Made by a program: the position numbers and the translations under genes
Part shown: positions 1 through 41,454 of the stretch, piece after piece
Numbering within the stretch: the stretch's first letter is position 1
Layout: each line of letters opens with the position of its first letter
Notes under the pieces: model-generated
What the model was told of the DNA's origin: nothing
Database searches by the model: none
What the model saw: only the letters and a program-made list of their open reading frames with translations
Source of the DNA: Phycisphaeraceae bacterium
GTDB taxonomy: Bacteria > Planctomycetota > Phycisphaerae > Phycisphaerales > Zrk34
Assembly (NCBI GenBank): GCA_028282805.1
Contig: JANQHD010000007.1
Span: 1-41,454 of the forward strand
Length of the DNA stretch: 41,454 bases
Direction: 5' to 3'

Positions 1-180
1 ACGTGGCAGGAAGGCGACTTCAACTACGACGGCGTGGTGTCGCTGGGCGACCTGAACTTCATCGGTACCAACTTCGGCAAGACCATCCCGACGGCCCCCT
101 CGGCCCCGGCGGTCCCCGAACCGGCGAGCCTGATGCTCCTCGGCCTCGGCGGTCTGGCGCTCGCGCGTCGGCGTCGCTGA
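1..180 (+). CDS. C-terminal fragment of a dockerin-like / PEP-CTERM secreted protein
   Basis: Only the last 59 codons are in the window; frame 1 is open from base 1 to a TGA. Residues 5-27 resemble one dockerin type I / EF-hand loop: D, N, D and G spaced as in calcium-binding loops (GDFNYDGVVSLGDLNF), followed by a second Asn-Phe-Gly. The protein ends in a textbook PEP-CTERM tail: VPEPASLMLLG, a hydrophobic stretch rich in Leu/Gly, then LARRRR. In families with this tail the protein is exported, sorted by an exosortase-like system and released or anchored at the envelope. The fold and function of the missing upstream part cannot be stated. A strong terminator follows 21 bases after the stop. 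The tail identification is secure; the single dockerin repeat is likely but short. Confidence 0.85.
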   Translation, partial: TWQEGDFNYDGVVSLGDLNFIGTNFGKTIPTAPSAPAVPEPASLMLLGLGGLALARRRR

Positions 181-201
181 GTGAAAACTAGCCTCCAAGT
201 C

Positions 202-242
202 GCGGCCGCATCTCCTTCTTTGGGAGGTGCGGCCGCTTTCTA
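202..242 (+). terminator. Rho-independent terminator after the PEP-CTERM gene
   Basis: A 14-bp stem (202-215 with 223-236, one G-U wobble, otherwise perfect) closes a 7-base loop and is followed by TTTCTATTT. It lies 21 bases after the stop codon of the left-edge gene. Confidence 0.9.
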
Positions 243-585
243 TTTGGCCCCACCCCACCGCCACCGATCGCACCACCCCGTCGCCTGCGCGATCGGCTCG
301 TGGGGCCACCCGCGATTGCCGCACGCAATCGCCGTTGCCCCGATGCGTGCGAAACGTTGATGCGCAACGCGTCTCGCCGTTGCGCACCGGGTCGCGCACA
401 GAAAGGTCGTCGTGCGCGCGCCGCGACAAGCCACCCCCCGCTTACGATATCGCAAACGCCGCCCGCGCCGTGGTGCGCACGGCGCACCAGCGTGACCGCG
501 CTGTTAAGCCCGCTATTACGCGTTGAACGAAGTGGGCGTTCGAGCCACCTGTTCGGTCGCACCCCACAAGGCAGCGCGGTGTCGC
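243..585. other. Convergent intergenic region with four perfect hairpins
   Basis: This 343-base gap lies between the 3' ends of two convergent genes. I see no convincing gene in it. It holds four perfect inverted repeats: 264-271/289-296 (8 bp), 312-319/325-332 (8 bp, loop 5), 362-368/379-385 (7 bp) and 471-478/482-489 (8 bp, loop 3). None is followed by a clear T-run on either strand, so they are not ordinary intrinsic terminators. They may terminate or stabilise the converging transcripts, or form a structured RNA. Confidence 0.55.
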
Positions 586-2211
586 TTAGCGCCTGCGCCG
601 GAATAGCGCAAGGCCGCCAATCGCCAGCAGCGCCGCGCCGGCCGGTTCGGGGATGGTGGCAACGAAGATGCCGTGGCTGCCGTCGGTGAATCGCAATTCG
701 AAGACGAGTTGACCAGCATCGTTAAAGACGTTCGAACGGCCGTCGTCTCCGGTGTATCCGCCGGCGCTTAGACTGGTGTACTTGATTGTGCGGAGGTCTT
801 CGATCAGTGGATCATCATTGACGTCAAACAGGTCGCCATCGCGGATGATCAGCATGGGGTCTCCCGTGGGGCTGGTCACCCAGATACCGGATGGGGGGTT
901 CGAAGGATCAATTCCCGGACCGGTTACGTGGCCGTCGAACGCGATCTGTCCCGCCCCATTGACAATAGGGATATCGAAAAAACCTCCGAGAACCGTGCCC
1001 TCGGCCATGTTCGGAATAGGATCGCCCGCACGAACAACCAAGCGGGCGACACCATCGGTTGCCTGCCAGAAAGCCGTGTCGTTGGTTGAATCGACACCCG
1101 GCCCGGTGAGGGTGCTCCAGAACGCAAGTTGACCGGTGCTGTTGATCAGGACAAGGGAGAACCGGCCAAACGCCACATTCTCCTCCAAGCCGGGGGCTTG
1201 CTCGCCCGTGCGAGCGACCAGGCGCATCGAAGCATCACGCTCAGTCCAGATCCCCTCATCGTAAACCGCATCGGTTCCACTTAAAAAACTGGTTAACGCG
1301 GGCTGTCCCGCACCATTCACCGACAAGGCGATACCCGTGAACGTCACACCCGCTTTGGTGTCAGGCGCGGGATCGCCTTCCCGTACGATCAGTTGCGATC
1401 CCATCTCACCATCAATCCAAATACCACCGTCGTTCGGCCTGATCACATCGGGTCCGATGAGTCCGCCTTCAAAAGCAACCCGACCCGTTGAGGTCATTCC
1501 TAAAAAGTTAAGTCGGTCAAAGACTGTCCCTGGCTCCGTACCCGGCGCGGCATCTCCTGTACGAACAACCTGTTGCAGCACGCCGTCGTCCTGCAACCAT
1601 ATCCCGTGATTATTTGCACCCACGATGCCAGGTCCAGTCAGCGAGCCTGCGAAAGCGACTTGTCCCGAATTATTGAGATGAAGTGAAGATAGGCGCTGAT
1701 ACGCCACGCCTTCCTCTGTGCCGGGCGCGCGGTCGCCAGTTCGTATCACAAGGCCCGCCGGCCCGTCGCACTTCAACCAGATGCCCTCGGCATTCGTACT
1801 GTTTACACCCGGCCCAGAAAGATACGCGTTAAATGTAAGATGACCGTCTTGATTATAGACGTGCTCGGTGATGCGTTCGTATCTGACCCCATCACCGGTA
1901 CCGGGCGCGCGGTCGCCTTCGCGCACGACCGATTTGATTGCACCACCTGCTTCGAACCAGAGCCCGCGGTCGTTTGTCATATCAATGCCGGAACCGACGA
2001 TGACCGCTGAAAATACGATTTCACCAGCCGAATTGATTTTGGGCGAATAGACCCGATCGAACACAACACCTGAATCCGTACCCGGCACTTCTTCCCCGGT
2101 AAGGACCACCGTGCGGAAGACCACTGCTTGGGCGGTAATGGGTGTGGCGGCAATCGCGACCGCTGCGGCCAGGCTAAGGGCGTAGTGTGCCCGCAATTGG
2201 ATACTCATCAT
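586..2211 (-). CDS. PEP-CTERM protein built of eight ~60-residue repeats
   Basis: The start is placed at the first of two adjacent ATGs (2211/2208), directly behind AGAGGAG; a longer reading from 2271 is open but adds a charged stretch before the signal peptide and has no ribosome site. Residues 1-29 are a signal peptide ending near TAQA. The mature protein consists of eight units of about 55-65 residues, each opening with a variant of VVRxGDxAPGT and carrying a central NSxGQxxF and a GIW motif. The eighth is longer and degenerate. This is the pattern of the choice-of-anchor repeat proteins annotated as DUF7453-like (recalled from memory). The C-terminus is a PEP-CTERM tail: IPEPAGAALL, hydrophobic segment, FRRRR. 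Function is unknown; a beta-propeller or beta-solenoid surface protein is an inference. Codon use looks more AT-tolerant than in the neighbouring secretion genes. Confidence 0.85.
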   Translation of the reverse strand: MMSIQLRAHYALSLAAAVAIAATPITAQAVVFRTVVLTGEEVPGTDSGVVFDRVYSPKINSAGEIVFSAVIVGSGIDMTNDRGLWFEAGGAIKSVVREGDRAPGTGDGVRYERITEHVYNQDGHLTFNAYLSGPGVNSTNAEGIWLKCDGPAGLVIRTGDRAPGTEEGVAYQRLSSLHLNNSGQVAFAGSLTGPGIVGANNHGIWLQDDGVLQQVVRTGDAAPGTEPGTVFDRLNFLGMTSTGRVAFEGGLIGPDVIRPNDGGIWIDGEMGSQLIVREGDPAPDTKAGVTFTGIALSVNGAGQPALTSFLSGTDAVYDEGIWTERDASMRLVARTGEQAPGLEENVAFGRFSLVLINSTGQLAFWSTLTGPGVDSTNDTAFWQATDGVARLVVRAGDPIPNMAEGTVLGGFFDIPIVNGAGQIAFDGHVTGPGIDPSNPPSGIWVTSPTGDPMLIIRDGDLFDVNDDPLIEDLRTIKYTSLSAGGYTGDDGRSNVFNDAGQLVFELRFTDGSHGIFVATIPEPAGAALLAIGGLALFRRRR

Positions 2212-2283
2212 CTCCTCTTTTCTTCCCTGTTTCCCAGATTCAACGTAATCCTCGGAACGGTTCCCATTCAAGGGTTGGGGGTA

Positions 2284-2316
2284 CGTTCAATATGAACGCG
2301 CAACGGGGGGTGTCAA
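2284..2316 (-). promoter_or_regulatory. Candidate promoter with overlapping palindromic operator
   Basis: On the minus strand a perfect TTGACA (-35, bases 2316-2311) lies 16 bases before CATATT (2294-2289), upstream of the repeat-protein gene starting at 2211. The -10 overlaps the 15-bp perfect palindrome CGTTCA-ATA-TGAACG at 2284-2298, a likely binding site for a dimeric regulator. The -35 is clear, the -10 is only a fair match. Confidence 0.45.
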
Positions 2317-2349
2317 ATGGAATCTGGAGATTCGCCGCCGGGCGGCGAG

Positions 2350-2368
2350 GACGGCACGGAGTGCCGTC
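2350..2368. repeat. Short perfect palindrome (REP-like)
   Basis: GACGGCAC, three bases, then GTGCCGTC: a perfect 8-bp stem with a GGA/TCC loop between the tpsA terminator and the promoter of the repeat protein. No T-run follows. It could be one copy of a dispersed palindromic repeat; only one copy was noticed in this window. Confidence 0.4.
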
Positions 2369-2402
2369 GCTAAATGGGCGCACCGGTTTCGGGTGGTTCT
2401 AT

Positions 2403-2431
2403 AAAAAACGCACAGCCGCGGGGCTGTGCGT
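2403..2431 (-). terminator. Rho-independent terminator of the tpsBA operon
   Basis: Read on the minus strand: a perfect 10-bp stem ACGCACAGCC / GGCTGTGCGT (2431-2422 with 2417-2408), 4-base loop, then TTTTTTAT. It lies 27 bases after the tpsA stop codon. Confidence 0.92.
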
Positions 2432-2457
2432 TGGGGGGATCGGGATGTGTGCCGCAC

Positions 2458-5400
2458 TCAGCGTTCGTTGGTGGCGGTCCGCATGGCGGTGCCGCGGGAG
2501 ACGAGGGGCTGGCCGGTGAGGTTCTCGTGCAACTGCTGGACGGTCATGCCCTCGGGCGTCAGCGGCGCGAGCGCGGCGTTGGCGAAGATCGCGTACTCGA
2601 GGTTGGTCACGCCCGTCTTCTTCATGCGGCCCAACATGTCGGCGACCTGTTGCAGCTGCCGGTAGTGGTCGGCGTGCGCCTCGGTGGTCGCCAGGTACTG
2701 CATGAAGTCGGCCTGCGGGTCGGCCTGCCGGTAGGCGTTCCAGGCGTCGTTGATCGCGGCCTTGACCTGCGCGCGGCGGTCGACGTCGGTGGCCGTCGCG
2801 CCGGGGGTGCCGAAGGTCACGCCCTGCATGGCGGCAATGGCCTGCTCGGCCGAGCCGCGCCGCACGCGGTTGAGCGCGACGACGGTAGCGGGGGCGTTGG
2901 CGTTGGCGACCAGCGGGCCGGCGCCGTCGTTGAACACGCGGATGCGGTTGAGGCCGGTGGCGTACTCGTTGCTGGCCAGCGGGCGCGACTGCATGGACAT
3001 GGCGCCGGCCATGAACTGCTGGTCGGCGGGGGCGAGCAGCGGCTCGCGGATCACGCGGTCCTGGAACGGCAGCGGGCCGGAGAGGATAAACGCGCGCTCG
3101 TTGAGGGGGGTGTCCTGGAACGGCGTCATGTCCAGGGTCTGGCCCACGGGGAACTGGCCGGCGGGCACACCGAGGAAGAACTCGTTGGCGCCGCGCGACT
3201 GGGTGATGAACTGCGCGCCCGCCGCGGCGAGGTTGCCGCTGGGGTCGGCGCCGGCGCCCATGGGCGAGCCGACGAAGATCGGGCTGCCGCCGTTCTCGAG
3301 GATCGGCACGAGCGAGAAGTCCACCAGGCCGTTGGACACGAGGTCCAGGTTCACGTCTTCGCTGCGCGGGCCGGTGAGGTTGCCCTCGAAGTCGTAGAGG
3401 TTCGAGTCGTCACGGGTGCGCAGGAAGATGGCCGTCATGGTGGTGCCGGTGGGCACGGCCACGGGTTCAGCGACCTGGACCAACTGTTCGATGGCGACGC
3501 GGATGTTGCCGACGGCGTTGAGGTCGCCGACCTTGAGGATGTCGTAGCCGATCAGGTGCAGGTCACCGGCGGAGGTGAACTTGTTGTTCTGGCCCATGTA
3601 GAGCGCGCCGTGGCGCGACTGGATGTGGGCCGTGCCGTCGCGTGATTCGATGGTGGCGATCTGCGGGATGAACGGCAGCGTGACGTGCTCGCCGTCGACG
3701 ATGGGCAGGCCGCGCTCGTTGAGGTCGGCCATGCTGGGGTTGAGCATGATGTCGCCGTCGACCAGCACGTGCAGGCCGCTGGTGGTGGGCACGGCGATCG
3801 CGCTGTCGCTCTCACCGAGGAACTGGTCGTCGGTCGGTCCGGGCCGGGTCATGACCGGGTTGAGCACGGAGCCGAAGCTGATGAGCTTGTCCAGGTGCGG
3901 CGCGGCGACGACGATCAGGTGGGCGAGCGGTTTGTTGACCTCGCTGTACTGACCGCCGTTGAGGCCGACGTCGCCGGCGAACTGCACGTTGCCCTCGATG
4001 GCGCGGACGGTCAGGCCGGCGCTGGTGGCGTTGCCGTTGCGGTCGGGCAGTTCGAGGATGCCGGCCGCGAACTGGCTGGGCGCCGCGTCGACGGTGCTGA
4101 GGAAGCGGATGTCGCCGGTGAAGCTCTTGAGGAACGCGTCCTCGGTGATGACGAACGGGCCGTTGAAGACCTGGTCGCGGCGGGTGGTGAAGCGGTTGGG
4201 CACGAGCACGCCGACCGAGCCGCGGTTGTTGACGACGGTGACGCCGTTGACCCACAGCGAGCCGACGATGCGGCCGGCGTCGGTGCTGGTGCTGACGCGC
4301 GAGTCGAAGTAGGTGATCGGGGAGTTGATGACCAGGTCCGCGCCGACGCCGACGCCCTTGGTGTCGGCCGAGGCGTCCGCGACGGCCTTGTGGAAGTGGA
4401 CCTCGGTGCCGCTGTTGAGCGTGGTGTCGTTGACGAGGTTGACGACGCCGCGGTAGTCCTGGTCCATGGTGGTGGTGATGTGCCCGCCGGCGATGTTGGT
4501 CGTGCCGGTCACGTCGATGCTCTTGAGCGGCATGGCGATGGAGTACATCCCGCCGTTGGTGCCGCCGACGGGGCCGTTGAAGTCGGCCGAGCCGTTGACG
4601 GTGAGGGTGGCGGGGGTGCCGGGTTTGGTGGAGAAGAGGCTGCCGTTGAAGCGGACGGCGGTGCCGTTGAGGGTGGTGTCCTGGGCGAGGTTGATCGGGC
4701 CCATGCCGTCGACGTTGTAGGTCTGGGTCTGCGAGGAGTCGACCGCGACGCCGGCGACGTCGAAGGTGATCGACGACGTGGCGTTGACGGTGTAGTTCTT
4801 CACGCCGGCGACGGCGGTGTCGATGAGCACGTCGCTGCCGGCGACGACCATGTCGGCGCCGGTGGGTCCGGTGGGCACGGCGATGCCGCCGCCCTGGTGC
4901 ACGTAGCCGCCGGGCTCGCCGACGGGCACGGCCATGGCCAGCGCACCGAGGTCGCCGGCGCCGAGCGCCGAGTTGGCCGTCGGGTTGTCGTTGTTGACCT
5001 CGACGGAGATGTGGCTGCCGTGGCGGGCGATGATGACCTGGTCACCGGCGGCCATCGCGATCAGCCCACCGCTGTCGGCGAGGTTGATCTGGCCCTGGTT
5101 GATGACCCGCTGGCCGACCATGCCGACCTCGCGGGCGTTGATCAGGCCCTCGTTGACCACCGAGCCGCTGAGCGCGGTAAAGCGGTCGTGGCCGGCGAGG
5201 AAGTCCTGGTTGGACATGCTGCCGGCGGCGGCGAAGATGCTGCCGACGTTCACGACCGCGCCGTTGGTGAAGCGCACGCCCTGCGGGTTGACGAAGTACA
5301 CCGACCCGTTGGCGTTGAGCCGGCCCTCGATCACCGTGGGGCGCACGCTGTTGATGCGGTTGAGCACCCGCGAGCTGGCGCCGGGCTGGATGAAGTTCAC

Positions 5401-5625
5401 GGTCTCGGACGGGCCGATGTTGAACTTGCTGTAGTTGATGATCGCCTGGTGGCTGGTCGTGATGTTGGTCACGTTGCCGGCCTGGTTGATGCTGGCGGCG
5501 CCGTGGACGACCTGGGCGCCCTCGGGGCCCGCCATCGCCGTGCCGACGCCGAGCGTCATGCCGATCAGCGCGGCGCAAGCCAGGGTCTTGCGGTACGAAC
5601 GGCTCTCTTTGGTTTTGCAGATCAT
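2458..5625 (-). CDS. TpsA-type filamentous haemagglutinin-like exoprotein
   Basis: 1055 residues, ATG behind GGAGAGAGAGA. Residues 1-32 form a signal peptide ending TAMA. Residues ~33-150 are a TPS (haemagglutination activity) domain, seen in SHQAIINYSKFNIG, the turn SSRVLNRI, VYFVNPQGVRF (the NPNG motif with Gln for the second Asn) and NVGSIFAAAG. In the family this domain is recognised by the TpsB pore in the outer membrane and starts the beta-helix. A long Thr/Val/Asn/Gly-rich region follows, as expected of a right-handed beta-helix. The last ~120 residues differ: they are helical and charged (Arg/Gln/Glu/Met rich) with no anchor or PEP-CTERM tail. It follows its TpsB partner by 29 bases and ends before a strong terminator. 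Likely a secreted adhesin or surface fibre; the exact role is unknown. Confidence 0.9.
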   Translation of the reverse strand: MICKTKESRSYRKTLACAALIGMTLGVGTAMAGPEGAQVVHGAASINQAGNVTNITTSHQAIINYSKFNIGPSETVNFIQPGASSRVLNRINSVRPTVIEGRLNANGSVYFVNPQGVRFTNGAVVNVGSIFAAAGSMSNQDFLAGHDRFTALSGSVVNEGLINAREVGMVGQRVINQGQINLADSGGLIAMAAGDQVIIARHGSHISVEVNNDNPTANSALGAGDLGALAMAVPVGEPGGYVHQGGGIAVPTGPTGADMVVAGSDVLIDTAVAGVKNYTVNATSSITFDVAGVAVDSSQTQTYNVDGMGPINLAQDTTLNGTAVRFNGSLFSTKPGTPATLTVNGSADFNGPVGGTNGGMYSIAMPLKSIDVTGTTNIAGGHITTTMDQDYRGVVNLVNDTTLNSGTEVHFHKAVADASADTKGVGVGADLVINSPITYFDSRVSTSTDAGRIVGSLWVNGVTVVNNRGSVGVLVPNRFTTRRDQVFNGPFVITEDAFLKSFTGDIRFLSTVDAAPSQFAAGILELPDRNGNATSAGLTVRAIEGNVQFAGDVGLNGGQYSEVNKPLAHLIVVAAPHLDKLISFGSVLNPVMTRPGPTDDQFLGESDSAIAVPTTSGLHVLVDGDIMLNPSMADLNERGLPIVDGEHVTLPFIPQIATIESRDGTAHIQSRHGALYMGQNNKFTSAGDLHLIGYDILKVGDLNAVGNIRVAIEQLVQVAEPVAVPTGTTMTAIFLRTRDDSNLYDFEGNLTGPRSEDVNLDLVSNGLVDFSLVPILENGGSPIFVGSPMGAGADPSGNLAAAGAQFITQSRGANEFFLGVPAGQFPVGQTLDMTPFQDTPLNERAFILSGPLPFQDRVIREPLLAPADQQFMAGAMSMQSRPLASNEYATGLNRIRVFNDGAGPLVANANAPATVVALNRVRRGSAEQAIAAMQGVTFGTPGATATDVDRRAQVKAAINDAWNAYRQADPQADFMQYLATTEAHADHYRQLQQVADMLGRMKKTGVTNLEYAIFANAALAPLTPEGMTVQQLHENLTGQPLVSRGTAMRTATNER

Positions 5626-5654
5626 GTCTCTCTCTCCATCATCCTCTGATCAGT

Positions 5655-7604
5655 TTAGTAAAGTATAGTCAGTTCAAAGTGGAATTGCTGCGAGCCCTCG
5701 GTGACCCGGCCCGGCACGTCGTGCAGGGCCACGCCCCAGTCGGCGCGGACGGTCACGTTACGTTTGTACTGAAGCTCGATGCCGGCGCCGGCGCCGACGA
5801 GCGTTTCGGTGTCTTCGTCCACCAGGGCGGCGCCGTGGTTGACGGTGTGGGCGGCGTCGACGAAGCCCTTGAGGATCAGGTCCCAGTCGACCGGGCCGTA
5901 CACCTGCTGCGGCGCGACGCGGAACGGCTCGCCCATGAAGTAAGGCGGGTCCGGGTCCAGCGGCAGCGCGCGGGGCAGGTGGAAGCGGTACTCCAGCGTG
6001 CCCATGAACACCGAGTCGCCCGCCGCGATCGACTCGGGGTAGCCGCGTACCGTGTAGAACCCGCCGGCGACCATCTGGTACGACGGGATCACGCGGTCGC
6101 CGAACGTGTGCTGGCCGGTGAAGCGGGCGTACAGCTCGTGGGCCAGCGTCGAGTGCTCGGGCGACGCGGGGTCTTCCCACGCCTTGCGGTCGAGCAGCGG
6201 CTCGAGGTACACGCCCTGCGTCACGTCCCACATCAACCGGGTCCATCCCTCGTCTACTGGCGCGCGGCCGTGGTCCGCTAAGTCCACGGCGCTGTGGTCG
6301 TTGATGTCGTCGGACTGGAACTCCAGGCGCACGTCCGCGCTCAGCGGGTGCCAATCGGAAAGGCCCTCGACCTGGAACATCACGTAGAGCAGCAGGAAGT
6401 CGCTGTCGGCGTCCATCGAACCGACGAGCGTGTCCGAGTTCTGGATGTTCTCGTGCTTGATGCCGCCGCCGATGTCGAAGAAGTACTCGCCGACCTGCGC
6501 GAAGTTCCAGTCGATCTCGCCGCCGACGTGGTACGACTCGCCCTCGAACGTGTCGGAGAAGATGCCCACGTCCGACGCGGTGTACTCGCCGTAGCCGGCG
6601 AAGACCTTGCCCCGCAGGCGGTAGTCGTCGCTCAGCGGCCGGTCGTACGAGCCGGCCACGAAGTGCGACTCGTCGAAGCCGGACGTCGCGTAGTCGATCG
6701 CGAAGATGTCGTCGACGCCGGTCAGCTGGTAGTGGCGGGCGCCGAACTGGTGACGCCACTCGTTGGTGTTCTCGGTGCCCGTGTTGGCCAGCTTGTAGTA
6801 CACCAGCCAGGGCTTGTGCTCGGTCACGAGGTAGTCGAGGCTCACGCCACCGGGCGTGGTCGACGGGCCGACCGACACGTCCACGCGCCGGCCGGGGTGG
6901 CGGCTGAGGAACGTCGCGTAGTCCTCCATCTGCTTGCGCAGAAGCAGGTCGTCGCGCTCCGCGTCCTCCGCGTCGGGGTCGAACGGCTGCACCGGCGACT
7001 GGGCGCGGATACGGTCGTGGTCCGGGTGGTTCACACGCTCTTCGGGGTCGATGCGCTTCTGGAACGCCAGCGTCCGCACCTCCGTCGCCAGCGCCGTGGC
7101 GATGACGATGTTCAGGTGCGTCTCGCCGGGCCCGCGGAGGTCTTCGCCCTGCTCGTTGACCTGCGTCGGGTCGGGCGTGACGAACACACCCATGATGCCG
7201 ACGTTGTTGACCATGTGGTCACGCGTGGCGACCAGCACCTGCTGCAACGCGCTGGCGTAGAGCGTGCGGGGGGTCTGGTCGTCGAACTGTGAGAGGCTCA
7301 GCGTCTCGGTCGCCAGGCCCGGCCGCGCCGCGACGTAGCCCTGCTCGGTCACGCCCAGCGTGACCTGCACGGCCCCCAGCGCCTCGGCCGCCGGGAGCTT
7401 CGGGTGCTGCACCAGGAAACGCGGGCGGATCGACGAGACCGTGTACGCCCGGCCGTCTTCGGCGGTGGGCTCGGCCCACGCCGACGACCACGCGGCCGTC
7501 ACAACCATAACGATAACGATAGCGACCATACGTAAATGGAGGGGTTTACTCATGGTAAGTCTTCGACCTTGGTTTGCTAGAGGTTGTAAAACGCCAACCT
7601 TCAT
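5655..7604 (-). CDS. TpsB / ShlB-FhaC-like outer-membrane secretion pore
   Basis: 649 residues. ATG 7604 follows AGAGG with 9-base spacing; the internal ATG at 7553 would give a more compact signal peptide (MSKPLHLRM...SSAWA) and is the alternative. After the signal peptide, residues ~45-260 would cover POTRA-like periplasmic modules. The rest is an alternating beta-barrel ending in FHFELTILY, with a terminal aromatic residue as in Omp85/TpsB proteins. VRGY at residues 519-522 is the conserved lid-loop motif of TpsB/BamA. In the family the POTRA modules capture the TPS domain of the partner and the barrel threads it out. The gene lies immediately upstream of the TpsA gene on the same strand, the usual pairing. 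The N-terminal half is divergent, so the number of POTRA modules is uncertain. Confidence 0.87.
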   Translation of the reverse strand: MKVGVLQPLANQGRRLTMSKPLHLRMVAIVIVMVVTAAWSSAWAEPTAEDGRAYTVSSIRPRFLVQHPKLPAAEALGAVQVTLGVTEQGYVAARPGLATETLSLSQFDDQTPRTLYASALQQVLVATRDHMVNNVGIMGVFVTPDPTQVNEQGEDLRGPGETHLNIVIATALATEVRTLAFQKRIDPEERVNHPDHDRIRAQSPVQPFDPDAEDAERDDLLLRKQMEDYATFLSRHPGRRVDVSVGPSTTPGGVSLDYLVTEHKPWLVYYKLANTGTENTNEWRHQFGARHYQLTGVDDIFAIDYATSGFDESHFVAGSYDRPLSDDYRLRGKVFAGYGEYTASDVGIFSDTFEGESYHVGGEIDWNFAQVGEYFFDIGGGIKHENIQNSDTLVGSMDADSDFLLLYVMFQVEGLSDWHPLSADVRLEFQSDDINDHSAVDLADHGRAPVDEGWTRLMWDVTQGVYLEPLLDRKAWEDPASPEHSTLAHELYARFTGQHTFGDRVIPSYQMVAGGFYTVRGYPESIAAGDSVFMGTLEYRFHLPRALPLDPDPPYFMGEPFRVAPQQVYGPVDWDLILKGFVDAAHTVNHGAALVDEDTETLVGAGAGIELQYKRNVTVRADWGVALHDVPGRVTEGSQQFHFELTILY

Positions 7605-7692
7605 GAAAAGCGACCTCTCGCTTGGATGCGGCCCAATCGATTCGTCGCTCTCCCCTGTGATCAGTTTCGTAGCACTAAAAGTTGTTTCGTAT

Positions 7693-8403
7693 TTACCTTC
7701 TCATCGGACGACGTGCGACAAACGCAAGACCCATCGCCACCAGGGCCAGAGATGCGGGCTCGGGCACGATCTCGATCGTGATCGCCCAGTACTCGAGCTG
7801 GCCGAGCTCATCGCCCGCGCCATCGCCGACGTACAGGCGCCACGTGCCGTTGGGGTTCTCGCCCACGAAGGCGGCGAGCTGCCCGCTGTCGAGCGCGGTG
7901 TCGGCATCGGGGTAGAACGTGTCGGGTGAGCCGGCCTGGCCGACGTCCTCGAAGAAATCCAAACCAGCGCCCATCGTCTCGGCCGAGACGATGGCGTCGT
8001 CGTCCCAGAACAAGCGGTTGGCGCCGACCATGTTCGCAGCGGCGCCGCCGACGCCGCTGCCGTCGTCGGGCAACCCGATCCCGGGCCGGTTGAGCATCGT
8101 GATCAGCGTGCCGCTCGGCGACATCAGCTTGATCACCAGGTCGCCCGACCAGATGTGCGAGATCTCGGTCTCGACGAGCTTGACGCTCTTGATCACGGGG
8201 TTCGGCTCGGTGAAGTTCACACCGATATCATCGGAGATCGCCTGGGCCGGAACCGTAACATCACCCATGTAGGTGTTATCGGGTATTGCGATCGGAAGCG
8301 AAGAGTTGAGCGTTTCAAATCGCTCGATCAACGCGGCGTTCGCACTCGAAACCAACAACAACAGTACTGATGCGCAAACAGCGCAGCGCCAAGGTAAAGA
8401 CAT
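7693..8403 (-). CDS. PEP-CTERM protein with a proprotein-convertase P-domain
   Basis: 236 residues from the ATG at 8403, which follows AAGGAGAGAGAGG; upstream in-frame ATG 8436 lacks a ribosome site. Residues 1-24 are a signal peptide ending SANA. Residues ~50-215 match a subtilisin-kexin P-domain jelly roll: IPDNT near the start, then HIWSGDLVIKLMSPSGT, the short LLxRPG-like turn (LNRPG), and NGTWRLYVGDGAGDELGQLEYWAI at the end (the family's GxWxLxVxDxAxGDxGxLxxW). The tail is VPEPASLALV, hydrophobic segment, ARRPMRR, a PEP-CTERM signal. There is no protease domain, so it is a stand-alone P-domain, probably a carbohydrate- or protein-binding surface protein. It precedes tpsB by 88 bases with no evident terminator, so co-transcription with tpsBA is possible. 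Confidence 0.88.
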   Translation of the reverse strand: MSLPWRCAVCASVLLLLVSSANAALIERFETLNSSLPIAIPDNTYMGDVTVPAQAISDDIGVNFTEPNPVIKSVKLVETEISHIWSGDLVIKLMSPSGTLITMLNRPGIGLPDDGSGVGGAAANMVGANRLFWDDDAIVSAETMGAGLDFFEDVGQAGSPDTFYPDADTALDSGQLAAFVGENPNGTWRLYVGDGAGDELGQLEYWAITIEIVPEPASLALVAMGLAFVARRPMRR

Positions 8404-8471
8404 GGCCTCTCTCTCCTTACGGCCCAGACTGGGCACTTCCCAATGCCCTGCTAACTGAGCGATTCTACAGC

Positions 8472-8500
8472 AATATGCCCCAGGGCGGTACCTCGGTCAA
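8472..8500 (-). promoter_or_regulatory. Candidate sigma-70-type promoter
   Basis: On the minus strand TTGACC (8500-8495), 17 bases, CATATT (8477-8472), upstream of the P-domain gene at 8403. A second possible -10, TAGAAT (8467-8462), lacks a matching -35. Confidence 0.4.
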
Positions 8501-8580
8501 ATGAAATAGCGCAAGGATTGCCCGCGCAAGCGCGTGCGACGACCGATAGTTACAGGCCTGCTGAAAACAGGCCAATAAAA

Positions 8581-8605
8581 CGCCGGTCACGCACGCGCGC
8601 CGGCG
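8581..8605 (-). terminator. Possible terminator of the lipoprotein gene
   Basis: On the minus strand a 6-bp all-GC stem CGCCGG / CCGGCG with a 13-base loop is followed by TTTTATT. The stem is short and the loop large, so the call is tentative. It sits 63 bases after the stop. Confidence 0.4.
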
Positions 8606-8667
8606 ATAAACCCGCGGGTCGTACGGGTACTTACCGAAGCAAGATTTTTTCAGTTCCGACCGGCTTT

Positions 8668-8982
8668 TCAGGGCATCGACACGTTATCGGCCGTCGCGAA
8701 GTAGTACTCGCCCTGCTGGTCGTTCGGCGTGAAGGCCACCTCGACCGCGGCGAACAGCATCGCCAGGTCCGTGCCCCCCACGGGCGTGAACACGGTCGAG
8801 CCCAGGCCGTCGCTGGCGCACAACGATACCGGCGCCGGCGCGGGCGCCGGCTCGATCACGACCTCGCCTTGGATATCGAAGTGGTTGTCGATCGCCAACT
8901 CGCCACAACCGGCGAGCAGGCCGATCACCATCAGAAAGGCGGGCACACAAAAAGCACGGCGGCGGATGCGTTGGGTCATCAT
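8668..8982 (-). CDS. Small lipoprotein of unknown function
   Basis: 104 residues; ATG at 8982 behind GAGG with 8-base spacing (a second ATG follows directly). The N-terminus is Arg-rich, then a hydrophobic core and the lipobox LLAGC at residues 22-26, so the mature protein is predicted to be lipid-anchored at Cys26. The mature part has a negatively charged strand, a linker PAPAPAP near residue 48, one further Cys, and a C-terminal region ending in YYFATADNVSMP. I recognise no domain. It is read as real because of the lipoprotein signal, the ribosome site and the lack of a competing frame. It stands alone between the efflux operon and the P-domain gene. Confidence 0.7.
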   Translation of the reverse strand: MMTQRIRRRAFCVPAFLMVIGLLAGCGELAIDNHFDIQGEVVIEPAPAPAPVSLCASDGLGSTVFTPVGGTDLAMLFAAVEVAFTPNDQQGEYYFATADNVSMP

Positions 8983-9155
8983 GGTCGTTACCTCGATTCA
9001 AAGGGCGCGGCGGCCTGCCGGCGCCTCATCCACTGCATCGACCCGTTCGCAACGCGATTGAAGTTGAAACCGAAAGTGTTTTCGCCCCGCCACGATTCGC
9101 CCACCGACACAAGTGCGATAACCGTGACAGACCCACCACCACGCCAACGTCACAA

Positions 9156-9175
9156 CGACCCATAACTTCGGGTCG
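9156..9175 (-). terminator. Possible terminator of the efflux operon
   Basis: On the minus strand CGACCC / GGGTCG pair perfectly (6 bp, 8-base loop) 34 bases after the tolC-like stop codon, followed by only TTGT. Weak U-tract; tentative. Confidence 0.35.
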
Positions 9176-9208
9176 CGCCCCGCCCTCGTATCTATATAGG
9201 TGGGGTGG

Positions 9209-10837
9209 TTACTCGGCCCCGCCGGCCTCGAGCCCGGTCGGCTCCCAGTTGACCAGCGATGCGCCGAGGGTCGTGCCCGTGGCGAACGCTAGGTCCACCT
9301 GCGCGATCTGATAGTCGACGATCGCACGCACCTCGGCCGACTGGGCATCGGCCAGCCGCGCCTGCGCGTCCAGCACCTCCGTGCTCGTGCGCAGGCCCAG
9401 GTCGAACTGCCGCTGCTCGGCCGCGAGGTTGCGCCCGGCCAGCATCGCCCGCTGTCGCGCCGCCAGCAGCCGCTGCCAGTTGGCCTCGATCTGGTCGATC
9501 GCGTTGAGCACCTCCCCGGTGATCTGCGACGTCCGCTGCTCGCGCGACGCCAGCCGTTGCAGGCGCGACAGCATCGCGTTGCGGTACCGGCTCTCCGCCG
9601 CCTCGTTGCCGATCGGCACCTCGAGGCTGAAGCCCACGCGGTGGTCCTCGAAGTTCTTGTCCTCCAGCACGCTCAGCGAGTCGGCGTAGTTGCTGCCCAG
9701 GCCGTTGACGTTGTAGGTGTAATCCAGCGTGGCCCGCGGCAGCTTCTGGTTCCGCGCGAACGCGATCGTCGACAGGTCGGCCGCGAGCTGCAGCTCCAAT
9801 TCCAGCATCTCCATGCGCTGCTCGAGCGCCGAGCTGACCAGCAGGGGGGCGTTGAGCTTGAGTTCGACGGGCGCGGGCTTGGTGGTGGGGATGACGATGG
9901 TGGCACTCTGCTGCGGCAGGCCCGGCTTGTTGAGGATGCGTTTGAGCAGGCGCTGCGCGTCGCGCACGCGGTTCTCGGCGACGATGATCGCCTCGAGCGT
10001 CTCGGCCAGGCCCGTCTCGGCGCGGATGATCTCGACCTCGGGCTGCGTGCCGGCCTTGACCTGCCGGCGCACACGCTCGAGCTGCGCCTCGGCCAAGTCG
10101 TGCTCGCGCTTGCGCACCTCCAGCTCGCGGCGGACCGCGTCGAGCACCCAGTACGCCCGGTCGACCGCGGCCAGCACGCGGATCACCTCGAGCTTGGTGC
10201 GGGCCTCGGAGCCTTGGGCGTTGTACATCGCGATGCGGATGCCGTGCATGTTCGTGCGTCGCCCGAAGCCGCGCAGCAGCTCGTGCGACACCGACACCGC
10301 GAAGTCCGTCGTCACCGACGGGTTGAGCGTGGAGAAGGTGTTGTCCGTTTCGAAGCGACCGGTCGGCACCGCCAGCCGCACGTTGCCGCCCGTGCGCAGC
10401 GGCAGGTCGACCGACGGGGTGAGGTCGAAGCTCTCGGTCTGCGAGCCGACCAACCCGCTGGCGACCGCGGCGTCGGTCTTGGCCCACCCGGCGCGCAGGC
10501 CGAAGATCGCCTCGAAGCGAGCCGCCTCTTCCGACACCCGGTTCTGCGCGATCGTGGGGTTGTACAGGTTGACCTTCAAATCGAGGTTGTGCTTCAGCGC
10601 CAAGGCCCGGCACTGCTCGATGGTCAGCTCGACCTGCGCCGGCGCTTCGGGCGGCGCTTCGGGCGCCCCGGCCTGCTGCGCGGCTTCGAGGTCGAAGGGC
10701 TTGACCTGCCGCAACCGCTCGGGCGGCGTGTCGACCGTGAGCATGGGGTCGTTGTCGAACGGGCCGACGCAGCCGCCGAGCAGGGTGAGCAGCAAGCCGC
10801 AGGTGATCAGCCGGATGAGCGTGACGTGTTTATTCAT
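9209..10837 (-). CDS. TolC-family outer-membrane efflux lipoprotein
   Basis: 542 residues. The signal peptide carries a lipobox (LLGGC, Cys near residue 23), as in OprM-type outer-membrane factors. Two outer-membrane efflux repeats follow a proline-rich linker: the first opens with LTIEQCRALALKHNLDL, the second covers the C-terminal half with long heptad helices (AARQRAMLAGRNLAAEQ, STEVLDAQARLADAQ). The last part, YQIAQVDLAFATGT, is the usual family ending. In the family the protein trimerises as an outer-membrane and periplasmic tunnel that docks on a periplasmic adaptor. Its start overlaps the permease stop by 8 bases. With the adaptor, ATPase and permease upstream it completes a MacAB-TolC-like pump; the substrate is not evident. 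Confidence 0.93.
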   Translation of the reverse strand: MNKHVTLIRLITCGLLLTLLGGCVGPFDNDPMLTVDTPPERLRQVKPFDLEAAQQAGAPEAPPEAPAQVELTIEQCRALALKHNLDLKVNLYNPTIAQNRVSEEAARFEAIFGLRAGWAKTDAAVASGLVGSQTESFDLTPSVDLPLRTGGNVRLAVPTGRFETDNTFSTLNPSVTTDFAVSVSHELLRGFGRRTNMHGIRIAMYNAQGSEARTKLEVIRVLAAVDRAYWVLDAVRRELEVRKREHDLAEAQLERVRRQVKAGTQPEVEIIRAETGLAETLEAIIVAENRVRDAQRLLKRILNKPGLPQQSATIVIPTTKPAPVELKLNAPLLVSSALEQRMEMLELELQLAADLSTIAFARNQKLPRATLDYTYNVNGLGSNYADSLSVLEDKNFEDHRVGFSLEVPIGNEAAESRYRNAMLSRLQRLASREQRTSQITGEVLNAIDQIEANWQRLLAARQRAMLAGRNLAAEQRQFDLGLRTSTEVLDAQARLADAQSAEVRAIVDYQIAQVDLAFATGTTLGASLVNWEPTGLEAGGAE

Positions 10838-12085
10838 GGCGGAGCGCCTCGATCGGGTCTTTACGCGAAGCCTTGATGGCGGGGAAGATGCCGAACGCCA
10901 CGCCGGTCGCGCCGGAGAAGCCGAACGCCAGCCAGACCGCCCACAGGGGGATGAACGCCTTGTCGAGCCCGGTCTTGGGGATGGCCTGCATGATCCACAC
11001 GAGCACCTGCCCGCCGGCCAGCCCCAGCGCCCCGCCCAGCGCGCTCAGCGCCACGGCCTCGACGAGGAACTGGAGCAGGATCACGCGCGGCTGGGCGCCG
11101 ACGGCCTTGCGCAGGCCGATCTCGCGCGTGCGTTCCGACACCGACACCAGCATGATGTTCATGATGCCGATGCCGCCGACGACCAGCGAGATGGCGACGA
11201 TGCACGCGGCGACCGTGGTGGCGACGTTGGCGACGTTCTTGAAGATCTCGAGGAACTGCTCGACGACCTCGATGAGGAAGGTGTCCGGGTCGTCGGGCCG
11301 CAGCTCGCGGGTGCGCCGCAGGAAGAAGCGGATCTCGGCGCGGGCGTCTTCCGACAGCTCGGGGCTGCGGCTGGTCGCCACGCCCGAGACCCACGGCCGC
11401 CACATGCGCCACGCGGTGTTGAACGGGATGTAAACCTCCGCGCTGGCCGAGCGCCCGAACCCGAAGGCCTGCGTCTTGGTCTCCACGAGGCCGATCACGG
11501 TGAAGCGTCGGCCCTCGATCGTGACGGACTGGCCGACGGGGTCGCGTTTGAGGCGGAGGTCGTCGCGTGCCTTGTCGTTGATCAGGCACACGGGCCGTGC
11601 GCCAGCGTTGTCGATGTACAGGAAGGGCCGGCCGTACTCGGGCCAACGCCCCTCGATCTCGTGCCAGTCGGGCTCGACGCCCTGCACGTTGACCCCTTCG
11701 AGCTGGCGGTCGCCGCTGGCGACGTCCACGTTCCGGTTGCCCACGCGCGTGAACGCCCCGACCGACGGGCAGTGCTCGAGGATGTCGTCGAACTGCTCGG
11801 GCTCGAAACGGATCTGGTGCCAGTGCGCGTTCTTGAATCGGCCCTCGTCGGGGACATTGGGGAAGACGAAGATCTTGTTGGTGCCGATCGACTCGAACTC
11901 GCTCAGCACGTACGAGCGGTAACCCGACAGCGCCGAGACGACCGCCACCACCGACGCGACGCCGATGACGATGCCCAGCGTGGTCAGCACGCTGCGCATC
12001 TTGTTGGCCCAGATCTGGTCCAGCGCCATGACGGTGCTCGTGGCCAGCAGGCGCAACAGGCGCAACGGCATGGCGAACAACTCGG

Positions 12086-12089
<4 letters not shown>
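10830..12089 (-). CDS. MacB/FtsX-type ABC transporter permease
   Basis: 419 residues, ATG overlapping the ATPase stop by 4 bases (ATGA). Architecture is that of a MacB permease without its own ATPase domain: TM1 at ~residues 35-57 (LTTLGIVIGVASVVAVVSA), a large periplasmic domain to ~270 (MacB_PCD), then three helices in the C-terminal FtsX domain. The cytoplasmic coupling segment REIGLRKAVGA and the ending AIKASRKDPIEALRHE are diagnostic of the family. In MacB-type mechanotransmitters the periplasmic domain works with the adaptor to drive substrate through the outer-membrane tunnel without moving it across the inner membrane. Possible cargo includes a toxin, a lipoprotein or a secreted peptide; none is encoded next to it. 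Confidence 0.93.
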
Positions 12090-12820
<731 letters not shown>

Positions 12821-12835
12821 GGGGGTGTTGGGTGA

Positions 12836-12910
12836 TAGCCACCCAGCCATCCAGCCAACGAGCCATCTAGAGCGATGTTTGATCTCGGTGGCTTGGTGGC
12901 TTGGTGGCTA
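12836..12910 (-). promoter_or_regulatory. Large intercistronic hairpin before the ABC ATPase gene
   Basis: On the mRNA (minus strand) 24 bases at 12910-12887 pair with 12859-12836: 20 of 24 pairs, 8 perfect at the base (TAGCCACC / GGTGGCTA), with a 27-base loop. The 5' arm is tandem AGCCACCA units; the 3' arm is tandem GGCT units. The stem includes the adaptor's stop codon and ends 16 bases before the ATPase start. It could tune translation or mRNA decay between the two genes. Confidence 0.6.
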
Positions 12911-14269
12911 TTTTTCCGGTTCCTCGGTTTCGTCTTCGTCATCGTTGCCCGTTTTTCCGGCCTCGTCTTCCTTCTTCTCTTTCACCGCCATGCCGTCTTT
13001 GACCTTGTCCAGCGCCTTGAACGGGCCGACGATGACGCGGTCGTCTTCGGTCAGGCCGGCCTCGATGAGGGTGTGCTCGCCGTCGGACGAGCCGATCTTC
13101 ACGGGCGTGACCTTGGCCTTGCCGTCGACCATGCGGTGGACGACGGTGGTGATGGTTTTCTCACGGTCGACGTTGGGGTTGTCGTCGAGTTCATCGGGCA
13201 GCTCGTCGACGCGGACGCCGCTGATGCACACGCTCGGCACGAGCATCACGCCGACGTGGTGCTTGACGACGATCTCGGCGTCGGCGTTGAGCCCGACGGG
13301 GATGCGTGTGCCCTCGTCGTCGATGCGGACCTTGGTCAGGAAGATGGTCGAGCCGCTCATGCTGGCCGTCGACGCCAGCGCGACCGACTCCACGACGCCT
13401 TCGAACTTCCTGTCTTCGAACGCCACGAACCGGACGATCGCGCGCTGCCCCTCACTGACCAGCGCGACGTCGGACTCTTCGACGCGCGCGACCATCAGCA
13501 TCTGCGAGAGGTCGGCGACCTCGATGATCACCGTGCCGGGGTTGTTCATGGTGCCGGTGATGGCCAGCTCGCCCACGTCGGCGTTGCGCCGGATGACCAC
13601 GCCGTCGATGGGTGAGCGGATCTCGGTGTAGGCCAGGTACTCGCGGGCCTGGGTGATCTCTCCGTCGGCGGCGCTGAGGTGGTGGCGCGCCACGCCGAGG
13701 GCCTTGATCGAAGCCTGCAACGACGCGGTGCGCGACTCGACCTGCGCCACAAGCTCGTCGTAGCGCGTCTGCGCATCGTCGACCGCCGACGTGCTCACGT
13801 CGCCCGACGCCAGCAGCTGCTTCTGACGCTCGAGGTCGCGCTCGGCGTCTTGCAGCGACGTGGTCAAGCCCTTGAGCGACGCCTCGTCGGACTCGATGCG
13901 GCGCTGGTCGACCTCGATCTGAAGGGCCTGGGCGTCGCGGCGGGCGAGGCTGGCCTTGAGCGACGCCTCGAGCTCCGAGGCGTCGAGCCGGAGGATCACG
14001 TCGCCGGCCTTGACCTTGTCGCCGGCGTCGAACGGCAGTTCGGTGATGCGCGCCGACACACGCGCGCTGATCGCGACGTTGCTGCGCGGCTCGACGTAGC
14101 CCTGCGCGGCGATCGTCTCGAGGATCTCGCCCCGCCCGACGTGCTCGACGACGACCTGCAGGCCATGGCCGTCTGCACCGGATACCTTCGGCCCGAGCAT
14201 CGCGGCCGCGGCGATGATCACCACCACCACGAGCAACACCGAGCAGACCACACCGATGATGATTTTCAC
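12908..14269 (-). CDS. MacA/HlyD-type periplasmic adaptor protein
   Basis: 453 residues. Residues 1-25 are an uncleaved or cleavable membrane segment (IIIGVVCSVLLVVVVIIAAAAM). Then come the first half of the lipoyl/barrel-sandwich domain (SARVSARITELPFDAGDKVKAGD), a long coiled-coil hairpin (~residues 95-205), the second lipoyl half (YTEIRSPIDGVVIRR) and the beta-barrel and membrane-proximal domains (VEESDVALVSEGQ, VGLNADAEIVV). The last ~35 residues are a Glu/Lys/Asp tail, longer than usual. The family forms a hexameric funnel linking the inner-membrane transporter to the TolC-like tunnel. The start overlaps the 4-TM gene by 4 bases (ATGA). Confidence 0.92.
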   Translation of the reverse strand: MKIIIGVVCSVLLVVVVIIAAAAMLGPKVSGADGHGLQVVVEHVGRGEILETIAAQGYVEPRSNVAISARVSARITELPFDAGDKVKAGDVILRLDASELEASLKASLARRDAQALQIEVDQRRIESDEASLKGLTTSLQDAERDLERQKQLLASGDVSTSAVDDAQTRYDELVAQVESRTASLQASIKALGVARHHLSAADGEITQAREYLAYTEIRSPIDGVVIRRNADVGELAITGTMNNPGTVIIEVADLSQMLMVARVEESDVALVSEGQRAIVRFVAFEDRKFEGVVESVALASTASMSGSTIFLTKVRIDDEGTRIPVGLNADAEIVVKHHVGVMLVPSVCISGVRVDELPDELDDNPNVDREKTITTVVHRMVDGKAKVTPVKIGSSDGEHTLIEAGLTEDDRVIVGPFKALDKVKDGMAVKEKKEDEAGKTGNDDEDETEEPEK

Positions 14270-14808
14270 AGCGCCGGCTCCATCGTGTTATTGGATTGTG
14301 CGAACGCCAATCGTACCTTATTTCGACCGAGCACCGCGATCATCAGGACCCAGTAGCCGACGAACACGATCGAACCGCCGATCGCGCCGTACTTGCCGGC
14401 CGTGACCTTCACGATGGTTTGCTCGTCGCTGGCCTGCGCGAGCATCGGCCCGTAGACCATCACCAACGAGATGACCAACCCAACGATGGCCATGAAGATA
14501 CAGTAACCGCCCCACCCGATGGTCAACAGCCGGGCCCAGGATTTGAGTTGGAGCATGCCGATCGAGGCGGCGATGATGAGCACGGTCGCGACCATGCCGA
14601 GGTAGGCACTGACCTGCGAGAACAACCAGTACGGCGTGTTCTCCTCCATCAGCTTGAAGGTGTAGGCGTAGATCGGGTCCTTCATCAGGAGTGATTGGTC
14701 GATCATGCCCAGCTTGATCAGGGCGAAGAAGGCGATGCCGAAGACACCGACCCCGCCGCCAATCAGGTTGAGCACCGAGAAGACCGTCACGGAAGTGGGA
14801 CGCGCCAC
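14266..14808 (-). CDS. Four-helix membrane protein, first gene of the efflux operon
   Basis: 180 residues with a GTG start six bases behind a perfect GGAGGTG. Four predicted transmembrane helices lie at ~residues 6-33, 60-86, 92-118 and 138-162. The second and third are joined by a short LQLKSWARL loop, and a ~30-residue polar loop follows helix 1. I recognise no named family beyond small polytopic membrane proteins of unknown function found in Planctomycetota. It leads the operon and overlaps the adaptor gene by 4 bases (ATGA), so it is expected to be produced with the pump; it could be an accessory or immunity-type subunit, but this is inference. Confidence 0.85.
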   Translation of the reverse strand: MARPTSVTVFSVLNLIGGGVGVFGIAFFALIKLGMIDQSLLMKDPIYAYTFKLMEENTPYWLFSQVSAYLGMVATVLIIAASIGMLQLKSWARLLTIGWGGYCIFMAIVGLVISLVMVYGPMLAQASDEQTIVKVTAGKYGAIGGSIVFVGYWVLMIAVLGRNKVRLAFAQSNNTMEPAL

Positions 14809-15165
14809 GATTCACCTCCAGGATTGGTAGTATAAGACACCTTGTGTATTCGGATTTGCGATCTGACCCACCCTGAGCCCGTGAAATACCGCGATTCACA
14901 CTGATATTGACGGTCAGAGCGCCGGGGCGTTTCAAGAAAAGCGTCTCGAAAGCGGCCGGGGCGAAACTCATCGTAATGTCGTTCGGGCGGGTTACCGATA
15001 TGGACGGACGTGGGTCGGGGTCGTGTATCGGCGTTCATGCGCCGAGCCCAAGAGGGTCGATCAGGCATCACAGCGCGTTGCGTGCCGGGCGCAGGCCGGG
15101 CAGCTGTGGACGCGATCGATGGCTCATCCGATAAGGGCGGCGGCCTGAACAGGGATTGCGAACCT
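14809..15165. promoter_or_regulatory. Divergent intergenic region; promoter of the efflux operon
   Basis: 357 bases separate the divergent efflux operon and cheB. On the minus strand a good -10, TATACT (14834-14829), stands 15 bases before the GGAGGTG ribosome site; no strong -35 is visible. On the plus strand TCCGATAA (15127-15134) matches 7 of 8 bases of the flagellar sigma-28 -10 consensus 31 bases before cheB, but no TAAA -35 lies at the right distance. No gene is supported in this stretch; the open frame extending cheB upstream to 15010 lacks family similarity. Confidence 0.4.
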
Positions 15166-16227
15166 ATGGCTCAACCGATCCGAGTGCTGGTGGTCGACGA
15201 TTCGGCGTTCATGCGGACCGCGGTCAGCGGGATGCTCAAGAAAGCGTCCGACATCGAAGTCGCCGGCACGGCCCGCAACGGCGTGGAGGCGGTCGCGAAG
15301 GCGAAGGCGCTTCAGCCGGACGTCGTCACGCTGGACATCGAGATGCCGGAGATGGACGGCCTGACCGCCCTGCCGCAGATCAAGCGCGTGAGCAAGGCGG
15401 CGGTGATCATGCTCTCGAGCTTGACCCGTGAGGGTTCCGAGGCGGCGCTGGCCGCGATGCGGCGGGGCGCCGAGGACGTGCTGGCCAAGGACAACTCGCA
15501 GGTGTCGGTCAACATCGGCGACATCGAGCGCGACCTGCTGGAGAAGGTGCGGGTGTTCGGTCGGCGCTCGCAACAGAAGAAGCACACAGCAGCGACGCAC
15601 GACACGCGGGTGCCCCGCCACTTGGCGAAGCTGGACCTGTCGGACTACGACGCGCTGGCGATCGGTTCGAGCACGGGCGGACCGCCGGTCGTGGAGAGGC
15701 TGATCTGTTCGCTGCCGTCGGACTTCCCGCTGCCGGTGCTGCTGGCGCAGCACATGCCCGAGATGTTCACCCGCGCCATGTCCGAACGGTTGGACGGCCT
15801 GAGCGCCCTGCGTGTGCGCCACGCGCAGCCGGGCGTGCCGGTCAAGCGCGGCGAAGCTTATATCGCGCCGGGCGGCAAGCACTTACGCCTGCGCCACCTC
15901 AACGGCCGCAACCTGCGCCTCGAGGTCAGCGAGAAGCCGACCGAGGCGTTGTACAAACCCTCGGTCAACGAGCTGTTCGCCTCCGCCGCCGACGCGTTCG
16001 GCGAGCGCACCCTGGCGATCATGCTCACCGGAATGGGTGACGACGGGCTGATCGGCTCGCGCGAGCTGCACGCCAAAGGCGGCACGTTGTTGGCGCAGGA
16101 CGAGGCGTCGTGCGTGGTGTACGGCATGCCCAAAGCGGTGACCGAGGCGGGCATCGTCGCCGCCAGCTTGAACCCCGACCAGATGATTCAGCTGTTGAAC
16201 CCAAGCGCCGTTTCAGCCTGCAAATAA
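15166..16227 (+). CDS. cheB: CheB: chemoreceptor glutamate methylesterase/deamidase
   Basis: 353 residues, the usual CheB length, from ATG 15166. Residues 5-125 are a receiver domain: acidic pair D11/D12 and phosphoacceptor D57 (VTLDIEMPEMDG). A basic linker (~130-150) joins it to the methylesterase domain: AIGSSTGGPP with the nucleophile Ser169, LLAQHMPEMFT with the catalytic His, and MLTGMGDDGLIG with the catalytic Asp. It removes methyl groups from, and deamidates, receptor glutamates, opposing CheR. Phosphorylation by CheA relieves inhibition by the receiver. It stands apart from the cheW-R-A-X-Y group, separated by the FixJ-type regulator, porin and receptor genes, and no terminator follows it clearly. 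Confidence 0.96.
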   Translation: MAQPIRVLVVDDSAFMRTAVSGMLKKASDIEVAGTARNGVEAVAKAKALQPDVVTLDIEMPEMDGLTALPQIKRVSKAAVIMLSSLTREGSEAALAAMRRGAEDVLAKDNSQVSVNIGDIERDLLEKVRVFGRRSQQKKHTAATHDTRVPRHLAKLDLSDYDALAIGSSTGGPPVVERLICSLPSDFPLPVLLAQHMPEMFTRAMSERLDGLSALRVRHAQPGVPVKRGEAYIAPGGKHLRLRHLNGRNLRLEVSEKPTEALYKPSVNELFASAADAFGERTLAIMLTGMGDDGLIGSRELHAKGGTLLAQDEASCVVYGMPKAVTEAGIVAASLNPDQMIQLLNPSAVSACK

Positions 16228-16551
16228 AGCGGTTTTGCGCGTAGCCGGCGGCGCGGCGCGCAACGGCGTGTGGCGGCGCGTGGCACGCACGACCCGCCGC
16301 TACTTCCCAAACTTAACACGCGCTGAACGCGCAACGACGACGCCGGCGAAAGGTGCGCCGTTGTTGAAAAGTATTGCGCATTATGACGTAGAAACCAAAC
16401 ACGCGCCCTAAAGTTGTAGCAACCGAAAAGTCGAGAAGATAATGTGCGCAATGACGTCGCGTTCGGTTCACCCCTACGCGGATCAGGGTCGGGAATTAAG
16501 TAGCCGTATTACGGCGATTGGTCGGCCGCATCCGCAAAGGTGGTGGAATTG
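16228..16551 (+). promoter_or_regulatory. Upstream region of the FixJ-type regulator with repeats
   Basis: 324 bases without a supported gene. It begins with a TTGCGCG / CGCGCAA stem (16235-16241 with 16257-16263, 15-base loop) after cheB that lacks a T-run. Two related motifs follow: TGCGCATTATGACGTAG at 16375-16391 and TGCGCAATGACGTCG at 16445-16459, identical except for two extra bases and one substitution. A perfect 11-bp palindrome CCGTA-T-TACGG sits at 16504-16514, 37 bases before the start codon. These are candidate regulator-binding sites. Confidence 0.4.
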
Positions 16552-17241
16552 ATGCTAAGTCAGGTTTACGTAGTTGACGACGACGGGGGTTCACGGCGAG
16601 CGATCCGCGAGGTCCTGGAGCCGGTCAACATCTCCGTCCGCACATACCAGAACGCCGAGATGTTCCTCGCCGAGTTCGACCCGAAGCAGCCGGGGTGCGT
16701 GCTGTTGGACATCTGCATGCCGGGCATGAGCGGCCTGGAGCTCCAGCAGCGCATGAACCGCGACAAGCTGACCATCCCCGTGATCATGATGACGGGCCAC
16801 GGCTCGGCGCGCAGCGCCGTGCAGGCGATGAAGAACGGCGCGTTCGACTTCCTCGAAAAACCGCTCAACGCCACCGAGCTGGTCGACAGCGTCCACAGCG
16901 CGCTGCGCTACGACGAGTGCCAGCGCAGGGTCCAGGAGCACCGGCAGGTGTTCAAGCAACGGGTCAACACGCTGACCCCGCGCGAGAAGCAGGTCATGGA
17001 ACTGGTCGTCTCCGGCCTGGCGAATAAACAGATCGCCGCGGAGATCGGCGTGGGCCAGCGCACCGTCGAGGCCCACCGCAACCGCGTGATGCACAAGATG
17101 GGCGCCGAGAGCCTCGCGGCCCTGGTCAAGATGTCGCTGACGATCAACTGCCCCTACCAGAACGGCGCCTCACGCCTCGAGTGCGTCACGGGCAGCACGC
17201 ACTGCATCCCGACGATCGAAACCCACACCCCCGTGGCGTAA
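16552..17241 (+). CDS. FixJ/NarL-type two-component response regulator
   Basis: 229 residues from ATG 16552, behind AAAGGTGGTGG (an in-frame GTG at 16540 overlaps that site). Residues 3-120 are a receiver domain with acidic residues D9-D11, phosphoacceptor D53 (LLDICMPGMSG), the MMTGHG switch Thr and the conserved Lys in LEKPLN. Residues ~140-200 are a LuxR-type helix-turn-helix: LTPREKQVMELVVSGLANK, GQRTVEAHRNRVM. The receiver is of the FixJ subtype (VDDD, GHGSA). The last ~25 residues are an unusual tail with three cysteines. No cognate histidine kinase is adjacent; the next gene is a porin, so it may control the porin or receptor genes. A perfect terminator follows. Confidence 0.93.
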   Translation: MLSQVYVVDDDGGSRRAIREVLEPVNISVRTYQNAEMFLAEFDPKQPGCVLLDICMPGMSGLELQQRMNRDKLTIPVIMMTGHGSARSAVQAMKNGAFDFLEKPLNATELVDSVHSALRYDECQRRVQEHRQVFKQRVNTLTPREKQVMELVVSGLANKQIAAEIGVGQRTVEAHRNRVMHKMGAESLAALVKMSLTINCPYQNGASRLECVTGSTHCIPTIETHTPVA

Positions 17242-17269
17242 CCCGCCCACAACCGCTGACCGCCGACGC

Positions 17270-17297
17270 CCCGCCGAGCCCCCGCTCGGCGGGTTTT
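17270..17297 (+). terminator. Rho-independent terminator after the response regulator
   Basis: Perfect 10-bp GC stem CCCGCCGAGC / GCTCGGCGGG (17270-17279 with 17284-17293), loop CCCC, then TTTT. Confidence 0.92.
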
Positions 17298-17440
17298 GCG
17301 TAATCGCCGAAACGAGCAAGCCGGCTTGCGCCAACAACCGGTGCGTCAAATACCTATTGCACGCCTTCTTTAAAGAGTCGATCCCGAGGTTTAACCCCAG
17401 AACGTAACCCGAGGATGGATCCTCAAGGAAGGCTCAAAAT

Positions 17441-18763
17441 ATGGAACGCAAACGCATCGGACGCTACGCGCTAGGGGGGGTCATGGTCGCGCTGCTGCTG
17501 GTTGGGACCGCAGGGGCGGAAACGACAATCGAACAACTCCAAGCCAAGCTCGCCGAGCAGCAGCGTCGCCTCGACGCGCAGGAAGCCCGCATCAGCCAGC
17601 TGGTCAATCACAACGAGGCCGACTGGATGACCGAGCGGCGGGTCGAGCAGATCAAGCGGGTCGTCCACGAGGTGCTCGCCGACGCCGAGACGCGCGCCGC
17701 GCTGCTCAACGACGCGATCATCGCCGGGCACGACGGCGGCTTCTTCCTCGCCTCGGAAGACGGCAACCACCTGCTGCGCATCAAGGGCATGCTGCAGACC
17801 CGCTACATCACCAACCACCAGAACGACGGGCCCGACGACGACCACCGCGGCGGCTTCGAGATCTCCCGCACGCGCTTCGGGTTCATGGGCCACGTCATCG
17901 ACCCGTCGTGGAAGTTCCTCATCTGGACCGGCCACCACAAGGACGGCGACACCCTCCTGCTCGACGCCTACCTGACGAAGGTGCTCAACGGGCAATGGTC
18001 CGTCACCGCCGGCCAGTTCAAGGTCCCGTTGTGGCGCGAGTGGCTCGTGTCCGAGACGCGGCAGCAGTTCGTCGCCCGCTCGCTGCTCAACGCCTTCGCT
18101 GGAAGCTACACGCAGGGTGTGAAGGTCGACTTCAAGGACGACGCGCTGCACGTGACCCTGTCGATCAACGACGGCGTCGGCGGCATCAACAAGACGTGGG
18201 ACACCGAAGACACCGAATTGGCGCTCACCGGCCGGGTCGAGTGGCTCGTGTTCGGCGACTGGAAACAGTACAGCGACTGGGAGTCGTGGCGCGGTGGTGA
18301 GGCGATGCTCGTGCTCGGCACCGCGGCGCACTACCAACTCGGCGAATCCGGCACGGCCACCGTCGAGTCCGACATCGCACGCTGGACCGCAGACGCCCAC
18401 CTCGAGCTCGGCGGCGCCAACCTCTTCGCGGCGGTGATCACCGACCACGTCGACAACGGCGTCGACGTCAACCGTGTCGGCGTGCTGGTCCAGGGCGGCG
18501 TGTTCGTCACCGACAACATCGAGATCATCGGCCGCTTCGAATGGGCCGACCTCGACGAGGGCGCCGACGACACGCTCAGCGTCGTGACCGCAGGTTTCAA
18601 CTACTTCTTCGCGCAGCACAGGGCCAAGCTGACCGTCGACGTCGGCTACGGCTTCGAGCCCGTGCCCTCCACGATGTACAACACCTTCGCCGGCTGGCGC
18701 ATGGACTCCGTCGGTGAAGACGGCCAGGTCGTGGGCCGCGCGCAGATGCAACTGTTGTTCTGA
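17441..18763 (+). CDS. Phosphate-selective-porin-like (OprP/OprO) outer-membrane porin
   Basis: 440 residues; ATG behind AAGGA. Residues 1-26 are a signal peptide ending AGA. Residues ~28-55 form a coiled coil (TIEQLQAKLAEQQRRLDAQE), as in porins that trimerise or touch the cell wall through an N-terminal helix. From ~residue 100 the sequence is a beta-barrel: alternating strands such as FEISRTRFGFMG, VTAGQFKVPLWREWLVS (the OprP-type QFK/P signature) and VNRVGVLVQGGVFV, ending QMQLLF with a terminal Phe. The family makes passive trimeric channels, often anion- or phosphate-selective; substrate specificity here is not evident. A hairpin terminator separates it from the chemoreceptor gene 94 bases downstream, so partial read-through or separate promoters are both possible. 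Confidence 0.85.
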   Translation: MERKRIGRYALGGVMVALLLVGTAGAETTIEQLQAKLAEQQRRLDAQEARISQLVNHNEADWMTERRVEQIKRVVHEVLADAETRAALLNDAIIAGHDGGFFLASEDGNHLLRIKGMLQTRYITNHQNDGPDDDHRGGFEISRTRFGFMGHVIDPSWKFLIWTGHHKDGDTLLLDAYLTKVLNGQWSVTAGQFKVPLWREWLVSETRQQFVARSLLNAFAGSYTQGVKVDFKDDALHVTLSINDGVGGINKTWDTEDTELALTGRVEWLVFGDWKQYSDWESWRGGEAMLVLGTAAHYQLGESGTATVESDIARWTADAHLELGGANLFAAVITDHVDNGVDVNRVGVLVQGGVFVTDNIEIIGRFEWADLDEGADDTLSVVTAGFNYFFAQHRAKLTVDVGYGFEPVPSTMYNTFAGWRMDSVGEDGQVVGRAQMQLLF

Positions 18764-18770
18764 GCGAGCA

Positions 18771-18812
18771 CGCGTCCGGCGTCGGCGACAGGCGCCGGAC
18801 GCGGCTTATTTT
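18771..18812 (+). terminator. Terminator or attenuator between porin and chemoreceptor genes
   Basis: Perfect 11-bp stem CGCGTCCGGCG / CGCCGGACGCG (18771-18781 with 18793-18803), 11-base loop, then GCTTATTTT. The stem begins 8 bases after the porin stop. Confidence 0.82.
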
Positions 18813-18857
18813 CAAAGTTAAATCAACCGCCCAACAAGGAATTACGGAGCGCAAACA

Positions 18858-20882
18858 ATGATCCGTCGTATCTTTCAAAACGGCAGCATCGCCCGCCGCA
18901 TCGCGATCGTCGCGGGCAGCCTGACCGGCTTCTCGATCGTCATCCTCACCGTCTTCGCCGTCAACCGGTCCACCGACGCGTTGCACGAGCTGGGCAAGAC
19001 CAACCTGGAACAAGCCGCCACCGACGCGAAGAACATGTGCATGGCCCAGCACGAGTTGCTCGAGTCGAAGCTCACCTCCGACCTGGCGTTCGCCGAGAAG
19101 CTGCTGGCGTTGGAGAGCGGCAAGGCCGACCGGTGGGACAGCGCCGTCGAGCTGAGCGACGCGACCGTCGCCGTCGGCCCGCACACCGTACCCATCGCGC
19201 ACTGCGGCGACGCGCTGATGACGGCCAACGAGCCGATCGTCGACGAGGTCCTCGCACGCACCGGCTCGACCTGCACCATCTTCCAGGTGGTCGGCCCCCG
19301 CTGGGTCCGCGTCTCGACCAACGTCAAGAAGCCCGACGGCTCGCGCGCCACCGGCACCACCATCGAGCCCGACTCACACGTGTACCAGCACGTCATGGCC
19401 GGCAAGACCTTCCGCGGGTCGAGCCTGATCATCGGCAAGCGCTACGAGAGCGCTTACCGCCCCATGCGTGACAAGGACGGCAAGATCGTCGCCGTGCTCT
19501 ACGTCGGCGTGCCCCACGACAGCTTCGAGGCGCTGCACGACGGGCTCAGTGCCATCGAGCTCGGCAAGGACGGCTACCTGTGGGCGATCGACAGCACCGG
19601 CACCTTCGTGCTGCACCCCGAAAAGCTCGGCGCCAACGCCTCGCAGTACGCGTTCATCCAGGAGATGATGAAGAACAAGGAAGGCTGGCTCACCTACGAC
19701 TGGGAGGGCCGGACCAAGCTGGGTTGCTACAGCTACTACGAGCCATTCGACTGGATCATCGGCGCGACGGCCTACCAGGACGACTTCAGCGCCGCGGCGA
19801 CCGAGCTGCGCACGTGGCTGGTCGGCTCGGCGGTGCTGTTCATCGTCGTCGCTTCGGCCCTGGCGTGGTACATCGGTCGCCGGATCGCCAGCGGCATCAA
19901 CAAGGTCACCGACGCGATCGACGACATCGCCCAGGGCGAGGGCGACCTGACCCGCCGCCTGCCGGTCGACAGCGAAGACGAGGTCGGCAAGCTCGCGCAG
20001 GGCTTCAACGCCTTCGTGCAGAAGATCCACGACATCATCACCGAGGTCGCGACGGCCACGCGTGACGTGTCCAGCGCCGCGACGCAGATCGCCGCGTCCA
20101 GCGAAGAGATGGCCAGCGGCATGAGCCAGCAGACCGACCAGACCACGCAGGTCTCCAGCGCCGTCGAGCAGATGTCGGCCACCGTGGTCGAGGTCGCGCG
20201 CAAGAGCGCCGACGCCTCGGGCAGCGCCGAGCAGGCCGGCACCCAGGCCACCGAGGGCGGCGAGATCGTCGACCAGACCGTCGAGGGCATGCGCGCCATC
20301 GCCACCGTCGTCAACGATTCCGCCGCCGCCATCAACGAGCTCGGCAAACGCGGCGAACAGATCGGCCAGGTCATCGAGGTCATCACCGACATCGCCGACC
20401 AGACCAACCTGCTGGCGCTGAACGCCGCGATCGAAGCCGCCCGCGCCGGCGAGCACGGCCGCGGCTTCGCCGTCGTCGCCGACGAGGTGCGCAAGCTCGC
20501 CGAACGCACCATGCAGGCCACCGACGAGGTCGCCACGTCCATCAAGGCGATCCAGGAAGAGACCAACGCCGCCGTGCAGCGCATGGGCGCGGGCACCGAG
20601 AAGGTCGGCGAGGGCGTGGCGCTGGCAGAAAAAGCCGGCGACTCGTTGCAGTCGATCGTCGACGGCTCGAAGACCGTCGCGTCGATGATCCAATCGATCG
20701 CGGCAGCCAGCGAGGAGCAGAGCGCCGCGGCCGAGCAGATCAGCCGCAACATCGAATCCATTAACGCCGTCTCGAAGCAGTCGTCCGAAGGCGCCAACCA
20801 GGCGGCCACCGCGGCCACGCAGCTCAGCGCCAAGGCCGAGCAACTCCAGAACCTCGTCGAGCAGTTCAAGATCGAGGCATAA
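18858..20882 (+). CDS. Methyl-accepting chemotaxis protein with a Cache_3-Cache_2 sensor
   Basis: 674 residues. TM1 at ~13-36 and TM2 at ~318-340 enclose a periplasmic sensor of ~280 residues. The sensor reads as Cache_3-Cache_2: the distal part has [19 protein letters not shown] and [20 protein letters not shown], the membrane-proximal part [17 protein letters not shown] and [16 protein letters not shown] domain follows ([17 protein letters not shown]), then the cytoplasmic coiled coil. The conserved tip that binds CheA and CheW ([20 protein letters not shown], then [13 protein letters not shown]) is at ~515-550. There is no C-terminal NWETF-like tether for CheR/CheB. It is the likely input for the che genes directly downstream. 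Cache_3-Cache_2 receptors commonly sense small organic acids; the ligand here is unknown. Confidence 0.96.
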
Positions 20883-20895
20883 AAACCCACTCTGC

Positions 20896-20935
20896 GCCGG
20901 GGCGGTTCCCTTATGACCCCAGGGGCCGCCCCGGC
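20896..20935 (+). terminator. Terminator or attenuator between chemoreceptor and cheW
   Basis: 14-bp stem (20896-20909 with 20922-20935; 12 Watson-Crick and 2 G-U pairs), 12-base loop, then TCATCTT. The stem is very stable, the U-tract poor. It would reduce read-through from the abundant receptor into cheW-R-A-X-Y. Confidence 0.65.
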
Positions 20936-20982
20936 TCATCTTACCGAAGCCCCGCAACGGGCACACGAAACGGAGACAGGTG

Positions 20983-21528
20983 ATGAGCAACCCAGAACCA
21001 ACAACCAACGCGGAAACCGACATCCACACGCCCGACAGCGCCGCCGCCGACTGCGACCGCCTGCAACTGGTGACGTTCGACGTGGGCGGGGAGGAGTTCG
21101 CCGTCGACATCCTCGCGGTGCAGGAGATCAACCGGATGATGCAGATCACCTGCGTCCCGCAGAGCCCCGACGAGGTCGAGGGCGTGATCAACCTGCGCGG
21201 CCGGATCATCCCGGTGATCGACCTGCGCAAGCGATTCAACATGGCGTCGCGCGAGCACGGCAACGAGAGCCGGATCATCGTCGTAGACGTCAACGACCAC
21301 ACCGTCGGCTTCATCGTCGACCGCGTGCACGAGGTGTTGCGCATCGACAGCTCGATCGTCGAGGCCGCCCCGTCGATCGTGACCAGCATCGACAGCGACT
21401 ACATCCAGGGCGTGGGCAAGCTCGAAGACCGCCTGCTGATCCTGATCAACCTCGAGCGGCTGTTCGACACGCAGCAGCTGCGCCAGATCAAAGAAGCCGC
21501 GCGGGGCGCCGAGCCGCAAGCCGCGTGA
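20983..21528 (+). CDS. cheW: CheW: chemotaxis coupling protein
   Basis: 181 residues from ATG 20983, seven bases behind GGAG (a GTG directly upstream is the alternative). After a ~25-residue acidic leader, a single CheW domain spans ~26-170: LVTFDVGGEEFAVDILAVQEI, VEGVINLRGRIIPVIDLRKRF, RIIVVDV, GFIVDRVHEVLRI, IQGVGKLEDRLLILINLERLF. The Arg in LRGRIIPVIDLR is the one used in receptor and CheA binding. It links the chemoreceptor tip to CheA in signalling arrays. First gene of the tight cheW-cheR-cheA-cheX-cheY group. Confidence 0.96.
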   Translation: MSNPEPTTNAETDIHTPDSAAADCDRLQLVTFDVGGEEFAVDILAVQEINRMMQITCVPQSPDEVEGVINLRGRIIPVIDLRKRFNMASREHGNESRIIVVDVNDHTVGFIVDRVHEVLRIDSSIVEAAPSIVTSIDSDYIQGVGKLEDRLLILINLERLFDTQQLRQIKEAARGAEPQAA

Positions 21529-21612
21529 CCCGCGCCGCGCACACACCGCAAGAGCCGTGAACAGGGAATTGACTTAGCCGGACGGGGGAATACCACCGAC
21601 CAGGAGTTGTCG

Positions 21613-22455
21613 TTGAACACCGCAACCTTGAAGATGTCTGACGAGCAGTTCGACCGGCTCCGCAAGGTCGTGTACGACAGGAGCGGCATCTGGTTCGCCG
21701 ACGGCAAGCAGTACGTGCTCGAGAGCAGGCTCTCGCGCCGGCTCGAAGAACTCGACATGACCGACTTCGATCAGTACCTGATGTACCTGACGATCGGCCC
21801 GTACCAGACGAACGAGTTCCAGGAAATGTTCGACCGGATCACGATCAACGAGACCAGCTTCTTCCGCAACGCCCCACAGCTCGACATCTTCGAGCGACGG
21901 GTGTTGCCGCAACTGCTGGAAGCGCGCAAGGCGAGCAAGACCCTGCGCCTCTGGTCGTGCGCCTGTTCGAGCGGCGAGGAGCCCTACACCCTGGCGATGC
22001 AGGTCCACCGCACGCTGGGCATCCGGCTGGCCGACTGGCGCATCGAGATCCTCGGCACCGACATCTCCGAGAAGGTGCTGCTGCAGGCCCAGCAGGGCGT
22101 GTACGGCTCGTACCCCTTGCAGAACGTCGAACCGCTGGTGCTGACGCGCTACTTCAAGAAGACACCCACCGGCCACGAGGTCGACCCCACGATCCGCTCG
22201 ATGGTCACGTTCGAGAAGATGAACATGAAGGACACGATCGCGGCCAAGCGTTACGGCACGTGGGACGTGATCTTCTGCCGCAACGTGATGATCTACTTCG
22301 ACCAACAGATGCGCCAGCGCTGCATCGAACTGTTCCACCAGCAGCTGGCCGACGACGGGACGCTGTTCATCGGCCACAGCGAAACGATCCGCAACCCGGA
22401 CCGGTTTACGGCGCGCAGTGAACCCGAATCCTTCGCATACCGACCGGTGAAATAG
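21613..22455 (+). CDS. cheR: CheR: chemoreceptor glutamate O-methyltransferase
   Basis: 280 residues. The start chosen is TTG 21613, six bases behind AGGAG; TTG 21607 abuts that site, and ATG 21634 is a shorter alternative. Residues ~10-75 are the helical CheR N domain (FDRLRKVVYDRSGIWF, LESRLSRRLEEL), then the SAM-dependent methyltransferase: ITINETSFFRN, the SAM-binding LWSCACSSGEEPYTLAM, LGTDISEKVL with the acidic ribose contact, and WDVIFCRNVMIYFD, ending GHSETI. It methylates receptor glutamates using S-adenosylmethionine. The stop is 11 bases before cheA. Confidence 0.95.
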   Translation: MNTATLKMSDEQFDRLRKVVYDRSGIWFADGKQYVLESRLSRRLEELDMTDFDQYLMYLTIGPYQTNEFQEMFDRITINETSFFRNAPQLDIFERRVLPQLLEARKASKTLRLWSCACSSGEEPYTLAMQVHRTLGIRLADWRIEILGTDISEKVLLQAQQGVYGSYPLQNVEPLVLTRYFKKTPTGHEVDPTIRSMVTFEKMNMKDTIAAKRYGTWDVIFCRNVMIYFDQQMRQRCIELFHQQLADDGTLFIGHSETIRNPDRFTARSEPESFAYRPVK

Positions 22456-22466
22456 GGACGCAACCG

Positions 22467-24614
22467 ATGTGTAGCTTGCAGGACCAAGACCCCTCGTTGC
22501 TCAACGACTTCGTGACCGAGAGCCGTGAGCTGATCGAGACGGTAGACCAGGACCTGGTCACGCTGGAGCAATCGCCGGAGGACCCGGAGCTGTTGAACCG
22601 CATCTTCCGTGCGCTGCACACGATCAAGGGTTCGAGCAGTTTCCTCGCGCTCGAGCCGGTCACGCGGTTCGCCCACGCCGGGGAAGACGCGCTCAACGCG
22701 CTGCGCAAGGCCGAGGCGGCCGTCACGGCGGACATGATGGACATGCTGCTGCGCGCCGTCGACGTGATCCGCGACCAGCTCGACGAGGTCGAGTCCGGCG
22801 AGGCGCCGCAAGCCGGGCCCGACGACCTGATCGAGGGCCTGCACCGCATCGGCGAGGAAGGCGTCCAACGCAACGAGCTCCGCGAAGACGAGGGGGAAAC
22901 GCCCGACGCCGACGACGCCTTCACCCTGCCGCCGGCCAAGCAGGACCTGTTGCAGTACATGATCGAAGACCTCATGGAATCGCTCGACCAGCTCGAGGCG
23001 ATGTTCGGCGAAGCGGTCGGCCACGAAGACACCGAGCAGCTTTCGCACCGGATGAAAGACATCACCGATGGCCTGGTGCGCTCGGCGGGCTTCTTCGAGG
23101 TCGACACGCTCAGCGACGAGGTCCAAACGCTGCACAAGGCTGCGCTGGCGCTGGGCGAGCTCGATGCGCAAGCGATCGCACCGCTCGTGGCCCACGTCAA
23201 CACGCTCGTCGACGCGGTGCGCCACCGCGCCGAAGCGATGAACGCCGGCAAACTTCGGTCGCATCATTGCGACGGCGTGTGCGCCCAAATCATCGCGCTG
23301 ATCGCCGGCGAGCCGCTGCCCGACCCGAAGGCCAACGAACCTAAAAAACAAGCGGAAACGGAGGCCGACGACAGGCCCGCCGCCGTCGCCCAACCCGACA
23401 AACCCACCGCGCACGTCGCCGAGCGCACCGTGCGCGTTGACGTCGAACGCCTCGAGGCGATGCTGAACCTCGTCGGCGAGCTTGTGCTCCAGAAGAACCG
23501 TGTGCTCGGCGCCGCCCGAAACGCGCAGCGCAAGGAATTGGACGGCGAGTTCTGCGACCAGCTCACGCAGGTCGGCTCGGACCTCGAACGCGTGACCGCG
23601 GACCTACAGACCAGCGTGATGAAGACGCGCATGCAGCCGCTCAGCAAGTTGTTCAACCGCTACCCCCGGTTGATCCGCGACCTGTCGCGCACCATGGGCA
23701 AGCGGATCGACCTGGAGATCATCGGCGGCGAAACAGAGGTCGACAAGTCCGTCATCGAATCGCTCGGCGACCCGCTGGTGCACCTGTTGCGCAACAGCGC
23801 CGACCACGGCCTGGAGGGCGCCGAGGAACGCGCCGCCGCGGGCAAAGACCCGCGCGGCAAGATCCAGATCGTCGCCAGCCAAGAGGGCAACCACGTGCTG
23901 GTGCAGATCATCGACGACGGCCGCGGCTTGAACACCGAGAAGATCGGTAAGAAAGCCGTCGAACGCGGGCTGGTCTCCGCGGAGAAGCTCGAATCGATGA
24001 GCCGGGCGGAGCTGCACAACCTGATCTTCCAACCGGGCTTCAGCACGGCGGAGGTCGTCTCCGACGTGTCCGGCCGCGGCGTCGGCATGGACGTCGTCCG
24101 CACCAACATCGCCAAGCTCAACGGCATCGTCGAGATCCAATCCAACCCCGACAAGGGCTCGACGGTCTCGATCCGCATCCCCCTGACCGTGGCGATCATG
24201 CCCGCGATGGTCGTGGAGGTCGGCGGCGGCCAGTACGCCCTGCCGTTGGCGAGCATCCTCGAGATCCTCCGCCCCGAGCAGGCGCAGGTGTCGACCGTGG
24301 GCCGGGAGCCGATGCTGCGCGTCCGCGAGAACGTGCTGCCCATCGTCATACTCGCCGACCACTTCGGTCAACGCTCGACAGAATCAAACCAGAACATCGC
24401 CGTGATCGTCGGCATGGGCGAGAAACGCCTGGCGCTGATGGTCGACGGCCTGATCGGCCAGGAAGAGGTCGTGATCAAGCCGCTCGACGACACGCTCGAA
24501 CGCGACCCGTCGATCAGCGGCGCCACCATCCGGGAAGACGGTGGTGTGAGCCTTATCATCGACATCGCAACCTTGTTTAAGACGTTAGACCGCCGGCAAC
24601 GCTACGCCGCCTGA
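22467..24614 (+). CDS. cheA: CheA: chemotaxis histidine kinase
   Basis: 715 residues. P1/HPt domain at ~8-110 with the phosphoacceptor His51 in RALHTIKGSSSF. A middle region (~155-285) replaces the usual P2 and reads as a helical bundle resembling a degenerate HPt (SHRMKDITDGLVRSAGFFEV), followed by a linker. P3 dimerisation helices at ~325-395 (RLEAMLNLVGELVLQKNR, MKTRMQPLSKLF). P4 ATPase at ~395-570 with HLLRNSADHGLE (N box), IIDDGRGLN (G1), FSTAEVVSDVSGRGVGMDVV. P5 CheW-like domain at ~575-712. It autophosphorylates in trans when receptors signal and passes the phosphate to CheY and CheB. Confidence 0.97.
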   Translation: MCSLQDQDPSLLNDFVTESRELIETVDQDLVTLEQSPEDPELLNRIFRALHTIKGSSSFLALEPVTRFAHAGEDALNALRKAEAAVTADMMDMLLRAVDVIRDQLDEVESGEAPQAGPDDLIEGLHRIGEEGVQRNELREDEGETPDADDAFTLPPAKQDLLQYMIEDLMESLDQLEAMFGEAVGHEDTEQLSHRMKDITDGLVRSAGFFEVDTLSDEVQTLHKAALALGELDAQAIAPLVAHVNTLVDAVRHRAEAMNAGKLRSHHCDGVCAQIIALIAGEPLPDPKANEPKKQAETEADDRPAAVAQPDKPTAHVAERTVRVDVERLEAMLNLVGELVLQKNRVLGAARNAQRKELDGEFCDQLTQVGSDLERVTADLQTSVMKTRMQPLSKLFNRYPRLIRDLSRTMGKRIDLEIIGGETEVDKSVIESLGDPLVHLLRNSADHGLEGAEERAAAGKDPRGKIQIVASQEGNHVLVQIIDDGRGLNTEKIGKKAVERGLVSAEKLESMSRAELHNLIFQPGFSTAEVVSDVSGRGVGMDVVRTNIAKLNGIVEIQSNPDKGSTVSIRIPLTVAIMPAMVVEVGGGQYALPLASILEILRPEQAQVSTVGREPMLRVRENVLPIVILADHFGQRSTESNQNIAVIVGMGEKRLALMVDGLIGQEEVVIKPLDDTLERDPSISGATIREDGGVSLIIDIATLFKTLDRRQRYAA

Positions 24615-24639
24615 TTATGGAAATTGGAAAGGGTCAACC

Positions 24640-25140
24640 ATGGAAGCCAAGGACATCTGCCCGTTCATCGAGTCGGTGAAGAAGGTCTTCGCCACGATGC
24701 TGCAGGTCAAGGTTGAGACGCAGAACGCACGCGTGAAGTCGACGGCCGACCCCAGCTACGACGTCTCCGGCATCATCGGCATGTCCGGTGAGGTCACCGG
24801 CGCCGTCGTGCTCAGCCTGCCCCAACAGACCGCCAGCCGGCTCGTCACGATCTTTGTCGGCACCGAGGTCGCCGTCGACGACCCCGACTTCGCCGACGCG
24901 ATCGGTGAACTGGTGAACATGGTCACCGGCAGCGCCAAGGCGCAGCTCGAGGGCCGACGCATCGACATCAGCTGCCCCTCCGTCATCGTCGGTGCGCAAC
25001 ACCGCGTGATGCAAAACAGCACCCGGCCGGTCATCGAGGTCCCCTGCGATTGCGACTGCGGCCCGTTCAGCGTGCTGGTCACGATGCAAGACGCGCCCAA
25101 GGCCCAGGAACAGAACACCGACGCCGTGAACGCGGCCTGA
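24640..25140 (+). CDS. cheX: CheX: CheY-phosphate phosphatase
   Basis: 166 residues, the usual CheX size. The active-site ExxN motif is Glu90-Leu-Val-Asn93 within FADAIGELVNMVTGSAK. GIIGMSGEVTGAVVLSL is the usual N-terminal strand, ISCPSVIVGAQH the conserved strand before the end. A Cys-Asp-Cys-Asp-Cys run (VPCDCDCGPF) in the C-terminal part is not typical. In the family it speeds CheY dephosphorylation, taking the place of CheZ in many non-enteric bacteria. It lies 25 bases behind cheA and directly before its substrate gene cheY. Confidence 0.93.
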   Translation: MEAKDICPFIESVKKVFATMLQVKVETQNARVKSTADPSYDVSGIIGMSGEVTGAVVLSLPQQTASRLVTIFVGTEVAVDDPDFADAIGELVNMVTGSAKAQLEGRRIDISCPSVIVGAQHRVMQNSTRPVIEVPCDCDCGPFSVLVTMQDAPKAQEQNTDAVNAA

Positions 25141-25165
25141 CCAGACACGCAAGGAGAAGCCAACG

Positions 25166-25543
25166 ATGAAAATCCTACTCGTTGACGATTCACGCACGAT
25201 GCGCAACGTGCAGAAAAGCATCCTCGGCCAGATCGGTTACAGCGACGTCGTCGAAGCCTGCGACGGCATCGACGCCCTCAGCCGCGCCAACGCCGAGAAC
25301 CCCGACCTGATCCTGCTCGACTGGAACATGCCGAACATGGACGGCCTGACCTTCCTCAAGACCTTCCGCGAGAAGGACAAGGCCACGCCGGTCATCATGG
25401 TCACCACCGAGGCCGAGAAAATCCGTGTCATCGAGGCGATCAAGGCGGGCGTGAACAACTACGTTGTCAAGCCCTTCACGCCCGAGCTGTTGAAAGAACG
25501 GATCGACGAAACACTGGCCAAGCTAGCGGCCGCGACGGCGTAG
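25166..25543 (+). CDS. cheY: CheY: single-domain chemotaxis response regulator
   Basis: 125 residues, ATG behind AAGGAGAAG. A single receiver domain: D7/D8 (LVDDSRTMR), phosphoacceptor D52 (LLDWNMPNMDG), switch Thr80 (IMVTTEAE) and the conserved Lys in NNYVVKPFTPE, with the aromatic switch Tyr just before it. No output domain. Phosphorylated by CheA, it would bind the flagellar switch or another motility target. A few bases separate cheX and cheY, so they are probably co-translated. Confidence 0.95.
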   Translation: MKILLVDDSRTMRNVQKSILGQIGYSDVVEACDGIDALSRANAENPDLILLDWNMPNMDGLTFLKTFREKDKATPVIMVTTEAEKIRVIEAIKAGVNNYVVKPFTPELLKERIDETLAKLAAATA

Positions 25544-25596
25544 CCCGGTGCGAGATATGGGGGACATGCCCGGCCTTACGAGGTCGGGCTAAGCCG

Positions 25597-27096
25597 ATGA
25601 GTGTCGATACAAACGAAGTCACGATCACTGCGCAAGTCGCAGAAAACGCGATGAGCGCCACGCTGCGCATCCCCGCCACGGCCGACCCCAGCCTGGTCAC
25701 CGTTGGCGCGTGCAAGGTCTCGCTACAACAAGCGGGTATCAAATTATTCAAGCATTTTGAGAAACTGATTAAACAGGCTGTTTTGCGCTATACCGAAGAA
25801 CAGGGCGCGAACGGCGACGTCGAGGTCGTGTTTGAGGGGACCCCGTCCCGCCCGGGCAAGGACGGCTACATCGAGTGGGCCGAGGGCTGTGACCCCGAGC
25901 AGGCCCGGGATGTGGACGAACAACAAGTCGTCGATTTCTACAACCAGACGCACTTCGCCGTGGTCAAGGCCGGCCAGCCGATCGCCCGGATCGTGCCGCC
26001 GACCGACGGCGAGGTCGGCTACGACGTGCGCGGCAACAACCTCGAACCGAAGGCGGGCGTGCCCGTGACGGTCAAGGTCAACACCAACTCCGTGCTCGTC
26101 GACCAGCGGGGCAACTGCACCGCGCAGATCGACGGCGTGCTCCACAACACCGCCGGCGAGATCAGCGTCAACCCCGTGCTTCACCTCAACGACTACGTCG
26201 ACTTCTCCACCGGAAACATCCGGTTCAGCGGCGACGTCATCGTCCACAAGGGCGTGCGCGACCGGTTCAGCGTCGAGGCCCGGGGCGACGTGGAGACCGG
26301 CGACCTCATCGAAGCGGCGAAGATCACCACCGGCGGCGACCTGCGCGCCACCGGGGGCATCGCCGCCAAGAACGCCGGCCGGCTGTCCATCGGGCGCGAC
26401 CTAGTCGCCAAGTACCTCGAGGGCGCCGCCGGCAACGTCACCCGCGACGCCCGGATCGAACGCGAGGTGATCCAGTGTCGGCTGAACGTCGGCCGCGAGC
26501 TGCAAGTCGACAACGGCGCCCTCATCGGCGGCGTCACGACCGTGACCTCCTCGGCGCGGCTCGCCGAGCTCGGTTCCGCCGGAGAACAGAAAACCATGCT
26601 CATCCTCGGCTGCCACCGGGCGATGGAACTGATGATCCAGCGCACGACCGAGCACATCGAGGCCATCGACCAGAAGATCAAGGATTCGAAAGCGGAGCTG
26701 CAAGCCCTCCAGCGCATGGACAAGCCCACCGCCGCGGACCGCGAGAAGATGACCGAGCTGATGTGCCTGCCGCTCGAGCTGGGCGATAACAAGGACAAGA
26801 TCACACAGAAACGCAGGGCGTTGCAGGAGCGCTTCGAGGCGCTGCGCCGCGTCGACCTGACCGTGACGCAGATGATCCACCCCAAGGTGAGCATCGTCGT
26901 CGACCATCAGCAGGTCGACTTCATCGAAGCGGTGCCGGGCCCGATCTGGATCGGGTTGAGCCAGAAAAAAACGCTGGTCGCCCGCATCGGCGGCGACGAC
27001 TGCCCCGCCAGGCCGGTCCGCGATCTGCCCGGGGTGGCCCTGCGGCGGCACACGCCCCCCCAAGCCCTGAGCAGTTCGCCGCAAGCCGGTCGATAG
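25597..27096 (+). CDS. FapA-family (DUF342) protein
   Basis: 499 residues. Residues ~100-330 carry the FapA/DUF342 beta-helix with its repeats: GNNLEPKAGVPV, IDGVLHNTAGEISVNPVL, IRFSGDVIVHKGV, SVEARGDVETGDLIEAAKI, GGDLRATGGIAAKNAGRLSIGRDLVAKYLEGA. A coiled coil at ~350-430 (HIEAIDQKIKDSKAELQ) and a small beta end follow. The family is widespread near chemotaxis and flagellar genes; in some species it affects polar placement of flagella or chemosensory systems, so its place behind cheY fits. A conserved N-terminal helical region (~30-90) precedes it. The Pro/Ser-rich last ~30 residues are poorly conserved. A strong terminator ends the unit. Confidence 0.88.
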   Translation: MSVDTNEVTITAQVAENAMSATLRIPATADPSLVTVGACKVSLQQAGIKLFKHFEKLIKQAVLRYTEEQGANGDVEVVFEGTPSRPGKDGYIEWAEGCDPEQARDVDEQQVVDFYNQTHFAVVKAGQPIARIVPPTDGEVGYDVRGNNLEPKAGVPVTVKVNTNSVLVDQRGNCTAQIDGVLHNTAGEISVNPVLHLNDYVDFSTGNIRFSGDVIVHKGVRDRFSVEARGDVETGDLIEAAKITTGGDLRATGGIAAKNAGRLSIGRDLVAKYLEGAAGNVTRDARIEREVIQCRLNVGRELQVDNGALIGGVTTVTSSARLAELGSAGEQKTMLILGCHRAMELMIQRTTEHIEAIDQKIKDSKAELQALQRMDKPTAADREKMTELMCLPLELGDNKDKITQKRRALQERFEALRRVDLTVTQMIHPKVSIVVDHQQVDFIEAVPGPIWIGLSQKKTLVARIGGDDCPARPVRDLPGVALRRHTPPQALSSSPQAGR

Positions 27097-27164
27097 AAGA
27101 CGCCCACGAGAACGCAACACCACCGCGTGCGTGTGCGGCACAGACGCACATGCCCGAAACCCTT

Positions 27165-27198
27165 AAAGTCGCCAAGGCCCTTGGCGACTTTGTTATTT
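27165..27198 (+). terminator. Rho-independent terminator of the chemotaxis operon
   Basis: Near-perfect inverted repeat AAAGTCGCCAAGG / CCTTGGCGACTTT (27165-27177 with 27179-27191), then GTTATTT; the real loop would open the inner two or three pairs. Confidence 0.9.
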
Positions 27199-27244
27199 AT
27201 GATCAAGCACGCGCGTGACCCGACACAGACCTATGTGTGGTTAT

Positions 27245-27281
27245 AATGAAACACCACCCGATGGCTGGCCCTCGGGTGGTG
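27245..27281 (-). terminator. Terminator of the secretion/pilus operon
   Basis: On the minus strand CACCACCCGA / TCGGGTGGTG pair perfectly (10 bp, 27281-27272 with 27261-27252, 10-base loop), followed by TTTCATTATAA. It lies 90 bases after the pseudopilin stop and faces the chemotaxis terminator. Confidence 0.75.
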
Positions 27282-27370
27282 CCTTGCTGGACACACGTTG
27301 TCGCATGACCTTCGCCGGTCGGCCCATGCCCATGGCGGGCATCCCCAACCTCCGGCGGTGCAATCAAAAC

Positions 27371-27856
27371 TTAATACAGGTTGTACCTGTTGCCGTCTTG
27401 GTCAATGTCGGTGTCGGGCAGGTTGACCGTGATGTTGCCGTTGGATTCGTCGTAGATCCAACCCACACCGGCGCCGTCCGCCGCGGCCACGCCGCTGTCG
27501 CCCTTGTTGGTGCCCACCGGTACGACGGGCACGGCCTTGAGGTACGGGCCGTACACGATCCCGGTGCCCACGTTAGCCGTTGTGGCAAAGCTTGTGCCGG
27601 CCGCGTTGCTGTATTGCGTCAACTGATCGACGAAGTTGGTTTCAGTCGGAAACTTGCCTTCGTGCTCGGCGCGATACAGCTCGATCGCGTTACGCAGCAC
27701 CGCCAGGTCGCCACGCAGCGCCGCCGAACCGGCGTTGTTGGCTCCGCGCGTCAGACGCGGGATGGCGATCGCGGCGATCACGCTGATGATCACGATCACG
27801 ATCACCAATTCGACCAAGCTGAATCCCTTGCGAGCCCTTATACGATAGGGGTACAT
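27371..27856 (-). CDS. gspG: GspG-type major pseudopilin
   Basis: 161 residues from ATG 27856, six bases behind GGGAGG. The prepilin leader MYPYRIRARKG is cut before FSLVELVIVIVIISVIAAIAIP, a class III N-methylation signal with Phe+1 and Glu+5. The globular part lacks the GspG-typical calcium-loop but ends in TDIDQDGNRYNLY, which could be an alternative acidic calcium site. Pseudopilin subunits form the short filament that pushes substrates through a secretin. It is separated from the rest of the operon by 128 AT-rich bases with a direct repeat, and may have its own promoter. Confidence 0.9.
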   Translation of the reverse strand: MYPYRIRARKGFSLVELVIVIVIISVIAAIAIPRLTRGANNAGSAALRGDLAVLRNAIELYRAEHEGKFPTETNFVDQLTQYSNAAGTSFATTANVGTGIVYGPYLKAVPVVPVGTNKGDSGVAAADGAGVGWIYDESNGNITVNLPDTDIDQDGNRYNLY

Positions 27857-27917
27857 AACCAGCCTCCCTGAACGAGTAAACCCGAATCCATTCATCAGGC
27901 TTCACTGCCTGTTTTTA

Positions 27918-27956
27918 ATCGTCATTTACAGCAATCGCCTTGATATCATCATTTAC
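27918..27956 (-). repeat. Direct repeats upstream of the pseudopilin gene
   Basis: The 12-mer GTAAATGAYGAT occurs on the minus strand at 27956-27945 and 27929-27918, 27 bases apart, in the AT-rich gap before gspG. The gap also has a fair TTATCC-N15-TACAGT promoter-like pair. Candidate operator sites. Confidence 0.4.
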
Positions 27957-27984
27957 TGTATTGTGTACCATTTATGGATAATTG

Positions 27985-28530
27985 TTATTCCGGATGCCCG
28001 ATAAGATCGGGGATCTTAGGCTTGGGAATGGCCAGCTCGATCCGCCGGCCGCCCTTCTCAAGTACCGCGTAGTGCGCCTCAACGGTTACCAGGCGCCAAC
28101 CCGCGATGGTCTTGTCCTGGAACACAACCCGGCCGTTGATGATCGCGTAACGTGCTTGGCCGCCGACGACCGTGCCGGACAGCACCAAGTCGGGCGGCGT
28201 GTCCTGAACTCTCACGGCGTCGGGCGAGGCGTCGGCCGGTTGCGCCCGTTTAACTTGTAAGGACGCGTGGAGCACAAACGCGTCGTCGACCGAATCAAAG
28301 ATGATCGGCCGACGCTGGGCGTAGGCCCGCAGATCGGCCGCCACGTGCGCCCGCACATCGCTGTCAGATCGTGCGATGGGGGCCGATGTCGGTTCGGCAT
28401 TGGCCGCAACTCCGGTCGGCGCATCGTCCGCGGCCGGCGCTTCGCCCGGGCCGATGATTTGGTCGACAACGAGCGCTGCGCCGGCGATCACTAGGATCGC
28501 CGTGTACGCGATTTTTTTGTTGGCTTTCAT
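27985..28530 (-). CDS. PilP/GspC-like inner-membrane protein of the assembly platform
   Basis: 181 residues. One transmembrane segment at ~8-25, a Pro/Ala-rich linker, and a C-terminal beta domain at ~105-175 (LVLSGTVVGGQARYAIINGR, GWRLVTVEAHYAVLEKGGRRIELAIP). That domain resembles the homology region of GspC/GspB/PilP, which connects the inner-membrane platform to the secretin. I did not recognise a single best family. The start overlaps the PilO-like gene by 4 bases (ATGA). It occupies the PilP position in the pilMNOP order. Confidence 0.75.
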   Translation of the reverse strand: MKANKKIAYTAILVIAGAALVVDQIIGPGEAPAADDAPTGVAANAEPTSAPIARSDSDVRAHVAADLRAYAQRRPIIFDSVDDAFVLHASLQVKRAQPADASPDAVRVQDTPPDLVLSGTVVGGQARYAIINGRVVFQDKTIAGWRLVTVEAHYAVLEKGGRRIELAIPKPKIPDLIGHPE

Positions 28531-29147
28531 CGCAACACCCCTTCCGAACCCGCAACTACGCGCAGTTTTTGGCCGCCGCGCGCCTCGAGTTCCGGCCTGA
28601 CGTACCAGCGCAACGCGATCTCGATCGTCGCCGGCGTGTCCGGTTGAGCGACGTTCTTTGCCAACTCAAACCCGACCACGCCCACGTCGGCCATGCGCTC
28701 GGTCAGCCTGTGCAGGAACAGCGTGGCTTGGGCGTAGCTGCAACTCGCCCGCACGGTGATCGGCACCGAATCGACGCGATCGCCCGCTTGCGCTTTGCCG
28801 GGCTGCACCGCGTCAAGGGACAAGCCACACGTACGCGCCAGTTCGTTCAGGTCCGCAAGGCGGGTGTTTAACTGGTCGCGCGGTTTCAATTGAACCCGAC
28901 CGGCAGCCAGGTCCTGCTCGAACATACGGATGCGCTGTTGGATGTCGTTGAGCTGCTCGGCGGCCTCGGATGCGCTCTGCCGGCTTTCGTCCAGCTCCGA
29001 CAGGGCGAGCGCCTCCCGCGAGCCACGTTCGAGCACGGGGCGCACGCCGAACTGCCAAGCCATGGCCGAGATGACCAGAAACGCGACCGCGCCGATCACA
29101 TCGACGGTCAGGCACCGATGGTGTGTGTTGCGTGATTGTTTCATCAT
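28527..29147 (-). CDS. pilO: PilO/GspM-like inner-membrane alignment protein
   Basis: 206 residues; ATG 29147, five bases behind GAGGGG, overlapping the PilN stop by 4 bases. A single TM at ~16-33, a coiled coil at ~40-90 (ALSELDESRQSASEAAEQLND) and a ferredoxin-like C-terminal domain at ~95-190 (VDSVPITVRASCSYAQATLFLHRLTER) match PilO. In type IV pili PilO dimerises with PilN in the periplasm. Its coding sequence looks less GC-biased than the upstream ATPase gene. Confidence 0.82.
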   Translation of the reverse strand: MMKQSRNTHHRCLTVDVIGAVAFLVISAMAWQFGVRPVLERGSREALALSELDESRQSASEAAEQLNDIQQRIRMFEQDLAAGRVQLKPRDQLNTRLADLNELARTCGLSLDAVQPGKAQAGDRVDSVPITVRASCSYAQATLFLHRLTERMADVGVVGFELAKNVAQPDTPATIEIALRWYVRPELEARGGQKLRVVAGSEGVLR

Positions 29148-29773
29148 TCACGCCCCTCTTCGAGCATCATCTCGCACTCGATGGTAAACATGGTTGCCGT
29201 TTGACCGTTGATCTTCTCCGCGCGCGACTCGATCAGGGCCACGTCCGTCATCACGCCTGTCCGCTCAAGTTCGATAAGATAACGGGAAAGCGCATCCTGC
29301 GATGTCGCCAAGCCATCGAGCGACAGCCGGTAACCGGCCATCACCTTAACTGGTTTTTTCTGGTGTTTTTTAGCGGCCTTGGCTTGATCCACGAGTCTCA
29401 CCGTGACCGGCGTGACGCTGCACCGAGCCAGGGTAACGCGGTCGTCGCGTACTTGCGTCAGAAGCGCCAGAAGGATGCCCCAGTCCGGCTGCTCGCTGAT
29501 CGAGCGGTTGGCTTGCCACTGTTGACGCACTTCGTTGAGCGTGACTTGGGCGATACCTGCTTTTTGTTGTGTTTTTTCAGATTGAGTTTGAAGGCTTTCT
29601 AACCGCTTGTGCACAACGCTCGACGCGTCGGTGCTATGGGTCACCGCGCTGACCAGGCAGGCGGTGCCGACGAGCACGCCCCAGCACGCCGTGACCGCCA
29701 TCCATGTGCGTAACCGCAGGCGGAACTGGATCCGGTCGCGGCAATCCTTCGGCATCAGGTCAACGCGCTTCAT
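29144..29773 (-). CDS. pilN: PilN/GspL-like inner-membrane protein
   Basis: 209 residues. The N-terminus MKRVDLMPKD is the cytoplasmic INLLP-type motif by which PilN binds PilM. One TM at ~24-44, a coiled coil at ~55-95, and a periplasmic ferredoxin-like domain at ~105-205 with a Lys-rich insertion (AKAAKKHQKKP). It starts 3 bases after the PilM stop and overlaps PilO by 4 bases. With PilM and PilO it forms the alignment complex of the platform. Confidence 0.85.
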   Translation of the reverse strand: MKRVDLMPKDCRDRIQFRLRLRTWMAVTACWGVLVGTACLVSAVTHSTDASSVVHKRLESLQTQSEKTQQKAGIAQVTLNEVRQQWQANRSISEQPDWGILLALLTQVRDDRVTLARCSVTPVTVRLVDQAKAAKKHQKKPVKVMAGYRLSLDGLATSQDALSRYLIELERTGVMTDVALIESRAEKINGQTATMFTIECEMMLEEGRE

Positions 29774-29776
29774 GGC

Positions 29777-30826
29777 TCATGCAACCTCCGAAAGGATGGC
29801 GGCGGTCGACAGGGTGCCGGCCGATCCACCGGTTGCGGCGGTTTGGTGGGAATCGCCCCGGGTGAGGTCTTGCGGTCGGACCAGCGCCGCGCGGACGTTT
29901 GCGTTCTGGCTGAACGACTTGATGCAACCCGGCAATTCGGCGGCGCCACCGATAACGAAAGCCCACCCCAGCTCGTGCTGCGGGTAACGGTGTTGCGCGT
30001 ACTCCATGGCCACGCGTGTCTCGTCGCCGGCGCGGTTGAACACCGCAGCCATGCGCGACTCGATCGCCTGCACGAGGTTCGCGGGCACTTGCTCGGCGCC
30101 GGCGTGGTTCGAATCGAGCAGGCAGTCGAGCAGTTGTTCGTCGTAGCGGTGGCGCTGGCGCAGCTGTTCGTGCGTGTGGCGCAGGCCGAGTTCGGCGATG
30201 CGTCGCTCGTAAACCGCCTTACCTTCCACGAGCACGCCGATGCGGGTCTCGTCCCACCCGATGTCGACGACGGCGTCGATCGCGCGGCCGCCGTCGGGGT
30301 GGTGGGCGACGACGTCCATGTACGCGCTGACCGCCGCGTCGACGCGCACGGGGATCAGCCCGGCCCGCTGCAGCTCGTCGAGCAGCGCGGTCACGTCTTC
30401 GTGCTCGATGCCGACGGCCAGCGCGTGGGTGACGCCCGTGGCTCGCCCCGGTTCGGGCAGCGGCCACCAGGCCATCTCGAACGCGTCGCCGTCGATGCGG
30501 TTTTCGCGGGCGAACTCGACGCGCGCGACCTGGTCGCGCTGGGGGCCTTGGGTGTTGCGCGGCAGTTCGAGGGGCGAGACGCGCAACACGCCGACGGGCG
30601 GCAACACCAACACCTTGTCGCCGGTGAAGCCCTGCCGTTGCAAGATGCCGCGCAGGCGTTGGCCGTCGAACGATCGCGCAGCGATCTCGTCGGGCGTTTT
30701 TCGGATCACCGATTGCGCGGCGACCTGCCAGCGGCCGTTCGTGTATTGCATCTGCACGGCTTTGATCTGGCGGCTGCCGATGTCGAGGCAGATCGGTGAT
30801 CGCTTGTTTGTCTGTTGTAAGATCAA
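29777..30826 (-). CDS. pilM: PilM-like actin-fold ATPase of the pilus/secretion platform
   Basis: 349 residues. The start is TTG 30826, whose last two bases overlap the GspF stop (TTGA), behind AGGGGGTGG. The N-terminus after the start, ICLDIGSRQIKAVQM, is the phosphate-1 loop of the PilM/FtsA fold. AVSAYMDVVAHH, AVVDIGWDETRIGVLV (phosphate-2 loop) and FVIGGAAELPG (adenosine loop) follow in order. Family members bind the cytoplasmic tail of PilN in an ATP-dependent manner. Length is typical (~350). Confidence 0.9.
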   Translation of the reverse strand: MILQQTNKRSPICLDIGSRQIKAVQMQYTNGRWQVAAQSVIRKTPDEIAARSFDGQRLRGILQRQGFTGDKVLVLPPVGVLRVSPLELPRNTQGPQRDQVARVEFARENRIDGDAFEMAWWPLPEPGRATGVTHALAVGIEHEDVTALLDELQRAGLIPVRVDAAVSAYMDVVAHHPDGGRAIDAVVDIGWDETRIGVLVEGKAVYERRIAELGLRHTHEQLRQRHRYDEQLLDCLLDSNHAGAEQVPANLVQAIESRMAAVFNRAGDETRVAMEYAQHRYPQHELGWAFVIGGAAELPGCIKSFSQNANVRAALVRPQDLTRGDSHQTAATGGSAGTLSTAAILSEVA

Positions 30827-32043
30827 GGCCCACCCCCTGCCGCGGTCAGGTCGAACAACGGGATAAACATGCTCAGCGCCAACACGCCCACGAGCAGGCC
30901 GAGGCCGATGAGGATCACCGGCTCGATCAGCGCGCTGATCGAACGGACCTTGACCTCGTTCTCCTCGTCCATGAACTCGGCGACGTTGAGCAGCAGCGGC
31001 CCGAGTTGGCCGGTCTGTTCGCCGTTGCGGATCGCTTCGTGTACGGAGGGGCTGACCAGCGGGCTGTTTTCGAAGGCGGCCGACAGCGACTCGCCCTTGG
31101 AGACCATGTCTTTGGCGCGTTCGACGATGCCCACGAACTTGCGGTGACCCGCTGCGCCGCGCACGAGCGCGAGCGTTTCGAGCATGGTCACGTTGCTGCT
31201 GAGCAGCAGGCCTAGCAGCCGCATGATGCGGGCCGCGATCAGGTCGCAGGCCACCGGCCCCACGCGCGGCAGGCGCAACAGCCAGTCGGCCAGCACGCCT
31301 CGCCCGCCGGTCGTGACACACATCGCCACCCCGCCGGCGATCAGCGATGCGAACGCGGGGGCGACGATCCACCAGTATGCGAACAGGCCTTCGCTAAGGG
31401 CGAGCATGAACCTCGTGGTCGGCGGCAGCTCGGCGTCGAGCGTGTCGAACATGCCCGCGAAACGCGGCACGACGAACAACAGCATGAGGATCACCACGCC
31501 AAACGCCAGCACAGACAGCAGCAGCGGGTACGTCATCGCGCCGACCAGCGTGCGGCGGAGCTGCAGCTGCTTGCGCATGATGGCGACGAGCCGGCCGAGC
31601 ATGCCGTCGAGGTTGCCCGACGCTTCGCCCGCCGCGACGACGCCGATGAACACCGCGTCGAAGCACGAGGGGTGCTGCTGCATCGCCTCGGACATCGGCG
31701 CCCCCTCTTCCACGCAGCGTTTGACGTCGGCGACGATGGCGCGGTAATTCGTATCGGGCGTCTGCCGTTCGATCGCGGCTAGCGCCTGGACGACGGGCGT
31801 GCCGGTGGAGATCAGCACCTGCATCTGTCGCGCAAACGAGATGAGGAACCGCAAGCGTTTGCTGCCGCCGGTGGCGTGCCTGGCCTGTGCCTTGGTCGCG
31901 TGCGCGGCCTTGCCCTCCGAGACGTTGACGACGAACAACCCCTTGCGGCGCAGCATGTCGGTCGCCTCGTTGGCGCTGGCCGCTTCGACCGTTTCCACCG
32001 ACTGGTGGCCGGCCGGGTCGATCACCTGGCAGGCGAGCTTCAT
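30823..32043 (-). CDS. gspF: GspF/PilC-type inner-membrane platform protein
   Basis: 406 residues, ATG behind GGAGGG, overlapping GspE by 4 bases (ATGA). Two repeated cytoplasmic T2SSF domains with long hydrophobic segments: the first at ~75-200 (FARQMQVLISTGTPVVQALAA, VAAGEASGNLDGML), the second at ~275-395 (RLLGLLLSSNVTMLETLALV, IRNGEQTGQLGPLL). Three transmembrane helices at ~175-200, ~225-250 and ~375-400. The GEQTGQ/GEASG signatures are diagnostic. It is the rotor-like base through which GspE drives pseudopilin assembly. Confidence 0.95.
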   Translation of the reverse strand: MKLACQVIDPAGHQSVETVEAASANEATDMLRRKGLFVVNVSEGKAAHATKAQARHATGGSKRLRFLISFARQMQVLISTGTPVVQALAAIERQTPDTNYRAIVADVKRCVEEGAPMSEAMQQHPSCFDAVFIGVVAAGEASGNLDGMLGRLVAIMRKQLQLRRTLVGAMTYPLLLSVLAFGVVILMLLFVVPRFAGMFDTLDAELPPTTRFMLALSEGLFAYWWIVAPAFASLIAGGVAMCVTTGGRGVLADWLLRLPRVGPVACDLIAARIMRLLGLLLSSNVTMLETLALVRGAAGHRKFVGIVERAKDMVSKGESLSAAFENSPLVSPSVHEAIRNGEQTGQLGPLLLNVAEFMDEENEVKVRSISALIEPVILIGLGLLVGVLALSMFIPLFDLTAAGGGP

Positions 32044-33785
32044 GCCACGTCCCTCCTGGGCGCAACGTCGGCCTCGTGGTCGTCGTCGACGTGCGTGACG
32101 CGCAGCACCTCTTCGAGGTCGGTGTGCCCGCCGATCGCCACCTGCACGCCCTCGCTGCGCAGTGTCTGGCCGCCGGCTCGCTGCCACTGTTCGCGGATGA
32201 CGTGGGTGGGCGCGGCGCCGTGGACGGCCTTGCGCAGGTCGGCGGTCACCTCCATGACCTCGTAGATGCCCTTGCGCCCGCGGTAGCCGCTGTTGTGGCA
32301 CTGCTGGCAGCCGACGCCCTTGTGGAAGGGCTGGCCGACCATCTCGGCGATGCCCGCGTCGGCGAGCACGTGTTCTTCGGGGAAGTACTTGGTGTCGCAC
32401 CCGGCGCAGACGGTGCGCACGAGGCGCTGGGCGACCACGCCGTTGAGCGCGCTGGACAGCAGGTAGGGCTCGATGCCCATGTCGAGCAGCCGCGCCACGG
32501 CGCCGGGCGCATCGTTGGTGTGCAGCGTGGCGAGCACCAGGTGCCCGGTCAGCGCCGCCTGCACCGCGACGCGCGCCGTTTCCTCGTCGCGGATCTCGCC
32601 GACCATGATCACGTCCGGGTCCTGGCGGAGGATGCTCCGCAGCGCCCGCGCAAACGTCAGCCCCACCGCGTCGGAGACCGAGATCTGGTTGATCAGCTCC
32701 AGTTGGTACTCGACGGGGTCTTCGACGGTCACGATGTTGCGGTCGGGGCTGCGCAACAGGTCGAGCGCCGAGTAGAGCGTGGTGGTCTTGCCGCTGCCGG
32801 TGGGGCCGGTGACCAGCACCAGGCCGTGCGGCCGCAGCAGCATGCGCTTGAAGGCGGCCAGCGACTCGGCGCGGAAGCCCAGCGCTTCCATCTCCACCTG
32901 GAGGTTGGACTTGTCGAGGATGCGCATCACGAGCTTCTCGCCGAGCAGCGTGGGGATGCTCGAGACGCGCAGGTCGATCTCTCGTCCCTCGGCGACGATG
33001 CGCACCCGCCCCTCCTGCGGCATGCGCTTCTCGGCGATGTCCATCTTGCCGATCACCTTGATGCGCGAGCTGATGGCGCTGTGCATGCCCTGCGGGGGCT
33101 TCATCAGGTCGCGCAGCTTGCCGTCGATGCGGTAGCGGATGCGCGTGCCGGATTTGCTCGGCTCGACGTGGATGTCGCTGGCGCCGTCGCGGATCGCCGT
33201 GAGCATCGCCACGTTCACCAGGTTCACGATCGGCGAGCCGTCGACCATGTGGTCGAGGTCGGTCGACACGCCGTCGTCGATCGCTTCCTTCTCCACGACC
33301 TCCACGTCGGACTCGGCGAGCGAGGTGAGGAACTCGTCGACGTCCACGTTGCCCGCGGCGTACTTCTTGATGAACTCGCCGATGTTGTCTTCCAGCGCCA
33401 GCACGGGGCGGACGCGGCAGCCGGTGAGGCTGCGCAACCGGTCGATGGTCGGCAGCGACTGCGGCTCGGCCATGGCGACGGTCAGCGTGTCGCGCACGCG
33501 GAACATGGGGATCGCCTTGAGGCGGGTCAGCTCTTCCTCGCCGAGTTCTTTGAACAGGTTCGGGTCGATCAGGCCGTGGCGCAGCTGGCAGCCGGGCACG
33601 TTGAGGCGGCGGGCCAGCGCGTGCACGATGGTGGCGGCGGTGATGATGCCCTGGTCGACGAGGAACTCGCCGAGCATCTTGCCCGAGCCGCGCTGGGCGG
33701 CGAGGGCGCGGCTGAGCTCTTCGCTGCTGAGCGCGCCGTGTTCGACGAGCGCTTCGCCGAGTCGGGCTGGGGGTCGGCCGGTCAA
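32040..33785 (-). CDS. gspE: GspE/PilB-type assembly ATPase
   Basis: 581 residues. The start is TTG 33785 (TTGA overlap with the STAS stop) six bases behind GAGGAG. Residues ~8-160 are two GspE N-terminal domains (RLGEALVEHGALSSEEL). The ATPase follows: GASDIHVEPS, Walker A GPTGSGKTTT with Lys333, the Asp box TVEDPVEYQL, the Walker B region IMVGEIRDEETA and the His box TGHLVLATLHTNDA. The zinc-binding CAGC...CQQC pair is present near residues 465-510. It powers pseudopilus or pilus extension. The last ~30 residues are acidic and unusual. Confidence 0.96.
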   Translation of the reverse strand: MTGRPPARLGEALVEHGALSSEELSRALAAQRGSGKMLGEFLVDQGIITAATIVHALARRLNVPGCQLRHGLIDPNLFKELGEEELTRLKAIPMFRVRDTLTVAMAEPQSLPTIDRLRSLTGCRVRPVLALEDNIGEFIKKYAAGNVDVDEFLTSLAESDVEVVEKEAIDDGVSTDLDHMVDGSPIVNLVNVAMLTAIRDGASDIHVEPSKSGTRIRYRIDGKLRDLMKPPQGMHSAISSRIKVIGKMDIAEKRMPQEGRVRIVAEGREIDLRVSSIPTLLGEKLVMRILDKSNLQVEMEALGFRAESLAAFKRMLLRPHGLVLVTGPTGSGKTTTLYSALDLLRSPDRNIVTVEDPVEYQLELINQISVSDAVGLTFARALRSILRQDPDVIMVGEIRDEETARVAVQAALTGHLVLATLHTNDAPGAVARLLDMGIEPYLLSSALNGVVAQRLVRTVCAGCDTKYFPEEHVLADAGIAEMVGQPFHKGVGCQQCHNSGYRGRKGIYEVMEVTADLRKAVHGAAPTHVIREQWQRAGGQTLRSEGVQVAIGGHTDLEEVLRVTHVDDDHEADVAPRRDVA

Positions 33786-34117
33786 AGGAAGCTCCTCACC
33801 GCCGCGGTCGCGTCTTCGAACTGGTCGACTTGCTCGGCGAGGCCGGTCAGTTCGAGCACCTCGCGCAGCGTCTCGGTCGAGCCGCACAGGCGCAGGTTCT
33901 GGCCCGACTCGCCCAGCGCTTCGGAGATGTCGAGGATGGCCTCGAGGCCCTTGCTGTCGGCGTAGGGGACCTTGGACGTGTCGATCACGATGCGGCCCAT
34001 CCGCTCGCGTGCGAGGTGGGTCATCTTCTCGAGGAAGAGCGCCGCGTCGTTGTCGATCAGGGGCCCGTCGACCTTGACCACCGTGACCGCGCCGTGCTGT
34101 TGCTCTTCCATCTTCAT
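33782..34117 (-). CDS. STAS-domain anti-sigma-factor antagonist-like protein
   Basis: 111 residues, overlapping the kinase stop by 4 bases (ATGA). A single STAS domain: VTVVKVDGPLIDNDAALFL, RIVIDTSKVPYADSKGLEAIL, LRLCGSTETLREVLELTGL. Ser55 in ADSKG is at the position phosphorylated in SpoIIAA-like antagonists. Family members bind or release a partner (anti-sigma factor, kinase or transporter) depending on Ser phosphorylation. Here it is translationally coupled to the kinase upstream and to gspE downstream. Its partner is not in the window. Confidence 0.88.
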   Translation of the reverse strand: MKMEEQQHGAVTVVKVDGPLIDNDAALFLEKMTHLARERMGRIVIDTSKVPYADSKGLEAILDISEALGESGQNLRLCGSTETLREVLELTGLAEQVDQFEDATAAVRSFL

Positions 34118-35622
34118 TCGCCGACCCCCACCGCGGCCGTCGCGGGTAGCGTGAGCGTGAACGTGCTGCCCTGGTTGAGCTGCGAGGTGGCGGTGATGTC
34201 GCCGCCGTGCAGGCGGGCCACCTCGCGGGAGAGCGTGAGCCCGAGGCCGGTGCCGGTGATCTGTTCGATGCGCTCGTCGGCGGCGCGGTAGAACTTCTCG
34301 AACACCTTGTCCAGCTCTTCGGGGTTGATGCCGATGCCGGTGTCGATCACGTCGACGCGGACCTGGTTGTCGTCGGCGGTCGCGACCACGCGCACCGCGC
34401 CCTGCTGGGGGGTGTACTTCAAGGCGTTGCCGATGAGGTTGTTCAGCGCGGTGTTGACCTTGTCGCGGTCGCCCTGGATCACGGGCAGCTTGGCCGGCAG
34501 GCTGAACTCCATGACGATCTGGCGTTCGTCGGCCTGGGCGCGGAAGTCGCATTCGAGCTTGCGCAGGATCGTGGCGAGGTCGATGTCGTCGTGCCGCAGC
34601 GCCAGGCCGCCGGACTCGACCTCGGAGACCGAGAGCAGGTCGTCGACGAGGCGGTCGAGGCGGAGGACCTCGGAGTTGATGACGTTGAGGCACTCGCTGA
34701 TGACGCGCTCGTCGCGGTTGGGCTCGTCGATGGCGGTCTCGACGTAAGCGCGGATGTTGGTCAGCGGTGTGCGGAGCTCGTGGGTGGCGTTGGCGACGAA
34801 CGAGTGGCGGGCCAGCTCGGCTTCGCGCTGCTGGGTGATGTCTTCGATGATGAGCATGGCGGCCGAGTCGTCCATGTTTCGCACGGGCCGGGCGATGTAA
34901 CGGAGCACGGACCGGCCGCGTTCGTCGGTGCGCTGCTCCTCGGCGATGGAGCGGCGCGTGGTTCGGCCGGCGATGATGTCTTGCAGGGCGGTGCGGATGG
35001 GCTCGTGCTCGATGAGCGCGTCGACCTGGTGGCCGATCAACGCCTGTCGTTGGCGTTGGAGCAGCGCGGCGGCGGCGCCGTTGGCGTACTCGACGGTCAT
35101 CTGGCGGGTGACGAGCAGCATGCCCTGCGACAGGGCATCGCAGGCGAGGTCGAGGTCGCGGGCCGCGCCGGGGCCGCGCGGGTCGGCGGTGTCGCAATTT
35201 TTGATGACGGCGGCGCGGCGGAGTTGCTCGGTCTGGTCGGCGATGCGGTTCCACACCGCCGCCTCGACGCCCAGGCCACCGTCGACGCGCAGCGCCGTGA
35301 TGTCGGTCTCGCCGGATTCGATCTCACGCAGGCACTCGCCCACGACGCCGATCGCGCGCAGGCGCTTGCGGAGGACACGGTAAGCGATGAGCATGGTCAC
35401 CATCGACACGACGAGCACCGCGCCGACGGCGTAACGGTGGGTCTGCGCATGGGCCTCGGCGGGTTGCGCGGCGGCCGACGATGAGTTGGCCTGCTCGAGC
35501 CACCAGGCCAAACCGAACAGCGACAACGTGATCACCACGGCCACCACGAGCCACACCGCGGCAATCAACGACTGGCTGGACTGTAAGCGTCGACCCGACT
35601 CGACCCACCTGCGAGCAGACAT
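34114..35622 (-). CDS. Membrane sensor histidine kinase, orphan
   Basis: 502 residues from ATG 35622, six bases behind AAGGAG. TM1 at ~19-42 and TM2 at ~64-83 enclose a very short periplasmic loop, so sensing is probably membrane or cytoplasmic. A HAMP-like stretch (~85-140) and a PAS domain (~155-265; MTVEYANGAAAALLQRQRQAL) precede the HisKA domain with His281 (FVANATHELRTPLTNI). The ATPase follows: NNLIGNALKYTP, VIDTGIGINPE, GTGLGLTLSREV. This is PhoR-type domain order. No response regulator is adjacent; the following gene is a STAS protein, then the secretion ATPase. Confidence 0.93.
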   Translation of the reverse strand: MSARRWVESGRRLQSSQSLIAAVWLVVAVVITLSLFGLAWWLEQANSSSAAAQPAEAHAQTHRYAVGAVLVVSMVTMLIAYRVLRKRLRAIGVVGECLREIESGETDITALRVDGGLGVEAAVWNRIADQTEQLRRAAVIKNCDTADPRGPGAARDLDLACDALSQGMLLVTRQMTVEYANGAAAALLQRQRQALIGHQVDALIEHEPIRTALQDIIAGRTTRRSIAEEQRTDERGRSVLRYIARPVRNMDDSAAMLIIEDITQQREAELARHSFVANATHELRTPLTNIRAYVETAIDEPNRDERVISECLNVINSEVLRLDRLVDDLLSVSEVESGGLALRHDDIDLATILRKLECDFRAQADERQIVMEFSLPAKLPVIQGDRDKVNTALNNLIGNALKYTPQQGAVRVVATADDNQVRVDVIDTGIGINPEELDKVFEKFYRAADERIEQITGTGLGLTLSREVARLHGGDITATSQLNQGSTFTLTLPATAAVGVGE

Positions 35623-35716
35623 CACCTTCTCCTTGAGAGGTTCACATCAAGGCACGAGTTCGCCTGTTCTACATATCGAAACTTGCTAAGTGCGACTGAA
35701 TGGCGGCGACCACTAT

Positions 35717-35734
35717 TAAGCAAACGGTAAGCAA
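35717..35734. repeat. Tandem TAAGCAA motif in the kinase/rlmL divergent region
   Basis: TAAGCAA at 35717-35723 and again at 35728-35734, 11 bases apart, about one helical turn. The pair stands in the 221-base divergent gap between the kinase and rlmL genes and could be an operator; no other support. Confidence 0.3.
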
Positions 35735-35843
35735 GCGGGAGCGCCGCCCGATAACCGCCCGCGTCGGTGCGAACGCCCTCGACTTGCCTTGATCGGCTGT
35801 CGCAATTAATTAGGTGCCACCCAAGCGTGAGCCCACACCCGCC

Positions 35844-38012
35844 ATGAAGCACTTCAACCTGATCGCAACCGCAACGTTCGGCCTCGAGGCCGTGGTCGCG
35901 CGCCAGGTGCGGGCGTTGGGTTATCAGACCACCGAGGTCGAGCAGGGCCGGGTGGCGTTCCGGGGCGACGCCGAGGCGGTGTGCAAGGCGAACCTCTGGC
36001 TGCGGTCGGCCGACCGGGTGCTGCTGCGGGTCGACCGGTTCGACGCCGACGACTTCGACACGCTATTCGAGCGGACGCGCGGCCTGCCGTGGCACGAGTT
36101 GATCCCCGCGAACGGCGCATTCCCGGTGGACGGGCGATCGGTGCGTTCGCAACTTTCGAGCGTGCCCGCGGTGCAGCGCACGGTCAAAAAGGCGATCGTC
36201 GAAAGCATGTTGGCCGGCCACGGCGTCGGCGAGTTGCCGGAGACGGGGCCGACCTACCGCGTGGCGGTGGCGCTGCTCAAGGACCGGGTGACGCTGACGC
36301 TGGATACCACGGGCGCGGGGCTGCACAAGCGCGGCTATCGCACGGGCAGCGGCATGGCGCCGTTGAAAGAAACGCTCGCCGCGGCGCTGGTGGAGCTGAG
36401 TTTTTGGAAGCCGGACCGGCCGTTGATCGACCCGTTCTGCGGCAGCGGCACGATCTGTGTCGAGGCGGCGATGATCGGGCGGAACATTGCGCCGGGTTTG
36501 AACCGCGTGTTCGCGGCGGAGCGGTGGCCGATGATCGGCGACGCGTTGTGGGCGGCGCAGCGTCAAGCGGCGCGCGACGCGATCGCGCCGGAGCTGCCGT
36601 TGCGCATCGAGGGGTACGACATCGACGAGCGTTCGTTGCGTTTGGCGCGCCGCCACGCCGAGCAGGCGGGCGTGAGCGGCGACGTTCATTTTCAGCAGCG
36701 CGACTTCCGCGAGCTGTCGAGCAAGCGGCCGCACGGTTGCGTGATCACGAACCCGCCCTACGGCAAGCGGGTGTCGGACTTCGCGCAGCTCGGGCCGTTG
36801 TACCGCGACGTGCCGGGCGTGCTGCGGAACCTGCCGACGTGGTCGCACTACATACTGACGGCTTACCCTGATTTTGAAGGGGTGATCGGGCAGGCCGCCG
36901 ATCGGCGGCGCAAGCTGTACAACGGGCGGATCGAGTGCACGTATTATCAGTTTCACGGGCCGAAACCGGGTGCGCAGGCGGCCGACGGGGGCGCCGCCGA
37001 GCCGGCGTTCGGCGGCCTGCCCGACGGCAGCGAGCGGCAGGCGAGCGAGTTCGCCAACCGTTTGGTCAATCGCGCCCGCCACCTGCGGCGGTGGCCGACG
37101 CGGCGCGGCATCACGTGTTACCGGTTGTACGACCGCGACGTGCCCGACGTGCCGTTGGTGGTCGACCGCTACGAAGACCACCTGCACATCGGCGAGTACG
37201 AGCGCCCGAACGAGCACACCGCGGCGCAGCACGACGAGTGGTTGGAGCTGATGAGGCGCACCGCCGCCGAGGCGCTGGGGGTCGAGCCGGCGAAGGTGTT
37301 CATGAAATACCGCAGCCGACAGCGCGGCGACAGCCAGCACGAGAAGTACGCGGTCGACGGTTACACGATCGAGGCGCACGAGGGCGGGCTGAGGTTCGTT
37401 GTGAACCTGTCGGACTACGTCGATACCGGTTTGTTCCTCGACCACCGCGTGACGCGCGCGATGGTGCGCGACCGGGCCGAGGGCAAGCGGGTGTTGAACC
37501 TGTTCTGTTACACCGGCGCGTTCAGCGTGTACGCGGCGGCGGGCGGCGCGGCGGCGACGACGTCGGTCGACCTGTCGAACACGTACCTCGACTGGACGCA
37601 GCGCAACCTGGCGCTGAACGGTTTCGTCGGCGACCGCCACCGGTTGGTGCGCGACGACGCGGTGGCGTGGGTGGGTGAACAAGCGCCCGGCCCGCACTAC
37701 GACCTGGCGGTGATCGACCCGCCGACGTTTTCCAACAGCAAGCGGACGGACGACGACTGGCGGGTGGAGCGCGACTACGCCGGGTTGATCGCGGGCGTGG
37801 CGCGGCTGATGGCGCCGGGGGGCGAGGTCTATTTTTCGACGAATTACCGCCGGTTCAAGATGGACGAAACCGCCCTGCCGGCCGGCCTGCGGGTGCGTGA
37901 GATCAGCAAGCAGACCGTGCCGGAGGATTTCCGCAACCAGCGTATCCACCGGTGCTGGTTGATCGAGAAGCCCGAATGCGAGCACGGCGACAGCCCAATT
38001 TGCGCAAAATAA
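35844..38012 (+). CDS. rlmL: RlmKL: bifunctional 23S rRNA methyltransferase
   Basis: 722 residues from ATG 35844 (MKHFNLIATATFG), close to the E. coli fused protein (702). Residues ~45-155 are a THUMP RNA-binding domain. The first methyltransferase has the SAM motif DPFCGSGTICVEA near residue 196 and the catalytic NPPYGKR near 303, as in RlmL (m2G2445). The second (RlmK, m7G2069) has NLFCYTGAFSVYAAAGG near 552 and DPPTFSNSKR near 626. Both reactions use S-adenosylmethionine on 23S rRNA. A ~25-residue Gly/Ala-rich insertion (residues ~372-400) separates the two halves. It is a housekeeping gene, not linked to neighbours. Confidence 0.95.
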   Translation: MKHFNLIATATFGLEAVVARQVRALGYQTTEVEQGRVAFRGDAEAVCKANLWLRSADRVLLRVDRFDADDFDTLFERTRGLPWHELIPANGAFPVDGRSVRSQLSSVPAVQRTVKKAIVESMLAGHGVGELPETGPTYRVAVALLKDRVTLTLDTTGAGLHKRGYRTGSGMAPLKETLAAALVELSFWKPDRPLIDPFCGSGTICVEAAMIGRNIAPGLNRVFAAERWPMIGDALWAAQRQAARDAIAPELPLRIEGYDIDERSLRLARRHAEQAGVSGDVHFQQRDFRELSSKRPHGCVITNPPYGKRVSDFAQLGPLYRDVPGVLRNLPTWSHYILTAYPDFEGVIGQAADRRRKLYNGRIECTYYQFHGPKPGAQAADGGAAEPAFGGLPDGSERQASEFANRLVNRARHLRRWPTRRGITCYRLYDRDVPDVPLVVDRYEDHLHIGEYERPNEHTAAQHDEWLELMRRTAAEALGVEPAKVFMKYRSRQRGDSQHEKYAVDGYTIEAHEGGLRFVVNLSDYVDTGLFLDHRVTRAMVRDRAEGKRVLNLFCYTGAFSVYAAAGGAAATTSVDLSNTYLDWTQRNLALNGFVGDRHRLVRDDAVAWVGEQAPGPHYDLAVIDPPTFSNSKRTDDDWRVERDYAGLIAGVARLMAPGGEVYFSTNYRRFKMDETALPAGLRVREISKQTVPEDFRNQRIHRCWLIEKPECEHGDSPICAK

Positions 38013-38182
38013 TGCCTTTTTGCGCAGACCCCATGAGATATGTGGCTTGTCACCCACGCATAGGGCATTTTTAGAGCAATAAAGTAGTTAAACCGCAGCC
38101 TGAAAAGGGGCTTATTCCCGCCCTATCCTTACTCAAAGCACACACGCGGTTGGAGGGCAACCGTCATCAAGCGAGGTCTATC

Positions 38183-41100
38183 GTGATCGATCGGTTTGTA
38201 TCGAGAGTCGTGGCACTATCGGTGTCGTTGGTTTGTTTGGTCGTGGTGACGGGCGTTGCCCGTGGGCAGCAACCGAACATCGTGCACATCTTCGTCGATG
38301 ACCTGGGCTGGGGGAGCGTGGGCTTCAACGGGCAGACGATGATCCAGACGCCCAACCTCGACGCGCTGGCAGCGGGCGGCATGAACTTCACCAACGCGTA
38401 CGCGGCGACGGTATGCGGGCCGAGCCGCGCCATGCTGTACAGCGGCTTCCACAACGGCCACACCAAGGCCGACCGCAACTCGAACCTCGGCGCCAACGCC
38501 TGGGTCGACGACGGGCAGACGGTCGCCGACCACCTCGGCGGCGCGGGGTACAACACCGCCGTGTTCGGCAAGTGGGGCTGGGGCGGCTCCAATGGCAGCG
38601 GCAACCTGCGCCCCAACCCGACGATCCAAGGCACCAGCTCGCTGCCCACCACACAGGGCTTCGACACGTTCTACGGCTACCTCAGCCACGGCCGGGCCCA
38701 CTCGTACCAGGTCGACTCGCTGTGGACCACGGAAGAGCCGTTCGACGACAACGGCAACGGCATCGACGAGGTGGGCGAGAAGTACCAGCCCACCGCCGAC
38801 AACGGCCTGTGGCTGGAGAAGACCGGCAACAACGCGGCGGACAACTTCGCGGTGCACACGTCGGACCTCGTGGCGCTGAAGACGGTCGAGTACATCGAAG
38901 CCAACGCCAACACCGGCACGCCCTTCTACCTCGAGCACGCGTCGACCATCCCCCACTTCGATATCGACTCGATCACCCAACAGCCCGGCTGGTTCGACGA
39001 CTACGTAATCGGCGACCCGAACACGGGCACCGAGATCGTGCCCGGCGCCAGCGGCTGGTCGAGCAAGCAGAAGAAATACGCCGCGATCATCACCCGGATG
39101 GACAAGCAGGTCGGCGACATCATCGCGGCGCTGCAAGACCCCGACGGCAACCCGCTGACCGACGACTCGGTGATGGATAACACGCTGATCATGTTCACCA
39201 GCGACAACGGCGCGACGGCCGAGGACGGCTCGCCGATCAACTTCTTCAACGCCTCGGGCGGCAAGCGCGGCGGCAAGCGCGACCTGTGGGATGGCGGCAT
39301 CAACGTGCCCATGTTCGCTTACTGGGAGGGCAAGATCACGCCGGGCACGACGTCGGACCTGTACACCGACCTGCCCGACTTCATGCCCACCGTGCTCGAC
39401 TACGCGGGCGTCGAGGCGCGCGTCGGGCTCGACGGCGTGTCGATCCGCCACACGCTGACCGGCGACGGGCTGGCCCGCCAGAAAGACTACATCGTGCAGG
39501 AGCACCACGAAGGCAACGGCCCCGACCCCGACGGCAAGAACGGCCGGTGGGCGATCATCAAGGACGACCACAAGCTCATCAAGTACTCCGACGGCACGCT
39601 GCGGCTGTACAACCTGGTCACCGACCCCGACGAGAACAACGGCCTGAACATCGCCGCCAACCAGGCGATGGTCGACGAGTTCACGGCGATCGCGATCGCG
39701 GAGGGCGCCGAGCAGGGCGACGCGTACACCGTGGTGTTTCAGGACTGGACCGGCGCCGACGGCGACGGCTTCAACGACGCGAGCAAGTGGGCCGGCACCG
39801 CCGGCGTCACCGACACGCCCGCGGCCAACTGGTCGGCGCTGATCGATAACACCGCCGGCGCCGCGGCGGTGACCAGCACGGACGTGAACACGACCGTGCT
39901 CGGCCTGGACGTGCGGGGCACCGGCGCCAAGCAGACCGTGCGCGCCAACCGCTTGACGACACTGACCGGCCGCAACGAGGTGCGCATCTCCGCCGGCGGG
40001 CGGGTCAACCTCGACCAGGCGACGCTGTCGACGGTGCGCTGGGTGGACGTCAAATCGGGCGGCGAGTTGACCGGCCACGGCACGGTGGTCGGCGACGTGT
40101 ACAACTGGGGCACGATCGCCCCGGGCCTGCCGACCGACCTGGGTCAGCCCGGCGCGCTGCCCGACCCGCCCGAGGTGCCGCAGGGCGTGGACACGGGCGT
40201 GGTCAGCGCGGTCGTGTTCGACTTCACGGGCGTGCAGGACGACGCGCCGCTGACGCAGACCTCGACGCTGAACCAGTACCTCGAGATCACGCAGGGCCTG
40301 GACTTTTCGGGCGCGACCTCCGCCCGCCACGCCAGCAAGCCCGGCAGTTCCGATGCCGGCGACGAGTTCAACGTGCAGGGCTGGGGCACGGGCACGACGC
40401 TGACCAACGCGATCAACGGCAACCGCTACATCGGCTTTGCCGTGCAGCCGGTGTTCGGCATCGAGATGCTGGTCGACACCGTGTCGTTCAACTTCTGGCG
40501 CAACGGCGTCAATGCGCCCAACGATTACGCGATCATGACCTCGCTCGATGCGTTTACCGCGGGCAACGAACTCGCCTTGATGACCGGCGTCACGGACGAA
40601 GGCATCGCCAACGACCACCTGCTGGTCGGCACGTACACCGGCGGGCAGTGGACGACCGATGAGGTCGAGGTCCGCTTCTACGGGTGGAACGCCAACACGA
40701 CCAACGGCAACACGCACGTCAACGCGGCGAGCATGACGGCGAGCTTCCGCACGATCACGGCGCAGACCGCGATCGCGTTCGACTTCACGGGCGTGCAGGA
40801 CGACTCGCCGTTGACCGCGACGTCGACACTCGACCCGAGCCTGAGCATCGTGCAGGGCTTCAGCTACGGCCCGGGCACCGGGCCACGCGGCAGCGAGAAC
40901 GACGGAAACGAGTTCAACGCCACCGGCTTCACCGCCAGCTCGCTGAGCAACGCGATCAGCAGTGGCGATTACCTGACGTACACCGTGCAGGCGGTGGCGG
41001 GCGTGGAGATGCAGGTGCACGACGTGAACTTCAACCTGTACCGCAACGGCACGAACTCGGCCAACGACTACGCGATCATGACCAGCCTCGACGGGTTTAC

Positions 41101-41454
41101 CAACGGCGACGAGCTGGCGACGCTGAACCTGCCCGACGGCGACATCGACATCAACCACCTGTTCACCGGTTCGTTCACCGGGGGCAGCGCGTGGACCAGT
41201 GACCCGGTCGAGGTCCGGCTGTACGGTTGGAACGCCGACTTCGGCAACTCCAACACGCACATCAACCAGGTCGACATGACCGCGTTCTTCCGCACGGTCG
41301 GCGGCGGCGAAGTCATGCTGAACCCCACCGGCACGCTGACGCTTGCCGGCGACTTCTACCACGTGGCCGGGGGCATGATGGCCGTCGACCTCGGCGGCAC
41401 GGACAACGCCGACCCGCTCGACCCGCAGTACGACAACCTCGTCGTCACCGGCGA
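38183..41454 (+). CDS. Secreted sulfatase with tandem beta modules, truncated at the window edge
   Basis: Open to the right edge, 1090 codons visible. The start is GTG 38183, six bases behind GAGG. Residues 1-28 are a signal peptide (VVALSVSLVCLVVVTGVARG). A type I sulfatase follows to ~520: metal-binding D39/D40 (HIFVDDLGWG), formylglycine motif Cys78 in VCGPSRAML, FGKWGWG, SHGRAHSYQV, the His pair in HASTIPHFD, FTSDNGA and KRDLWDGGINVP. Formylglycine conversion by a maturase is required in this family. Residues ~540-670 contain beta-strand repeats of autotransporter type (GGELTGHGTVVGDVYNWGTIAPG). Two copies of a ~187-residue module follow (starting 40208 and 40769, both opening FDFTGVQDD), then a further repeat (GTLTLAGDFYHVAGG). 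Probably acts on sulfated polysaccharide outside the cell. Confidence 0.93.
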   Translation, partial: MIDRFVSRVVALSVSLVCLVVVTGVARGQQPNIVHIFVDDLGWGSVGFNGQTMIQTPNLDALAAGGMNFTNAYAATVCGPSRAMLYSGFHNGHTKADRNSNLGANAWVDDGQTVADHLGGAGYNTAVFGKWGWGGSNGSGNLRPNPTIQGTSSLPTTQGFDTFYGYLSHGRAHSYQVDSLWTTEEPFDDNGNGIDEVGEKYQPTADNGLWLEKTGNNAADNFAVHTSDLVALKTVEYIEANANTGTPFYLEHASTIPHFDIDSITQQPGWFDDYVIGDPNTGTEIVPGASGWSSKQKKYAAIITRMDKQVGDIIAALQDPDGNPLTDDSVMDNTLIMFTSDNGATAEDGSPINFFNASGGKRGGKRDLWDGGINVPMFAYWEGKITPGTTSDLYTDLPDFMPTVLDYAGVEARVGLDGVSIRHTLTGDGLARQKDYIVQEHHEGNGPDPDGKNGRWAIIKDDHKLIKYSDGTLRLYNLVTDPDENNGLNIAANQAMVDEFTAIAIAEGAEQGDAYTVVFQDWTGADGDGFNDASKWAGTAGVTDTPAANWSALIDNTAGAAAVTSTDVNTTVLGLDVRGTGAKQTVRANRLTTLTGRNEVRISAGGRVNLDQATLSTVRWVDVKSGGELTGHGTVVGDVYNWGTIAPGLPTDLGQPGALPDPPEVPQGVDTGVVSAVVFDFTGVQDDAPLTQTSTLNQYLEITQGLDFSGATSARHASKPGSSDAGDEFNVQGWGTGTTLTNAINGNRYIGFAVQPVFGIEMLVDTVSFNFWRNGVNAPNDYAIMTSLDAFTAGNELALMTGVTDEGIANDHLLVGTYTGGQWTTDEVEVRFYGWNANTTNGNTHVNAASMTASFRTITAQTAIAFDFTGVQDDSPLTATSTLDPSLSIVQGFSYGPGTGPRGSENDGNEFNATGFTASSLSNAISSGDYLTYTVQAVAGVEMQVHDVNFNLYRNGTNSANDYAIMTSLDGFTNGDELATLNLPDGDIDINHLFTGSFTGGSAWTSDPVEVRLYGWNADFGNSNTHINQVDMTAFFRTVGGGEVMLNPTGTLTLAGDFYHVAGGMMAVDLGGTDNADPLDPQYDNLVVTG

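Follow-up and report, generated by a model that had tools for sequence, protein, structure and literature searches.

A gene at the end of the window (the whole 41,454-nucleotide stretch of DNA analysed here) appears to encode an S1-type sulfatase of a Phycisphaeraceae planctomycete, which looks exported and which continues beyond its catalytic region into a duplicated module. We favor, by a modest measure of confidence, a reading in which an exported sulfatase carries a cassette, the two modules in the slot of that cassette most likely act as carbohydrate-binding modules (CBMs), and the tail is sorted by an exosortase to the surface or matrix. Planctomycete sulfatases longer than 600 residues, with laminin G among their additional domains, are already in print (PMC4807772), as are multi-modular planctomycete CAZymes (PMC11131199). 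The former have in common with our protein that they are long sulfatases with accessory domains from the same phylum; however, the passage of PMC4807772 that describes them contains neither this module nor the cassette slot, and the word "PEP" is absent from its text. Multi-domain planctomycete sulfatases were thus already known, and what appears to be new here is the module and its slot.

The window comprises all of contig C12, one of 56 in a 3.9 Mb genome, such that the end of the window is also the end of the contig. No stop interrupts the reading frame between 38075 and 41452, and it runs up to that end. Translation most likely starts at the GTG at 38183, because a GAGG lies just upstream and a signal-peptide-like stretch follows (both judged by eye). 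As the first-pass annotation had proposed, the sulfatase is complete, its match covering positions 1-301 of the 301 in PF00884 (146.4 bits, curated cut-off 25), and the chain, said there to exceed 500 further residues, runs for about 600 past the sulfatase (Table 1). CGPSR, at residue 78 counted from the GTG, fits the C-x-P-S-R formylglycine-type sulfatase motif. The closest solved relative by sequence is the N-acetylgalactosamine-6-sulfatase 7ana (E 1.1e-50), and the further ones are other sulfatases, including some kappa-carrageenan sulfatases; these relatives do not pin down the substrate. A maturase-like radical-SAM frame on C51 is matched in two segments, neither of which (323.6 bits for one, 43.4 bits for the other) reaches the cut-off of 349.45. 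In all, the 3.9 Mb genome (G000) gives 91 match rows for PF00884, some of which are pieces of one gene. Elsewhere in the window, positions 15010-24614 hold chemotaxis genes for CheB-type, Cache/MCP and CheA-type proteins.

Table 1. Features of the sulfatase gene and of its probable continuation
Feature	Position	Strand	Basis
GTG start and signal-peptide-like N-terminus (likeliest start)	38183..38272	+	reading of sequence
S1-type sulfatase catalytic domain	38273..39412	+	PF00884, residues 42-421, E 1.5e-42
CGPSR formylglycine-type motif	38414-38428	+	motif position, inside catalytic domain
C-terminal sulfatase subdomain, SGSH_C	39275..39655	+	PF16347, residues 376-502, E 9e-11
Pre-cassette, strand-rich region WTG...GDVYNWGTIAPGLP, common to sister sulfatases	39746..40141	+	own profile, E 1.2e-59
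Module copy 1 (M1)	40208..40759	+	repeat comparison; model pLDDT 83.6, pTM 0.84
Module copy 2 (M2)	40769..41302	+	repeat comparison; dN/dS lower than M1
Post-cassette, first third (GTLTLAGDF...DPQYDNLVVTG)	41324..41452	+	own profile, positions 2-42 of 117; cut by contig end
Probable remainder of post-cassette and tail	C13:41477-42031	minus	57-base exact overlap of contig ends; outside window

The duplication within this chain is real. M1 and M2 are identical in 97 of 184 aligned columns (53%), and their alignment scores 473, whereas none of 1000 shuffles scored above 70, the highest value reached. The three signatures singled out in the first-pass annotation (FDFTGVQDD, DYAIMTSLD and VEVR[F/L]YGWNA) are present in both copies alike. 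The exact DNA match that it reported also exists, although its length is 28 bases rather than 27. Similarly, the module length of ~187 residues given there agrees with the first spacing between copies (561 bases, or 187 residues) but not with the second (543 bases, or 181 residues); the spacings are unequal because small gaps distinguish M1 from M2. Compared with the closest relative, L017, the M1 copies are 70% identical and the M2 copies 85%. M1 pairs with M1, and M2 with M2, across the two proteins, and the duplication therefore predates their split. A tree of the modules, in which 3 of the 13 inner branches are starred, supports the same pairing with L017, and we claim no further order of duplications. 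In this single species pair, dN/dS is 0.20 for M2, 0.45 for M1, 0.30 for the sulfatase and 0.48 for the pre-cassette; in 300 codon bootstraps of the same pair, M2 was lower than M1 in 99% and lower than the sulfatase in 83%, and M1 was higher than the sulfatase in 94%. M1 thus appears to be less constrained than the sulfatase, and M2 at least as constrained as the catalytic domain.

The module was described at first sight as belonging to no recognizable family, and this has held up. Scanning M1 and M2 with Pfam at E<=10 gave no CBM family, scanning the modules with NCBIfam gave nothing at E<=10, and PDB sequences searched with the module profile gave no match at E<=10; no named lectin or carbohydrate-binding family emerged from any of the three. 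There was nothing credible for the module in PHROGs, and M2 had no match in a plasmid collection at E<=0.001. A match of M1 to Mntp (E 0.0063; 16.7 bits against a cut-off of 24.4) was taken as chance, as it is below the cut-off and the family is one of membrane pumps. We found no description of the module or of the cassette in the open PMC literature, and the module is absent from the passages concerned in PMC12078418 and PMC11131199.

An AlphaFold2 model of the module based on 12 sequences (scores in Table 1) is nearly all-beta with one short helix. Foldseek with this model gave no match at E<=0.001, the best being BcsB at 1.5e-3. When 994 chains, drawn from Foldseek's top 1000 only, were structurally re-aligned, the ten best rows were CBM22, CBM27 and CBM15 modules, or the xylanases 2w5f, 2wys and 1us2, which we take to carry modules of the CBM22/CBM27/CBM15 type. 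These rows have Z scores of 10.6-9.2, rmsd values of 2.9-3.4 and identities of 9-13% over 126-142 of the 187 residues; the stated usual best of the re-alignment tool, for models with no clear match, is a Z of 7-8. The same list of folds contains MAM and gingipain adhesin domains (Z 8.0-8.7), which to our knowledge are not known as CBMs, as well as BcsB (Z 8-9). Because these folds are also near, the fold is no proof of glycan binding and does not point to one type of ligand. In a model of L017, each module copy separately matches CBM-type folds; this model is weak overall (pLDDT 65.4, pTM 0.41), and its post-cassette and end, mostly below 50, were left unused. We conclude that the module is predicted to be a beta-sandwich of the CBM type and is most likely a CBM-like accessory module that would bind glycans, which makes the new binding domain suspected in the first-pass annotation plausible. 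It has in common with CBM22, CBM27, CBM15 and CBM4 modules the predicted fold, the tandem use and the fusion to polysaccharide enzymes, but differs from them in having no Pfam or PDB sequence match to them, and only 9-13% identity in the top rows.

The enzymes to which the module is attached are consistent with such a role. At E<=0.001, the module profile matched 16 of 301 genomes of the order, five of them more strongly than 1e-50, and 12 of 392 genomes of the phylum (own genome included in both counts). A contig scan of genomes with the module gave seven loci, all from Planctomycetota according to their titles. Strong matches (E<=1.6e-49) comprise 12 distinct proteins in eight genomes, where G001 and PL25a_bin.124, and likewise G027 and 4_bin.8, are counted as one by their match positions. 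All 12, including that of the window, are fusions to polysaccharide enzymes: ten sulfatases, one GH16 enzyme (L021) and one PF11790 glycosyl hydrolase (L023). The ten sulfatases were called by hmmscan (window, L019, L020), by PF00884 match (C9, C14), by BLAST to own sulfatases (L017, L018), by tree and reading (L114, L115), or by reading (L022, which is cut at its start). The assignment of L021 comes from a phmmer match in the PDB to a GH16 endo-1,3-beta-glucanase (E 1e-18), GH16 being absent from its Pfam matches at E<=0.01. In a sulfatase tree of 16 hand-chosen rows, one clade comprises eight module-bearing and two module-free genes, and a ninth module-bearing gene lies outside it. The module label shows no significant clustering on this tree (as low a value arose in 76 of 500 shuffles), and we therefore claim no number of module gains or losses.

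At weaker scores (E about 1e-19 to 1e-12), the relatives are long proteins whose enzyme type is unassigned, two of them with a Pfam InlB-like repeat, and one lamin-tail protein. In the large proteins L111, L112, L113 and L116, distant modules number one to three per protein; the InlB-like repeat was recognized in L113 and L116 by Pfam and in L111 and L112 by eye, and L111-L113 have a common domain (YVEYSNETWN, by eye). Part of L113 had no match among PDB sequences at E<=1, and this protein was left out of the count of polysaccharide enzymes.

Within the genome itself, the modules occupy a position whose contents vary from one sulfatase to the next. They are flanked by the pre- and post-cassette, the former modeled as strands in the homologous region of L017 (pLDDT about 66-89). 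Profiles of both, seeded with our own sequences (that of the pre-cassette with the window sequence among others), were run on open frames of at least 150 residues from the window and 24 own-genome loci; the 24 were chosen mainly for long sulfatase frames, leaving out, for example, long frames on C6, C7, C31 and C52:204 kb. In this sample, eight own sulfatases have the pre-cassette. The slot that follows holds the module in three of them (window, C9 and C14, the last two with a second copy that starts before the contig end), is empty in the sulfatase on C13 (18 residues between cassettes), and is filled in the remaining four (the first gene of C9, C3, C50 and C43) by different inserts, which measure 193-262 residues with their flanks. 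The inserts of C50 (E 0.011) and C43 (E 0.11) show a weak likeness to CBM_4_9 that does not reach the cut-off, those of the first C9 gene and C3 drew nothing from Pfam at E<=1, and that of C50 has no credible PDB sequence match. The CBM_4_9-like inserts are the best indirect evidence, albeit thin, that the slot may serve binding modules.

Some further observations concern the module in this genome. The C9 (L007) and C14 (L008) contigs share their last 99 bases, which lie inside the second module of different sulfatases; recent copying or gene conversion between paralogs, or an end overlap made by the assembler, are possible origins. In the tail of a sulfatase on C16 (L082), visual inspection suggests a stretch that may be distantly related to the module (SSADGFAS, LTFRFYFLG); the profile reported nothing there at E<=1. 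A weak match to the module at C18 (E 0.005) was dropped, as it has one internal stop.

An explanation that we regard as unlikely, yet worth serious consideration, is that the modules are spacers, i.e., beta-sandwich beads that keep the sulfatase off its anchored tail and have no ligand. Such a role has been proposed for another beta-sandwich in polysaccharide loci, DUF1735 (PMC11216935), and it would suit modules whose copy number varies among relatives and whose slot may be empty. The two copies point in different directions: M1 is weakly constrained (0.45), as expected of a bead, whereas M2, at 0.20 against 0.30 and lower in 83% of the bootstraps, is under at least as much constraint as the catalytic domain. 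A conserved motif common to non-enzyme proteins (see below) would fit a spacer; the polysaccharide enzymes found as partners in 12/12 strong cases, and the weakly CBM_4_9-like inserts in two sister slots, argue against it.

The weakest relatives of the module are mostly small proteins: seven of the eight aligned are 244-314 residues long, and six of the eight have, by reading, a PEP-CTERM tail. Set against the module profile, their alignment gave a match of 99.0% (E 3.3e-18; 122 columns, 17% identity), compared with 0.4% for a post-cassette control; the match is confirmation and not independent discovery, given that the proteins were originally found with the module profile. The conserved [VI]E.R.Y motif is kept in these small non-enzyme PEP-CTERM proteins also, which suggests a structural motif rather than a ligand site. 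Stand-alone relatives of this kind, together with the nearness of gingipain adhesin and MAM folds, would be expected if the module served adhesion to the matrix or to other proteins, tying proteins sorted by an exosortase to the cell's own exopolysaccharide or surface layer, and not to a substrate. We consider this improbable, in that none of the 12 strong module proteins stands alone, and the small proteins, at ~17% identity, may have other roles.

The sequence beyond the window could be followed on a second contig. The last 57 bases of C12 are the end of C13 read backwards, and C13 carries the reading frame on through the post-cassette and a pair of dockerin-like loops into a PEP-CTERM tail. 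On this tail, which is joined to C12 by the 57-base overlap, TIGR02595 (PEP-CTERM) scores 20.4 bits, against a cut-off of 16. PF07589 is just under its cut-off there (20.0 vs. 20.7 bits), as is, by more, the type I dockerin PF00404 (14.6 vs. 22.9 bits), whose cut-off is exceeded by the relatives L021 and L023. A near-identical tail (94% over 382 columns) is also found at the start of C14, and the join of C12 to C13 is therefore probable rather than proven; in this repeat-broken region, the overlap suggests that the C13 tail probably belongs to the window gene. The frame of L017 does reach a stop, and its order after the sulfatase is pre-cassette, M1, M2, post-cassette, dockerin-like repeats and PEP-CTERM (the last two by reading). 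Downstream of the L017 gene there is a second sulfatase, which has no module and 52 residues between its cassettes; the next gene on C13 is also a sulfatase without the module, although the best own-genome match of that second gene is a different one.

With respect to anchoring, the genome has two exosortase matches (PF09721) above the cut-off and, with 150 of the 225 candidates scored, at least 129 PEP-CTERM matches at E<=0.01. Given these two exosortases and the PEP-CTERM tail on C13, an exosortase probably anchors the protein at the surface, which lends support to the cell-surface placement first suggested for it. Like known PEP-CTERM/exosortase substrates (TIGR02595), it would combine a C-terminal VPEP tail with exosortases in the genome, but here the tail lies on a separate contig joined via the 57-base overlap. 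Two other arrangements were rejected. The strands around the modules had been likened to autotransporter passenger repeats; however, the window protein gives no PATR (PF12951) match at E<=10, and the likeness to type V autotransporters is limited to PATR matches in two relatives, one just above the cut-off before the module of the GH16 enzyme (27.7 vs. 27 bits) and the other below it (17.7 bits). Secretion in the autotransporter manner was set aside as unlikely, since the window protein lacks PATR and the probable tail, joined through the overlap, has dockerin-like repeats and PEP-CTERM and no match to a beta-barrel model at E<=10. A cellulosome was rejected because the genome has no match to cohesin (PF00963) at E<=0.001.

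PEP-CTERM tails also mark other contig ends. Positions 1-177 of the window lie inside the dockerin-like/PEP-CTERM tail of another gene, and a plus-strand tail of this kind starts no more than 350 bases from the contig start in 15 of the 56 contigs of G000, with ~0.3 expected (the 350-base limit was set post hoc, and the count is from the 129 listed PEP-CTERM rows). Recycled tails seem to break this assembly. That an assembly error or chance event fused the sulfatase to unrelated sequence is nonetheless extremely improbable, and already refuted in practice by independent assemblies: a repeat does lie where this contig stops, and tails of this kind interrupt many of the contigs, but pre-cassette, module and post-cassette follow the sulfatase in the same order in L017, L018, L019, L020, L022, G078 and G084, so that the fusion is genuine and the gene does not end soon after the sulfatase.

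In the reading that we favor, that of an anchored sulfatase with CBM-like modules, the enzyme would be exported and then matured by a radical-SAM enzyme, for which the frame on C51 is a candidate. The protein would continue from the strand-rich pre-cassette through the exchangeable slot and the post-cassette to two dockerin-like calcium-loop repeats and the PEP-CTERM anchor. M1 and M2 would hold the enzyme on sulfated polysaccharide, and one of the two exosortases would cut and anchor the tail, thereby sorting the protein to the surface or matrix. A GH53 galactanase gene (PF07745, E 9.3e-97) is located at L006:1650-2879 on C13, near the C13 sulfatase; if the C12-C13 join is right, a galactan-type substrate is because of this neighbor a reasonable guess, no more.

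We further put forward, as a tentative proposal that may well prove wrong, that the module represents a new carbohydrate-binding family in Planctomycetota for sulfated polysaccharides, used as a cartridge in a fixed slot of exosortase-anchored sulfatases, GH16 enzymes and other glycosidases, where the content of the slot sets the polysaccharide for each paralog. Annotators could then name a domain that has no Pfam or NCBIfam match here, and a new CBM-like family would be a possible tool to detect sulfated algal glycans. For the organism itself, the many sulfatases in a 3.9 Mb genome raise the question of each enzyme's specificity, and a cassette slot filled with the module, with another insert or with nothing offers a testable answer, namely that accessory modules may direct related sulfatases to different polymers.
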